A DNA stretch of 64,000 nucleotides from Synechococcus sp. CCY 0621 (GTDB lineage Bacteria; Cyanobacteriota; Cyanobacteriia; PCC-6307; Cyanobiaceae): assembly GCF_019038465.1 (NCBI RefSeq), contig NZ_JAFKRH010000011.1, forward strand, positions 1 to 64,000, given 5' to 3'. A program made the translations under genes and the position numbers. The notes beneath the pieces were generated by a model. The model worked only from the letters and a program-made list of their open reading frames with translations, searched no databases and was not told where the DNA came from. Shown here piece after piece: positions 1 through 64,000 of the stretch. Every line of letters begins with the position of its first letter. The first letter of the stretch is position 1.

Positions 1-592
1 CCGGTGGGGCCACGGCGGCGGGCCGGGCCGGGGCCGCGGGCACCGGGCGGGACGGCGCGCCGCCGGCCGCGGGGGGAGTGGCCGTGGTGGCCGGTTTAGC
101 GATGATCGTGGGCGGACGAACGGCCGGCTTGCCGGCTTCCACCGGGCGCGGCCGAGCTGGAGCCGGGGTACCGGGGGGCCTGGGGCGCGCCGCAGGTGGT
201 TCTGGACGGGCAGGGGCGGGGGCGGCGGCAGGGCCTGCCGTGGGCCTCGGAGCCGGGGGCCGGTTCGCGGGCGCTGCCGGGGCGGCTGGGGCCGTTGGGG
301 CCGGCGGAGCGCTGGCCCGGGGAGCGGCCATGGGGGCCGGCGCGGCCTTCTTCACCGCCAGGATCGCCTTGGCCGGAGGGGTGGGCGCCGCAGGCTCGGG
401 CCGCGACGGGGCCTGGCCGCCGACATTGACGCCGATCAGCGAACGGATGCGGGTGGCCTCGTCATCACTGATCGAGCTGCTGTGACTCTTGGCCGCAATG
501 GAGAGCTTCTCGGCGGCATCGAGCACGTCCTTGTTGTCCAGGCCCAGGTCCTTCGACAGCTCGTAGATTCTCACTTTGCCGCTGCTGGTCAT
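1..592 (-). CDS. infB: translation initiation factor IF-2, N-terminal part (cut by window edge)
   Basis: IF-2 is the GTPase that places fMet-tRNA on the 30S subunit. Only the first 197 codons are present and the GTPase domain lies beyond position 1. Residues 1-55 form the IF2_N domain (begins [19 protein letters not shown]). After this comes a long Ala/Pro-rich low-complexity linker, typical of cyanobacterial IF-2. The ATG at 592 overlaps the ylxR stop as ATGA, so translation is probably coupled. Its position after rimP-nusA-ylxR is the classical order and supports the assignment. Confidence 0.93.
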
Positions 593-945
593 TCAGAAAG
601 GTCTCCGTACGGTGGGGCCGAAAGGGCCCCGGGGCCGCACGCACGTGGCGACCATGGTTCATCTTGCCTCAGAGGTTGCGGGGCCGATCGCTCGAGACGT
701 GCCTCGAGGCTGGCGATGATGGCATCGCTGACGGCGCAGCGGAGGCCGCGCTGGAGGCGGCGGCGGCGGCGGGCTTCCTCCAGGCAGCTCGGTTCGGGGC
801 AGAGATAGGCCGAGCGACCCATGCCCCGATCCAGACTCACGCTCCCGTCGGCCTGACGCACCACCCGCCAGAGCTGGCTGCGGTCGCAGAGGCGGCGACA
901 GGAGACGCAGCGGCGCAGCACCGGGCGCCTCGCGGGCGCCGTCAC
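589..945 (-). CDS. ylxR: YlxR/RnpM-family RNA-binding protein (DUF448)
   Basis: This 118-aa basic protein carries the YlxR signature near its N terminus (RRCVSCRR, then [15 protein letters not shown] and an Arg-rich helix). In other bacteria YlxR is a small RNA-binding protein encoded between nusA and infB, and a role as an RNase P modulator has been proposed. Translation starts at a GTG that overlaps the nusA stop (GTGA), and the gene ends inside the infB start. The last 25 or so residues are low-complexity and not part of the conserved fold. Confidence 0.88.
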
Positions 946-2360
946 CGGACGTCCTCGCCAGGAAGTTCGTCGTCGGGGACGGCCGCGGTCGTGGCTTCGG
1001 CCGGCTCCTCGCCCGGCCCTTCGGCAGGGGCGCCGTCCTCAGCCTCCTCCAGCTCGTAGGACTCCTCGTCCTCGGGCAGGGGGTACAGCTCGCGCAGGCG
1101 GGCATCCTCCTCGGCCCTGGTGGCCTGTTCGGCCTCCAGGCGGGCCTCGGCCTCGGCCTGCAGGGCCTCCTCCTCCTGGCGCTGGGCGATCAGGGCCGCC
1201 ACCGTCTGGTCCTCGCTGACCTGGTCGTACTCCTGGGCATTCTTGATGTCGATCTTCCAACCGGTGAGCCGGGCCGCCAGGCGGACGTTCTGCCCCTCAC
1301 GGCCGATGGCCAGGCTCAGCTGATCGTGGGGCACGAGCACGTGGGCGTGGTGCCCTTCGGGGTCCACCAGTCGGACCATCTCCACCCGCGCCGGACTGAG
1401 GGAGTTGGCCAGGTACTGGGCCGGATCCGGTGACCAGCGGATCACGTCGATCTTCTCGCCCCGCAGCTCATTCACCACCTGCTGGATGCGGGAGCCGCGG
1501 GCGCCGATGCAGGCCCCCACTGGATCCACTTCCCGCTCCACACTGTCGACCGCGACCTTGGTGCGGGGGCCGACGGCACGGGAGGGGGGGTTGGCTTCCC
1601 TGGCCACGGCGACGATCCGCACCGAGCCCTCCTGGATCTCAGGCACTTCGTTCTCGAACAGGTAGACCACCAGGCCCGCATTGGCCCGGGAGACGAACAG
1701 CTGGGGACCACGACGGGGCACCTCGCTGACCTCCTTGAGGAACACCTTGAAGGTGGCGTTGGCGCGGTAGTTGTCGTTGGGGAGCTGGTCGCGGCGGGGC
1801 AGTTCCGCTTCCACCTCCGGCCGGCCCAGGCCGCTGCTCACGGCCATGATCACGCTTTGACGCTCGAAACGAATGACCCGGGCGGTGAGCACGGGATCTT
1901 CCAGGTCGGCGAATTCCTCCTGGATCATGCGGCGCTGCTGGTCGCGCAGTTTCTGGGCCAGCACCTGCTTGGTGGTGGCGGCGGCCATGCGGCCGAAATC
2001 ATCTTTCTCCGGGGTCACGTCCAGCACCACCGTGTCGCCGATCTGGGCGTCTTCCGCCACCTGGCGCACCTCTTCAATGGCGATCTGGTGGTCGTCGCTC
2101 TCCACCTCCTCGACGATGATCTTGCTGGCCAGCACCCGATAGCCCTCTTCCTCGAGATCGAGCGCCACGTCGAAGTTGCTGAAGTAGTCCTCCTCGAAGG
2201 GGTCTTCGCTGATGCCCAGGTAGAGGGTGCGGCGGTAACGCTCGTAGCCCTTCAGCAGGGCCTCCCGCAGGGCGGCCTCCACCACCTGGGGAGCCAGCTT
2301 CTTCTCGTCGCTGATGTCCTCGATCAGGTTGTTGAGACCGGGGAGCAGAACCAGGGCCAT
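942..2360 (-). CDS. nusA: transcription termination/antitermination factor NusA
   Basis: NusA binds RNA polymerase and nascent RNA and modulates pausing, termination and antitermination. The 472-aa product begins MALVLLPGLNNLIEDISDEK. It contains the NusA N domain (about 1-130), an S1 domain, and KH domains with the GACIGARGSRIQ and SLAIGREGQNVRLAARLTGW motifs (about 285-370). The C terminus is an acidic, Glu/Ala-rich tail with no E. coli-style acidic repeats recognised. It lies 51 nt downstream of rimP and overlaps ylxR by 4 nt. Confidence 0.96.
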   Translation of the reverse strand: MALVLLPGLNNLIEDISDEKKLAPQVVEAALREALLKGYERYRRTLYLGISEDPFEEDYFSNFDVALDLEEEGYRVLASKIIVEEVESDDHQIAIEEVRQVAEDAQIGDTVVLDVTPEKDDFGRMAAATTKQVLAQKLRDQQRRMIQEEFADLEDPVLTARVIRFERQSVIMAVSSGLGRPEVEAELPRRDQLPNDNYRANATFKVFLKEVSEVPRRGPQLFVSRANAGLVVYLFENEVPEIQEGSVRIVAVAREANPPSRAVGPRTKVAVDSVEREVDPVGACIGARGSRIQQVVNELRGEKIDVIRWSPDPAQYLANSLSPARVEMVRLVDPEGHHAHVLVPHDQLSLAIGREGQNVRLAARLTGWKIDIKNAQEYDQVSEDQTVAALIAQRQEEEALQAEAEARLEAEQATRAEEDARLRELYPLPEDEESYELEEAEDGAPAEGPGEEPAEATTAAVPDDELPGEDVR

Positions 2361-2411
2361 GGACTCGGGGGCAGGTGGGAAGGAAGGGGAGGAAGGGCGA
2401 ACCGGAGCGGC

Positions 2412-2885
2412 TCAGGAATCGGGGGGCGCTTCGGTGAGCCGCACCCGCAGCACCTCGTCGCGGGGAATGCGCAGGATGCGGCCACGCTCATTGAGCTGCA
2501 CCACCTGGTCATCCCGGCCCAGCAGCAGGCCCGTGCGGCGCACCTCCGCACCGCCGGCCTCCTGGCGGATCAGCTCCACCGGGAAGCCGCGGAAGCTGAC
2601 GAAGTCCCGGTCGGTGAGGAGCTCCTCCCCGATGCCGGGGCTGCTCACCTCCAGGACATAGGCCATGGTCAGCAGTTCCGACGCCTCAAGGGCCTCGGCG
2701 AGGGGACCGCTCACGGCGGCGCATTCGTCGAGGTTCACGTCGCTGCCGTCGGCCCGCTGCACCCGCACCACGACCGTGAGGGGGAGGCGATGGGCGAGCA
2801 CCTCGACCGACTGCACCGTGAGGTGGGCGGCCTCGACCACCGTCCGGGCCAGTGTCTCCAGGTCGTCGGTGAGGGGATGGGGCAA
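2412..2885 (-). CDS. rimP: ribosome maturation factor RimP
   Basis: RimP assists 30S subunit maturation. The 157-aa product has the RimP N-terminal domain, with the characteristic VNLDECAAVSGPLAEAL and YVLEVSSPGIGEELLTDRDF stretches, and a C-terminal SH3-like domain. The only upstream start in frame is a TTG at 2885; no better start follows before conserved sequence. It is the first gene of the nusA-infB cluster, and a 14-nt inverted repeat lies about 54 nt upstream of its start. Confidence 0.92.
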   Translation of the reverse strand: MPHPLTDDLETLARTVVEAAHLTVQSVEVLAHRLPLTVVVRVQRADGSDVNLDECAAVSGPLAEALEASELLTMAYVLEVSSPGIGEELLTDRDFVSFRGFPVELIRQEAGGAEVRRTGLLLGRDDQVVQLNERGRILRIPRDEVLRVRLTEAPPDS

Positions 2886-2938
2886 GGACAGGCGGCGTGG
2901 GGAGGGACTCCCGCGGGCGGGATGGTCCGCCGTGCGCT

Positions 2939-2952
2939 GCAGTGTTCACTGC
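2939..2952. promoter_or_regulatory. inverted repeat upstream of rimP
   Basis: GCAGTG-TT-CACTGC is a perfect 6+6 inverted repeat in the 140-nt gap before rimP. It could be an operator or chance in GC-rich DNA; no regulator is implied by the sequence. Confidence 0.25.
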
Positions 2953-3025
2953 CCCCAACCAGCGGCGAAGCCCCTGTCAGGGGAAACGTCGTCCGGGAAA
3001 AGGGTGATGCCCGGCGGGCACTCGC

Positions 3026-3310
3026 TCACCCTAAGGGATTGGCCCCCGGGGGGCTGGGCAGCTCCAGGACAGGAGCCTCGGCGTAATAGTCGTTGGCGCT
3101 GACCTCGCCCCGTTGGCTGAGGTCCTGGTTGAGGCACTGGCCGCACTGCTCAGGGGTGCGCAGGAACTGGCACACCCGGGCCCAGAGCTTGGCGCGGCTG
3201 CCGGGAGCCCCCTGGCTGAAGTGGACCAGGTCGTTGCCTCCGGCCATTCCCTGGATCTCCACCTTGCAGAGGGTGCAGCGCTGCCGGGTGCCGGGAGGGA
3301 TTGTGGCCAT
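3026..3310 (-). CDS. small Cys-rich protein, possible zinc ribbon, unknown function
   Basis: This 94-aa protein has two CxxC pairs, CTLC (about residues 12-15) and CGQC (about 56-59), plus one further Cys, which suggests metal binding. I chose the ATG at 3310 (MATIPPGTRQRCTLC) over an ATG-less upstream extension because conserved-looking sequence starts there. No known family was recognised. It is transcribed towards rimP but separated from it by 140 nt, and divergently from the metallophosphoesterase gene. Confidence 0.6.
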   Translation of the reverse strand: MATIPPGTRQRCTLCKVEIQGMAGGNDLVHFSQGAPGSRAKLWARVCQFLRTPEQCGQCLNQDLSQRGEVSANDYYAEAPVLELPSPPGANPLG

Positions 3311-3390
3311 GGCCTCGGGGAGGACTGGGGGCAAAGTTAAGCCGATTCAGGTCAAGCGGTCCTGCCGGGGGCCAGCCAGGGCGGTCTCCG

Positions 3391-5336
<1,946 letters not shown>

Positions 5337-5351
5337 GGAAAGCTCCCTTGC

Positions 5352-5357
5352 TACGGT
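5352..5357 (+). promoter_or_regulatory. putative -10 box for rpiA
   Basis: TACGGT fits the cyanobacterial TAN3T -10 pattern and lies 26 nt before the rpiA ATG. No convincing -35 was seen. Confidence 0.3.
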
Positions 5358-5383
5358 CTGGCCCGATTTCCGCCAGACCCCCG

Positions 5384-6097
5384 ATGTCCGATCTCCAGGA
5401 CCGCATGAAGGAGGCCGTGGCCACGGCGGCGGTGGATCAGATCCGCGACGGCATGGTGGTGGGGCTGGGTTCCGGTTCCACCGCCGCGCTGATGATCCGG
5501 GCCCTGGGTCAGAAGCTGCGCCAGGGCGAACTGAAGGACATCGTCGGCGTCACCACCTCGTTCCAGGGGGAGGTGCTGGCGGCCGAACTGGGCATCCCGC
5601 TGATGGCCCTCAACGCCGTCACCAGCATCGATCTGGCCATCGACGGCGCCGATGAGGTGGATCCGTCCTTCCAGCTGATCAAGGGGGGCGGCGCCTGCCA
5701 CGTGCAGGAGAAGCTGGTGGCCCGCCGGGCCGATCGCTTCGTGATCGTGGTGGATGCCACCAAGCTGGTGGAGCGCCTCAACCTCGGCTTCCTGCTGCCG
5801 GTGGAAGTGCTGCCCGGGGCCTGGCGCCAGGTGCGCGATGAACTCACGGCCATGGGGAGCTCGGTTGAGCTGCGCATGGCCGTGCGCAAGGCCGGTCCGG
5901 TGGTCACCGACCAGGGCAACCTGGTGCTTGATGTGGCCTTTGAAGGGGGCATCGGCGACCCTGCCGCCCTGGAGGCGACGATCAACAACATCCCCGGCGT
6001 GCTCGAGAACGGCCTGTTCGTGAACCTCGTCGATCAGGTGCTGGTGGGTGAGATCGAAGCCGGCGAGCCCCGGGTGCGGGATCTGCCCCGGCATTGA
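5384..6097 (+). CDS. rpiA: ribose-5-phosphate isomerase A
   Basis: RpiA interconverts ribose 5-phosphate and ribulose 5-phosphate in the Calvin cycle and pentose phosphate pathway. The 237-aa product, normal for the family, shows the phosphate-binding GLGSGSTAA loop (about 27-35), DGADEVD (about 86-92) and the [11 protein letters not shown] motif with the catalytic Glu/Lys region. I chose the ATG at 5384 ([13 protein letters not shown]) because upstream codons are poorly conserved and overlap the putative promoter. It converges on hisD with a 28-nt gap. Confidence 0.96.
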
Positions 6098-6125
6098 CCA
6101 GCCAGGCAATGGACCAGCCCTGGCG

Positions 6126-7902
<1,777 letters not shown>

Positions 7903-7912
7903 GCGCCACCCC

Positions 7913-8725
7913 ATGGCCGTCAGCTCCGAGGCCGCCCCTTCCCTGGTGGACAGCCATTGCCACATCGTGTTCCGCAACTTTGAAGCGGACCTTGAGGAGG
8001 TGGCCCAGCGATGGCGGCAGGCGGGGGTCAAGGCCCTCGTCCATGCCTGTGTGGAACCCGCCGAAATTCCGGCGATCCGGTCCCTGGCCGACCGCTTTCC
8101 TGAGCTGCGTTACGCCGTAGGGGTCCATCCCCTCGATACCCAGCATTGGCACAGCGACACCGCTGCGGTGCTGGAAACAGCTGCCCGTGCCGACGACAGG
8201 GTGGTGGCGATCGGTGAACTGGGCCTGGATCTGTTCCGGGCCACCAATCTCGATGAACAACTGGCGGCCCTGGGACCCCAGCTGGATCTGGCGGTGGCCC
8301 TGGATCTGCCGGTGATCATCCACTGTCGGGACGCGGCCGAGCCGATGCTCGCCGAGCTGCGCCAACGGCAGCGCCGTGGCGCCTGCCCCCGGGGCGTGAT
8401 GCATTGCTGGGGGGGCACCCCTGAGGAGATGGCAGGGTTCCTGGAGCTTGGCCTTTACATCAGCTTCAGCGGCACGGTCACCTTCGCCAAGGCCGAGCCC
8501 ATCCACGCCTGTGCCCGGCTGGTGCCAGCCGATCGCTACCTCGTCGAAACCGACTGCCCCTTCCTGGCGCCCGTGCCCCGCCGCGGCAAGCGCAACGAGC
8601 CTGCCTATGTCGCGGAGGTGGCGGCCAGGGTGGCCGACCTGCGGGGCGAGACGCTCGAGCAAGTGGCGCAGGCGACCACGGCCAATGCCACCCGTTTATT
8701 CAGGCTGCCCGACCAGGTTGTATGA
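7913..8725 (+). CDS. TatD-family metal-dependent hydrolase/DNase
   Basis: This 270-aa amidohydrolase-fold protein has the TatD metal motifs in order: DSHCHIVF (residue 12 onwards), GELGLD, IHCRDA, HCWGGT and ETDCPFLAP. Relatives are 3'-5' DNases with roles in DNA repair or RNA/DNA turnover. It is on the same strand as rpsT and upstream of rpoB, an arrangement common in this cyanobacterial group. A candidate promoter for rpoB overlaps its last codons. Confidence 0.9.
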
Positions 8726-8726
8726 T
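8721..8726 (+). promoter_or_regulatory. putative -10 box for the rpoB operon
   Basis: TATGAT is the best -10 match before rpoB and overlaps the tatD stop codon. It would give a leader of about 250 nt. No clear -35 was seen. Confidence 0.35.
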
Positions 8727-8983
8727 GTCTTATTGGCCTGGAAGCGGAAGCGCTCTTTTTGTCCACGACGGCATCCATTGAGTCGGCAACTGAGTCGGCA
8801 CATTCTCAGCGAGCCCTGTAAGCGCCTCTGCTGGAGCATTCGTCCCATTTCCATGGGCGGACGCCACAGCTAGGCGCCTGTTGGCATGGCCCGTCACCGG
8901 GCACCCCTCCAGGCAGGTCTCACCGTGATCGCCCTTCCCCGTCCAGGCCCGCCCTACCACCACCGTTCCTGCAGGTTCACCGC
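8727..8983 (+). other. rpoB leader region with tandem repeat and hairpins
   Basis: This 257-nt gap holds no convincing ORF. It contains a weak hairpin AGCG-GAAG-CGCT at 8743-8754 followed by CTTTTTG (possible attenuator or terminator). Two copies of TGAGTCGGCA lie at 8779-8788 and 8791-8800. A GC hairpin (GCCCG/CGGGC) lies at 8889-8902. The function is unknown; a regulated 5' leader for RNA polymerase synthesis is the simplest guess. Confidence 0.4.
8779..8800. repeat. tandem direct repeat in rpoB leader
   Basis: TGAGTCGGCA occurs twice exactly, separated by AC, a 12-nt period. Confidence 0.6.
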
Positions 8984-11900
8984 ATGAGCAGCGCGATCCA
9001 GGTCGCCAAGACCGTCACTTACCTTCCCGATCTCGTGGAGGTACAGCGGGCGAGCTTCAAATGGTTCCTGGAGAAGGGCCTGATCGAAGAGCTGGACAGC
9101 TTCTCTCCGATCACCGACTACACCGGCAAGCTGGAGCTGCATTTCATTGGCGATCAGTATCGCCTGAAACGCCCCCGCCACGACGTGGAAGAGGCCAAGC
9201 GTCGCGATGCGACCTTCGCTTCCCAGATGTATGTCACCTGCCGTCTGGTCAACAAGGAAACCGGCGAGATCAAGGAGCAGGAGGTCTTCATCGGGGAACT
9301 TCCCCTGATGACCGAGCGCGGCACCTTCATCATCAACGGCGCCGAGCGGGTGATCGTCAACCAGATCGTGCGCAGCCCGGGCGTCTACTTCAAGGACGAG
9401 CAGGACAAGAACGGCCGCAAGACCTTCAACGCCAGCCTGATCCCCAACCGCGGCGCCTGGTTGAAGTTCGAGACCGACAAGAACGACCTGCTGCACGTCC
9501 GCGTCGACAAGACCCGCAAGATCAACGCCCACGTGCTGATGCGGGCCATCGGCCTGTCGGACAACGACGTGCTCGACAAGCTGCGGCACCCGGAGTATTA
9601 CCAGAAGTCGATCGAAGCGTCCAACGAAGAGGGCATCAGCTCCGAGGACCAGGCCCTGCTGGAGCTCTACAAGAAGTTGCGTCCGGGTGAACCGCCCTCG
9701 GTGAGTGGCGGCCAGCAACTGCTGCACAGCCGCTTCTTCGATCCCAAGCGCTATGACCTGGGCCGGGTGGGTCGCTACAAGATCAACAAGAAGCTGCGTC
9801 TCACCATCCCCGATGCGGTGCGCACCCTCACCGCCGAGGACGTTCTCTCCACGATCGACTACCTGATCAACCTTGAGCTCGATGTGGGCGGAGCCAGCCT
9901 CGATGACATCGACCACCTCGGCAATCGCCGTGTGCGTTCGGTCGGCGAGCTGCTGCAGAACCAGGTGCGTGTCGGCCTGAACCGTCTCGAGCGGATCATC
10001 AAGGAACGGATGACCGTCGGCGAGACCGAATCGCTCACGCCAGCCCAGCTGGTGAACCCCAAGCCCCTGGTGGCGGCGGTGAAGGAGTTCTTCGGCTCCA
10101 GCCAGTTGAGCCAGTTCATGGACCAGACCAACCCCCTGGCCGAGCTGACCCACAAGCGCCGCATCAGCGCCCTCGGCCCAGGCGGTCTGACCCGGGAGCG
10201 GGCCGGCTTCGCCGTGCGCGACATCCACCCCTCCCACTACGGCCGCATCTGCCCGATCGAAACCCCGGAAGGCCCCAACGCCGGCCTGATCGGTTCGCTC
10301 GCCACCCATGCCCGGGTGAACGAGTACGGCTTCATCGAAACCCCCTTCTGGCGGGTGGAAGACGGCATCGTCCTCAAGCAGGGCGACCCCCTCTATCTCT
10401 CCGCCGACCTGGAGGACGAGTGCCGGGTGGCCCCCGGTGACGTACCCACCGACGCCACCGGCCGCATCACCGTCGATCTGGTGCCGGTCCGCTACCGCCA
10501 GGACTTTGAGAAAGTGCCCCCCGAGCAGGTGGACTACGTCCAGCTGTCGCCGGTGCAGGTGATCTCGGTGGCCACCTCCTTGATCCCCTTCCTGGAGCAC
10601 GACGACGCCAACCGGGCCCTGATGGGCTCGAACATGCAGCGCCAGGCCGTCCCCCTGCTGCGGCCCGAGCGGCCCCTGGTGGGCACCGGCCTGGAAACCC
10701 AGGTGGCGCGGGATTCCGGCATGGTGCCCATCACCAAGGTGAACGGCACCGTCTCCTTCGTGGATGCCACCGCCATCGTGATTCGCGATGAGCAGGGCCG
10801 GGATCACACCCACTTCCTGCAGAAGTACCAGCGCTCCAACCAGGACACCTGCCTCAACCAGCGGCCGATCGTTCGCCAGGGCGATCCGGTGATCGCCGGC
10901 CAGGTGCTGGCCAACGGCTCGGCCTGCGAAGGCGGCGAGATCGCCCTTGGCCAGAACGTGCTGATCGCCTACATGCCCTGGGAGGGCTACAACTACGAGG
11001 ACGCCATCCTGGTGAGCGACCGGCTGGTTCAGGACGACCTCTACACCTCGGTGCACATCGAGAAGTACGAGATCGAAGCCCGCCAGACCAAGCTCGGACC
11101 CGAGGAGATCACGCGGGAAATCCCGAATGTGGCCGAGGAAAGCCTGGGCCACCTCGATGAGATGGGCATCATCCGCATCGGTGCCTACGTCGAATCCGGC
11201 GACATCCTGGTGGGCAAGGTGACCCCCAAGGGTGAATCCGACCAGCCGCCTGAGGAGAAGCTGCTGCGCGCCATCTTCGGTGAGAAGGCCCGTGACGTGC
11301 GCGACAACTCCCTGCGGGTGCCCAGCACCGAACGGGGCCGGGTGGTCGACGTGCGCATCTACACCCGCGAGCAGGGCGACGAACTGCCGCCGGGGGCGAA
11401 CATGGTCGTGCGGGTCTACGTGGCCCAGCGCCGCAAGATCCAGGTGGGCGACAAGATGGCCGGCCGCCACGGCAACAAGGGCATCATCAGCCGCATCCTT
11501 CCCCGGGAGGACATGCCCTACCTGCCCGATGGCACCCCCATCGACATCGTGCTCAACCCCCTGGGGGTGCCGAGCCGCATGAACGTGGGTCAGGTGTTCG
11601 AATGCCTGATGGGCTGGGCCTCGTCCCACCTCGACTGCCGCGTCAAGGTGGTGCCGTTCGATGAGATGTACGGCCCCGAGAAATCGAAGCAGACGGTGCA
11701 GGCCTACCTCGAGGAGGCCGCCAAGCTGCCCGGCAAGGAGTGGGTCTACGACCCCACCAACCCCGGCAAGATCCAACTCATTGATGGGCGAAGCGGCGAA
11801 CCCTTCGACCAGCCGGTGACCGTGGGCTACGCCCACATCCTCAAGCTGGTGCACCTGGTGGACGACAAGATCCACGCCCGCTCCACCGGTCCCTACTCCC

Positions 11901-12274
11901 TGGTGACCCAGCAGCCCCTGGGCGGCAAGGCCCAGCAGGGCGGCCAGCGACTCGGGGAAATGGAGGTGTGGGCCCTGGAGGCCTACGGCGCCGCCTACAC
12001 CCTGCAGGAACTGCTCACCGTCAAGTCCGACGACATGCAGGGCCGCAACGAGGCCCTCAACGCCATCGTCAAGGGCAAGCCCATCCCCCGGCCGGGCACG
12101 CCCGAGTCCTTCAAGGTGCTGATGCGGGAGCTGCAGTCCCTGGGCCTCGACATCGCCGTCTACACCGACGCCGGTGAGGAAGTCGACCTAATGCAGGACG
12201 TCAATCCCCGCCGCAGCACCCCCAGCCGTCCCACCTACGAGTCCCTCGGTGTCGCGGATTACGACGATGACTGA
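8984..12274 (+). CDS. rpoB: RNA polymerase beta subunit
   Basis: This 1096-aa catalytic subunit of RNA polymerase has the compact size typical of cyanobacteria. Recognisable landmarks include the lobe/fork region ([20 protein letters not shown], the rifampicin-binding area, about 366-385), [11 protein letters not shown], the [10 protein letters not shown] motif, [12 protein letters not shown] and the C-terminal clamp ([18 protein letters not shown]). The ATG at 8984 gives a normal N terminus. rpoC1 begins 58 nt downstream on the same strand. Confidence 0.98.
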
Positions 12275-12332
12275 TCGCTTGATTCACCGGCTCTGATTTC
12301 TCCGCTTCTCTCGATCACCCTGCGTTTCCGCC

Positions 12333-18576
<6,244 letters not shown>

Positions 18577-18577
<1 letters not shown>

Positions 18578-19635
18578 TGGCGGAGCCCGTTCCCCTGCTG
18601 GGGATGGGCCTGGCGGCCCTCCAGGAGTGGGCGGGCCTGCAGGGCCAGCCTGCTTTCCGTGGCAAGCAGCTGCACGACTGGATCTACGCCAGGGGAGCCC
18701 GCAGCCTCGAGGAGATCACGGTGCTGCCCAAGGCCTGGCGGGAGCAGCTGGCGGCCGCCGGCACCGGCCTCGGCCGTTCGCCCCTGCTGCACCGCAGCGA
18801 CGCCCGCGACGGCACCACCAAGCTGCTGCTGGGCACCGCCGATGGCCTCAGCATCGAGACCGTGGGCATCCCCAGCGGCGACCGGCTCACGGTGTGCGTC
18901 AGCAGCCAGGTGGGCTGCCCCATGGGCTGCCGCTTCTGCGCCACCGGCAAGGGGGGGCTGCAGCGCTCCCTTGCGGTGCACGAGATCGTCGATCAGGTGC
19001 TCAGTGTGTGGGAGGCGATGGACCGTCGCCCCAGCCACGTGGTGTTCATGGGCATGGGCGAACCCCTGCTGAACACCGACGCGGTGCTCGAAGCCATCGC
19101 CTGCCTCTGCACCGATCTGGGCATGGCCCAGCGGCAGATCACCGTCAGCACCGTGGGGGTGCCCCGCAGCCTGCCCACCCTGGCCGAGCGCGCCCTGGAG
19201 CGGCTGGGCCGGGCCCAGTTCACCCTGGCCGTGAGTCTTCATGCCCCCGACCAGCGCCTGCGGGAGGAGCTGATCCCCACCGCCCATGCCTACCCGTTGG
19301 AGGCCCTGCTCGACGACTGCCGCCACTACGTGGCCATCACCGGCCGGCGCGTGAGCTTCGAATACATCCTGCTGGGCGGCCTCAACGACCATCCCCGCCA
19401 GGCCGACGCCCTGGCCCGCCTGCTGCGGGGCTTCCAGAGCCACGTCAACCTGATCGCCTACAACCCGATCGCCGAGGAGGACTTCCGCCGCCCCGCCCCC
19501 GAGGCGGTGGAGGCCTTCCGCGCCCAGCTGGAGCGGCGCCACATCGCCGTGAGTGTGCGGGCCAGCCGTGGTCTGGATCAGGACGCGGCCTGTGGCCAGC
19601 TGCGCCGCCGCCTGCTCACCGCCCCGGCGCCTTGA
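18577..19635 (+). CDS. rlmN: dual-specificity 23S rRNA/tRNA adenine C2-methyltransferase RlmN
   Basis: RlmN is a radical-SAM enzyme that methylates A2503 of 23S rRNA and A37 of some tRNAs. The 352-aa product has the radical-SAM cluster motif in [14 protein letters not shown] (CxxxCxxC), [10 protein letters not shown] and a C-terminal region with [16 protein letters not shown] containing the conserved methyl-carrying Cys. The ATG at 18577 is preferred over an upstream start inside hli. It ends just before the alpha/beta hydrolase. Confidence 0.96.
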
Positions 19636-19640
19636 TCGCC

Positions 19641-20453
19641 GTGGTTTCGGCCCAGCGACCCGTCGCCGTGCTCGCCGTCGCCGGCCTGCTGGTGGCCCTG
19701 GCCTATCTCGGCATCTGTGGCGTCCTGTTCCTGCGCCAGCGCGCCCTGCTCTATTTCCCCCAGCCCCGCTCCGCCGATGCGCCCGGCGAGCTGCTGGCCC
19801 TGACCATGGCAGGCGGCCCGCCGGGAAGCCAGGTGCTGGTGAGCGTCCAGCGCCGGCCCGGCCCGAAGGCGCTGCTCTATTTCGGCGGCAATGCGGAGGC
19901 TGTGGCGGGCCAGTTGCCGCTGCTGGCGGCCGCCTTTCCGGAGCACAGCCTTTATCTGATGCACTACCGGGGCTACGGCGGCAGCAGCGGCCAGCCCTCG
20001 GAGCAGGCCCTGTTCGCCGATGCCCTGGCCCTGTTCGACCGGGTGAGCACCGACCACGACCACATCGCGGTGCTGGGCCGCAGCCTGGGCAGCGCTGTGG
20101 CGGTGCATCTGGCGGCCCGCCGTCCCGTCGCCCGGCTGGTGCTGGTCACCCCGTTCGACAGCATCGAGGCGGTGGCCTCCCGCCAGTTCCCGCTGGTGCC
20201 GGTGGCCCTGCTGCTGCAGGACAAATACCGCTCCTGGGCGGACGCCCCCCGCGTGGACGCCCCCACCCTGCTGATCGCGGCCGAACGGGACGAGGTGATC
20301 CCGCGCGCCAACACCGACGCTCTGCTCTCCCACTTCCGCCCCGGCGTCGCCTCCCTGGTGGTGCTGCCCGTCGATGGCCACAACGCGGTGGAGGGCTCCC
20401 CCGGCTACATCCCGCTGTTGCGGGAGTTCTCTGCATCCCGCTCGGCGGAGTAG
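19641..20453 (+). CDS. membrane-anchored alpha/beta hydrolase, BEM46-like
   Basis: This 270-aa serine hydrolase-fold protein has one N-terminal hydrophobic anchor (about 8-32, VAVLAVAGLLVALAYLGICG). The nucleophile elbow is GRSLG, the acid is in AAERDEV and the His in DGHNAV. An oxyanion-type FGGNAE segment precedes them. The substrate is unknown. The start is uncertain: GTG 19641 is used here, while a TTG at 19632 would overlap the rlmN stop. The 3' end overlaps the convergent ampG-like gene by 49 nt. Confidence 0.78.
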   Translation: MVSAQRPVAVLAVAGLLVALAYLGICGVLFLRQRALLYFPQPRSADAPGELLALTMAGGPPGSQVLVSVQRRPGPKALLYFGGNAEAVAGQLPLLAAAFPEHSLYLMHYRGYGGSSGQPSEQALFADALALFDRVSTDHDHIAVLGRSLGSAVAVHLAARRPVARLVLVTPFDSIEAVASRQFPLVPVALLLQDKYRSWADAPRVDAPTLLIAAERDEVIPRANTDALLSHFRPGVASLVVLPVDGHNAVEGSPGYIPLLREFSASRSAE

Positions 20454-21706
20454 GCCCCGCGGGCGCCCTGGCCGTTCCAGGGGGTGAGCCGCAGCATCAG
20501 CAGGAAGGCCGGCAGGGCCGCGGCGGCGGTGGCCAGGAAGAAGCCTGGCCAGCCCAGCCGTTCGGCCACCAGCCCGGCGGGTGCGGCCAGCAGCGAGCGG
20601 CTCAGGGCGTAGACCCCCGAGAGCAGGGCGTACTGGGTGGCGGAGAAACGGGGGTTGCAGAGGCTCATCAGCAGCGCCACGAAGGCGGCGCCCACCATGC
20701 CGCCACCGATGTTCTCCAGGGCCACGGCCATCAGCAGGCCTGGCATGCCGCCGTCGAAACGGGCCAGGGCCCAGTAGGCCAGGTTGCCCGCCGCCCCCAC
20801 CAGGGCGAACAGCCACAGGGAGCGGTTCATGCCCAGCCGGCCGAACAGCAGGCCCCCCAGCAGCGTGCCCACGATGGTGGCGCCGATGCCCCAGCCCGCC
20901 AGCACCGACCCCACCACCTCGGGGCTGAAGCCCTTCTGGATCAGGAACGGCACCGCCATCAGGCCGAGCAAGCCGTCGGGCCAGCGGTAGAGCAGCACCA
21001 GGGTGAGCAGGGCCACGGCCCTGGGGCCGCCGCTGCGGTGCAGGAATTCCCGCGCTGGACCCAGCACCGCCTGGCGCAGGCTGCTCACCGGCACCGCCAG
21101 GGGTTCCAGCCGCGGCGCCGTGAGGGTGAAGGGCACCACCACCAGCATCAGCACGGCCGAGAACACAAAGGCCAGCGGCCAGTTGTAGCGGCCGGCCAGG
21201 ATGAAGCCGCCGGCGCCCACGGCCAGCATCGCTGTGCGGTAACCCAGGTTGGAGGCGGCGGCCCCGGCGCCCCGCTCCAGATCGGGCAGCAGGTCGGTGC
21301 GGTAGGCATCGACGGCGATGTCCTGGGTGGCGCTGACCACGGCCAGCAGCACCGCCATCAGGCCGATCGCCGTCAGGCTGGCCGGATCCGTGGAGGGCCG
21401 CAGCAGGGCCATGGCGCCGATCACGGCCACCAGGGTGAGCTGCAGCACCAGCAGCCAGCCGCGGCGACGGTCGGGCCAGGGCAGGGGCCAGCGGTCGAGG
21501 GCCGGAGCCCAGACCATCTTCAGGGTGTAAGGCAGCTCGGCCAGCCCCAGCAGGCCGATCAGGCTCAGGGGGATCTGGCTGGCGGTGAGCCAGCCCTGCA
21601 GCAGCTTGGTGCCCACCATGTAGGGGGTGCCGCTGGCCACCCCCTCGGCGGCCACCGCCAGGAGGCGACGCCAGGGCCGGACGCTGCTGGAGGCACGGGT
21701 GGCCAT
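20405..21706 (-). CDS. AmpG-like MFS permease
   Basis: This 433-aa polytopic membrane protein has about 12-14 hydrophobic helices. It resembles AmpG muropeptide permeases: GTPYMVGTKLLQGWL, the SATQDIAVDAYRTDLL motif (about 120-135) and LENIGGGMVGAAFVALL. AmpG relatives import cell-wall fragments for recycling; the substrate here is inferred from family only. The ATG at 21706 (MATRASSS) is preferred to the ORF start at 21766. A TAGGGT box at 21732-21727 could be its -10. Confidence 0.82.
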   Translation of the reverse strand: MATRASSSVRPWRRLLAVAAEGVASGTPYMVGTKLLQGWLTASQIPLSLIGLLGLAELPYTLKMVWAPALDRWPLPWPDRRRGWLLVLQLTLVAVIGAMALLRPSTDPASLTAIGLMAVLLAVVSATQDIAVDAYRTDLLPDLERGAGAAASNLGYRTAMLAVGAGGFILAGRYNWPLAFVFSAVLMLVVVPFTLTAPRLEPLAVPVSSLRQAVLGPAREFLHRSGGPRAVALLTLVLLYRWPDGLLGLMAVPFLIQKGFSPEVVGSVLAGWGIGATIVGTLLGGLLFGRLGMNRSLWLFALVGAAGNLAYWALARFDGGMPGLLMAVALENIGGGMVGAAFVALLMSLCNPRFSATQYALLSGVYALSRSLLAAPAGLVAERLGWPGFFLATAAAALPAFLLMLRLTPWNGQGARGAYSAERDAENSRNSGM

Positions 21707-21781
21707 GGCCGCTTGCGGGTGGCCGAACCCTAGAAGCGACCGCTCGGACCACAATGCAGCCAGCACCGCCGCACGGCCCCC

Positions 21782-21907
21782 ATGTCCTTCCTGCGCTCCA
21801 AGCTCCTGCCTGCTGCCATCGTGCTGCTGTTCGGCCTGGCCCTGTTCGCCGTCAGCGCCCGCATCTGGCTGCCCGGCGACATGGCCGCCCCCGCCCCGCT
21901 GGGCTGA
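21782..21907 (+). CDS. small single-span membrane protein, unknown
   Basis: This 41-aa ORF (begins MSFLRSKLLPAAIVLLFGLA) has a basic N terminus, one strong transmembrane helix (about 9-27) and a short Pro/Ala-rich tail. It sits divergent from the ampG-like gene and 65 nt before the HEAT-repeat gene. Charge and hydrophobicity pattern look like a real small cyanobacterial membrane protein, but no family was recognised and no ribosome-binding site is obvious. Confidence 0.5.
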   Translation: MSFLRSKLLPAAIVLLFGLALFAVSARIWLPGDMAAPAPLG

Positions 21908-21946
21908 TCCCGTACCCAGGGGCTGATCGGCTGGCCGTCCTGCTTT

Positions 21947-21952
21947 TACGAT
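21947..21952 (+). promoter_or_regulatory. putative -10 box for the HEAT-repeat gene
   Basis: TACGAT (TAN3T pattern) ends 20 nt before the ATG at 21973. Confidence 0.3.
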
Positions 21953-21972
21953 GCCGTCACCTGGATGGCTCC

Positions 21973-22773
21973 ATGCCGGAAGACGGCCTGCCCTTTCCCG
22001 AAACCACCCATGAGCTGGCCCTCGATCCGGAGGTGCTGGCGCGGGAACTGGCGCAGGAGCTGCTGGGCGACCCGCTCGATGAAATCGACAGCGTTGCCCC
22101 CTCCAGCTCCGATGTGGCCGCCGAGTGCGACCTTGGCATCGTCCTGCTCAAGGGGGGGCGTGAGGAGCGGCTGCAGGGGCTGCGCATCTTCTGCGAGCAC
22201 CGGGATCCCCGAGCCATTCCGCTGCTGCTGCCGTTGCTCAAGGCCGGCTGTCCGATCGTGCGCATGAGCGCCGTCTACGCCCTGGGGCGCAATCCCCACC
22301 CCCTGGCGGTGGAGCCCCTGCTGGGCCTGTTGGTGGCCGACGACAACGGCTACGTGCGCAAGGCCGTGGCCTGGAGCCTGGGCAATTACCCCGAGGCTCC
22401 CGTGCTCAACCCGCTGATCCGGGCCCTGGAGATGGACATCTCGGCTGTGCGGCTGTGGGCGGCCAGCTCCCTTGCCGATGCCGGCGCCACCGGTGTGGCC
22501 AAGGCCGACCCCGCTGCCGCCCAGCTGCTCCTGACCCTGCGCATCGACAGTGAACCGGCCGTGCGCAGCAACAGTGCCTGGGCGCTGGGGCGCCTCTACA
22601 CCGATCTGGTGGAACCGCGCCAGCGGGACGTGGTGGAAGCCTTGCTGCACACGATGCTGCACGACGGTGATTCCACCGTCCGCGACGAAGCCCGGATGGC
22701 CCTGGAGCAGCTGGAGCAACCCGAGGTGCTCGAACGGCTCCAGACCCTGGTGGACGAGGGCCTGATCAGCTGA
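21973..22773 (+). CDS. HEAT-repeat (PBS lyase-like) protein
   Basis: This 266-aa soluble protein has an acidic N terminus and about five HEAT/PBS-lyase-type repeats from about residue 60 to the end (AIPLLLPLLKAGCPIVRMSA, AVEPLLGLLVADDNGYVRKA, VLNPLIRALEMDISAVRLWA and others). Such repeats act in protein binding or, in phycobilin lyases, chromophore attachment, but no lyase-specific feature was seen. It is followed by DUF2997, DUF1257 and ferredoxin genes on the same strand, which suggests a shared function rather than phycobilisome assembly. Confidence 0.8.
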   Translation: MPEDGLPFPETTHELALDPEVLARELAQELLGDPLDEIDSVAPSSSDVAAECDLGIVLLKGGREERLQGLRIFCEHRDPRAIPLLLPLLKAGCPIVRMSAVYALGRNPHPLAVEPLLGLLVADDNGYVRKAVAWSLGNYPEAPVLNPLIRALEMDISAVRLWAASSLADAGATGVAKADPAAAQLLLTLRIDSEPAVRSNSAWALGRLYTDLVEPRQRDVVEALLHTMLHDGDSTVRDEARMALEQLEQPEVLERLQTLVDEGLIS

Positions 22774-22826
22774 GCGGCCCTGCCGCCGCGCCCTTCCCAC
22801 CCACCGCGGCCACCCGAATTCACGGT

Positions 22827-22832
22827 TAAGAT
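22827..22832 (+). promoter_or_regulatory. putative -10 box for the DUF2997 gene
   Basis: TAAGAT lies 29 nt before the ATG at 22862. It suggests the DUF2997-DUF1257-ferredoxin-reductase genes can be transcribed separately from the HEAT gene. Confidence 0.35.
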
Positions 22833-22861
22833 CCCGTTCTCACCTGTGCAACCCATCCGGG

Positions 22862-23077
22862 ATGGCCCAACGCTCCATCCGCTTCCGCATTCGTCCTGAC
22901 GGACGGGTGGAGGAACTCGTGGAAGGTGTGCAGGGCGAGGGTTGTTCCCAGCTCACGGAGCGGATCGAGGCCAGGCTGGGCAGCGTCCAGCAACGCCAGA
23001 GCACCGCTGAAGCGTTCCAGGCCCAACCCCTCGATCTCCAGGACCCCCAGGTGGTCGTCCAGCACCACGGCACCTGA
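22862..23077 (+). CDS. DUF2997 family protein
   Basis: This 71-aa protein begins MAQRSIRFRIRPDGRVEELV, a beta-strand-rich start typical of the DUF2997 family, whose function is unknown. DUF2997 genes are commonly found beside DUF1257 (Ycf35) genes in cyanobacteria, as here (28 nt upstream of it). It contains one Cys (about residue 29). Confidence 0.75.
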   Translation: MAQRSIRFRIRPDGRVEELVEGVQGEGCSQLTERIEARLGSVQQRQSTAEAFQAQPLDLQDPQVVVQHHGT

Positions 23078-23105
23078 GCCACCACCCCTCTCCCCCTTAC
23101 GACCC

Positions 23106-23498
23106 ATGTCGCACTTCAGCACCGTCAAAACCGAGCTGCGCGATCGCCAGGCCCTGGTGGAAGCCCTGCGCGACCTGGGCCACCCGCCCGCCGAGGGCTC
23201 CTGCCAGGTGCGGGGCTACCGCGGCCAGACGGTGACCGCCGACCTGGCCATTCCCCAGGCCGATGGGGTGGACATCGGTTTCCGCCTCAACGCCGAAAGT
23301 GGCAGCTACGAGCTGGTCACCGACCTGGAACTCTGGAAGCAGCCCATCCCGGTGGAGCGTTTCCTGGCCAAGCTCACCCAGCGCTACGCCCTGCGCAGCA
23401 TCCTGGCCAGCACCGCCGAGGAGGGCTTCCAGGTGAGCGAGCAGACCAGCCACCTCGACGGCAGCATCGAACTGGTGGTGACCCGCTGGGACGCCTGA
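23106..23498 (+). CDS. DUF1257/Ycf35 family protein
   Basis: This 130-aa protein (MSHFSTVKTELRDRQALVEA) matches the Ycf35/DUF1257 family, found in cyanobacteria and some algal plastids, function unknown. It looks globular and soluble: no signal peptide, no membrane span, one Cys. The ATG at 23106 is preferred because the longer open frame reads through the DUF2997 gene. The ferredoxin gene starts 4 nt after its stop. Confidence 0.85.
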   Translation: MSHFSTVKTELRDRQALVEALRDLGHPPAEGSCQVRGYRGQTVTADLAIPQADGVDIGFRLNAESGSYELVTDLELWKQPIPVERFLAKLTQRYALRSILASTAEEGFQVSEQTSHLDGSIELVVTRWDA

Positions 23499-23502
23499 CC
23501 CC

Positions 23503-23925
23503 GTGAGCACAACGGGCCCCTCCGCCGGCCTCGATCCCGCCCTGGCCTTTCGCACCGCGGCGGCCCCGGAGTCGGAGGCGACAGGGCTGGAGCCAGTGCT
23601 TGGAGGTGCCCTGCGGCAGCAGGCCGTCTGGGTGGACGAGGCCGTCTGCATCGGCTGTCGCTACTGCGCCCACGTGGCCGGCAACACCTTCGTGGTGGAG
23701 CCGGACTGGGGCCGCTCCCGGGCCCTGCGCCAGGACGGGGACAGCACCGAACGGATCCAGGAAGCGATCGACACCTGCCCCGTGGACTGCATCCACTGGG
23801 TGGCCTACGAGCAGCTGCCGAACCTGAGGGCTCAGCTCGACGAGCAGGAGATCCAGCCCCTGGGGCTGCCCTCCCAGGGCCGCCGCCGCCGCACCCTGCC
23901 CCGCTCCACCCCGCCAGCGCCGTGA
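23503..23925 (+). CDS. single-cluster 4Fe-4S ferredoxin-like protein
   Basis: This 140-aa electron-transfer protein has one 4Fe-4S site: CIGCRYC (about 50-56) and CPVDC (about 89-93). The N-terminal 45 residues and C-terminal 30 residues are low-complexity extensions. It starts at a GTG 4 nt after the DUF1257 stop. Its own stop overlaps the GTG of the aldo/keto reductase (GTGA). This order makes it the likely redox partner of a neighbour, most simply the reductase. Confidence 0.85.
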   Translation: MSTTGPSAGLDPALAFRTAAAPESEATGLEPVLGGALRQQAVWVDEAVCIGCRYCAHVAGNTFVVEPDWGRSRALRQDGDSTERIQEAIDTCPVDCIHWVAYEQLPNLRAQLDEQEIQPLGLPSQGRRRRTLPRSTPPAP

Positions 23926-25133
23926 CCATCCCCAGCCGGCGTTTCGGCCGTACGGGGCTGGCCATGCCGGTGCTCTCCCTCGGGGGCATGCGCTTTCAGC
24001 AGAGCTGGAGCGATCTGCCGCCCGAGGCGGTGGAGGCCGAGAGCCAGGACCGGCTGGAGGCCACCCTCCGGGCCGCCATCGCAGCGGGCCTGCATCACAT
24101 CGAAACTGCTCGCCACTACGGCACCTCCGAGCGGCAGCTGGGTTGGCTGCTGCCGCGGCTGCCGGATCCCCGGCGGCTCCTGCAGACCAAAGTCCCCCCC
24201 AGCGCCGACCCGGCCGCCTTTGAGGCCGACCTGCGGACCAGCTTCGAGCGGCTGGGTCTGACGGGCGAAGCGGGCCGGGTCGACCTGCTGGCCATCCACG
24301 GCCTCAACACGCCGGAACTGCTCGATCAGACCCTGCGCCCCGGTGGTTGCCGAGACGTGGCCCGCCGCTGGCAGGAGGCGGGCCGAATCGGCCACGTGGG
24401 CTTCTCCACCCATGCGCCACTGCCCCTGATCCTGGAAGCGATCGAGAGCGACCAGTTCGATTACATCAACTTGCACTGGTACTTCATCCGCCAGGACAAC
24501 CGGCCCGCGATCGAGGCCGCCACCGCCCACGACATGGGGGTGTTCGTGATCAGCCCCACCGACAAGGGGGGCCATCTGCACAACCCGTCGCAGCGCCTCT
24601 GCGAGCTGTGTGCCCCCTTGCATCCGATCGTCTTCAACGACCTGTTCTGCCTGTCGGCCCCTGGCCTCCACACGATCAGCGTCGGCGCCGCCGGCCCCCA
24701 GGATCTCGCCTTGCATCTGGAGGCCGTGGCGCTGCTGCCCCGGGCCGGGGAGCTCCTGCCACCGATCCTGGACCGGCTCGAGCAGGCGCGCCGGCAGGCC
24801 CTCGGGGAGGCGTGGCTGGCCAGCTGGGACCGGGGTCTGCCGGCCTGGGAGGACACCCCCGGCCGCATCAACCTGCCGGTGCTGCTCTGGTTGCACAACC
24901 TGCTGGAGGCCTGGGACCTGGAGGCCTACGGCCGGGCCCGCTACGGCCTGCTGGGCCAGGGGGGGCACTGGTTTCCAGGGGAGAACGCCGATGCTCTCGA
25001 TGGCACGGTGAGCGAGGCCGAGCTGCGGGCGGTGCTGGGGGCCAGCCCCTGGGCCGCCGAGATTCCCGAGCGGCTGCGGCAGTTGCGCCAGCGGCTGGGG
25101 GGCGAGGCCGTGAAGCGCCTGCAGGTGGCCTAG
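23922..25133 (+). CDS. aldo/keto reductase, Fe-S-type subfamily lacking the Cys ligands
   Basis: The N-terminal 300 or so residues of this 403-aa protein form an aldo/keto reductase TIM barrel (FGRTGLAMPVLSLGGMRFQQ, HIETARHYGTSE, LQTKVPP with Lys, AIHGLN with His). The C-terminal part keeps sequence around the ferredoxin-like extension of this subfamily (LLWLHNLLEAWDLEAYG, GLLGQGGHWFPG). The CxxCxxCxxxCP-type ligand clusters expected there are absent: the only Cys are near residues 144, 227 and 230 and about 244. The substrate is unknown. GTG start, coupled to the ferredoxin gene. Confidence 0.8.
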   Translation: MTIPSRRFGRTGLAMPVLSLGGMRFQQSWSDLPPEAVEAESQDRLEATLRAAIAAGLHHIETARHYGTSERQLGWLLPRLPDPRRLLQTKVPPSADPAAFEADLRTSFERLGLTGEAGRVDLLAIHGLNTPELLDQTLRPGGCRDVARRWQEAGRIGHVGFSTHAPLPLILEAIESDQFDYINLHWYFIRQDNRPAIEAATAHDMGVFVISPTDKGGHLHNPSQRLCELCAPLHPIVFNDLFCLSAPGLHTISVGAAGPQDLALHLEAVALLPRAGELLPPILDRLEQARRQALGEAWLASWDRGLPAWEDTPGRINLPVLLWLHNLLEAWDLEAYGRARYGLLGQGGHWFPGENADALDGTVSEAELRAVLGASPWAAEIPERLRQLRQRLGGEAVKRLQVA

Positions 25134-25909
25134 GCCCCTGGCGTGATGGCCCCTGGCGCGATCGGCGTCTTCTGGGGCACCCCCACGGCCCGGGGGTAGG
25201 CGGCCGGACAGGGGCCGGCCGGCCGCAGCCAGAGGCCGTGGCGCACGCCCCGGCCCGCCGGCAGGTCGAGGCGCTTCACCGGATCCACCGTCGCCCGCAG
25301 CACCCCCACGGCCGCCTCCAGGTCGCGCTGGTCGTCGGCCCCCCACTGGCCCCGGTAGAGCAGGGCCAGGCCGTCGGGCTTCAGCAGCGGCACCAGGTAT
25401 TCGGCCACCACCGGCGCGCTGGCCACGGCGCGGGCCATGGCACGATCGAAGCGGCCGCGGCAGTCCGGGGAGCGGCCGGTGCGCTCGACCCGTTCGCAGC
25501 GCAGCCGCAGGCGCCCCTCGTCCAGCCCCAGGCTGCGGGCCATGGCCCGCACCGCCTCCAGCTTGCGGCCCACCGAATCCACCAGGGTGATCCGGGCGGT
25601 GGGCAGGGCGATCGCCAGGGCCAGCCCGGGGAAACCGCCGCCGGTGCCGACGTCGATCAGCTCCAGGCCATCCGGAACGCCGCCCGGGGCCGTGAGCAGG
25701 GGCACCCAGGGCCAGAAGCTGTCGAACACCTGGGCGACCCAGAAATCGTCTCCCTCCACCAGGCGGGTGAGGTTGACCCGGCCGTTCCAGAGCCTCAGCT
25801 GCTCCTGCAGGGCCACCAGCGCCGCCAGCTGGCCGTCGTCGGGGGTCCAGCCCAACGCCTGCCAGAGGCCGGCATCGGGGGGGGCGCTGGGGTCGGGGCT
25901 GGCGGCCAT
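25130..25909 (-). CDS. rsmG: 16S rRNA m7G527 methyltransferase RsmG
   Basis: RsmG (GidB) methylates G527 of 16S rRNA using SAM. The 259-aa product has LWNGRVNLTRL, VAQVFDSFWPW, the SAM-binding DVGTGGGFPGLALAIALP loop (about 88-105) and RAVASAPVVAEY. The gene converges on the aldo/keto reductase; one CTAG (25130-25133) supplies both stop codons. The C-terminal tail is encoded partly by a 15-bp tandem repeat (25133-25162, one mismatch). Confidence 0.93.
   Translation of the reverse strand: MAASPDPSAPPDAGLWQALGWTPDDGQLAALVALQEQLRLWNGRVNLTRLVEGDDFWVAQVFDSFWPWVPLLTAPGGVPDGLELIDVGTGGGFPGLALAIALPTARITLVDSVGRKLEAVRAMARSLGLDEGRLRLRCERVERTGRSPDCRGRFDRAMARAVASAPVVAEYLVPLLKPDGLALLYRGQWGADDQRDLEAAVGVLRATVDPVKRLDLPAGRGVRHGLWLRPAGPCPAAYPRAVGVPQKTPIAPGAITPGA
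25133..25162. repeat. 15-bp tandem repeat at the rsmG 3' end
   Basis: GGCCCCTGGCGTGAT and GGCCCCTGGCGCGAT lie head to tail with one mismatch. They encode the repeated tail of RsmG, so replication slippage probably extended the protein. Confidence 0.55.
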
Positions 25910-25934
25910 CCGCTACGGCAGTGGTGCTTCTCCC

Positions 25935-25940
25935 TAGGAT
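25935..25940 (+). promoter_or_regulatory. putative -10 box for the J-domain gene
   Basis: TAGGAT in the rsmG/J-domain divergent gap lies 40 nt before the ATG at 25981. Confidence 0.35.
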
Positions 25941-25980
25941 CCCTCACGCCGGGCAGGCTGCCACCGCCGCCTCAGGGACC

Positions 25981-26487
25981 ATGTCCGCCACAGCCAAGCC
26001 CCCCACCCACTACCAGGTGCTGCAGCTGCAGCCCACCGCCACCGATCAGGAGCTGCGGCAGGCGTTCCGGGGGCTGAGCAAGCGCTACCACCCCGACACC
26101 ACCGCCTTGCCCGCGAGCGAGGCCGAAGTGGCCTTCCGGCAGCTGCGCCAGGCCTATGCCGTGCTGAGTGATCCCGCCGCCCGGCGGCTCTATGACGCCG
26201 CCCTGCTGCAGAGCGCCCTGCCGACCCCGGTCCAGCGCCCCCCGTCCGAGGCCGTCGCCCGACCCGTGTCGGTGCGCCGGGCCTTGTCGGGCGGTGAATG
26301 GTTCGCCCTGCTGCTGCTGGCCCTGGCCCTGGTGCTCAGCCTGGTGCTGGGGCTGGGTGTGGCCTGGGCGCGGGGCGCCGAAATGATGGCCTGGCCCAGC
26401 TGGTGGGCCGACCTTGAGACGGCTTCGGCGCCGCCGGCGGCCGCCTCTCCCCCCAGCCCCAGCCAGCCCCTGCCGATCCGACCGTGA
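25981..26487 (+). CDS. J-domain protein with C-terminal membrane span
   Basis: This 168-aa protein has a DnaJ J domain at about 9-72 with the essential HPD motif (KRYHPDTTAL) and FRQLRQAYAVLSDPAARRLYD. It has no Gly/Phe-rich or zinc-finger region. A transmembrane helix follows at about 104-124 (WFALLLLALALVLSLVLGLG), then a short Pro-rich tail. It probably recruits DnaK to a membrane. The stop overlaps the GTG of the DUF3143 gene. Confidence 0.87.
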   Translation: MSATAKPPTHYQVLQLQPTATDQELRQAFRGLSKRYHPDTTALPASEAEVAFRQLRQAYAVLSDPAARRLYDAALLQSALPTPVQRPPSEAVARPVSVRRALSGGEWFALLLLALALVLSLVLGLGVAWARGAEMMAWPSWWADLETASAPPAAASPPSPSQPLPIRP

Positions 26488-26750
26488 CCCTGCTGCCCCC
26501 TGCGGCCACCCCCCTCTACAACCATCCCCTGCCCGCCCTGGAGGCCTGGCTGCGCCAGCTGGGGGCGACCCAGTCGCGCACCAACGTCGCCCACTGGGAC
26601 CTGCACCGCCCCGAATGGAGCGCCCGCATCGCCATGGAGGTGGAGGAGCTGCGGGTGAGCTGGCACCAGGAGGGCCGCACCACGGCACGCCAGTTCCCCT
26701 ATGGCCTCTCACGGGCCGATGTGGAGGCGGCGATCCTGGCGGGTCCCTGA
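26484..26750 (+). CDS. DUF3143 family protein
   Basis: This 88-aa protein (TPLYNHPLPALEAWLRQLGA, then WDLHRPEWSARIAMEVEELRVSW) matches the cyanobacterial DUF3143 family, function unknown. It is translationally coupled to the J-domain gene by a 4-nt GTGA overlap, a hint that the two act together. It converges on bioA with a 21-nt gap. Confidence 0.8.
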   Translation: MTLLPPAATPLYNHPLPALEAWLRQLGATQSRTNVAHWDLHRPEWSARIAMEVEELRVSWHQEGRTTARQFPYGLSRADVEAAILAGP

Positions 26751-26771
26751 GGGCCAGGCGGCCGATGCCGT

Positions 26772-28052
26772 TCAGAGGCTGTCCAGGGCGGCGTCGATGA
26801 CGGCGTAGCAGCGGGCCAGCTGGTCGTCGTCGAGGCACAGCGGCGGCAGCAGGTAGGCCACCTGCCCCAGGGGCCGCAGGAACACGCCCCGCTCCAGGGC
26901 CAGCCGCTGCAGCCGCGGCCCCACCGGATTGAGGTAGCCGGGCTGATCCGTGGCCACCTCGAAGGCGGCGATGCTGCCCAGCAGCCGCGGCCGCCGCACC
27001 AGCCGGTGGCGTGCCAGGGCCTCCAGGTGGGGGCGGTGGCGGGCCTCGAACCCCTGGTGGCGCTCCGGACGGTCCTGCAGAAGATCGAGGCTGGCCAGGG
27101 CGGCGGCGCAGCCCAGGGGGTTGGCGGTGAAGCTGTGGCCGTGGAAGAGGGTCAGGCCCGGGGCGGTGCCGATGAAGCCCTCGTAGATGGCCTCCCGGGC
27201 CAGGGTGACCCCCATGGGCAGGAAGCCGCCCGTGAGCCCCTTGGAGAGGGCCATCAGGTCGGGGCGGATCCCTGCCCGCTGGCAGGCGAACAGGTGGCCG
27301 CTGCGGCCGAAGCCCGTCATCACCTCGTCGGCGATCAGCAGGGCCCCGCTGGCGCGCACCAGCGCCTCCACCCGGCGCAGAAACCCTTCCCGCACCAGGG
27401 CCATGCCGCCGGCCCCCTGCAGCAGGGGTTCAAGGATCACCGCCGCCGTGGGCGTCTCCAGCAGCTGCTCCAGCCGCGCCAGGGCGGCGGCCTCCCGCGC
27501 CTCCACCCCGTCGTCGCCCCACCAGGTGGCGGGCCAGGGGGCCCGGGCCACAGCGAACAGCAGCGACTCAAACGCCTCTGAGAACAGGGAGCGCTCCCCC
27601 ACCGCCATGGCGCCGAAGGTGTCGCCGTGATAGGCCCCATCGAAGGCGATCAGCTGCTGGCGCGGTTCGCCCCGGTTGCGCCACCACTGCCAGGCGATCT
27701 TCAGGGCCACCTCCACCGCCGTGGAGCCGTTGTCGGAGAAGAACAGCCGCTCCAACCCGCTGCAGGCGGCCAGGCGCTCGGCCAGCTGTTCGGCGGCCGG
27801 ATGGCGGAAATCGGAGAAGCCCACCTGTTCGAGGCGGCGGGCCTGGCCGGCGATGGCGGCGGCGATGCTGGGCTCCCCGTGGCCGTGCAGGGTCACCCAC
27901 CAGCTGCTGATGGCGTCGATCAGCCGGCGGCCGTCATCGAGCTCCAGCAGGGCGCCTTCAGCGCGCACCACCCGCAGGGGAGGGTCGGCCGTGGCCACCT
28001 GGGTGAAGGGGTGCCAGAGGTGGGGATGCCAGCCGGGATCACTCAGCGGCAT
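26772..28052 (-). CDS. bioA: adenosylmethionine-8-amino-7-oxononanoate aminotransferase
   Basis: BioA makes 7,8-diaminopelargonate (DAPA) from KAPA in biotin synthesis using PLP and SAM as amino donor. The 426-aa product has LWHPFTQ near the N terminus (a BioA hallmark), SSWWVTLHGH, FSDNGSTAVEVALK and the PLP-lysine segment LMALSKGLTGG. The ATG at 28052 lies inside the preceding small ORF (10-nt overlap). It is the last gene of the biotin operon. Confidence 0.95.
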   Translation of the reverse strand: MPLSDPGWHPHLWHPFTQVATADPPLRVVRAEGALLELDDGRRLIDAISSWWVTLHGHGEPSIAAAIAGQARRLEQVGFSDFRHPAAEQLAERLAACSGLERLFFSDNGSTAVEVALKIAWQWWRNRGEPRQQLIAFDGAYHGDTFGAMAVGERSLFSEAFESLLFAVARAPWPATWWGDDGVEAREAAALARLEQLLETPTAAVILEPLLQGAGGMALVREGFLRRVEALVRASGALLIADEVMTGFGRSGHLFACQRAGIRPDLMALSKGLTGGFLPMGVTLAREAIYEGFIGTAPGLTLFHGHSFTANPLGCAAALASLDLLQDRPERHQGFEARHRPHLEALARHRLVRRPRLLGSIAAFEVATDQPGYLNPVGPRLQRLALERGVFLRPLGQVAYLLPPLCLDDDQLARCYAVIDAALDSL

Positions 28053-28198
28053 ACATCGGAGCGGCGCTCGCCTCCGGTGGCCAGCGGCCCGCAGTTGACC
28101 CAGCGGGTGACGCTGGTCTCGATGTCGGTGAACAGCACCAGGATGCCCGCACAGAGCGCGGCCACGGCAGCTGTCACGAGCAGATGCTTGCGGCTCAT
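28043..28198 (-). CDS. 51-aa membrane protein between bioD and bioA, unknown
   Basis: The product begins MSRKHLLVTAAVAALCAGIL: a basic start, one hydrophobic helix (about 5-24) and a hydrophilic tail with Cys at about 37 and 50. The ATG overlaps the bioD stop as ATGA and the stop lies 10 nt inside bioA, so it is wedged between two biotin genes by overlaps on both sides. That arrangement is strong evidence of a real gene. It could be an anchored accessory protein or simply a passenger; no family was recognised. Confidence 0.68.
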   Translation of the reverse strand: MSRKHLLVTAAVAALCAGILVLFTDIETSVTRWVNCGPLATGGERRSDVCR

Positions 28199-28830
28199 GG
28201 CTGCAGGCTACGGGCCAGGCCACTGCGCTGCCATTGCCGCTCCAGGCCCTCCCGGTCAAGGGGATCCAGCGGCGGCAGTTCCGCCAGCACCGGCACCCCG
28301 CCGATGGCGGCCAGGGTGCGGGGGTTGTCGGGGTGGGGCTCGCCGTTGAGCACCAGCCCGAGGACGGGGATCGAACGCCGCTTGAGGGCTTCCAGGGACA
28401 GCAGGGTGTGGTTGAGGGTGCCCAGGCCGCTGCGGGCCACCAGCAGCACCGGCAGGCCCCAGACGGCGATCTGATCGATCTGCAGCCAGTCGCGCCGCAG
28501 GGGCACCAGCAGCCCCCCCGCCGTCTCCACCACCAGGGGCCCGTCCCAGTCCGGCAGGACCAGCCGGGCCGGATCGATGCTGAGGCCATCCCGTTCGGCC
28601 GCCCAGTGGGGGGAAACGGGGGCCGTGAGGCGGTAAGCCTCTGGCCACAGCCGCTCCGGGGGCAGGTCGAGCAGCCGCTGCACCCGGCCGCTGTCGCCGC
28701 CGTCCTCCAGGCCGCTCTGGACCGGTTTCCAGTAATGGGCCCCCAGCCCCTGCACCAGCAGGGCGCTCACCACGGTCTTGCCCACGTCGGTGTCGGTGCC
28801 GCAGACCACCAGTTGCAGGGGGGGACTCAT
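28195..28830 (-). CDS. bioD: dethiobiotin synthetase
   Basis: BioD closes the ureido ring of dethiobiotin from DAPA, CO2 and ATP. The 211-aa product has the P-loop GTDTDVGKTVVSALL (about 11-25), WKPVQSG and the ETAGGLLVPL motif. The ATG overlaps the bioC stop (ATGA) and the gene ends within the start of the 51-aa ORF. Confidence 0.94.
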   Translation of the reverse strand: MSPPLQLVVCGTDTDVGKTVVSALLVQGLGAHYWKPVQSGLEDGGDSGRVQRLLDLPPERLWPEAYRLTAPVSPHWAAERDGLSIDPARLVLPDWDGPLVVETAGGLLVPLRRDWLQIDQIAVWGLPVLLVARSGLGTLNHTLLSLEALKRRSIPVLGLVLNGEPHPDNPRTLAAIGGVPVLAELPPLDPLDREGLERQWQRSGLARSLQP

Positions 28831-29609
28831 GGGGCGGGGACGTCAGGGTGGGTTCGGTGGCCGATCAGCAGCAGCACCTCCCAGGTGAGGGGCGTCTGCT
28901 GGGGCCAGTGGGCCAGAAGCCGGCGCAGGTCCCCGGCCGCCAGGGGCGGCCGCCGGTTGGCGTCGGCGCCGAGGTGCTTCAGGTGGCGCAGGGCGGCCAG
29001 CCCCCCCTGCCGCGGCCGGCTGAAGCGCAGCAGCCGGCTGTGGCGAGGGCGCAGGCCGGCGGCGGTGGCGGCGCGGAGCAGCCCGTCGGCCGTCGGCAGC
29101 TCCAGGGCTGTGCAGGGCACCCCGGCGGCGGCGGCGGCCCGGTGCCACTGGGGGAAGCTGCCGGCGGTGGGCACCGCCAGCACCAGCCAGCCGCCCGGGG
29201 CCAGGGCGCGGCACCAGTCGCCCAGCTGGCCGGCCGGATCGTCGAGCCACTGCAGCGCGAAATTCGAGGCCAGCAGGGCGGCCCCCTGCAAGGCTGAGGG
29301 CAGCCCGTCGTTGAGGTCCCACACCAGCTGGGGCTGCTGGGGGTTGCAGCGCAGCAGTTCGGAGCAGAGGTCGAGCTGCAGCAGCCCGTGGGCCGGCAGT
29401 GCCCGCGACAGCAGGCCACTGCCGGCCCCCAGGTCAGCGCGGGGCCCGGCGGGCAGGGGCAGAGTGCGGCAGAGGCGCCCCAGGCGGCAGGCCACAGCCC
29501 GCTGCAGGAGGGCCTGGGTCTCGTAGCCCGCCGCCTGGCGCCCAAAGTGATGGCGCACCCGGTCACTGAGGCCAGCCCTGGTGTCGGTCGCGGACAGCAG
29601 GCTGCTCAT
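28827..29609 (-). CDS. bioC: malonyl-ACP O-methyltransferase, BioC-like
   Basis: BioC methylates malonyl-ACP so fatty-acid synthase can build the pimeloyl chain. The 260-aa product starts at ATG 29609 (MSSLLSATDTRAGLSDRVR). It has the typical BioC opening VRHHFGRQAAGYETQALLQR, a SAM loop ADLGAGSGLLSRAL and SNFALQWLDDP, which is characteristic of BioC. Its position among bio genes supports the assignment. It overlaps its neighbours by 4 nt on both sides. Confidence 0.87.
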   Translation of the reverse strand: MSSLLSATDTRAGLSDRVRHHFGRQAAGYETQALLQRAVACRLGRLCRTLPLPAGPRADLGAGSGLLSRALPAHGLLQLDLCSELLRCNPQQPQLVWDLNDGLPSALQGAALLASNFALQWLDDPAGQLGDWCRALAPGGWLVLAVPTAGSFPQWHRAAAAAGVPCTALELPTADGLLRAATAAGLRPRHSRLLRFSRPRQGGLAALRHLKHLGADANRRPPLAAGDLRRLLAHWPQQTPLTWEVLLLIGHRTHPDVPAP

Positions 29610-30340
29610 GCCGCCTCCAGGCTCTGCAGCCACTCCAGCACCGGCGCCATCACCGGGCTGTCCAGCAGGCAGTGGCCGGCACCCGGCAGGCTCACCAGAT
29701 CAGCCTGGGGCAGCGCCTGCCGCAGCAGGGCGCGGGTCTGGGGAACCACGATGCGGTCGGCTTCGGCCTCCACGATCAGCACCCGGGCGTCGGTGGGGAA
29801 GCCCGCCGGCAGGCCTTTGCTGCGCTCCAGCAGGGCGAGATCGTGCCGCAGCCGCTCCCGGCCCGCCGCCCCCACCGGCTGGTCGGCAGGACCGGGCGGC
29901 AGCAGTTCGGGGGGATCGGGGCTGGCCGCTTCGGCCAGAAAGCGCCGCAGCAGGGTCTGGGCCCGCAGGGCTGCCTCGGCCTCGCTGGGACCCTCGGCCA
30001 GCTGGGCGGCCATGGCGGCCAGGGCGGCGCGCACCCGGCGGCCCTCCGCCCCCGAAGGCACGAAGCGGCCGAAGCCGGCCAGCAGCACGACGGCGTCGGC
30101 CCCGGCGAGCACCGCGGCGTCCAGCAGGTGGGGACCCATCGAATGACCGATCACCACCCGCTGGCCGGCTCCGTCCCAGCCGGGGTTGAGCGGGGTGCGG
30201 CAGCCATAGCCCCGCTCACCGCAGGCCCAGCGCCAGCCAAAAGGCGCGCTCACCTCCTGCCAGGCGTTCCAGTTGGCGCCATCGCCGGCCCAGCCGTGCA
30301 TGGCAATCACCTGGAGGCTGGCGGGAGCGCTGGAGGCCAT
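29606..30340 (-). CDS. bioK: pimeloyl-ACP methyl ester carboxylesterase, BioK/BioH-type
   Basis: This 244-aa alpha/beta hydrolase should remove the methyl group from pimeloyl-ACP methyl ester. It has VIAMHGWAGDGANW (oxyanion loop), GHSMGPHLL with the nucleophile Ser, EAEADRIV (Asp) and GAGHCLLDS (His). Synechococcus-type cyanobacteria are known to use BioK, a hydrolase unlike E. coli BioH, at this step; the symbol rests on that and on operon position, not on alignment. The start shares one base with the bioF stop (TGATG). Confidence 0.72.
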   Translation of the reverse strand: MASSAPASLQVIAMHGWAGDGANWNAWQEVSAPFGWRWACGERGYGCRTPLNPGWDGAGQRVVIGHSMGPHLLDAAVLAGADAVVLLAGFGRFVPSGAEGRRVRAALAAMAAQLAEGPSEAEAALRAQTLLRRFLAEAASPDPPELLPPGPADQPVGAAGRERLRHDLALLERSKGLPAGFPTDARVLIVEAEADRIVVPQTRALLRQALPQADLVSLPGAGHCLLDSPVMAPVLEWLQSLEAA

Positions 30341-31566
30341 CAAGGGGTGAGGGGAGACGGGGCCGGGCCGAGGGCCCCGATCAGGCGAGGCAGGGTTCCG
30401 CGGGGAAGATCCTGGCGCAGCACCAACCGCAGCCGGGCCGTCCCGGCCGGCACCGTGGGGGGGCGGATCGCCACCGCCAGCAGGCCGGCGGCCTCGAGGC
30501 GCTCCTGCAGGGCCAGGGCGGCCCCGTCGTCCCCTACCAGCAACGGCAGCACGGGCCCGTGGCCGGCGGGCCGCGGCCAGCCCGCCGCCGCCAGCGCCTG
30601 CCGCCAGTGGTGCGCCCGCGCCAGCAGCTCCGTGGCGATCTGGGGCTGGGCCTCGATCTGCCGCAGGGCCGCCAGGGCCCCGGCCGCCAGGGGCGGCGCC
30701 AGGGCCGTGGTGTAGCGGAAGGCACCGCTGGCCTGCAGCAGATAGTCGCCCAGCAGCGCGTCGCCGGCGAGGAAGGCGCCACCGCTGCCGAAGGCCTTGC
30801 CGAAGGTGCCGCTGACCAGGTGCACCCCCTCCAGGCCATGGGCCAGGCCGCGGCCGCCGGGCCCCAGCACCCCCAGGGCATGGGCCTCGTCGAGCAGCAG
30901 CAGGGCCCCGTGGCGCCGGCACAGGGCAGCCAGGCCCGGCACGTCGGGACTGGTGCCCTCCATGCTGAACAGGCTTTCGCTGAGCACCAGCCGGGTCTGG
31001 TCGGGTTGGCTGGAGCGGGCCTGGGCCAGCCGCCGCTCCAGGTCCTCCAGGTCGTTGTGGGCGAAGCGCACCAGCCGCGCCCCGCTGGCGCGCACCCCGG
31101 CCAGCAGCGAGTGATGCACGTGGCGGTCGGCGCACACCAGGGCACCCCGATCGGCCAGGGCCGTGACCGCCGCCAGGTTGGCCTGGAAGCCACTGGGGAA
31201 CAGCAGCACCCGCTCCCGGCCCAGCCAGGCGCCCAGGGCGGCCTCCAGCTGCAGATGCACCGGCCGGGTGCCGGTGACCAGCCGCGAAGCGCCGGCCCCC
31301 AGGCCACTACGTTCGAGTTCGGCCCGGGCCGCGGCGATCACACCGGGATGGCGACTCAGGCCCAGGTAGTCGTTGCTGGCCAGATCCAGCAGCGGCAGCG
31401 GCAAGCCATCGCCTGGTGCCGCCCCGGCCTCCCTGGTCTCCTCCTGCAGGGCGATGCCATCGGTGGGGCGGAAACTGCGCAGCCGCCGCCAACGTTGCTG
31501 CTGCAGGGCGGCCAGCCCGTCATGGAGCCGCTGCCGCCAGGGGGGCCTCAGGCCGTCGGCATCCAA
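30340..31566 (-). CDS. bioF: 8-amino-7-oxononanoate synthase
   Basis: BioF condenses pimeloyl-ACP with L-alanine to give KAPA (PLP-dependent). The 408-aa product shows DLASNDYLGLSRHP, GAGASRLVTGT, LLLDEAHALGVLGPGGRG and the PLP-lysine segment SGTFGKAFGSGG. The reading frame opens with TTG at 31566; no in-frame ATG or GTG precedes conserved sequence. A TAGGGT box at 31599-31594 is a plausible -10 for the whole biotin operon. Confidence 0.93.
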   Translation of the reverse strand: MDADGLRPPWRQRLHDGLAALQQQRWRRLRSFRPTDGIALQEETREAGAAPGDGLPLPLLDLASNDYLGLSRHPGVIAAARAELERSGLGAGASRLVTGTRPVHLQLEAALGAWLGRERVLLFPSGFQANLAAVTALADRGALVCADRHVHHSLLAGVRASGARLVRFAHNDLEDLERRLAQARSSQPDQTRLVLSESLFSMEGTSPDVPGLAALCRRHGALLLLDEAHALGVLGPGGRGLAHGLEGVHLVSGTFGKAFGSGGAFLAGDALLGDYLLQASGAFRYTTALAPPLAAGALAALRQIEAQPQIATELLARAHHWRQALAAAGWPRPAGHGPVLPLLVGDDGAALALQERLEAAGLLAVAIRPPTVPAGTARLRLVLRQDLPRGTLPRLIGALGPAPSPLTP

Positions 31567-31593
31567 GGGATGAACCCGAACACGGGTGGCAAA

Positions 31594-31599
31594 ACCCTA
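31594..31599 (-). promoter_or_regulatory. putative -10 box for the biotin operon
   Basis: TAGGGT on the minus strand, 27 nt before the bioF TTG. No BirA-type operator was recognised. Confidence 0.3.
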
Positions 31600-31626
31600 A
31601 GGGGGCGGCAGGTCACGTCCAGCCCA

Positions 31627-31632
31627 TAGGAT
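31627..31632 (+). promoter_or_regulatory. putative -10 box for the helicase gene
   Basis: TAGGAT ends only 6 nt before the ATG at 31639, implying either a leaderless mRNA or a true start further downstream. Confidence 0.3.
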
Positions 31633-31638
31633 TCGCTG

Positions 31639-34485
31639 ATGCTCGACCGCCCTGACGTTGGCAGCACCACCCGCGTCGACGGGGCCAGCGACGGCGCGAT
31701 CGGCAGCGACGTGACCGGCAGCAACAGGGCCGTGAACAACCCTGTCCCGCCCGTGCAGGAGCTGTTCCCCTTCCCCCTGGATGATTTCCAGCTGGAGGCG
31801 ATCGATTCGCTCAACCAGGGCCACTCGGTGGTGGTGAGTGCCCCCACCGGCTCCGGCAAGACCCTGGTGGGCGAGTACGCCATCCACCGGGCCCTGGCCC
31901 ATGGCCAGAAGGTTTTTTACACCACTCCCCTCAAGGCGCTCTCCAACCAGAAGCTGCGCGATTTCCGCCACCAGTTCGGCCACGAGAAGGTGGGCCTGCT
32001 CACCGGCGATCTGAGCCTGAATCGGGAGGCCCAGGTGGTGGTGATGACCACCGAGATCTTCCGCAACATGCTCTATGCGGAGATCGACCATGCCGACGAC
32101 GATCCCCTGGCCGATGTGGAGGCCGTGGTGCTCGATGAGTGCCACTACATGAACGACACCCAGCGCGGCACCGTCTGGGAGGAATCGATCATCCACTGCC
32201 CGACGCGGGTGCAGCTGGTGGCCCTCTCGGCCACGGTGGCGAATGCCGGCCAACTCACCGACTGGATCGAGCGGGTGCATGGCCCCACCCGCCTGATCCA
32301 CAGCGACTTCCGCCCCGTTCCCCTGGCCTTCAGCTTCTGCAGCGCCAAGGGCCTGCACCCGCTGCTCAACGACGAGGGCACCGGCCTGCATCCGAATTGC
32401 AAGGTCTGGCGCCCTCCAAAATCCACCCGCCGCAAGGGACCGAAGGAACCGCGGCCGCCCCAGCCGGAGGCGCCGCCGATCGGCTTCGTCGTGGCCCAGA
32501 TGGCGGAGCGCGAGATGCTGCCGGCCATTTATTTCATTTTCAGCCGCCGCAACTGCGACCGCTCCGTCCGCGACCTGGCCAAGGTGTGCCTCGTCAACGC
32601 CGAAGAACAGGCGCGGATCCGCACGCGGCTGGACGCCTTCATGGCGGTGACCCCCGAGGCGGTGCGGGAGGGCGGCCATGCTGATGCCCTGTTGCGGGGC
32701 ATCGCCGCCCACCACGCCGGCGTGCTGCCGGCCTGGAAGGAACTGATCGAGGAGCTGTTCCAGCAGGGGCTGATCAAGGTGGTGTTTGCCACCGAGACCC
32801 TGGCCGCGGGCATCAACATGCCGGCGCGCACCACCGTGATCTCGGCCCTCTCCAAGCGCACCGAGCGGGGCCACCGTCCCCTGATGGGCAGCGAGTTCCT
32901 GCAGATGGCGGGCCGCGCCGGCCGCCGCGGCCTGGATACGCAGGGCTACGTGGTGACGGTGCAGAGCCGGTTCGAAGGGGTGCGGGAGGCAGGCGCCCTG
33001 GCCACCAGCCCGGCCGATCCCCTGGTGAGCCAGTTCACCCCCAGCTACGGCATGGTGCTCAACCTGCTGCAGCGCTACGACCTGGCCAAGGCCCGGGAGC
33101 TGGTGGAGCGCAGCTTCGGCCGCTACCTGGCGGGGCTGGATCTGGCCGAGGACGAATCCCGCATCGCCGAGCTGATGGCCCAGCTGGCCAGCCTGGAATC
33201 GAGTGGCGGCGAGGTGCCCTGGGACGACTTCGAGGACTATGAAAAGGTGCGCAGCCGCCTGCGGGAGGAGCGCCGCCTGCACCGGATCCTGCAGCAGCAG
33301 GCCGAGGAGACGCTGGCCCACGAGCTCACCCTGGCCCTGCAGTTCGCCAGCGAGGGAACGCTGGTGAGCGTCAAGGCGCCGGCCCTGCGCAGCCGGGTCA
33401 CCCCGGCGGTGATCGTGGCCAAGGTGCCTGGATCCGGCCAGTTCCCGCTGCTGCTCTGCCTCACCGACGAGAACGTCTGGATCCTGCTGCCCTGCCACGC
33501 GGTGGTGACGCTGCACGCCGAGCTCAGCTGCCTGCAGGTGAACCAGCTCGAGCCGCCGGAGCTGCACCACGCCAACGAGCTGCGCCACGGCGACAACGCC
33601 AGCGGCGGCCTGGCCCTGGCGGTGTCCTCGATGGCCCGCCGCCACGACATGCACACCCCCCGCTACGACCTGGCCGGGGAGGTGCAGCAGCAGGGCCAGC
33701 TGGTGCAGCAGCTGGAGCAGGAGCTGGAGGCCCACCCCGCCCACCGCTGGGGCGACCGCAAGCACCTCAAGAAGCATCGCCGCCGCATGGAGGAACTGGA
33801 GGAGGAGATCGGCGAACGCCAGCGGCTGCTGCACCACCGGGCCAACCGCCACTGGGAGACCTTTCTCTCGTTGATCGACATCCTGCGTTTCTTCGGCGCC
33901 CTGGATGGCGAGGAGGGGCTGGAGCCCACCGAGGTGGGCCGCACCGTGGCAGCCCTGCGGGGCGACAACGAGCTCTGGCTGGGGCTGGCCCTGATGAGCG
34001 GCCACCTCGATGGCCTGGATCCGGCCGAACTGGCGGCGGTGCTCGAGGCCATCTCCACCGAGGTGAACCGGCCCGATCTCTGGTGCGGCTATCCGCCGCC
34101 ACCGGCCTCCGAGGAGGCGCTCCACGACCTGCGCGGCCTGCGGCGGGAGTTGCAGCGCCAGCAGGAGCGGGCTTCGGTGGTGGTGCCGGTGTGGTGGGAG
34201 CCGGAACTCACCGGCCTGGTCCACGCCTGGGCCCGGGGCGCCAGCTGGAACGACGTGATCGCCAACACCTCCCTCGATGAGGGGGATGTGGTGCGGATCC
34301 TGCGCCGCACCGTCGATCTGCTGGCCCAGGTGCCCTACTGCGAGGCGATCAGCGAGCAGCTGCGCCGCAACTCACGCCTGGCGCTCAAGAGCATCAACCG
34401 CTTCCCGGTCTGCGAGATCGAGGATCTGCTGGCCAGCGGCAACGGCAAGCTGGATCCAGCTACAGAGAGGCCGCCTGCCGGTTAG
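31639..34485 (+). CDS. Ski2/Mtr4-like superfamily II RNA helicase
   Basis: This large 948-aa helicase has FQLEAIDSLNQGHSVVVSAPTGSGKT (Q and Walker A region; the P-loop is APTGSGKT), VLDECHYMND (DECH box), ALSATV (motif III), FATETLAAGINMPA and QMAGRAGRRG (motif VI). The C-terminal part contains a DSHCT-type domain. Such proteins unwind RNA; bacterial homologues are little studied. The first 37 or so residues are poorly conserved in appearance, and in-frame GTGs at 31711 or 31732 are alternative starts. It converges on purB. Confidence 0.9.
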   Translation: MLDRPDVGSTTRVDGASDGAIGSDVTGSNRAVNNPVPPVQELFPFPLDDFQLEAIDSLNQGHSVVVSAPTGSGKTLVGEYAIHRALAHGQKVFYTTPLKALSNQKLRDFRHQFGHEKVGLLTGDLSLNREAQVVVMTTEIFRNMLYAEIDHADDDPLADVEAVVLDECHYMNDTQRGTVWEESIIHCPTRVQLVALSATVANAGQLTDWIERVHGPTRLIHSDFRPVPLAFSFCSAKGLHPLLNDEGTGLHPNCKVWRPPKSTRRKGPKEPRPPQPEAPPIGFVVAQMAEREMLPAIYFIFSRRNCDRSVRDLAKVCLVNAEEQARIRTRLDAFMAVTPEAVREGGHADALLRGIAAHHAGVLPAWKELIEELFQQGLIKVVFATETLAAGINMPARTTVISALSKRTERGHRPLMGSEFLQMAGRAGRRGLDTQGYVVTVQSRFEGVREAGALATSPADPLVSQFTPSYGMVLNLLQRYDLAKARELVERSFGRYLAGLDLAEDESRIAELMAQLASLESSGGEVPWDDFEDYEKVRSRLREERRLHRILQQQAEETLAHELTLALQFASEGTLVSVKAPALRSRVTPAVIVAKVPGSGQFPLLLCLTDENVWILLPCHAVVTLHAELSCLQVNQLEPPELHHANELRHGDNASGGLALAVSSMARRHDMHTPRYDLAGEVQQQGQLVQQLEQELEAHPAHRWGDRKHLKKHRRRMEELEEEIGERQRLLHHRANRHWETFLSLIDILRFFGALDGEEGLEPTEVGRTVAALRGDNELWLGLALMSGHLDGLDPAELAAVLEAISTEVNRPDLWCGYPPPPASEEALHDLRGLRRELQRQQERASVVVPVWWEPELTGLVHAWARGASWNDVIANTSLDEGDVVRILRRTVDLLAQVPYCEAISEQLRRNSRLALKSINRFPVCEIEDLLASGNGKLDPATERPPAG

Positions 34486-34494
34486 AGGGCGGCC
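34469..34494. terminator. stem-loop between helicase and purB 3' ends
   Basis: GGCCGCC (34469-34475) pairs with GGCGGCC (34488-34494) across a 12-nt loop containing the helicase stop codon. There is no U-tract, so a terminator role is uncertain. Confidence 0.35.
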
Positions 34495-34501
34495 GCCTTC
34501 C

Positions 34502-35797
34502 TCAGATTCCCAGCCGCTCCCAGATCACAGCCAGATTCGCCCGGTGCAGGTCGGTGGCGAAGCAGGCCTCCAGCTGATCGGGGCCCAGGTGGCTGGTCAC
34601 CACAGGATCGCCCGCCAGGTTGGCGCGGAAGTCGCCCCCTTCGCTGTTCCAGGCGGCGTGGGCGTGGCGCTGCACGATCCGGTAGGCCTCCTCCCGGCTC
34701 AGCCCCGCCTCCACCAGGGCCAGCAGCACCCGCTGGCTGAACACGACGCCGCCATACAGGTTCATGTTGCGGGCCATGTTCTCGGGGTAGACCCCCAGCC
34801 CCTGCACCACGGCGGTCATCTCCCGCAGCATGAAATGCAGGGTGACCGAGCAGTCGGGCAGCATCATCCGCTCCACCGAGCTGTGGCTGATGTCGCGTTC
34901 GTGCCAGAGGGCCACATTCTCCAGGGCCGCCACGGTGTAACTGCGCAGCACCCGGGCCAGGCCGCTGATGCGTTCGCTGCGGATCGGGTTGCGCTTGTGG
35001 GGCATGGCCGAGCTGCCCTTCTGCCCCTTGGCGAAGTTCTCCTCCACCTCCAGCACATCGGAGCGCTGCAGGTTGCGGATCTCGGTGGAAAAGCGCTCCA
35101 GGGAGGCGCCCACCAGGGCCAGGGTCTGGACGTACTCCGCATGGCGGTCGCGGCCGATCACCTGGGTGCTGGCGGTGTCGGGCTCCAGGCCCAGCAGCCG
35201 GCAGGTGATCGCCTCCACCTCGGGGTCGGTGTTGGCGTAGGTGCCCATGGCGCCGCTGATCTGGCCAACGGCCACCACCCGCTCGAGCCGCTCCAGCCGC
35301 TCGCGGTTGCGCTCGGTTTCCGCCAGCCAGCCGGCCACCTTGAAGCCGAAGGTGATCGGCTCGCCGTGGATGGCGTGGGAGCGGCCGATCATCACCGTGT
35401 CCTTGTGGGCCCGGGCCAGCTCCCGCAGGGCGTCGGCGAGGCCATCGAGCTCGGTGCGCAGTAGGGCCACCGAGGCCTTGAGCTGCAGGGCCAGGCCGGT
35501 GTCCAGCACGTCGGAACTGGTCATGCCCACATGGATGTACCGGCCCGCATCACCGACGTGCTCGTTGACGTTGGTGAGGAAGGCGATGACGTCGTGGCGC
35601 ACTTCCGCCTCGATCTCCAGGATGCGGGGCACCTCGAACGCGGCCTTCTCGCGGATGGCGGCCATCGCCTCGGCCGGCACCCGGCCCAGCTCGGCGTTGG
35701 CCTGGCAGGCGGCGATCTCCACCTCGAGCCAGCTGCGGAACTTGGCTTCCTCGCTCCAGAGGTCGCCCATCTCCGGGAGGGTGTAACGCTCGATCAA
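34502..35797 (-). CDS. purB: adenylosuccinate lyase
   Basis: PurB acts twice in purine synthesis, releasing fumarate from SAICAR and from adenylosuccinate. The 431-aa product begins IERYTLPEMG after a TTG start. It has TSSDVLDTGLALQL, RSHAIHGEPITFG and the superfamily signature GSSAMPHKRNPI (about 260). The TTG at 35797 is supported because conserved PurB sequence starts at the next codon. Confidence 0.96.
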   Translation of the reverse strand: MIERYTLPEMGDLWSEEAKFRSWLEVEIAACQANAELGRVPAEAMAAIREKAAFEVPRILEIEAEVRHDVIAFLTNVNEHVGDAGRYIHVGMTSSDVLDTGLALQLKASVALLRTELDGLADALRELARAHKDTVMIGRSHAIHGEPITFGFKVAGWLAETERNRERLERLERVVAVGQISGAMGTYANTDPEVEAITCRLLGLEPDTASTQVIGRDRHAEYVQTLALVGASLERFSTEIRNLQRSDVLEVEENFAKGQKGSSAMPHKRNPIRSERISGLARVLRSYTVAALENVALWHERDISHSSVERMMLPDCSVTLHFMLREMTAVVQGLGVYPENMARNMNLYGGVVFSQRVLLALVEAGLSREEAYRIVQRHAHAAWNSEGGDFRANLAGDPVVTSHLGPDQLEACFATDLHRANLAVIWERLGI

Positions 35798-35849
35798 GGG
35801 CCGGGCGGTGGCGAAGGATCCCCCAACCTATCGAGCCGCCCCCTCCGGC

Positions 35850-36044
35850 TCAGGCGGCGGCGGTGAGGCGGCGGTAGGGGAGCTCCAGGTGCACCATCGA
35901 CCCCCAGGCCTGTTGGCGCACCCAGCAGCGGGTGCCGCGGCGGCGGATCAGCTGGAAGGGGGGCAGATCCTCCGGATGGTCCCGCAGCCTCACGAAGCTT
36001 CCGGGGTGGAGCAGCTCCACCACGTTGGATCCGGGGGCAGCCAT
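35850..36044 (-). CDS. small conserved-looking protein, unknown
   Basis: This 64-aa soluble protein (MAAPGSNVVELLHPGSFVRL, then a Trp/Arg-rich half ending PYRRLTAAA) resembles small SH3-like beta-barrel proteins seen in cyanobacterial genomes, but I could not name a family. The ATG at 36044 is chosen; an upstream extension of 10 codons is possible. It is on the purB strand, 52 nt upstream of purB. Confidence 0.6.
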   Translation of the reverse strand: MAAPGSNVVELLHPGSFVRLRDHPEDLPPFQLIRRRGTRCWVRQQAWGSMVHLELPYRRLTAAA

Positions 36045-36185
36045 GGGATGAAACCGGGGGAAGACTGGAGCCATCCTGCGACTGTTCCGCGTTGAACCCT
36101 CCGGTCATCGGTTTTTGTTCGGTTTGGGTGGCAGTTCGATGACAACATGCCGGTGGAGCGGCAGCACCCATGGCCGAAACGCAGC

Positions 36186-37016
36186 ATGCCCCGTAAGGAA
36201 CGGCTCGATCGCCGCCTGGTGGATCTGGGGCTGGTCGCCAGCCGCCAGCAGGCCCAGCAGCTGATCCGGGCGGGCCGGGTGCGCGGTGGCGGCGAGGTGC
36301 TCGACAAGCCCGGCACCGAGGTGGCCGACTCCCTGGTGCTGGAGGTGGAGCAGCCGCCCCGGTTTGTCTCCCGGGGGGGCGAGAAGCTGGAGGGGGCCCT
36401 GGCGGCCCTGCCGATCCAGGTGGAAGGCCGGGTGTGCCTCGACGGTGGCATCTCCACCGGCGGCTTCAGCGACTGCCTGCTGCAGCACGGGGCCGTGCGG
36501 GTGTACGGGATCGATGTGGGCTACGGCCAGACGGCCTGGAGCCTGCGCACGGATGAACGGGTGGTGCTGCGGGAGCGCACCAACCTGCGCCACCTCACTC
36601 CGGAGGCCCTCTATGGCGAAGCGGACCCGTGGCCCGACCTGGCCGTCGCCGACGTGTCGTTCATTTCCCTCACCCGGGTGCTGCCGGCCCTGCGGGCCCT
36701 GCTGCTGCAGAGCGGCGAAGCGCTGCTGCTGGTCAAGCCCCAGTTCGAGGTGGGCCGCCAGCGGGTGGGCAAGGGTGGGGTGGTGCGGGATCCGGCCGCC
36801 CATGCCGATGCCATCGCCACCGTGATCGCGGCGGCCAGGGAGCTGGCCTGGCATCCGGCGGGACTGGTGGCCTCACCCCTGACCGGGCCGGCCGGCAACC
36901 ATGAATATCTGCTGTGGCTGGTCCCGCCCGGGGCAAGTGGCGAAGCTCCTGCCGACGGCACGGACTGGTCGGGCAGGATCGCAGCCCTGGTGAAGGACAC
37001 CCTGGCCGAGGGCTGA
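36186..37016 (+). CDS. tlyA: TlyA-family rRNA methyltransferase
   Basis: This 276-aa protein combines an S4 RNA-binding domain at about 5-60 (RLDRRLVDLGLVASRQQAQQ, IRAGRVRGGGEV) with an FtsJ-like methyltransferase domain (CLDGGISTGGFSDCLLQHGA, DVSFISLTRVLPAL, LVKPQFEVG). TlyA proteins 2'-O-methylate rRNA, and some act as hemolysins by name only. In the usual motif the loop reads DxGxSTGGFT; here it is GGISTGGFS. The ATG at 36186 places the S4 domain at the N terminus. Confidence 0.92.
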   Translation: MPRKERLDRRLVDLGLVASRQQAQQLIRAGRVRGGGEVLDKPGTEVADSLVLEVEQPPRFVSRGGEKLEGALAALPIQVEGRVCLDGGISTGGFSDCLLQHGAVRVYGIDVGYGQTAWSLRTDERVVLRERTNLRHLTPEALYGEADPWPDLAVADVSFISLTRVLPALRALLLQSGEALLLVKPQFEVGRQRVGKGGVVRDPAAHADAIATVIAAARELAWHPAGLVASPLTGPAGNHEYLLWLVPPGASGEAPADGTDWSGRIAALVKDTLAEG

Positions 37017-37054
37017 GGGGCCCACGGCCAGGGTCAGGTCGGCAGGAGCGGTGC

Positions 37055-37505
<451 letters not shown>

Positions 37506-37574
37506 GTGAACTCCGGGCTGCTGACGGGCGGGCCGGAGCGCCGCAGGGGGCTCGGCGCCATCCGTCAGCTCCTG

Positions 37575-37580
37575 TACGGT
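37575..37580 (+). promoter_or_regulatory. putative -10 box for queF
   Basis: TACGGT (TAN3T pattern) lies 28 nt before the queF ATG. Confidence 0.3.
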
Positions 37581-37608
37581 CAAAATCCGTTTCCCTGTCC
37601 CCCTGACC

Positions 37609-38025
37609 ATGGCTTCCGGTGTCGCCGACGAGCCCCAGACCGTGACGCCCCCCTACGGCGAGCGGGCCATCGCCGAGGCGCAGCTGATCTGTTTCCCCAA
37701 TCCGCGGCTGGGGCGGCCCTACGAAGTGGCGATCGAACTGCCGGAGTTCACCTGCACCTGCCCGTTCTCCGGTTATCCCGATTTCGCCGTCCTGCGGCTC
37801 CTCTATCAGCCGGGGCCCCGTGTGCTGGAACTCAAGGCGCTCAAGCTCTACATCAACAGCTACCGCAACCGCTCGATCTCCCACGAGGAGGCGGCCAACC
37901 GGATCCTCGACGACCTGGTGGCCGCCTGCGATCCGGCCTGGATGCAGTTGGAGGCCGATTTCAACCCCCGCGGCAACGTTCACACCGTGGTGCGGGTCAG
38001 CCATGGCGTGCGCCAGCCCTGCTGA
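37609..38025 (+). CDS. queF: NADPH-dependent preQ0 reductase QueF
   Basis: QueF reduces 7-cyano-7-deazaguanine to preQ1 for tRNA queuosine. The 138-aa product is the short, unimodular form. It has the substrate-binding Cys in TCTCPFSGYPDF (about 47-58), the QueF motif LELKALKLYINSYRN and a terminal HGVRQPC. It diverges from glnB and converges on ccs1, with both stop codons inside one hairpin. Confidence 0.94.
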   Translation: MASGVADEPQTVTPPYGERAIAEAQLICFPNPRLGRPYEVAIELPEFTCTCPFSGYPDFAVLRLLYQPGPRVLELKALKLYINSYRNRSISHEEAANRILDDLVAACDPAWMQLEADFNPRGNVHTVVRVSHGVRQPC

Positions 38026-38036
38026 GTCAGGGCTGG
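38013..38036. terminator. stem-loop covering both queF and ccs1 stop codons
   Basis: CCAGCCCTG (38013-38021) pairs perfectly with CAGGGCTGG (38028-38036) over a 6-nt loop. The convergent queF and ccs1 stop codons both lie in it. There is no U-tract on either side, so it may act as a 3'-end stabiliser rather than an intrinsic terminator. Confidence 0.45.
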
Positions 38037-39346
38037 GGTTCGAGCCGCTGGAGCAGGGCCGGCAGCTCTGAGGCGAAGGCGGTGAGGTTGCGGTTGCAGA
38101 GGCCCGCCACGTGCAGCCGGCCGCCGGACCCATCGGCGATCGCCCAGAGCTGGCGGGTGGCCACCAGGCTGAGGCCGCCGCCCAGCAGGGCGATGGCGAA
38201 GCCGGTGTAGACGAGGGGCACGCCGGGATCGCGCTTGAGCAGGATGCCGCTGGCCGGCAGCACGCTCGCCACCCGGATCGGCAGACCCTTCACCTCCTGG
38301 GCCTCCCCACCGGGCACCAGCTGGGCCAGGGCCTCGCCGTCGGGGCCGAACACCTGCACCGGCCCCTGTTCGCTGGTGAGGCTCAGCAGCACCGGCTCGG
38401 AGCCATCGGGCCGGGTGGGCAGCACCAGCCCCCAGAGTTGATCGCCCAGCTGGGGGAAGCTCTGCAAGGGGAGCTCCAGCACCGGGCTGCGCCCCAGCTG
38501 CAGGCTGATCGTTGCCAGGGACCAGTCCGCCTGGTACAGGGTCATGCCCCGGTAGCGCAGGGGATGGTTGACGCTGATGGCGGCTGCGGTCGGGGGGGTG
38601 GTGTCGCTGGGGGGGATCAGCCGCAGGCTGGAGGAGAACTGCTCCGGCCGGCCGGCCGGATCCCGCTGGATGCGGAAGTCGTCGAGGGCCAGGGTCACCT
38701 GGGTGCTGCCGCGGCTGTCGAGCAGTTCCAGCTCCCGGCCCGGGGCCAGGAAGCGCTCCAGGCGCTGGCCGCCCAGGGCGCCCCAGGCCGCCCCCACCAT
38801 CAGCACCACCATGCCGGCATGGACGAGCAACGGGCCCACCCTGCCCAGCACGCCGCGGCGGGCGGCCAGGCGATCGTCCTGGCGGCGGATCTGCCAGCCC
38901 GAACGGCGCAGATCGGCCTCCAGCCGCTCCAGGCCGGCAACGGGCTCGGCGGTCACGAGGGTTTCGGCCACGCTCAGCTTGCTCAGCTGGCGGGGACTGC
39001 GGTAGTCGATCCAGCGCAGGGAGGCCTGCAGGGCGGGCCACTGGCGACGCCAGCTGCACAGGATCAGGGACAGGCCCAGCCAGGCCAGCAGGCCCAGGAA
39101 CCAGCCACTGGAATAGACGTGGTCCAGCTGCAGGCGCAGCACCCCGTCGCCGCCCAGCAGGCCCAGCCAGGGTTTGGGGTCGTAGAGCTGGTGGTAGAAG
39201 GCCGCCTCCTCCTTCTGGGGGATGGCCGTGCCGATACCGCTGGCCAGGGCGATGACCAGCAGCAGGCCGATGGCCAGGCGCAGGTCGGAGATCCAGCCGG
39301 CCAGGCGCTGCAGGGGACGCCAGGGGGCGGGGGTGGTGCTCGTCAT
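38027..39346 (-). CDS. ccs1: cytochrome c biogenesis protein Ccs1/CcsB (ResB-like)
   Basis: Ccs1 forms the System II haem-delivery and ligation complex with CcsA, making cytochromes f and c6 in the lumen. The 439-aa product has N-terminal membrane spans ([20 protein letters not shown], about 21-40; [20 protein letters not shown]), a span with the conserved His ([20 protein letters not shown]) and a large lumenal domain before a final C-terminal helix. The ATG at 39346 overlaps the ccdA stop (ATGA). Confidence 0.9.
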
Positions 39347-40071
39347 GGCAGCACCGACAGCAGGGTGAGGCCGCCGCTGGCGAGCAGCACCACGCCACTG
39401 ATCGGTGGCACCCACTGGCCGAGTTGGCGCAGCTGCAGCAGGCCTGGCAGGGAGGCCGCCACGGTGCCGGCCAGCAGCAGGGGCAGCACCTGGCCGGCAC
39501 CGAAGCTGCAGAGCAGCAGCATGCCGACGAGGGGCTGGCCGCTCTGGGCCATCCAGGCCAGCAGCACGGCCAGCACCGGGGTGGTGCAAGGAGTGGCGGC
39601 CAGGCCGAAGGCCAGGCCAGCCGCCAGGGGGGCCAGCGGCGCCGGCACCAGCCGCCGCCAGCGCTCGGGGTCGGGCCCGGCCGGCAGGGGCAGCCGCAGC
39701 AGGCCCAGCAGATTGAGCCCCATCACCACGGCCACGACGGCCACCAGCAGGGGCAGCTGGCCGGGGATACGGCCGTAGAGGCGACCCATCAGGCCACTGG
39801 CCAGGCCCAGCAGCACCAGGGCCGCCACAATGCCGGCGGCGAAGCTGACGCTGCGCTGCCAGGGGGCACGGCCCTGCTGCTCTGTGCCGAAACCGGCCAG
39901 GTAGGCCAGGGTGACGGGCAGGAGCGAGAGCGAGCAGGGGCCGAGGCTGGTCAGCAGGCCGCCGCTGAACACCACCGCCAGGGTCAGGGGACCGGGGTGG
40001 GCCAGGGAGCCCTGGAGCAGCAGTTCACTGCTGCGGGCCCAGTCGGCGAACGGCAGCCCGGAACTGAGCAT
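39343..40071 (-). CDS. ccdA: CcdA-type thiol-disulfide transporter
   Basis: CcdA passes reductant across the membrane to keep apocytochrome Cys reduced for haem attachment. The 242-aa product has six hydrophobic segments and the two family Cys in [10 protein letters not shown] (about 46) and [10 protein letters not shown] (about 160). It is coupled by a 4-nt overlap to ccs1, its functional partner, and lies 25 nt downstream of ftsW. Confidence 0.92.
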
Positions 40072-40096
40072 GGCCGGTCAGGTGTGGCAGCAGGGC

Positions 40097-41323
40097 TCAG
40101 CCTATCGGGGCAGGCCGTTGGGCCCGGCGCCGGGGACGGACCGGCTCGAGACCGGAGGACTCCAGGGAGCAGCGCAGCAGCAACCCGGCCAGGAAGAGGC
40201 TGCTCAGCAGGGAGTTGCCGCCGTAGCTGATCATCGGCAGGGGCAGACCGGTGGTGGGCATGGAGCCGCTGGCCACGGCGATGTTCAGGATCGACTGGCC
40301 CACCAGCAAGGTGGTGCAGCCGATGGCCACCAGCCGGTGCTGGTTGCTGCGGCAGGCCAGGGCCACCCTCAGACCCACGAAACCGAAGATCACCAGGAAC
40401 AGCAGCAGCATCACCGAGCCGATGTAGCCGAACTCCTCGGCAAACACGGCGAAGATGAAGTCGGTGGTCTGGATCGGCAGGTACTGGAGTTTCTGGGTGG
40501 ACAGCCCGAAGCCCGAGCCGAGCACCCCCCCAGAACCGATGGCCAGCAGGCTCTGCACCAGCTGGTAGCCGTCGCCTTGGGCGACCCGCCAGGGATCCAG
40601 GAAGGAGCTCACCCGGGCCATCTGGTAGGGGTTGATCATGATGCTGAGGCTGCCCAGCACGACACCGCCGCCGGCGGCCCCCAGCAGCAGCGTCAGGGGC
40701 AGTCCGCCGGCCAGGGCCATCAGCCAGAGCAGCAGGCCGAGCAGGGCGGCGGTGCTCAGGTTGGGCTGCTTGAGGATCAGCAGGATCACCACCCCGAAGA
40801 TGCCGATCCAGAGGAGTTTCTGGTCAAGGGCGATGCGGCGCCAGTGGGAGAAGATCACAGCGCCCTGCAGCACGATGAAGGGCTTGATCAGCTCCGAGGG
40901 CTGCAACTGCACGGGGCCGAGCACCAGCCAGCGGCTGGCCCCGTTGACGGTGGTGCCGACGACGAGGGTGGCGGCCACCATCAGGGCACCCACCAGCAGG
41001 GCCGGTGCCGCCAGGTGCAGCCAGCGCCGCATCGTCGAGCGCATGGCCAGCCAGAGCAGCCCCCAACTGGCCACCAGCCAGATGGCCTGGCGCTTGACGT
41101 AGTACGCCCCGTCTCCCATCTCCCGTTCGGCCACCCACCAGCTGGCGGAGGTGAGCACCAGCAGGCCCAGCAGGCTCCAGAGGGCCACCAGGCCCAGCAG
41201 CAGGCGGGCTTCTGCCGGCCACTGCTGCCAGGGCAGCGGCATCAAGCCGGCGCCGGGGCGGCCGTGGAGCAGGCGTGGCGAAGAAGTGGACAAGGCCGCG
41301 GCAGGGATGCGGGAATGGCCCAT
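40097..41323 (-). CDS. ftsW: FtsW/RodA-family peptidoglycan glycosyltransferase
   Basis: This SEDS protein polymerises peptidoglycan at the division septum. The 408-aa product has about ten membrane spans and the hallmarks ATLVVGTTVNGASRWL, LQPSELIKPFIVL, KQPNLSTAALL, the large loop GDGYQLVQSLLAIGSGGVLG, FIFAVFAEEFGYIG and GLPLPMISYGGNSLL. The start is uncertain: the ATG at 41323 gives a Pro/Gly-rich N terminus, and an internal ATG near 41242 is possible. FtsW rather than RodA is an inference. Confidence 0.9.
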   Translation of the reverse strand: MGHSRIPAAALSTSSPRLLHGRPGAGLMPLPWQQWPAEARLLLGLVALWSLLGLLVLTSASWWVAEREMGDGAYYVKRQAIWLVASWGLLWLAMRSTMRRWLHLAAPALLVGALMVAATLVVGTTVNGASRWLVLGPVQLQPSELIKPFIVLQGAVIFSHWRRIALDQKLLWIGIFGVVILLILKQPNLSTAALLGLLLWLMALAGGLPLTLLLGAAGGGVVLGSLSIMINPYQMARVSSFLDPWRVAQGDGYQLVQSLLAIGSGGVLGSGFGLSTQKLQYLPIQTTDFIFAVFAEEFGYIGSVMLLLFLVIFGFVGLRVALACRSNQHRLVAIGCTTLLVGQSILNIAVASGSMPTTGLPLPMISYGGNSLLSSLFLAGLLLRCSLESSGLEPVRPRRRAQRPAPIG

Positions 41324-41401
41324 TCAGCCGTGACGAAGGCGGGTTTGTCGAGTCACGCCGAACATTTCTCCTTTTCTGCGGGTTGGCGTGGGTCGAGGCA
41401 C

Positions 41402-41426
41402 AAAAAAGCCCGGCCATGGGCCGGGC
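41402..41426 (-). terminator. intrinsic terminator after apcC
   Basis: On the minus strand GCCCGGCC pairs perfectly with GGCCGGGC over a 3-nt loop, followed by six T. It lies 25 nt after the apcC stop and should end the apcABC transcript. Confidence 0.9.
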
Positions 41427-41451
41427 GCTGGAGCGATGGTGCCAGGGGCAC

Positions 41452-41652
41452 TCAGTTGCCGCAGTTCTGCTGACGACGGCCGGTGGCCAGTTCCACCTTC
41501 AGGATCCTGCCGCCCTGCTTCATGATCCGCTGCTGCTCAGCGAACCAGCTGTGGTAAGGCACCCACTTGGTGAAGTAGGTGTTCTGCAGTTCCCTCTGAC
41601 TGCGCGCCTTATCGGGGCAGGGGATGCAGGCCGTGATCTTGAACAGGCGCAT
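41452..41652 (-). CDS. apcC: phycobilisome 7.8-kDa core linker
   Basis: ApcC is the small core linker that caps allophycocyanin cylinders. The 66-aa product starts MRLFKITACIPCPDKARSQR, the conserved N terminus of the family, and continues ELQNTYFTKWVPYHSWFAEQ. The ATG at 41652 is chosen over a longer open frame that overlaps apcB. It lies 46 nt downstream of apcB and is followed by a strong terminator. Confidence 0.96.
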   Translation of the reverse strand: MRLFKITACIPCPDKARSQRELQNTYFTKWVPYHSWFAEQQRIMKQGGRILKVELATGRRQQNCGN

Positions 41653-41698
41653 GGGGTGATCCTCGGAAAACGTGCCGTGGTGGGGGCGTTGCTGGGGA

Positions 41699-42187
41699 TC
41701 AGTTGCCCAGGCCGGAGCTGATGTAGTCGAAGTAGACGCCCATCTCACGACCGGCATCGGGACCGACGAGGGAGGCGGTGGTTTCCTTCATGGCCTGGAT
41801 CGACTGCACCGTGGCGCCGATGGGCACACCCAGGGAGTTGTAGGTCTCCTTGAGGCCGTTCAGCACGCGCTCGTCGAGGATCGACGTGTCACCGGCCAGC
41901 ATGGCGTAGGTGGCGTAGCGCAGGTAGTAGTCGAGGTCGCGGATGCAGGCCGCGTAGCGACGGGTGGTGTACATGTTGCCGCCCGGACGGGTGATGTCCG
42001 AGTAGAGCAGGGCCTTGGCGACGGCTTCCTTGATGATGGCCGAAGCGTTGGCGCTGATGGTGGCGGCGGCACGCACCCGCAGCTCACCGCTGGCGAAGTA
42101 CTGCTCGAGGCGCCCCATGGAGCCGCCGTCGAGATAGAGCCCCTGGACGTCGGCCTGGTTGATGACGTTGGTGATGGCGTCTTGCAT
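41699..42187 (-). CDS. apcB: allophycocyanin beta subunit
   Basis: ApcB pairs with ApcA to form the allophycocyanin trimers of the phycobilisome core. The 162-aa product ([20 protein letters not shown]) has the chromophore-binding Cys in [19 protein letters not shown] (about 81) and the methylated-Asn region before it. It is 43 nt downstream of apcA on the same transcript. Confidence 0.97.
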
Positions 42188-42230
42188 GGATCCTGGGTTT
42201 GATGGCGATGGACGGGAGGGAGGTGAAACC

Positions 42231-42716
42231 TCAGGAGAGGGCGCCGACCACGTAGTCGAAGTAGAAGCCGGCCTCTTCGGCATCGGAGCCGGTGAGGAGC
42301 CCTGTGGCTGCGGTCTTCATCTCGCGCACGGCTTCCGCCATGGCTTCGAGGGGGGTGCCGAGGGCGCGATACATCTCGCGGGCCCCGATGACGCCGATCT
42401 CTTCGATCGGGGTCACATCCCCGGCGACCACGCCGTAGGTGACCAGGCGCAGGTAGTAGTCCATGTCGCGCAGGCAGGAAGCCGTCATCTCCTCCCCGTA
42501 GGCGTTACCGCCGGGGGAAACGAGATCGGGGCGCTTCTGGAAAAGCTGGCCTCCGGCCTGCTTCACGATGCGCTCCCGGCTTTCAGCCAGGACCTGGGCG
42601 ACGCGCAGACGACGCTGACCCCCTGCCACGAACGACTTGATCTGGTCAAGTTCGCCAGGGCTGAGGTAGCGGGCTTCGGCGTCCGCGTTGATGATCGAGT
42701 TGGAGACGATGCTCAT
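42231..42716 (-). CDS. apcA: allophycocyanin alpha subunit
   Basis: ApcA is the alpha partner of ApcB. The 161-aa product ([20 protein letters not shown]) carries phycocyanobilin on the Cys in [20 protein letters not shown] (about 81). A GAGG ribosome-binding site lies about 11 nt upstream of the ATG. Its long upstream gap from apcE probably contains a dedicated promoter, as usual for these very highly expressed genes. Confidence 0.97.
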
Positions 42717-42987
42717 GCAGTTCTGCCTCGAAACAAGCGGTCACCGTGAAGGAGACCGGTATCCGGTGGGTAAGGGTGATCGGCTTGGCCGACCGTCGCA
42801 TCATTCTGTGGCAAGGCCCCGCGCTCCCATGGGGGCCGGTAACAGTTCTTCACGGCGGATGAGTTGGCGAGATCCCTTGGCTTGCAACGGCTTTCACGGG
42901 AGTTCTTAACACCATTCCAGCGCAGCAATAGTTCATCTCTTGTTGTCGCCCTCTGACGCACCGCAAGCGCATTGGCAGCCCAATCTC

Positions 42988-43009
42988 CCCGTCTCGTTGT
43001 AGAGACGGG
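42988..43009. other. second hairpin in the apcE-apcA gap
   Basis: CCCGTCTC pairs perfectly with GAGACGGG over a 6-nt loop, directly after the apcE terminator. It lacks a T-run. Confidence 0.5.
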
Positions 43010-43010
43010 C

Positions 43011-43041
43011 CAAAAGAAACCCCCCGGGGCTGACCCGGGGG
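43011..43041 (-). terminator. intrinsic terminator after apcE
   Basis: On the minus strand an 8-bp perfect stem (CCCCCGGG/CCCGGGGG, 5-nt loop, 43041-43021) is followed by GTTTCTTTTG. It lies 59 nt after the apcE stop. Confidence 0.82.
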
Positions 43042-43100
43042 ATCGCTAAAGCACGGAATCCGCTGCCTTCAGGGGCGAGCCTCGATCGGGTGGAGGGCGA

Positions 43101-46100
43101 TCAGATCGCACCCCGCACCGAGGGGGTGAGACCCCCATTGCCGCCGTAGAGGGAGGCCGTGCGGTTCACCGTGGTGAGGGGGACGCCATCTTCGGTGGCC
43201 AGGCCGCGAAGATAGGGCACGGTGTCCTGGCCGAAGGCCGAGGCGTACTCCCGGGCGTTGAGCAGTTCGGCTACCGCGGCCTGCTGGCCGGCGGTGGCGC
43301 GGGTGGCGAGGAATCGGCTCACTTCCGCCGGCATGGCGGCACGGCCGAGCAGGGCCAGGTAGGCGGCCGAGGCCGCCCGCAGGGGCGCCATCCGCTGGAG
43401 CCGCTGCTGGAACAGATCACTGCCGGCGATCTGGGAGACGAATTCGGCCACCGAGAGCTGGCCGTCCCGCAGCTGGGATTCCGGATCCATCTGCCGTTCG
43501 GCCGCGAAGGGCACGCGGTTGAGCAGCTGGCGGTACACCGCCTGCACCACCTCCTGGACCTGGGTTTCGCTGGGATCCCGGAGCAGTTGCACGGGACGCG
43601 GCAGGCTCTGGCGGCGGTTGAAGCCCTGGGGAGAGCCGGGCCGCAGGGCCTTGGCCATCGCCCCATCGGGCGCCATGGCGGCGCCACTCAGTAGGCTGGT
43701 GCCCACGGTGGCCTTCCAGCTGCCGGCGATGCCGATGCTGGCGGGGGCCACATAGCCATTGCTGCCGCCCGCGGTGGAGACACCACTGCGCCAGACCGGG
43801 GCGGAACCGCCGCCGGGCTGCCAGCGGGACTGGCTCCAGCTGCGGGTGGGGGCCGGAGGCTGCTTGACCGTCTGGGGACCGCTGGGGACGCCGGAAGACA
43901 CCGTGGCGCTCTGGCCACCGGCTACATCCGCTTTCCACTGTCCACGCACCTTCGGTCGGTCCGTCAGGTTGCGGGGCACCAGGTCGCCCACGGTGCGCAG
44001 CACCTGGGCCACCGGAACGATGGGGCGCTGCAGGGGGGTGATGTCGGCGACCGCCTCCAGGGTCCGCACCAGGCCGGGCACCCGGCGAGCGTTGCGATCG
44101 GCCGGGGTGATGAAGCGTTCGTAGGGGACGGTGTCCTCCCCGAAGCACTCGTTGTATTCACGGCCTTCGAGCATGGCGTCGACGACGCCATAGAAGCCCT
44201 TGCGGGCGGCGGTGTCGAAGTAGGCGTTGATCTCCCAGCGGCCGAAGGTGGGCCGGCCCAGCAGGCGACGGTGCATCACCTCGATGGCTTTGGTGATGTA
44301 GAGGCCACTCCAGTAACGGCGTCGGAACGCATTGGAGCGGGCCACCTGGCGCACGAACTCCCGCAGGCTGATATCGCCGTTCTCGAGTTTGATCTCCTCG
44401 ACCTTGTTGCGCTCGCCGGCATAGCCGGCGGTGCCCAGCACCTGCACGTAGACCGCATTGATGACGGCCTGGGTGCTGGATTCGGTGCCGCGGATGCTGG
44501 GCTGGCCGCCCCGGCGGGGGGTGGAGCTGCCGCCGGTGGCGATCTGGCGCAGACGCACCACCTTCGGGCCCACCCGGCGTGGGGTGGCCTTGCGGAACTG
44601 GGCGCTGTCCATGGGCCCGGGCTGGGCCATGCCGTTGCCGATCAGGATCCGACGGGTGTCGTAGCTGAAGGGCGCCGGGCGGGTGGCCACCGAAGCCGTG
44701 CTGGAGGGGAAGATCGCCCCGTAGGTGAGGGCCAGGGGGTCATTACCGCCGCCATAGGGGTGCTGGTCGGCCAGGGGCTGGCGGTAGGACGCGTAGAGGG
44801 TGATGTACTGGGGCGCACCTTCGAACGGGGCACTGAAGCGGAAGAGGTTGCGGTTGGACCCCCAGCCGGCGCTCTCCTGGGCTTCCTCGCCGATGTCGCG
44901 AAGATAGGGAACCGTTTCCTCACCGAAGACACGGGCGTACTCCATGCCGTTGACCAGGGCGTCAACGAGGCCGCCCAGGCCCTTGGCGCTGACGATGGCG
45001 AAGTACTGGCGGAACTCTTCGATCGAGCTCACACCGCGGCCGAGGAAGTGGCGGAAGGCCAGTTCCACCACCCGGCTGTTGGAGAAGCGGCCATAGAACT
45101 GCCGCTGGTACACCTTGCTGCGGCCGAGGGCGCGGATGAACTCCCGCATCGAGAGCTGGCCCTGGCGCACCTGGGTGGCCTCCACCGGGCAGACGACCTG
45201 GGAGTAGCCCTTGACGATGTCCCGCTCGAACACCTGGCGGTAGGCGGCCCGGATGATCTCGGCCTTCTCCGCGCCGGAAAGACGTGGCCGCATCACGAAG
45301 CGCTGGGCGCCTTCGGCGGCGAGGGCATAGGTGGCCGGCAGCTGCAGGCCCTGGTTGACGGGGCTGCCGAGGCGGGCACGGGTGGAGGGGGTGGCCACCT
45401 CAAGCTCCTTGAGGAGCACGTTGAAGCAGTCGATCACCAGCTGGCGGGATTCCGGCTCCCCCTTGAACAGGCCGGCGGCGGCGGCGCGCATCTCCTGCAG
45501 GGCCACGTTGGTGGCGGACAGGGAGCAGGCCTTCTCGAGCACATCGCGAAGGCCGCGGGTGTTCACCGCCAGGATGCTGGGATCGCCGGCGATCACCGCG
45601 TAGCCCACGTAGCGCAGGAACCAGGCCATGTCCCGCAGCGACTTGCGCATGCGGGCGTTGCCGTAGATCGCCACCGAAATGGGGTTGAAGCCGCTGGGCA
45701 GCACGACCCGCACGTCGGCGTCGGCCTGGACGCCCTCGAGGATGCGGCCGAGCAGGCCACTGCCCCCGGAGCCCTGGGCAAAGGTGCGCACCGAGCGCTG
45801 GAACGCGGCCTGGTCGGCGGCGAGGGCGACACCATCGGCCGGCCCCGCGCTGGGGGTGCTGAGGGGGGCGTCGAGATAGGAGAGGGGGGTGCCGCCCGTG
45901 AAGATGCGGTTGGCGGCCCGGGCCACGATCGCGTCGGCGTTGGCGGAGATCCGTCGGGCGGCTTCGACGCGGATCTGGCCGCTGCGGAAGAAGGTGGTCA
46001 GGGCGTCCAGTTCGCCGCCGTCGGGGAAACGGTCCTGCTGCTCCGCCTTCCGGACGCTGGAGAGCGGCAGGGTGTCGTAGCGCTGGGGGGCGACCCTGGT

Positions 46101-46127
46101 GCTGCCGCTGCTGGCGGTCACGGTCAT
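43101..46127 (-). CDS. apcE: phycobilisome core-membrane linker (L-CM)
   Basis: ApcE organises the core cylinders and is a terminal energy emitter to the photosystems. The 1008-aa product has an N-terminal phycobiliprotein-like domain (about 1-235) interrupted by a loop at about 80-146. The chromophore Cys is probably the one near residue 201 (EKACSLS). Three linker (REP) domains follow at about 283-411, 551-675 and 860-985, separated by basic or low-complexity arms. Three REPs predict a tricylindrical core. The ATG at 46127 (MTVTASSGSTRVAPQRYDTL) matches the family start. Confidence 0.96.
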   Translation of the reverse strand: MTVTASSGSTRVAPQRYDTLPLSSVRKAEQQDRFPDGGELDALTTFFRSGQIRVEAARRISANADAIVARAANRIFTGGTPLSYLDAPLSTPSAGPADGVALAADQAAFQRSVRTFAQGSGGSGLLGRILEGVQADADVRVVLPSGFNPISVAIYGNARMRKSLRDMAWFLRYVGYAVIAGDPSILAVNTRGLRDVLEKACSLSATNVALQEMRAAAAGLFKGEPESRQLVIDCFNVLLKELEVATPSTRARLGSPVNQGLQLPATYALAAEGAQRFVMRPRLSGAEKAEIIRAAYRQVFERDIVKGYSQVVCPVEATQVRQGQLSMREFIRALGRSKVYQRQFYGRFSNSRVVELAFRHFLGRGVSSIEEFRQYFAIVSAKGLGGLVDALVNGMEYARVFGEETVPYLRDIGEEAQESAGWGSNRNLFRFSAPFEGAPQYITLYASYRQPLADQHPYGGGNDPLALTYGAIFPSSTASVATRPAPFSYDTRRILIGNGMAQPGPMDSAQFRKATPRRVGPKVVRLRQIATGGSSTPRRGGQPSIRGTESSTQAVINAVYVQVLGTAGYAGERNKVEEIKLENGDISLREFVRQVARSNAFRRRYWSGLYITKAIEVMHRRLLGRPTFGRWEINAYFDTAARKGFYGVVDAMLEGREYNECFGEDTVPYERFITPADRNARRVPGLVRTLEAVADITPLQRPIVPVAQVLRTVGDLVPRNLTDRPKVRGQWKADVAGGQSATVSSGVPSGPQTVKQPPAPTRSWSQSRWQPGGGSAPVWRSGVSTAGGSNGYVAPASIGIAGSWKATVGTSLLSGAAMAPDGAMAKALRPGSPQGFNRRQSLPRPVQLLRDPSETQVQEVVQAVYRQLLNRVPFAAERQMDPESQLRDGQLSVAEFVSQIAGSDLFQQRLQRMAPLRAASAAYLALLGRAAMPAEVSRFLATRATAGQQAAVAELLNAREYASAFGQDTVPYLRGLATEDGVPLTTVNRTASLYGGNGGLTPSVRGAI

Positions 46128-46276
46128 GAACGAGAGCGAGCCGGGCTGGGTCACGTTACGGCTGCCCCCCTGGCCCCCCGGCGGGGGATGAACAAATGTT
46201 TGCAGCCTTCCCCGGGGCTCAGGCTGAACGGCGGCCGGCGCCGTGGAATGCTGCCGGACCCTGCACCAAGGCACTG

Positions 46277-47500
46277 ATGGATCACCCCCCGGAGGCCCCG
46301 CTGGATGCCGCCACGCCGGTGGTCAGCGCCTTCTACGACCGTTTCCCCTATCCGGGGGACCCCCTCCAGGACGGCCCGCCACCGGGATACAACTGGCGCT
46401 GGTGCGTGGACAGCGTCGTGGCGGCCGTGGACGGGGCCCTGCCGCCGGCACCGCGCCCCTGGCGGATCCTCGACGCCGGCTGCGGTACGGGGGTGAGCAC
46501 CGACTACCTCTGCCATCTCAATCCGGGGGCCGCCGTGCTGGCGGTGGACATCAGCGCCGGTGCCCTGGCGGTGGCCCGGGAGCGCACCGGCCGCTCCGGG
46601 GCCGCCGCCCAGGTGGCGGAGCTGCGCATCGAGCAGCGCAGCCTGCTCGATCTGGCGGGGGAGGGACCCTTTGACTACATCAACTCGGTGGGGGTGCTGC
46701 ATCACCTCGACCAACCCGAGCTGGGTCTGCGCGCCCTGGTCCCCCTGCTGCGGCCGGGCGGACTGCTGCACCTCTTTCTCTATGCCGATGGCGGCCGCTG
46801 GGAGATTCACCGCACCCAGCGGGCCCTGGCCCTGATGGGGGTCGGCACCGGGCCGGCGGGCCTGCGGCTGGGGCGCGAGCTGTTCACCACCCTCCCCGAG
46901 ACCAACCGCCTGCGGCGGCACCACGAGCAGCGCTGGGCCCTCGACACCGCCGCCGATGCCAACTTCGCCGACATGTACCTCCACCCCCAGGAGACCAGCT
47001 ACAACCTGGAGCGCCTGTTCCGTTTCGTTGATCAGCCCGGGGTCCGCTTCGCCGGTTTCTCCAATCCGGAGGTCTGGGATCCGGCCCGGTTGCTGCAGGG
47101 GGAACTGCTGGAGCGGGCCCAGGCCCTGCCGCCGGCGCAGCAGTGGGCCCTGGTGGAGAGCCTCGATCCCGACATCAGCCATTTCGAGTTCTTCCTGCGG
47201 TGCCAGGACGGCAACGGGGCAGCGGAGGGGATGCCGGAGCCGTGGAGCGATACGGCCCTGCTGGCGGCCGGCGGCGAGCGCAACCGCTGTCTGTGGGGCT
47301 GGCCGTCCACCGCCTTGCTGGGGCCGGAGCTGAAGCCCCTGACCATCACCGAGCCCGAGCTCGCCCTGATGGAGGCCCTGGAGGCAGCCCCCGCCGGCAC
47401 TCCGATCGGGGCGCTTCCGCTGGCCCAGGGCCCCGAAGAGCGTGTGGCGGCGGTGCGGCGACTGCTGGCAGAGCAGGTGCTTCTGTTGCTAAGAGCCTGA
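46277..47500 (+). CDS. class I SAM-dependent methyltransferase, unknown substrate
   Basis: This 407-aa protein has a SAM-binding motif ILDAGCGTGVSTDYLCHLNP (about 71-90), VLAVDISAGALAVARER and a post-motif FDYINSVGVLHHLDQP. The C-terminal half is an uncharacterised extension. Start ATG 46277 is preferred because the N-terminal VVSAFYDRFPYPGDP block is typical for this group. It lies upstream of the atp operon and diverges from apcE. Confidence 0.8.
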   Translation: MDHPPEAPLDAATPVVSAFYDRFPYPGDPLQDGPPPGYNWRWCVDSVVAAVDGALPPAPRPWRILDAGCGTGVSTDYLCHLNPGAAVLAVDISAGALAVARERTGRSGAAAQVAELRIEQRSLLDLAGEGPFDYINSVGVLHHLDQPELGLRALVPLLRPGGLLHLFLYADGGRWEIHRTQRALALMGVGTGPAGLRLGRELFTTLPETNRLRRHHEQRWALDTAADANFADMYLHPQETSYNLERLFRFVDQPGVRFAGFSNPEVWDPARLLQGELLERAQALPPAQQWALVESLDPDISHFEFFLRCQDGNGAAEGMPEPWSDTALLAAGGERNRCLWGWPSTALLGPELKPLTITEPELALMEALEAAPAGTPIGALPLAQGPEERVAAVRRLLAEQVLLLLRA

Positions 47501-47513
47501 ACGGGCCGAGTGA

Positions 47514-47519
47514 TAAAGT
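47514..47519 (+). promoter_or_regulatory. putative -10 box for the atp operon
   Basis: TAAAGT (TAN3T pattern) lies 27 nt before the TTG start of atp1. No -35 was evident. Confidence 0.3.
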
Positions 47520-47546
47520 CCGCACGCCAAGACAGAGCCTCGACGG

Positions 47547-48020
47547 TTGCAGGCTGCCCTGACCCCCTCTCCGGATGCCGCTCCCCCCGCGGAGACGTCG
47601 GCCGAAGCGGTCGCAGGTCATCCGACCAACGAAGCCCCTCCCCTGCCTGAAGACGCCGACGTTTCGTCGTCGGTGAACAACGGCATGGACGGTTACCTGC
47701 GGCTGCAGCGCCGGATGCTTCTTTCCACGGTCTGTGCCACCGCCCTGGCGGTGCCCATCACGGCCCTGTGGTTCGACCTTCCCACCGCTTTCAGCCTGCT
47801 GGTGGGAGCCCTGGCGGGTCTCCTGTACCTCCGCCTCCTGGCCCGCAGCGTCACCCGCTTCGGCGTCGAAACCAAGGGGGTGGGCAAGGCCCAGTTGCTG
47901 GTGCCGGTGGTGCTGGTACTCGCGGCCGCCAGGCTCCCCGTTCTCGAGATCCTGCCGGCCCTGGTGGGATTCCTCCTCTACAAACCCGCCTTGATCGTTC
48001 AGGCCGTCCTCGACACCTGA
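47547..48020 (+). CDS. atp1: ATP synthase protein I
   Basis: Atp1 is a non-structural membrane protein encoded first in the cyanobacterial atp operon and thought to help assemble the c ring. The product is 157 aa if translation starts at TTG 47547. An acidic, low-complexity N terminus precedes four hydrophobic segments (from about residue 58). The true start could be an in-frame GTG at 47673 or ATG at 47685, giving about 110 aa. It lies 54 nt before the a-subunit gene. Confidence 0.78.
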   Translation: MQAALTPSPDAAPPAETSAEAVAGHPTNEAPPLPEDADVSSSVNNGMDGYLRLQRRMLLSTVCATALAVPITALWFDLPTAFSLLVGALAGLLYLRLLARSVTRFGVETKGVGKAQLLVPVVLVLAAARLPVLEILPALVGFLLYKPALIVQAVLDT

Positions 48021-48074
48021 TACCCGCATTCAGCCGCCTCGGCGGCCCAGACGTTCCGCCAGGTCCTATCCCCG

Positions 48075-49203
<1,129 letters not shown>

Positions 49204-49303
49204 TCGGAGGCCGTCGCGGGGATGAGCGGGCCGCACGTTCGTCGCGGCCCTTCTCCACCCCCGGCTCCATCCACGCCTCTACCACCGCCCGCCTTATTGC
49301 CCC

Positions 49304-49786
49304 ATGACCAGCTGGCTTCTGCTTGCCGAGGCAGGTGCGACCGCAGGGTCGCCCGAGGGAGGTCTGTTCGACCTCGATGCCACCCTGCCGCTGATGGCGC
49401 TGCAGGTGGTCCTCCTCACCTTCATCCTCAACAGCCTTTTCTTCCGACCGGTCGGTAAGGCCGTGGAGGACCGTGAGGGGTATATCACCACTAGCCGTAC
49501 CCAGGCCAAGGAGAAGATCGCCCAGACCGTGCGCCTCGAGGCCGACCTCAAGGAGCAACTGAAGGGAGCCAGGCTCGAAGCCCAGAAAGTGATCCTCGAG
49601 GCCGAGCAGGATTCCGACCGCCTGTACCGCGAGGCCATGGCGGTGGCCCAGGCCGAAGCCATCGCCAGTCGCGAAAGCGCCCGCAGCAAGATCGATGGCC
49701 AGCGGGCCGATGCCCTGAGCCTTCTTGAGGCCGATGCCGACAGGCTCGCCGACCTCATCGTCGACCGTCTTCTGCCCGCCTCATGA
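49304..49786 (+). CDS. atpG: ATP synthase F0 subunit b'
   Basis: Photosynthetic bacteria use a b/b' heterodimer as the peripheral stalk. The 160-aa product has one membrane span ([20 protein letters not shown], about 29-48), followed by [14 protein letters not shown] and a long charged coiled coil. The stop overlaps the atpF start by 4 nt. Confidence 0.95.
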
Positions 49787-50310
49787 TGACCTCCACCCTC
49801 CCGTCGTTGTTCGCCAGCCACGGCACCTTCGGCCTCAACCTCGACATTTTCGAGACCAACATCATCAACCTGGCGATCGTGATCGCCGGCCTGGTGTGGT
49901 TCCTGCGGGGCTTCCTGGGAGGCATCCTGGAGCGCCGCCGCGAGCGGATCCTCGGAGAACTCAAGGACGCCGAGGAGCGCCTCAGCGTCGCCACCGCGTC
50001 CCTCGCCGTGGCCCAGAACAGCCTGGGTGAGGCCCGCGCCCGCGCCGAGAAGATCCGCGCCGAAGGCAAGGTCCGCGCCGAGGCCATCCGCCTTGAGAGC
50101 GAGAAGCGCACCGTCGAGGAGATGGCGCGGCTCAAGCAGGACTCCCAATCCGATATGGATTCGGAGGTCTCCCGCGTCAGCAAGCTGCTGCAGCGCGAAG
50201 CTGCCGAGATGGCGATTGCCAAAGCCCTCGCCAGCCTGCCCGGACGCCTTGACGCCAGCACCCAGGCCCAGCTGATCGATCAGTCCATTCAATCGATGGG
50301 GAACGCCTGA
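49783..50310 (+). CDS. atpF: ATP synthase F0 subunit b
   Basis: Subunit b of the stator stalk, 175 aa. One membrane span lies at about 27-46 ([20 protein letters not shown]), followed by an Arg/Glu-rich coiled coil and a C-terminal helix that meets delta. The start ATG-ATG lies in the atpG stop; the stop shares one base with the delta-subunit start. Confidence 0.95.
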
Positions 50311-50858
50311 TGCCTCTGCTCAACACCATCACCACCCCCTACGCCGACGCCTTCCTCCAGGTCTGCGACGCCAACGGGGACACCGATGCCGTGATCGACC
50401 AGGCCCGGGCAATCCTGGCCCTGTGGCACGACTCCAGCGACCTGCGTGAGGCGATGGCCTCCCCTGTGCTGGAGGTCGAAGGCAAGAAGGCGGCCCTTGA
50501 GCAACTCTTCGGAGCGAGCATCTCCCCCTCCTTCCTCAACCTGCTCAAGCTGCTGGCCGACCGCCAGCGGATCGGCTTCCTCGATGCCGTTCTGGAGCGG
50601 CTCCTGGAGCTCTACCGCGAGCAGAACCAGATCGCCCTGGCCACGGTGACCTCCGCCAGCCCCCTGAGCGACGCCCAGCAGGCCCTGCTCGCCGAGAAGG
50701 CCAAGGTCGTGGCCGGTACCGACAAGGTGGAGATCAGCCTCGCGGTGGATCCTGCCCTGATCGGTGGGTTCGTCCTCAGTGTCGGCTCCCGGGTGATCGA
50801 TGCCAGCCTCGCCGGTCAGGTGCGGCGCCTTGGCCTGACGCTCGCCAACGTGAGCTAG
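50310..50858 (+). CDS. atpD: ATP synthase F1 subunit delta
   Basis: Delta links the peripheral stalk to the top of F1 (OSCP equivalent). The 182-aa product has [12 protein letters not shown] at the N terminus and a C-terminal domain with [19 protein letters not shown], both family landmarks. The symbol follows cyanobacterial usage for delta (atpH in E. coli). Confidence 0.94.
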
Positions 50859-50920
50859 CGCTTCGCTCCCTTTCCCCTCTTCTTCTCACTTCATCGCCTC
50901 CCCTCCGGGGACTCCCACCC

Positions 50921-52438
50921 ATGGTTTCCATCCGCCCCGACGAGATCAGCGCCATTCTCAAGAAGCAGATCGCCGACTACGACAAGTCGGTGTCTGTCAG
51001 CAACGTCGGCACCGTCCTGCAGATCGGTGATGGCATCGCCCGGGTCTACGGCCTGGAGCAGGTGATGGCCGGTGAGCTGGTGCTGTTCGAGGACGGCACC
51101 GAGGGCCTGGCGCTGAACCTCGAAGACGACAACGTCGGCGTCGTGCTGATGGGTGAGGGCCTGGGTATTCAGGAAGGCAGCACCGTCAAGGCCACCGGCC
51201 GCATCGCGGCGGTCCCCGTGGGTGAAGCCATGCTCGGCCGGGTGGTGAATGCCCTGGGCCAGCCGATCGACGGCAAGGGTGAGATCCCCACCACCGAGAC
51301 GCGCCTGATCGAGTCGATGGCACCCGGCATCATCCAGCGCAAGTCGGTGCATGAACCGATGCAGACCGGTATCACGGCGATCGACGCCATGATCCCCATC
51401 GGCCGCGGCCAGCGGGAACTGATCATCGGCGACCGCCAGACCGGCAAGACCGCCATCTGCATCGACACCATCCTTAACCAGAAGGGTGAGGACGTGGTCT
51501 GCGTCTATGTGGCTATCGGCCAGAAGAATGCCTCGGTGGCCAACGTGGTGGAAGTGCTGCGTGAGCGCGGCGCCCTGGATTACACCGTGGTGGTGGCGGC
51601 CAGCGCCTCGGAAGCGGCGGCCCTCCAGTACCTGGCCCCTTACACCGGCGCGGCCATCGCCGAGTCCTTCATGTACAAGGGCAAGGCCACCCTGGTGGTG
51701 TACGACGACCTCACCAAGCAGGCCCAGGCCTACCGCCAGATGTCCCTGCTGCTGCGCCGCCCCCCCGGTCGTGAGGCCTACCCCGGCGACGTCTTTTATT
51801 GCCACAGCCGCCTGCTTGAGCGGGCTGCCAAGCTCTCCGACGCCATGGGCAAGGGCAGCATGACCGCCCTGCCGATCATCGAAACCCAGGCCGGTGACGT
51901 CTCCGCCTACATCCCCACCAACGTGATCTCGATCACCGACGGCCAGGTGTTCCTCAGCTCCGACCTGTTCAACTCCGGCCTGCGGCCCGCCATCAACGTG
52001 GGCATCTCGGTGAGCCGGGTGGGCGGTGCCGCCCAGACCAAGGCCATCAAGAAGATCGCCGGCACCTTGAAGCTGGAACTGGCCCAGTTCGACGAACTGG
52101 CAGCCTTCTCCCAGTTCGCTTCCGACCTGGATGCCGCCACCCAGGCCCAGCTGGCCCGGGGCAAGCGTCTGCGTGAACTGCTCAAGCAGCCCCAGTTCAG
52201 CCCCCTGATCCTGGCCGAGCAGGTGGCGGTGGTCTATGCAGGCGTCAAGGGTCTGATCGACGACGTCCCGGTGGAACTGGTGCCCCAGTTCGCCCGTGAG
52301 CTGCGCGAGTACCTCAAGAGCAGCAAGCCCGAGTTCATCAACAAGGTTCAGACCGACAAGGTGCTGAGCGACGAATCCGAAGCCATGCTCAAGGAGGCCA
52401 TCCGCGAGGTCACCTCCTCGATGCTGGCTGCCGCCTGA
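50921..52438 (+). CDS. atpA: ATP synthase F1 subunit alpha
   Basis: This 505-aa non-catalytic nucleotide-binding subunit of F1 has the Walker A motif [15 protein letters not shown] (about 170-184), [17 protein letters not shown] and the F1 signature [14 protein letters not shown]. Length is normal for the family. It is 13 nt upstream of the gamma gene. Confidence 0.98.
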
Positions 52439-52451
52439 GGACTCTCCACCC

Positions 52452-53402
52452 ATGGCCAATCTCAAGGCAATCCGCGACCGGATCAGTTCGGTCAAGAACA
52501 CACGAAAGATCACCGAAGCCATGCGGCTGGTGGCCGCCGCCAAGGTGCGTCGTGCCCAGGAGCAGGTGCTGCGCACCCGCCCCTTCGCCGATCGCCTGGC
52601 CCGGGTGCTGCAGAACCTCGAATCCCGCATGGGCTTTGAGGGGGCTGACTCCCCTCTTCTGGGCGAGCGCCGTCCGGTGGGCACCATCACCCTGCTGGTG
52701 GTCACCGGTGACCGGGGCCTCTGCGGCGGCTACAACGCCAACGTCATCCGCCGGGCCGAGCAGCGCTTCGCTGAACTCAAGGGTCAGGGCTTCGCTGTCG
52801 ACATGGTGCTGATGGGCCGCAAGGCCATCACCTACTTCACCAACCGCTCCTACCCGATCCGGGCCACCTTCACCGGCCTGGAGCAGGTGCCCACCTCTCA
52901 GGAGGCGAACGAAATCTCCAACGAAGTGCTCGCCGAGTTCCTTTCGGCCAGCACCGATCGGGTGGAGATCGTCTTCACCCGCTTCATCAACCTGGTGAGC
53001 TCCCAGCCGGTGGTTCAGACCCTGCTGCCCCTGGATCCCCAGGGCATTGCCAGCTCGGATGACGAGATCTTCCGTCTCATCACCCGCGACGGCCGCCTCG
53101 GCGTGGAGGTGGGCAAGGTGGAGAACGCTGAGCCATCGCTTCAGCCCGACTTCGTGTTTGAGCAGAGCCCGGAGCAGTTGCTCAATGCCCTGCTGCCCCT
53201 CTATCTGGCCAACCAGCTGCTGCGCTCCCTCCAGGAAGCGGCCGCCAGCGAACTGGCCAGCCGGATGACGGCCATGAACAACGCCAGCGACAACGCCAAG
53301 GCGCTCGCCAAGACCCTCACCCTCGACTACAACAAAGCCCGCCAGGCGGCCATCACCCAGGAGATTCTGGAAGTGGTGGGTGGCGCGGCCGCGATGGGCT
53401 GA
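52452..53402 (+). CDS. atpC: ATP synthase F1 subunit gamma
   Basis: Gamma is the central shaft of F1. The 316-aa product begins [20 protein letters not shown], has [13 protein letters not shown] and ends [20 protein letters not shown]. It includes the cyanobacterial insertion around residues 195-235 without the regulatory Cys pair of plants. Its 3' end overlaps the convergent PPC-domain gene by 50 nt. The beta and epsilon genes are not in this window. Confidence 0.97.
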
Positions 53403-53793
53403 TTGTCAGCTCCAGGTGGCCGGTGGCGGCATCCCGCTTCCGGCCCAACTGCCAGCCTTCCGGGCAGAGCAGCAGAATTTCCATTGTGGTGTACACCCGG
53501 CTTCCATGGCAGAGGTGACCTCCAAGGATGTGGCCCTGGGCGTCGGCCACCACCACGTGCAGATGGGCGCCATCCCCGCTCACGCTGCCCGTCAGCGTGA
53601 CCACCTCCTGCGGACCGGCCAGCACAGTCCCTTCGTCCTGATCGGCAAAGCGCAGCACCGCACTCTCAAGGCTGCCGATACCGCAGACGATGAAGCCGCT
53701 CAGCCTCGGATCCTCCTGGGCCATGGCTTCCAGATGCCTTCGCAGGTCCACCCCTGGGGGGAGACGCAGGGGTCTGGGAAACTGGTCCGTCAT
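53353..53793 (-). CDS. PPC/DUF296-domain protein
   Basis: This 146-aa protein consists mainly of a PPC (DUF296) domain: [59 protein letters not shown]. In plants the domain occurs in AT-hook proteins; bacterial single-domain versions form trimers of unknown role. No AT-hook is present. The gene overlaps the atpC 3' end and marks the start of the accessory stretch. Confidence 0.82.
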
Positions 53794-53812
53794 CAGGGGA
53801 TCCGTTCAGGCC

Positions 53813-54742
53813 TCAACGGCCACAGACATAGCGCTTCTCGTTGCACAGCCGCAGGCAGGCCTCCACCACGTCCGCGTCGTAGAGCTTGCCTCGGTTTTTG
53901 CTGATCTCCGCCAGGGAGGCATCGCTGCCAAGGCCGGAACGGTAGGGACGGTGGGCTCACATGGACTGCACCACGTCGGCGACAGCCACAATGCGGGATT
54001 CGAGCAGCAGTTCATCCCCCCGCAGGCCCTTGGGATTGCCGCTGCCATCCTTCCGTTCGTGATGTTCATGGACGATGCGGGCAATCGGCCAGGGGAACTC
54101 CACATCCTTGAGGATGTTGTAGCCAGCCTCGGCATGGTCCTTGACCAGGTCGTATTCATGGCGGGTCAGTGTCGTCGGCTGGCAGAGGAGCGCCGCCGGC
54201 ACCATGATTTTGCCGATGTCGTGGATAGAACCGGCCAGTTGGTCCACACTGTGTTGGTGGCCGGCGGTGTAGGGATCGCGCATCTCCGCCATCCCACCCA
54301 GAACCGTGAGCAACTGCTTGTACAGCCTCTCGTTCTCCTCGAGGGTTCTGTTCAACCCCTCCTCGGCAATCGCCTTGGCGATGAGGCTGCCGAGACGGGT
54401 GGCGATCGTGTCCAGCAATACCCGTTCTTCCGCCAGAAAAGGCCCTTCGATGGCCTCAGCGAATGGTTGGGTATAGCCGACTTCCAGGCAGCCGTCGATG
54501 GTGTCGTTGGCCCTGATTGGCGACGACTGATCGGATTGGCAACGATCAAGATGGCCCGTCTGGTATGTCTTGGTGCCCCGGGAAATTCTGGCCACGCCGT
54601 GGGCGGCATGCAGCCAGGCTTGCGGGATGGCGTCGACCGTCTGCTGATGAATGTCGTCGATGCTGCCGTGACTGGCGCCAATGATCTGCTCAATCTGCTG
54701 GAGGCAGCGCAGTTCCTTCCTGTGATCCGTCAGCGCCATCAC
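53813..54742 (-). pseudogene. decayed GAF/HD-GYP signalling protein
   Basis: In one frame the sequence reads a GAF-like part (about 1-125) and an HD-GYP phosphodiesterase domain. It is broken in three ways. First, about 25 residues are missing between DPYTAGHQHSVDQLAG and SIHDIGKI (near 54230). Second, GYP is replaced by GNP in HHERKDGSGNPKGL. Third, an in-frame TGA at 53959-53957 separates VVADVVQSM-like sequence from AHRPYRSGLG...LYDADVVEACLRL, the normal C terminus. HD-GYP proteins hydrolyse c-di-GMP. The N terminus may also be truncated. Confidence 0.82.
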
Positions 54743-54774
54743 GGTCAGATGCGCACCGAATGGCGGATCGGTCG

Positions 54775-55761
54775 TCAGCTTCGAAGCGGGCTGGGCATGA
54801 AAATGATCACATTGCCCTTCTTGCGCCCGGTGTCGACATAACGGTGGGCTTCCACGATCTGCTCGAGTGGATAGCGTCGATCGATGACGGGTTGGAAGTC
54901 TCCCGCTTCAGCCAGTGCCGCCAGATGGCGCAGATCCTCCAGCTTCACGGCAGCGGGTCCGGCGATGACCGTGTGCTGGCTCGTCAGCGACACCCACACG
55001 CCCTTCAGCATGTCCGGCAACCCGGCCAGCACCAGCAACAGCCGCCCCCCATCCTTCAGCGATCGCCTGCAGCGAGAGAAGGGCGCCGTGCCGACCGTAT
55101 CGACGATGAGGTCGTAGGTGTCGCCGCTGCGGGTGAAGTCGATCTGGGTGTAGTCGATGACATGGGCCGCACCCAGGGAGCGCACCAGATCGCCATTGGC
55201 TCCACTGCACACCCCGGTGACCTCGGCCCCGAGCTGGCGGGCCAGTTGCACCACGGCGGTCCCCACCGCCCCTGAGGCCCCATTCACCAGCAGTTTCTCC
55301 CCGGGCTGAACCTTGCCCCGGCGCAGGAAGTCCAGGGCGGTCGTGCCGCCGAAACAGAGAGCGGCGGCCGTTTCATCGCTGAGGCCAGGCGGGGTGGCCA
55401 CCACCATGCCGTCCTGGGGCAGGACGATGTACTCGGCATGGCAGCCCATGCGGGCGTCGCTGAAGGCGAAGACCCGATCCCCCACCTTGAACCGGGTGAC
55501 GTCCCTGCCGATCGCCGCGACAACCCCGGCCAGCTCCGAGCCGAGGATCGGTTGCCTTGGCTTCCGCAGGCCAAACACCAGCCGCATGATCAGCCCGAAG
55601 CCCGTCGGGACCGTCTGGCTTCGAATCCGCCAGTCTGCTGAGGTGACGGTGGTGGCGTTGATCCGGATCAGGATCTCGTTGTCTTTGAGCGTGGGGGTGG
55701 CGAGTTCCTTGATGCGCAGCACCTCGGGCGGTCCATAGCGCTCAGCGACAACGGCTTTCAT
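54775..55761 (-). CDS. NAD(P)-dependent alcohol dehydrogenase/quinone oxidoreductase family protein
   Basis: This 328-aa medium-chain reductase has the GroES-like N-terminal domain (MKAVVAERYGPPEVLRIKEL, GSELAGVVAAIGRDVTRFKV) and a Rossmann domain with LLVNGASGAVGTAVVQLARQ (about 145-164). Structural zinc Cys residues are absent, as in quinone oxidoreductases. The substrate is unknown. The ATG overlaps the DUF4336 stop (ATGA), so the two are co-translated. Confidence 0.85.
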   Translation of the reverse strand: MKAVVAERYGPPEVLRIKELATPTLKDNEILIRINATTVTSADWRIRSQTVPTGFGLIMRLVFGLRKPRQPILGSELAGVVAAIGRDVTRFKVGDRVFAFSDARMGCHAEYIVLPQDGMVVATPPGLSDETAAALCFGGTTALDFLRRGKVQPGEKLLVNGASGAVGTAVVQLARQLGAEVTGVCSGANGDLVRSLGAAHVIDYTQIDFTRSGDTYDLIVDTVGTAPFSRCRRSLKDGGRLLLVLAGLPDMLKGVWVSLTSQHTVIAGPAAVKLEDLRHLAALAEAGDFQPVIDRRYPLEQIVEAHRYVDTGRKKGNVIIFMPSPLRS

Positions 55762-56516
55762 GCGTGAGGGTCGTGGGTGAAGGATTCGTCGCCGGCGCAA
55801 GTCTCGAGAGCCCCATCCAGGAATGCCGCATAGGCCATGGTGAGGCCTTCCTTGCCGCCGTGTTCAACGACGGCGCCGTGGGCCACGATGACCCTGTCGA
55901 AATCCCACTGCAGCACAACCTGCACGGCCCTGGCCAGCGAAGTCCTGTCTGAAGTGGCCAGGCGCTCGAGAATCGTGGGCTCCAGGCGATGGAAACCGCC
56001 GCCGATTCGCGTGATCCACCGGGTGAGCCAGGACGCGGAGGCATCGAAATGGAAGGCGCTGTCTGTGAGGATCAGGGTCCTGCTGGGCCTGTGGCAGAAG
56101 GCCACCTCGTGCAGCGGGGATGGCCCCGTCGGCCCCAAGGTGCGGAGTCCGGTGAGGCTGCAAAGCAACAGTTCTGGCCATGGGGAAGGGGCATCAGCGC
56201 TGAGCAGACGATCCAGCTCAAGATGGGGACATTTCTGCCTGAGGGCGGGCGGCCCCCAGGTGGTGGCCAAAGGGAAGCGCTGCTTGAACGCCTGGAGATA
56301 GAGATGGTGGAAGACGTTGGGCGCCACGATATCGCTGACGACACCGAGCATGGCCAGGCCCTTTTCGAGCTCAGCAGATGGCTGGATCGGTGAAAGGATC
56401 ACCAACTTGTTGGTGCTCAGCTGGCGGATGACCGTCATCCTTGTGCCGATGCTCAGGCCGAAGTAGGTCTGCGGTTGTTCGGCAACCCAGAGATCATCGG
56501 CAAGGCAGTGGAGCAT
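55758..56516 (-). CDS. DUF4336 family protein (metallo-beta-lactamase-like fold)
   Basis: This 252-aa protein (MLHCLADDLWVAEQPQTYFG) resembles the DUF4336 family, related to metallo-hydrolases but lacking a full HxHxDH motif. Recognisable pieces are LVILSPIQPSAEL, HHLYLQAFKQRFP and RVIVAHGAVVEHGG. Function is unknown. The ATG at 56516 is preferred over a start at 56564 that would overlap the upstream gene. It is coupled to the reductase gene. Confidence 0.72.
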   Translation of the reverse strand: MLHCLADDLWVAEQPQTYFGLSIGTRMTVIRQLSTNKLVILSPIQPSAELEKGLAMLGVVSDIVAPNVFHHLYLQAFKQRFPLATTWGPPALRQKCPHLELDRLLSADAPSPWPELLLCSLTGLRTLGPTGPSPLHEVAFCHRPSRTLILTDSAFHFDASASWLTRWITRIGGGFHRLEPTILERLATSDRTSLARAVQVVLQWDFDRVIVAHGAVVEHGGKEGLTMAYAAFLDGALETCAGDESFTHDPHA

Positions 56517-56541
56517 GGCTGAGGGCGGAGATTCTCCTGCT

Positions 56542-57261
56542 TTAAGTGTGTGTTCTGCTCCCATACTTTGGACGCGGACGCTTTAAGTGACGGGGAAATC
56601 CAGCCTTGGGCATCCAGCTGGGCCGCCTTCTTCTTGGCGGTGGATGATACAGCACCCTGGCAAGGATGGCAGTCCCATGCTTGGGGAAAGCCAAGCCATG
56701 CTTGTTCTCATCGGCCAGGTACACCAAGGCGTGGTCGGGTTGGTCCGGGATCCAGGCTGCATTCTTGGCGACCCAGATCACCAGGTGTGCCTCCAGCTCA
56801 GCCAGAAACAGCGCCAGTTCTCCCAAACGGCGGTGGGAAGGCGGTGCAGCCCGAAAGTAGCGATCCGCGCGCAGCCACTCCAGCAGGGATTGGTTCAGCG
56901 GGCGGAACGTGTGAATGGTCATCGCCTGAATCAATCCATGCAGCTGCCTTTCCTCCTCGTTCATGACCGCGTAGGTCTCCAAAAGGAGTCGATCAAATCC
57001 AGGGGGCAGCTCAGCGGCCTCAGGTACACGACTTCTCAGCCGAACTGCCAGCCGTTTCAACAGTCTCCGTTGGGCTGCGTAGGCCGCGTCGCCGGCGCGC
57101 AGCAGCGCGTACAGCTCGACCAGTCGACTTCTGCGTTCCAGCGCTGTTCCGCGCAGCTGAAGAACCAATTCGGCGACCGTTTTGCCCACATAGCCCAGGG
57201 CGGCGATGACCCCAGTTAGCAGGGCTGGGGCGGCCCAGGATGGGTCAGCTGGGGAGGCCAT
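56542..57261 (-). CDS. unrecognised protein with N-terminal membrane segment
   Basis: This 239-aa protein has a weak hydrophobic segment at about 12-34 (LLTGVIAALGYVGKTVAELV), then a basic, Leu/Arg-rich helical region and a Pro/Arg-rich C terminus. It contains no motif I can name. The ATG at 57261 follows a TTG by one codon. It lies between the DUF4336 and SRPBCC genes on the same strand. Confidence 0.55.
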   Translation of the reverse strand: MASPADPSWAAPALLTGVIAALGYVGKTVAELVLQLRGTALERRSRLVELYALLRAGDAAYAAQRRLLKRLAVRLRSRVPEAAELPPGFDRLLLETYAVMNEEERQLHGLIQAMTIHTFRPLNQSLLEWLRADRYFRAAPPSHRRLGELALFLAELEAHLVIWVAKNAAWIPDQPDHALVYLADENKHGLAFPKHGTAILARVLYHPPPRRRRPSWMPKAGFPRHLKRPRPKYGSRTHT

Positions 57262-57314
57262 CAATGCAGATCCCGGATTCCGAGGATAGGCGGAATGGCG
57301 AAAAGGAGTGGCAC

Positions 57315-57710
57315 CTAGGATTCCATGATCTGTTTGAGCTTCGCCAATTCGCTATCTACGAGGTTGACTTGTTGCTTGAAAAAGTCATCGCCAAATGTCG
57401 GAGGCTGAAAGAATGTAAGCATAAACTCACTGCCATCACCGTTCGGAACAACCCGTGCCGGTACTGTCCAACTGGCGTCGGGAGCATGGAAATCGTGGTC
57501 CAGAAGTCCTGTGGAGGCATCAGGCCTGATCCGAAGCTTGGCTTGACCCATGGGCATCTCCACGTCCCACCATTCATCTTCAGATGGCCGAATGGCCTTG
57601 ATATTGACAATCGCCCACTGAGGCCAGTTCGCAGGATTGGATAGGAACTCAAACACCTTTTCGGCAGATGCCCGTATGGAAACTGTCTTTGTGATCGAGG
57701 TTCGAATCAT
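57315..57710 (-). CDS. SRPBCC (START-like) domain protein
   Basis: This 131-aa protein has the polyketide-cyclase/SRPBCC start SITKTVSIRASAEKVFEFLS NPANWPQW in one run, and ends in a long C-terminal helix (FFKQQVNLVDSELAKLKQIM). Such folds bind hydrophobic ligands. An AGGAGAG ribosome-binding site precedes the ATG. Codon use is visibly less GC-rich than in the flanking core genes, a possible sign of transfer. Confidence 0.78.
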   Translation of the reverse strand: MIRTSITKTVSIRASAEKVFEFLSNPANWPQWAIVNIKAIRPSEDEWWDVEMPMGQAKLRIRPDASTGLLDHDFHAPDASWTVPARVVPNGDGSEFMLTFFQPPTFGDDFFKQQVNLVDSELAKLKQIMES

Positions 57711-57894
57711 CTCATCTCTCTCCTGAATGTCGTCGTCTCAACGGTTCATTGGCGCACCATACCATTGGTCCGCTGCTGCGAAGGCCTTTGTCTTGGAGCG
57801 AGTCCGTGAGATTCTGGGAACGAACCCATGGTCGTTGCAGGGGGAGCTTCAGCCAGGCAGATCGCGGTCACCTGTCCAGTCGGTCCAACGCGGC
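57711..57894. other. intergenic stretch without a recognised gene
   Basis: This 184-nt stretch lies between the SRPBCC start and the lipoprotein end. A plus-strand open frame (57727-58104) crosses it but mostly mirrors the lipoprotein gene, so I see no gene here. Confidence 0.4.
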
Positions 57895-58359
57895 CTACCC
57901 GTAGGAGTAGGAGACTTGGACGCATGCCTGGGCCGTCGACTTATTGATGGTGAGCAGGAGATACTCGAAAGCCGTGCCACTGGCAAGCCGCAGCGAGGTG
58001 GGGCGATTTCCTCGGCCGTATGTGACGATGGGCCTGGATCTGTCTGCCACGCAGCTGGGGCCAGCATGGGCGATGAGCCGTGCCTGGGGAGAGGAGGATT
58101 CTGAAGATGCCTGGATGCCCTCGAGCGCCAGAGCCCGAATGACAGATGCGGCCTCTGGCGAAGACAGGCGAAGGGAGCAAGCGGCATTTCGTGTGCTGCC
58201 GACCATGCGGCAGTTCAGATGCTGCGGTTCGACGGCAGCCGTCTTCAGGAGTTCGCGAACATCGGCTTCGAGTCCCGAGCGATTGGTGATCGTCCAAAGA
58301 GATTCGCAGCCATTGAGAAGCAGGACTGCCAGACCACAGCAGAGACGACGTGCGGTCAT
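57895..58359 (-). CDS. putative lipoprotein, unknown function
   Basis: This 154-aa product begins MTARRLCCGLAVLLLNGCES: a basic start, a hydrophobic core and a lipobox-like LLNGC, so it is probably lipid-anchored outside the cytoplasm. Several further Cys follow (about 51, 62, 105 and 146) and could form disulfides. It has no recognisable domain. The ATG at 58359 is chosen because it opens the signal peptide. Confidence 0.6.
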   Translation of the reverse strand: MTARRLCCGLAVLLLNGCESLWTITNRSGLEADVRELLKTAAVEPQHLNCRMVGSTRNAACSLRLSSPEAASVIRALALEGIQASSESSSPQARLIAHAGPSCVADRSRPIVTYGRGNRPTSLRLASGTAFEYLLLTINKSTAQACVQVSYSYG

Positions 58360-58539
58360 GGTGTCAGCTCCCAGGCGCCGCCTGTCTGAGGTATCCGACG
58401 TTGGCATGAACCCATGGGCTGGATCAGGTCGTTGGATGTCTGAATGTCAGTGTCGGATGAAACAGTCATCCCTCCGCGCTTGCCAGGCCGGGCTGTTGCG
58501 CCGATCAGAGCGAACCAGGCCGCCATCTCCTTTGCTGCC

Positions 58540-58821
58540 CTAGAGGGAGTTGCTGATTCGTATGGCGGCGAAGAGGACAGGTGGAAGGCCCAGGAAGACT
58601 GTCGAAAACCAGAGTCCCATGACGGAACCACGTCTGGCACTGAGTACCAACGCGCCACCACCAACGCCAATGTGCGCCAAGGTGAACAGGAGAAAGAAAA
58701 ACGCATAGGCAACCTCGCCATCTCGAGTGCTTGCTGTTAGAGCCCAGTAGAGAAAGAAGAGGAGCGCAACTGCATCGATAGAGAGGAAGAATAGGCCGAT
58801 CGCTTTCAGTATTTTCTTCAT
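58540..58821 (-). CDS. small three-span membrane protein, unknown
   Basis: This 93-aa product (MKKILKAIGLFFLSIDAVAL) has three hydrophobic segments (about 5-27, 38-60 and 66-88) and few charges. A strong purine-rich ribosome-binding site (GGAGAGGAA) precedes the ATG at 58821, which supports this start over a much longer open frame. No family was recognised. Confidence 0.65.
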   Translation of the reverse strand: MKKILKAIGLFFLSIDAVALLFFLYWALTASTRDGEVAYAFFFLLFTLAHIGVGGGALVLSARRGSVMGLWFSTVFLGLPPVLFAAIRISNSL

Positions 58822-59048
58822 TTCCTCTCCTCCATCATTCGCGGGATGGATTCTGACATGGGCGTCTGTTGTGCCTGCATGGGCCTCTCCATCCGTCGGC
58901 AGGGTTGTGCACGCCCCTGGGGCGCGGCGGCACCAGGCCTGCCGCTCGAACACCACCGGCCACGACCAGGCACGGGACGGCATGGTCCCAGAGTTTCCGC
59001 TCAGGCCCATTCCGTTCCCAGTCGCCGCGACTCCCGTCGCCTTCATCC

Positions 59049-59777
59049 ATGGCCGCCGACGCCAGCCTTGCGATCCAGCCCCTGTTCCCGATGGCCCTGG
59101 GCCGGGTGCAGCTGGCGCCCGACCCTCTTGACACAGCCCTGCTGCTGCAGCGGGCCCTGGAGCTGCGGGAGCAGAACCCCAGCGAGGAGGGCGTGGCCTG
59201 GACCGGGGATGTGCGTGGTGCCGGCGAGCTGCACCGCGACCCCCTGTTCGCCCCCCTGATCGGCCGCCTGGCAGGCCATGCCTCGCAATACCTGGAGGCG
59301 TTGGGATTTGATCGCCGGCGCGTGGCGTTGCATGCGCAGCGCAGCTGGCCGGTGCTCAGCGACGCCGGTGAACAGGTGGGGCGCCATCACCACCCCAATG
59401 CCCACCTCAGCGCCATCTACTACCTCAATGGCGATGGCCGTGGCCGCAGCGGTTGCCTGCGTCTGTTCGCCCCCCGGCAGGTGAATGAGCTGGTGCCGGG
59501 CCTGGCGCTGGGCCAGGACGGCCCGATCGATGCCACGGCGGCCCTCAACCAGCCCTGGCATGACGTGGCGCCCCGGGCCGGCCTGCTGCTGCTGTTCCCC
59601 TCCTCGGTTGACCATGCGGTGCTGCCCAACGACGACCCCGACGACACCCGCTTCTCGCTCAGCATTGACTTCGTTCTCACGGCTCCGGAGGCGGCGCCCC
59701 ATCCGGGGGAATACCTCGCCCCCCATCCCGGCCGCTGGCTGGTGATCGGGGAGGATGGCAACGCGTCGGGAGCCTGA
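59049..59777 (+). CDS. 2OG-Fe(II) oxygenase family protein
   Basis: This 242-aa protein resembles the putative 2-oxoglutarate/Fe(II) oxygenase family (TIGR02466-like). Candidate iron ligands lie in GRHHHPNAHLSAIYYL (about 113-128) and VDHAVLPN (about 192-199), with an Arg after it (TRFSLSIDF) that could bind 2-oxoglutarate. The substrate is unknown. The ATG at 59049 is chosen because upstream codons look non-coding. It leads a run of four same-strand genes. Confidence 0.78.
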   Translation: MAADASLAIQPLFPMALGRVQLAPDPLDTALLLQRALELREQNPSEEGVAWTGDVRGAGELHRDPLFAPLIGRLAGHASQYLEALGFDRRRVALHAQRSWPVLSDAGEQVGRHHHPNAHLSAIYYLNGDGRGRSGCLRLFAPRQVNELVPGLALGQDGPIDATAALNQPWHDVAPRAGLLLLFPSSVDHAVLPNDDPDDTRFSLSIDFVLTAPEAAPHPGEYLAPHPGRWLVIGEDGNASGA

Positions 59778-59819
59778 GCCGCCCCTGCCACCGCCGCCCC
59801 TCCCGGACCCCCATCCCCC

Positions 59820-60173
59820 GTGCCCGAGACCACACCAGCGACCAGCCCAGAGCCCACCGTCTTTCAGGTCAGCGCCAGCCTGGATGGCGTTGCCCACAGT
59901 TTTTCCTGCCGCAGCGACCAGACGGTGCTGAGTGCCGCCGAGGCCGCCGGGGTGCCCCTGCCCAGCTCCTGCTGCTCGGGGGTGTGCACCACCTGCGCCG
60001 CCCTGCTGCGCAGCGGCACGGTGCACCAGCCCGATGCCATGGGCGTGAAGGCCGAACTTCAGGCCAAGGGCTACGCCTTGCTCTGCGTCTCCTATCCACG
60101 TTCTGACCTCGATCTCCTGGCCGGCCAGGAGGACGCCCTCTACGAGGCCCAGTTCGGTCAGTTCCAGAAGTGA
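59820..60173 (+). CDS. 2Fe-2S plant-type ferredoxin
   Basis: This 117-aa electron carrier has the 2Fe-2S ligands in SSCCSGVCTTCAALL (CxxxxCxxC pattern) and a distal Cys in ALLCVSYPRSD. A GTG start at 59820 is used. An N-terminal Pro/Thr extension precedes the fold. Its stop overlaps the next start (GTGA). It lies 42 nt after the oxygenase gene and could supply its electrons. Confidence 0.9.
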   Translation: MPETTPATSPEPTVFQVSASLDGVAHSFSCRSDQTVLSAAEAAGVPLPSSCCSGVCTTCAALLRSGTVHQPDAMGVKAELQAKGYALLCVSYPRSDLDLLAGQEDALYEAQFGQFQK

Positions 60174-60379
60174 GTTCCCTGGTGCCTCTGGAGCTGTGGC
60201 TGCAGGCCGCCCCCGGCCCCCGGCTGCCCCAGCTGCGCCAGGCGCTGGCCCGGGAAGCCCACCGCCTGGCCGGTGCGGGCGCTGAGCCGCTGCGCTGGGC
60301 GATCACGGCCGTGGATCCCCAGCGCGGCCTGCGGCTGGAGGGGATCGTCGTGGGCCCGGCGCCGACCCCCGGCCGTTGA
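60170..60379 (+). CDS. 69-aa protein, unknown
   Basis: This small protein (VPLELWLQAAPGPRLPQLRQ, then RWAITAVDPQRGLRLEGIVV) looks like a compact alpha/beta domain. It starts with GTG inside the ferredoxin stop and ends with a TGA overlapping the TTG of the DUF3326 gene. Coupling on both sides makes it very likely real. No family was recognised. Confidence 0.68.
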   Translation: MSSLVPLELWLQAAPGPRLPQLRQALAREAHRLAGAGAEPLRWAITAVDPQRGLRLEGIVVGPAPTPGR

Positions 60380-61482
60380 GCGCGTCAGCCCCGCCCCTGC
60401 CCACCCTGCTGGTGATCCCCACCGGGGTGGGCTGCGCCGTGGGGGGCTTCGCCGGCGATGGCCTGCCGGCGGCCCGACTGCTGGCGGCGGCCAGCGGCTG
60501 CCTGATCACCCACCCCAACGTGATGAATGCCGCCGCCCTCTACTGGAGCGACCGGCGCCTGCATTACGTGGAGGGCTGGAGCCTGGATCGCTTCGCCGCC
60601 GGCGAGCTGGCCCTGGCGCCGGTGCCCAGCCAGCGGGTGGGGGTGCTGTTGGATGCTGGTATCGAAGCGGAGCTGCTGCTGCGCCACCGCCAGGTGATTG
60701 AGGCCTGCCGCGCCAGCCTGGGGCTGACGATCGGCCCGGTGATCGGCAGCGACGTGCCCTTGGAGGTGAGCCTGTCGATCGGGCCCAGCGGCAGCAGCTG
60801 GGGCACCCTGGGCCGGGCAGATGCGCTGCTGCGGGCCGGTGAAGCACTGCTGGCCGCCGGGGCCACGGCCATCGCCGTGGTGGCCCGCTTTCCCGAGGAG
60901 CCCGGCAGCGACGCCCTGGCGGCCTACCGCCACGGCATGGGGGTGGACGCCCTGGCCGGGGCGGAGGCGGTGATCAGCCACCTGCTGGTGCGCCATCTGG
61001 GGGTGCCCTGTGCCCATGCCCCCGCCCTGGCGCCCCTGCCGCCCGATCCCGGGCTGGATGCGCGGGCGGCGGCGGAGGAGCTGGGCCACACCTTCCTGCC
61101 CTGTGTGCTGGTGGGCCTGAGCCGGGCCCCCTCCCTGCGGCCCGAGCCGGCCAGCGGCAACGGGTTGCTGCATGGCGCCGATCTGGGGGCGGTGGTGGCC
61201 CCGGCCGGAGCCCTGGGGGGTGAGGCGGTGCTGGCCTGCGCCGAGCGGGGCGTGCCCGTGATCGCCGTGGAAGGCAATCCGTGCCTGTTGCAGGTCAGCG
61301 GCGAGGCCCTGGGGCTGCCGGTGATCCCGGCCGCCACCTATGCCGAGGCGGCCGGGATCGTGCTGGCCCTGCGCGAGGGCCTGGATCCGGTGGCCCTGCG
61401 GCGCCCCCTGCCCCTGGCTCAGGGCTCGCCGAGGAAATCTCGCTTGCCCAGCTCCACGCCGTTGTGGCGCAGGATGTCGTAG
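60376..61482 (+). CDS. DUF3326 family protein
   Basis: This 368-aa protein (LLVIPTGVGCAVGGFAGDGL, THPNVMNAA, VEGNPCLLQVSGEALGLPVI) matches the cyanobacterial DUF3326 family, function unknown. The repeated small-residue loops hint at a nucleotide- or substrate-binding alpha/beta fold. It starts with TTG overlapping the preceding stop. The last 64 nt overlap the convergent DUF1993 gene. Confidence 0.8.
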   Translation: MSASAPPLPTLLVIPTGVGCAVGGFAGDGLPAARLLAAASGCLITHPNVMNAAALYWSDRRLHYVEGWSLDRFAAGELALAPVPSQRVGVLLDAGIEAELLLRHRQVIEACRASLGLTIGPVIGSDVPLEVSLSIGPSGSSWGTLGRADALLRAGEALLAAGATAIAVVARFPEEPGSDALAAYRHGMGVDALAGAEAVISHLLVRHLGVPCAHAPALAPLPPDPGLDARAAAEELGHTFLPCVLVGLSRAPSLRPEPASGNGLLHGADLGAVVAPAGALGGEAVLACAERGVPVIAVEGNPCLLQVSGEALGLPVIPAATYAEAAGIVLALREGLDPVALRRPLPLAQGSPRKSRLPSSTPLWRRMS

Positions 61483-61925
61483 GCGGTGGTGACGTGGAAA
61501 TAGACGTTGGGCAGAACGAAGAACAGCAGGAAACTCTGGCCGCTGAAGTGGAGCGTCTCGCTGCGGATCGTCAGCTCGATCGGCTTGGTTTCGCTGCCGT
61601 CGATCTGCTCAGGCAAGAAACCTTCCAGGCTGGCAAGTGTTGCTTTGATGCGTCCGATCAGTTCTTCAAAGCTGGCTTCGTTGTCGTCCATGGCCGTGCT
61701 TTCCACCCCGGCCAGCCGGGCCAGGCCGCGGCGGGCGATGTCGGTGGCGATCTGCACCTGGCGCACCAGGGGGAACATGTCGGGGTAGAGGCGCGCCTGC
61801 AACAGCACGGCTGGATCAATGCCTCTGGCTTCGGCGTGGGCTGCCGCCTTGGCCAGGATGCCGCTGAGGTTGTTCAGGCTGCGGGCCAGGGGCGGGACGG
61901 CCGCCCCGTGCATCGAGAGGGTCAT
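61419..61925 (-). CDS. DUF1993 family protein
   Basis: This 168-aa protein (SMHGAAVPPLARSLNNLSGI, RLYPDMFPLVRQVQIATDIA, LPNVYFHVTTAYDILRHNGV) matches DUF1993, a DinB-like helical-bundle family of unknown function. A conserved His in YFHVTTAY fits the DinB-type metal site. It converges on the DUF3326 gene with a 64-nt overlap. Confidence 0.85.
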   Translation of the reverse strand: MTLSMHGAAVPPLARSLNNLSGILAKAAAHAEARGIDPAVLLQARLYPDMFPLVRQVQIATDIARRGLARLAGVESTAMDDNEASFEELIGRIKATLASLEGFLPEQIDGSETKPIELTIRSETLHFSGQSFLLFFVLPNVYFHVTTAYDILRHNGVELGKRDFLGEP

Positions 61926-62049
61926 GGCTGGGGTGGTGGGCCGAGGTGCTGGCGAGCCGGACTGTAGGGCGATGGTCCGGCTGGATTCGGGGAGGCGTTG
62001 AGTACAAACACTCAGCCGGTTTCCACCCTAAGGCGGACCGATTATGAGT

Positions 62050-62055
62050 TAAGCT
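62050..62055 (+). promoter_or_regulatory. putative -10 box for the peroxiredoxin gene
   Basis: TAAGCT (TAN3T pattern) lies 55 nt before the ATG at 62111. A HIP1 octamer follows at 62060-62067. Confidence 0.25.
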
Positions 62056-62110
62056 CCATGCGATCGCTGCTCCGGGCGGCGCGTCGTCAAGTCGTTCTTC
62101 ACACATTCAC

Positions 62111-62683
62111 ATGGCTGCCATCGAAAAGGTCCCCAGCGTCGTCTTCAAGACCCGTGTGCGCGATGAGTCCGTGGAAGGCCCCAACCCCTTCCGCTGGCAG
62201 GACCTGACCACCGACGACATCTTCAAAGGCAAGAAGGTCGTGGTCTTCTCCCTCCCGGGTGCCTTCACCCCCACCTGCTCCTCCAACCACCTGCCCCGTT
62301 ACGAGGCCCTGTACGAGGAGTTCAAGGGACAGGGTGTTGACAGCATCGTCTGTGTGTCTGTCAACGACGCCTTCGTGATGTTCCAGTGGGGCAAGCAGGT
62401 GGGCGCCGACAAGGTGTTCCTGCTCCCCGACGGCAACGGTGAGTTCAGCCGCAAGATGGGCATGCTCGTTGAGAAGGGCAACCTGGGCTTCGGTGCGCGC
62501 TCCTGGCGCTACTCGATGCTCGTCAATGACGGCACGATCGAGAAGATGTTCGTGGAGCCCGGGCTCGAGGACAACTGCCCCACCGACCCGTTCGAGTGCT
62601 CCGACGCCGACACGATGCTGGCCTACCTGAAGGGCACCGCCCCCGCCGGCGTCTGTGCCCCCAGCCGCGAGTTCGTCGGCTGA
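62111..62683 (+). CDS. type II (Prx5-like) peroxiredoxin
   Basis: This 190-aa thiol peroxidase has the peroxidatic Cys56 in [20 protein letters not shown], the [16 protein letters not shown] segment and [16 protein letters not shown]. It reduces H2O2 and alkyl hydroperoxides using thioredoxin, glutaredoxin or glutathione. It is monocistronic, with its own leader and a clear terminator, as expected for a highly expressed stress enzyme. Confidence 0.93.
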
Positions 62684-62730
62684 AGCCGCCCCAGGGCTGG
62701 CCCGATCAGGCTCCAGCCCCTGCCCCCCAA

Positions 62731-62759
62731 CCCCGCTCCTCCACCGGCGCGGGGTTTTT
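62731..62759 (+). terminator. intrinsic terminator after the peroxiredoxin gene
   Basis: CCCCGC pairs with GCGGGG over a 12-nt loop and is followed by five T. It lies 47 nt after the stop. Confidence 0.8.
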
Positions 62760-62813
62760 CATGCGTCGAAACGATGCCCAACCGGCATCTGCCGGCCAGC
62801 ATGGGCCCAACGG

Positions 62814-64000
62814 ATGCTGGTGGCTGAGGCGGTGAAGCTGGAGACGGCAACCCCAACCTTCCGCTTCCGGCCCCAGGGTCCGGCTCGTTTCTTCGTGGCG
62901 GCGTTCCTGGCGTTCTGGCTCTGTGGCTGGCTGGCGGGAGAGATCTTCGCCCTGTGGTTCCTGTGGACGTTTCTGGGCACGTTCCTGACCACGGGTCAGG
63001 GGGCGCTGCCGGCGGCCCTGTTCCTGCTGGTCTGGGTGAGCCTCTGGAGTGTCGGTGGCGCCGCCGCCCTGCAGCATCTGCTGCGGGCGCTCTGGTCGGA
63101 GGATCGGCTGACCGTCACAGGCGACGGCCACCTGGAGCGGCAGGTGCAGCTGGGACCTTTCCGCCACCGGGTTGCCCTGCCCAAGGGCGCCATCCTGTGC
63201 TTTCAGGTGCGCGATGGCGGCTTCGGGGGGCCGCTGGTGGCCGAGCTTCCCGGCCGAAGCCTCGAGATCACCCGGCTCGGCAGCCTGATCCAGCGGCAGG
63301 AGGCCGCCAGTCAGCTCAACCGGCTTCTGGGTCTGCGTCCGGCGGCGCCAGGCGATCGGCCAGCAGCCCCGGCCATCCTGCCGGCGGGCTGGCAGGAGCT
63401 GACCCCCTCCTTCGGTCGTCCGCTGCTGGTGCCCGACCTGGCCCTGCGGCGGCGCCGTCGCCTGGTGATGGGCCTGGTCAACCTAGTGCTCTGGGGCCTG
63501 CTGGCTCTGCTGCTGCGTGGCGGCCAGGCCGGGCCAGGGTTCTGGGCGATGGGGATTCCGCTGGCGCTTGTCGCTCTGGCCTGCGGCTGGGCCCAGGTGT
63601 GGCTGGCCTTCGGGCGCCGCGAATGGCGGCTGGAGCCGAGGGTTCTGGTGCTGCAGCGCCGCTTCGGCCATCGTCTGCGGACCCTGGGCGAAGCCCGGGC
63701 CCTGGAGTTGGTCGAGCTGGTTGATTCCGATGGCGACCGCTCCTACCGGTTGCTTGCCACCCGGTCCCCGGGTGGCAAGCCCTTGCTGGTCGATCAGCAA
63801 AGCGGTGATCCGTCTTCCCTGCGCCTGCTGGGGGCCTGGCTGGCGGCGCGGTGCCATGTGCCGTTCGAGGATCGGGTGCCCAGCGAGGAGCAGCGGCGCC
63901 AGCAACGCGCCGCTGAGATGGAACGGCTGCGACTGCAGTTGGCCGCCTCCGGGCGCCTTGGCCGCTGGGCGGCCCAACAGCTCGATCGGGCCGAAGCGGC
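62814..64000 (+). CDS. membrane protein, unknown, cut by window edge
   Basis: At least 395 codons are open from ATG 62814 (MLVAEAVKLETATPTFRFRP) to the edge. Two N-terminal hydrophobic spans (about 25-80) are followed by a soluble PH-like beta region (DRLTVTGDGHLERQVQLGPF). A second pair of spans lies at about 222-262, with another beta-rich region and then an Arg/Gln-rich helical part. The duplicated span-plus-beta layout suggests an internal repeat. No family was named. Confidence 0.65.
   Translation, partial: MLVAEAVKLETATPTFRFRPQGPARFFVAAFLAFWLCGWLAGEIFALWFLWTFLGTFLTTGQGALPAALFLLVWVSLWSVGGAAALQHLLRALWSEDRLTVTGDGHLERQVQLGPFRHRVALPKGAILCFQVRDGGFGGPLVAELPGRSLEITRLGSLIQRQEAASQLNRLLGLRPAAPGDRPAAPAILPAGWQELTPSFGRPLLVPDLALRRRRRLVMGLVNLVLWGLLALLLRGGQAGPGFWAMGIPLALVALACGWAQVWLAFGRREWRLEPRVLVLQRRFGHRLRTLGEARALELVELVDSDGDRSYRLLATRSPGGKPLLVDQQSGDPSSLRLLGAWLAARCHVPFEDRVPSEEQRRQQRAAEMERLRLQLAASGRLGRWAAQQLDRAEA

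Follow-up and report, generated by a model that had tools for sequence, protein, structure and literature searches.

The 69-residue protein S69 as a probable second subunit of the cyanobacterial DUF3326 protein, with a Fed3-class ferredoxin alongside

By profile comparison, we have found homology between S69, a 69-aa protein encoded directly before a DUF3326 protein, and the domain at the N-terminus of one-chain DUF3326 proteins from other phyla, a relationship that is new here. Judged from their sequences, S69 and DUF3326 each resemble one half of an old protein that is a single chain in other bacteria and in phages, and they are probably subunits of one protein. On balance, we favour the reading in which the two chains together make up one protein that is most likely an enzyme, with a Fed3-class ferredoxin alongside. 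A physical complex of S69 with DUF3326 can be expected with good confidence, and catalysis by the pair is likely. The ferredoxin is a common but dispensable companion of S69-DUF3326 in cyanobacteria; it could act as the electron donor, and we do not lean towards this role.

The window, that is, the whole stretch of 64,000 nucleotides that was analysed, comes from Synechococcus sp. CCY 0621 (contig NZ_JAFKRH010000011.1, positions 1-64,000), and the genes considered here lie at 59049-61482 (Table 1). The initial annotation had described an oxygenase, a 42-nt gap, a ferredoxin, a 69-aa ORF and DUF3326 in one chain with two 4-nt overlaps and GTG and TTG starts, and all of this was confirmed, with the four ORFs on the + strand at unchanged coordinates. 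The gap (59778-59819) separates the oxygenase stop from the ferredoxin GTG, and the overlaps are GTGA (60170-60173, ferredoxin/S69) and TTGA (60376-60379, S69/DUF3326). The oxygenase matched PF13759 (E 8e-20, 71.6 bits, cut-off 27) and TIGR02466 (64.2 bits, cut-off 62.5), the ferredoxin matched PF00111 Fer2 (E 1.8e-16, 60.3 bits, cut-off 21), and the DUF3326 protein matched PF11805 (E 4.2e-138, 460.4 bits, cut-off 25) with residues 10-342 on model positions 2-337. The S69 ORF matched no Pfam family at E up to 1. Plant-type [2Fe-2S] ferredoxins hold their cluster through the cysteine pattern C-x4-C-x2-C ... C, and all four of these residues are present in the window ferredoxin. Several DUF3326 relatives from the same genus end 16-22 codons before the stop of the window ORF, and a DUF1993 gene (61419-61925, minus strand) runs antisense to its last ~20 codons; therefore, we consider that the family ends near residue 346-352.

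Table 1. Genes of the chain at 59049-61482 and what each assignment draws on
Feature	Position	Strand	Basis and remarks
2OG-Fe(II) oxygenase-like gene (PF13759/TIGR02466)	59049..59777	+	Pfam; lineage-restricted neighbour, outside the conserved unit
Plant-type [2Fe-2S] ferredoxin, class printed as Fed3 (cluster d)	59820..60173	+	GTG start; C-x4-C-x2-C...C; Fer2
69-aa protein S69	60170..60379	+	GTG start; predicted beta-alpha-beta-beta; alignment, AF2, profile homology, purifying selection
DUF3326 protein	60376..61482	+	TTG start; PF11805; conserved part to about residue 346-352

In a scan of the cyanobacterial class, 287 of the 290 genomes sampled have DUF3326, and among 14 control genomes it was found only in Synechococcus elongatus. 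S69 was present and DUF3326 was not found in G110 and G122, and neither was found in G108, in assemblies of 60-230 contigs where gaps are possible. For gene order, we compared 87 cyanobacterial loci, namely 30 relatives, 30 best-scoring scan matches and 27 genomes chosen to cover reduced or basal lineages; L088 was left out because it duplicates L086. The sample is not random and shares among the 87 are not unbiased; the fetched stretches reach about 1.5 kb upstream, and the absence of a neighbour means absence within that stretch. At 76 of the 87 loci, the gene immediately before DUF3326 encodes an S69 homologue; outside the genus of the window this holds for 53 of 64, and 40 of the 76 adjacent pairs share the exact 4-nt overlap. 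In the remaining 11 genomes S69 was found elsewhere, which brings S69 to 87/87. Its dN/dS against 11 close relatives in the genus is 0.11-0.39, indicating purifying selection. Considering this conservation, the overlaps and the dN/dS values, we regard the S69 ORF as a real gene. The initial annotation had named two things that would speak against its reading, an order unique to this genome, or a DUF3326 gene occurring mostly without the ferredoxin and the 69-aa gene. In cyanobacteria neither is the case, as each of the two lies upstream at 56 of the 60 loci formed by relatives and best-scoring matches. The module is often found where the ATP synthase genes end; the gamma subunit gene was seen upstream at 17 of the 87 loci, in six families, which is a lower bound given the short stretches.

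The homology of S69 became visible through a divergent DUF3326 protein (G019, 33% identity) whose N-terminus is longer by about 80 residues. When genomes were scanned with an alignment headed by this protein, at least 551 relatives were returned, and the best 80, spread over many phyla, were kept. Since they were ranked by likeness to the long form, the share of long forms among these 80, which is at least 45 under a strict criterion of length, is no census. Long proteins with this N-terminal domain of about 80 aa occur in Planctomycetota, Chloroflexota, Pseudomonadota, Fidelibacterota and others, and the G019 long form was unmatched in the plasmid collection. In hhalign, the S69 alignment (52 rows) matched that of the N-terminal domain (38 rows) with a probability of 90.6, E 1.3e-6 and a score of 33.6. 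The controls scored lower: 100 column shuffles did not exceed 14.1, reversal gave 11.9, and windows of the long proteins that begin no earlier than residue 40 stayed at or below 15.1. The motifs are in register, with GEPLRWAIT...VEAVV of S69 aligned to E-I-PVRFAVT...CELGVL of the long proteins (EPLRWAIT/IPVRFAVT). Arg42-Trp43 is invariant in the S69 alignment, and the aligned Arg is invariant in both. AF2 models gave E3-11 H18-34 E39-49 E53-62 for S69 (mean pLDDT 91) and E2-11 H19-30 E35-45 E49-58 for the fused domain in the long homologue L114 (mean pLDDT 93 overall); the order of strands and helix is alike, as read from separate alignments (no S69 rows in the second) and from models that were not superposed. 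Plain HMMER gave the S69 profile only 0.4 bits against one fused N-terminus, where shuffles reached 7.8, and the profile matched none of the 80 non-cyanobacterial loci. Plain HMMER is thus blind to this homology, and a profile-profile comparison was needed. The one-chain forms in other phyla strongly suggest that the 69-aa protein and DUF3326 make a stoichiometric unit. Of what had been proposed for the chain, a stoichiometric S69-DUF3326 unit is supported, whereas an obligatory ferredoxin and the oxygenase as a fourth member are not.

The DUF3326 part of the L114 model consists of two alpha/beta lobes, and the conserved motifs of the family are PTGxG..GG..GD, HPNV.N, YVEG and AHAP. A function was sought from the fold and the candidates were rejected. 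VIA-align matched the second lobe of L114 best to lumazine synthase (Z 9.8, rmsd 4.0 over 131 residues) and the first lobe to MGD1 (Z 9.5, rmsd 3.6 over 141 residues), which points only to generic alpha/beta lobes. Foldseek with this model gave a best E of 7.4e-3 and no match at or below 0.001, and a sequence search of the PDB gave none for S69 and a best E of 0.14 for DUF3326. The 16 cyanobacterial DUF3326 proteins in an 83-sequence tree clustered together (100/100), separately from every other member. Beside HPNV.N, this branch has mostly G-A-x-L-Y-W, whereas A-S-x-I-N-E is found outside it. The 21 short forms from phages and non-cyanobacterial genomes, which lack the N-terminal domain, also formed one group (100/100), nested among the long ones, suggesting a later loss of the domain. 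No separate copy of the domain was found near these short forms, so it is dispensable in some lineages. The tree is unrooted and its bootstrap had not settled; either fission or fusion may stand at its base.

The ferredoxin lies upstream of DUF3326 at 62 of the 87 loci, made up of 56 of the 60 relatives and best-scoring matches and 6 of the 27 picked genomes. As an obligatory partner it had to be given up, since it is missing from the fetched stretch at 15 of the 76 adjacent S69-DUF3326 pairs (e.g. L066, L068, L074), from all 80 non-cyanobacterial stretches (the best 80 of at least 551 relatives) and from all 69 viral ones; the same search found it in 33 of 37 cyanobacterial controls. On the other hand, in 8 of the 11 genomes that lack S69 directly before DUF3326 (G206, G137, G047, G026, G119, G099, G066 and G027), S69 is near a Fed3-class ferredoxin, indicating a tie between the two that is independent of adjacency to DUF3326. 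In G027 about 535 nt separate them, and in G206 all three genes are still within about 3 kb. In G290, G039 and G112, S69 is apart from DUF3326 and has no ferredoxin nearby. The 70 distinct ferredoxins found beside S69 or upstream of DUF3326, including that of the window, formed one tree group (support 95/89), from which 9 PetF-like paralogues were apart (100/100) and outside which 8 C-extended paralogues formed their own group (99/86); this tree has 108 columns, paralogues from seven genomes and a bootstrap that had not settled. The PetF-like label was given by sequence and the FdC2/Fed2 type by the C-extended tails, in a tree without a named PetF or FdC2. The assignment to the Fed3 class draws on gene order, as ferredoxin, small gene and DUF3326 follow one another in the window as in the printed cluster d, and on the single group that ferredoxins beside S69 make up. 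An alignment of 58 DUF3326 rows held no invariant Cys, and Pfam recognised no flavin or Fe-S domain in the protein, so there is no visible acceptor in DUF3326 for ferredoxin electrons.

Outside cyanobacteria, the usual neighbour is of another kind. Neighbours were counted at 73 loci, that is, 72 of the best 80 relatives and L089, as 8 of the 81 had no usable focal ORF and were left out. At 46 of the 73, a pyruvoyl- or PLP-type decarboxylase gene is directly upstream of DUF3326, AdoMet_dc-like at 25 and NspC-like at 21, and never both among the listed genes; these labels rest on one or two members per family identified by profile. Two of the AdoMet_dc-like proteins were tested and scored 27 and 29.9 against the AdoMet decarboxylase equivalog cut-off of 75.65, in keeping with the available text of two papers (PMC10407285, PMC9992855), where ornithine or arginine is given as the substrate of homologues of this kind. 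Viral contigs gave 69 DUF3326 loci, with an AdoMet_dc-like gene directly upstream at 38 of 68 and within three genes at 45 of 68; judged by gene context, L255/L256, L295/L296, L298/L311, L280/L313 and L253/L315 are likely near-duplicates. In the phage collection, the DUF3326 of L229 and its decarboxylase were unmatched at E 1e-5. Among further non-cyanobacterial neighbours searched with Pfam (65 of 119 and 30 of 38 proteins), the commonest family listed was that of short-chain dehydrogenases, with 3 of 65. The decarboxylase neighbours hint at amine or amino-acid chemistry, and an amine or amino-acid substrate for S69-DUF3326 is a tentative suggestion.

Could the cyanobacterial pair then be a step of the known spermidine routes, acting in trans together with the decarboxylase of AdoMet or that of carboxyspermidine? 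The upstream genes of bacteria and viruses given above speak for such a role. However, among 97 cyanobacterial genomes AdoMet_dc was found in 50, nspC in 18 (3 over the cut-off) and the carboxyspermidine dehydrogenase-type C-domain in 20 (4 over the cut-off), against 287 of 290 for DUF3326, and the residues beside HPNV.N differ in the cyanobacterial branch. A strict reliance on known polyamine decarboxylases was rejected because neither decarboxylase is universal in cyanobacteria, and for the same reason the substrate cannot simply be carried over. We consider the spermidine step very unlikely. A single route of all four genes, with the ferredoxin feeding the oxygenase, is even harder to credit. 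The oxygenase lies 42 nt upstream here and was also seen upstream at 18 of the 87 loci in five genera of the window's family, but it occurs at no sampled locus outside that family (f1). Moreover, 2OG-Fe(II) oxygenases take electrons from 2-oxoglutarate and are not known to need a ferredoxin. Being lineage-restricted, the oxygenase was rejected as the fourth member that the initial annotation had made it; of the four-gene order, the part that is conserved in many cyanobacteria is ferredoxin-69aa-DUF3326.

It is also conceivable that S69 is mainly a partner of the ferredoxin, a docking or regulatory adaptor for Fed3, and that DUF3326 is a co-regulated neighbour and not a constant partner. The eight genomes in which S69 sits by the ferredoxin apart from DUF3326 agree with this, as does G110, where the ferredoxin-S69 pair is present and DUF3326 was not found. 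However, S69 is homologous to a domain that is fused to DUF3326, it stays with DUF3326 at the 15 loci whose fetched stretch shows no ferredoxin, and a ferredoxin was found in none of the best 80 non-cyanobacterial stretches; we regard this explanation as unlikely. Shared expression without any physical complex, with three proteins working separately in housekeeping metabolism, seems improbable to us as well. The site after the ATP synthase genes, seen at no fewer than 17 of the 87 loci by the gamma gene, may give steady expression, but proteins in which nature has joined S69 and DUF3326 in one chain and the 4-nt overlaps at 40 of the 76 junctions argue against expression as the only tie.

In the two-chain reading that we prefer, DUF3326 would be the likely catalytic subunit, an alpha/beta body of two lobes, with PTGxG..GG..GD, HPNV.N, YVEG and AHAP lining its active site. 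S69 would be the detached N-terminal beta-alpha-beta-beta domain that docks onto DUF3326 and presents the invariant Arg, and the gene overlap may hold the synthesis of the two near 1:1. In most cyanobacteria, the operon's dedicated Fed3-class ferredoxin would, in the simplest case, serve as electron donor, with S69 as a bridge. A wider and rather speculative reading, to which we give a low probability, is that DUF3326 is an unrecognised family of amine or amino-acid enzymes, which in bacteria and phages would work next to a decarboxylase of the pyruvoyl or PLP type, the bacterial form being mostly a single chain. Cyanobacteria would have a light-driven, two-chain version, coupled to a dedicated ferredoxin by way of the small subunit, retained almost throughout the group and perhaps inherited by plants. 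Plant inheritance is raised here as a possibility because a potato protein bears the DUF3326 name in the available text of PMC13294368. DUF3326 is near-universal in the sampled cyanobacteria, and as its missing domain the 69-aa gene would turn from an uncharacterised neighbour into a subunit to be co-expressed in any assay. Once S69 is taken as a DUF3326 subunit, the role of the ferredoxin becomes directly testable, and the decarboxylase link in other phyla and phages provides the first substrate class to try.

Among known systems, the S69 model was aligned with dodecin (2v19_B, rmsd 2.7 over 62, Z 4.6-5.1, equalled by unrelated chains) and the N-terminal domain of the lysine 5,6-aminomutase small subunit (1xrs_B, rmsd 2.1 over 51, Z within 4.6-5.3); a Z this low reflects a common arrangement, and a sequence match is absent. 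FdC2/Fed2 of chlorophyll synthesis (PMC8408499, PMC10947542) is, like the window ferredoxin, a plant-type [2Fe-2S] protein widespread in cyanobacteria, but the window ferredoxin falls in another group (95/89) than the C-extended paralogues, which were typed by their tails. In the available texts, FdC2 is equated with Fed2, not Fed3 (PMC10947542 and most of PMC8408499), and one sentence of PMC8408499 makes Fed3 the exception among Synechocystis ferredoxins. In the part of the open-licence literature available, we found nothing linking S69 with DUF3326 or DUF3326 with decarboxylases, searches by name gave no function for DUF3326 and no mention of PF11805, and Septu with polyamine terms gave no relevant title among the matches listed.

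The closest precedent is cluster d of cyanobacteria, printed in 2014 as fed3, duf650 and duf3326 (Cassier-Chauvat and Chauvat, PMC4284462), which in its available text has the same three genes in the same order as the window. Fed3 is slr1828 in Synechocystis there, and the table of that paper gives no fed3 for Gloeobacter and several Prochlorococcus strains. The same text calls fed3 essential, whereas in that of a 2022 paper (PMC8887894) fx3 (slr1828) was fully deleted, with a photomixotrophic growth defect like that of the PFOR mutant, so the two conflict. The middle gene is named DUF650 in cluster d, and the available text does not connect this small gene with DUF3326 as one protein; DUF650 was not among the 12 weak families matched by 52 S69 proteins, although a renamed family would lack the old name. 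Like the pair in the window, the long DUF3326 proteins of bacteria and phages comprise the DUF3326 domain, 30-37% identical to L089, together with an N-terminal domain homologous to S69, but they are one chain instead of two, usually have a decarboxylase instead of a ferredoxin as neighbour, carry other residues beside HPNV.N and form a separate tree group (100/100). The three-gene cluster has thus been known since 2014, and the homology of S69 to the fused domain, as seen in profiles, is new.

An ATP synthase gamma gene is located just 5' of the module (the 69-aa protein S69, DUF3326 and, in most loci, the ferredoxin) in at least 17 of the 87 cyanobacterial loci, and these loci belong to six families. 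Accordingly, the module may originally have resided where the atp genes end. In the window, the gene directly upstream of the module is not an ATP synthase gamma gene. At the other end of the module, the 3' ends of the DUF3326 ORF and a convergent DUF1993 gene overlap. Since the DUF3326 genes of relatives stop earlier, the window protein seems to have been lengthened by about 20 residues through stop loss. In nine of the 16 wide cyanobacterial loci, DUF3326 is followed by a CAAX-type intramembrane protease-like gene, and the PF02517 assignment comes from the one member scanned out of these nine.

Features of the compared loci (L) and the window
Feature	Location	Remark
DUF3326 and DUF1993, 3' overlap	window 61419-61482	convergent
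ATP synthase gamma	L024, L032, L033, L035, L036, L057, L059, L062, L064-L066, L068, L070, L072, L080, L082, L085	upstream of module
CAAX-type intramembrane protease-like gene	L093:6812-7420 and eight further wide loci	PF02517, E 4.8e-18 (one member)
Long DUF3326	L089:2954-5477 (G019 C58)	overlaps ATP-grasp ORF
Septu-like pair, decarboxylase, DUF3326	L114:3358-7317	pair scanned with PADLOC
Septu-like pair, decarboxylase, DUF3326	L116:2813-7242	pair scanned with PADLOC
Septu-like pair, decarboxylase, DUF3326	L126, L145, L146, L148, L153, L168, L169	gene order
AdoMetDC-like, DUF3326	L229:2250-3622	4-nt overlap between the genes
DUF350, DUF1190, GSP_synth	L117, L125, L134, L139	upstream of long DUF3326
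PspA/IM30, GSP_synth	L143, L152, L160, L161	upstream of long DUF3326

The long, one-chain DUF3326 encoded in G019, an assembly of the window's genus, is 73% identical to that of L109 from Planctomycetaceae, and the contig carrying it may represent contamination or transfer. In nine of 73 loci, the decarboxylase and DUF3326 genes are directly preceded by a Septu-like gene pair. When PADLOC was applied to two of these nine, L114 and L116, the L114 pair matched PtuA (4e-62) and PtuB (5.7e-46), and the final two genes of L114 gave no PADLOC match. It is possible that the pair, the decarboxylase and DUF3326 form a four-gene defence operon. Pairs of AdoMetDC-like and DUF3326 genes are also present on IMG/VR viral contigs (L228, L229, L250-L315). 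The L229 pair adjoins an ORF for a putative phage tail protein, as judged by reading the sequence.

Regarding known systems, two reports conflict over the essentiality of Synechocystis slr1828 (fed3/fx3): it is described as essential in PMC4284462, whereas complete deletion was possible according to PMC8887894. In eight loci, the long DUF3326 genes are preceded by a glutathionylspermidine synthase-like gene, which is accompanied by DUF350 and DUF1190 in four of them and by PspA/IM30 in the other four, with these identities taken from one scanned member per family. A literature search by the name DUF3326 did not return PMC11237479; the polyamine-linked PspA operons described there resemble the gene sets upstream of long DUF3326.
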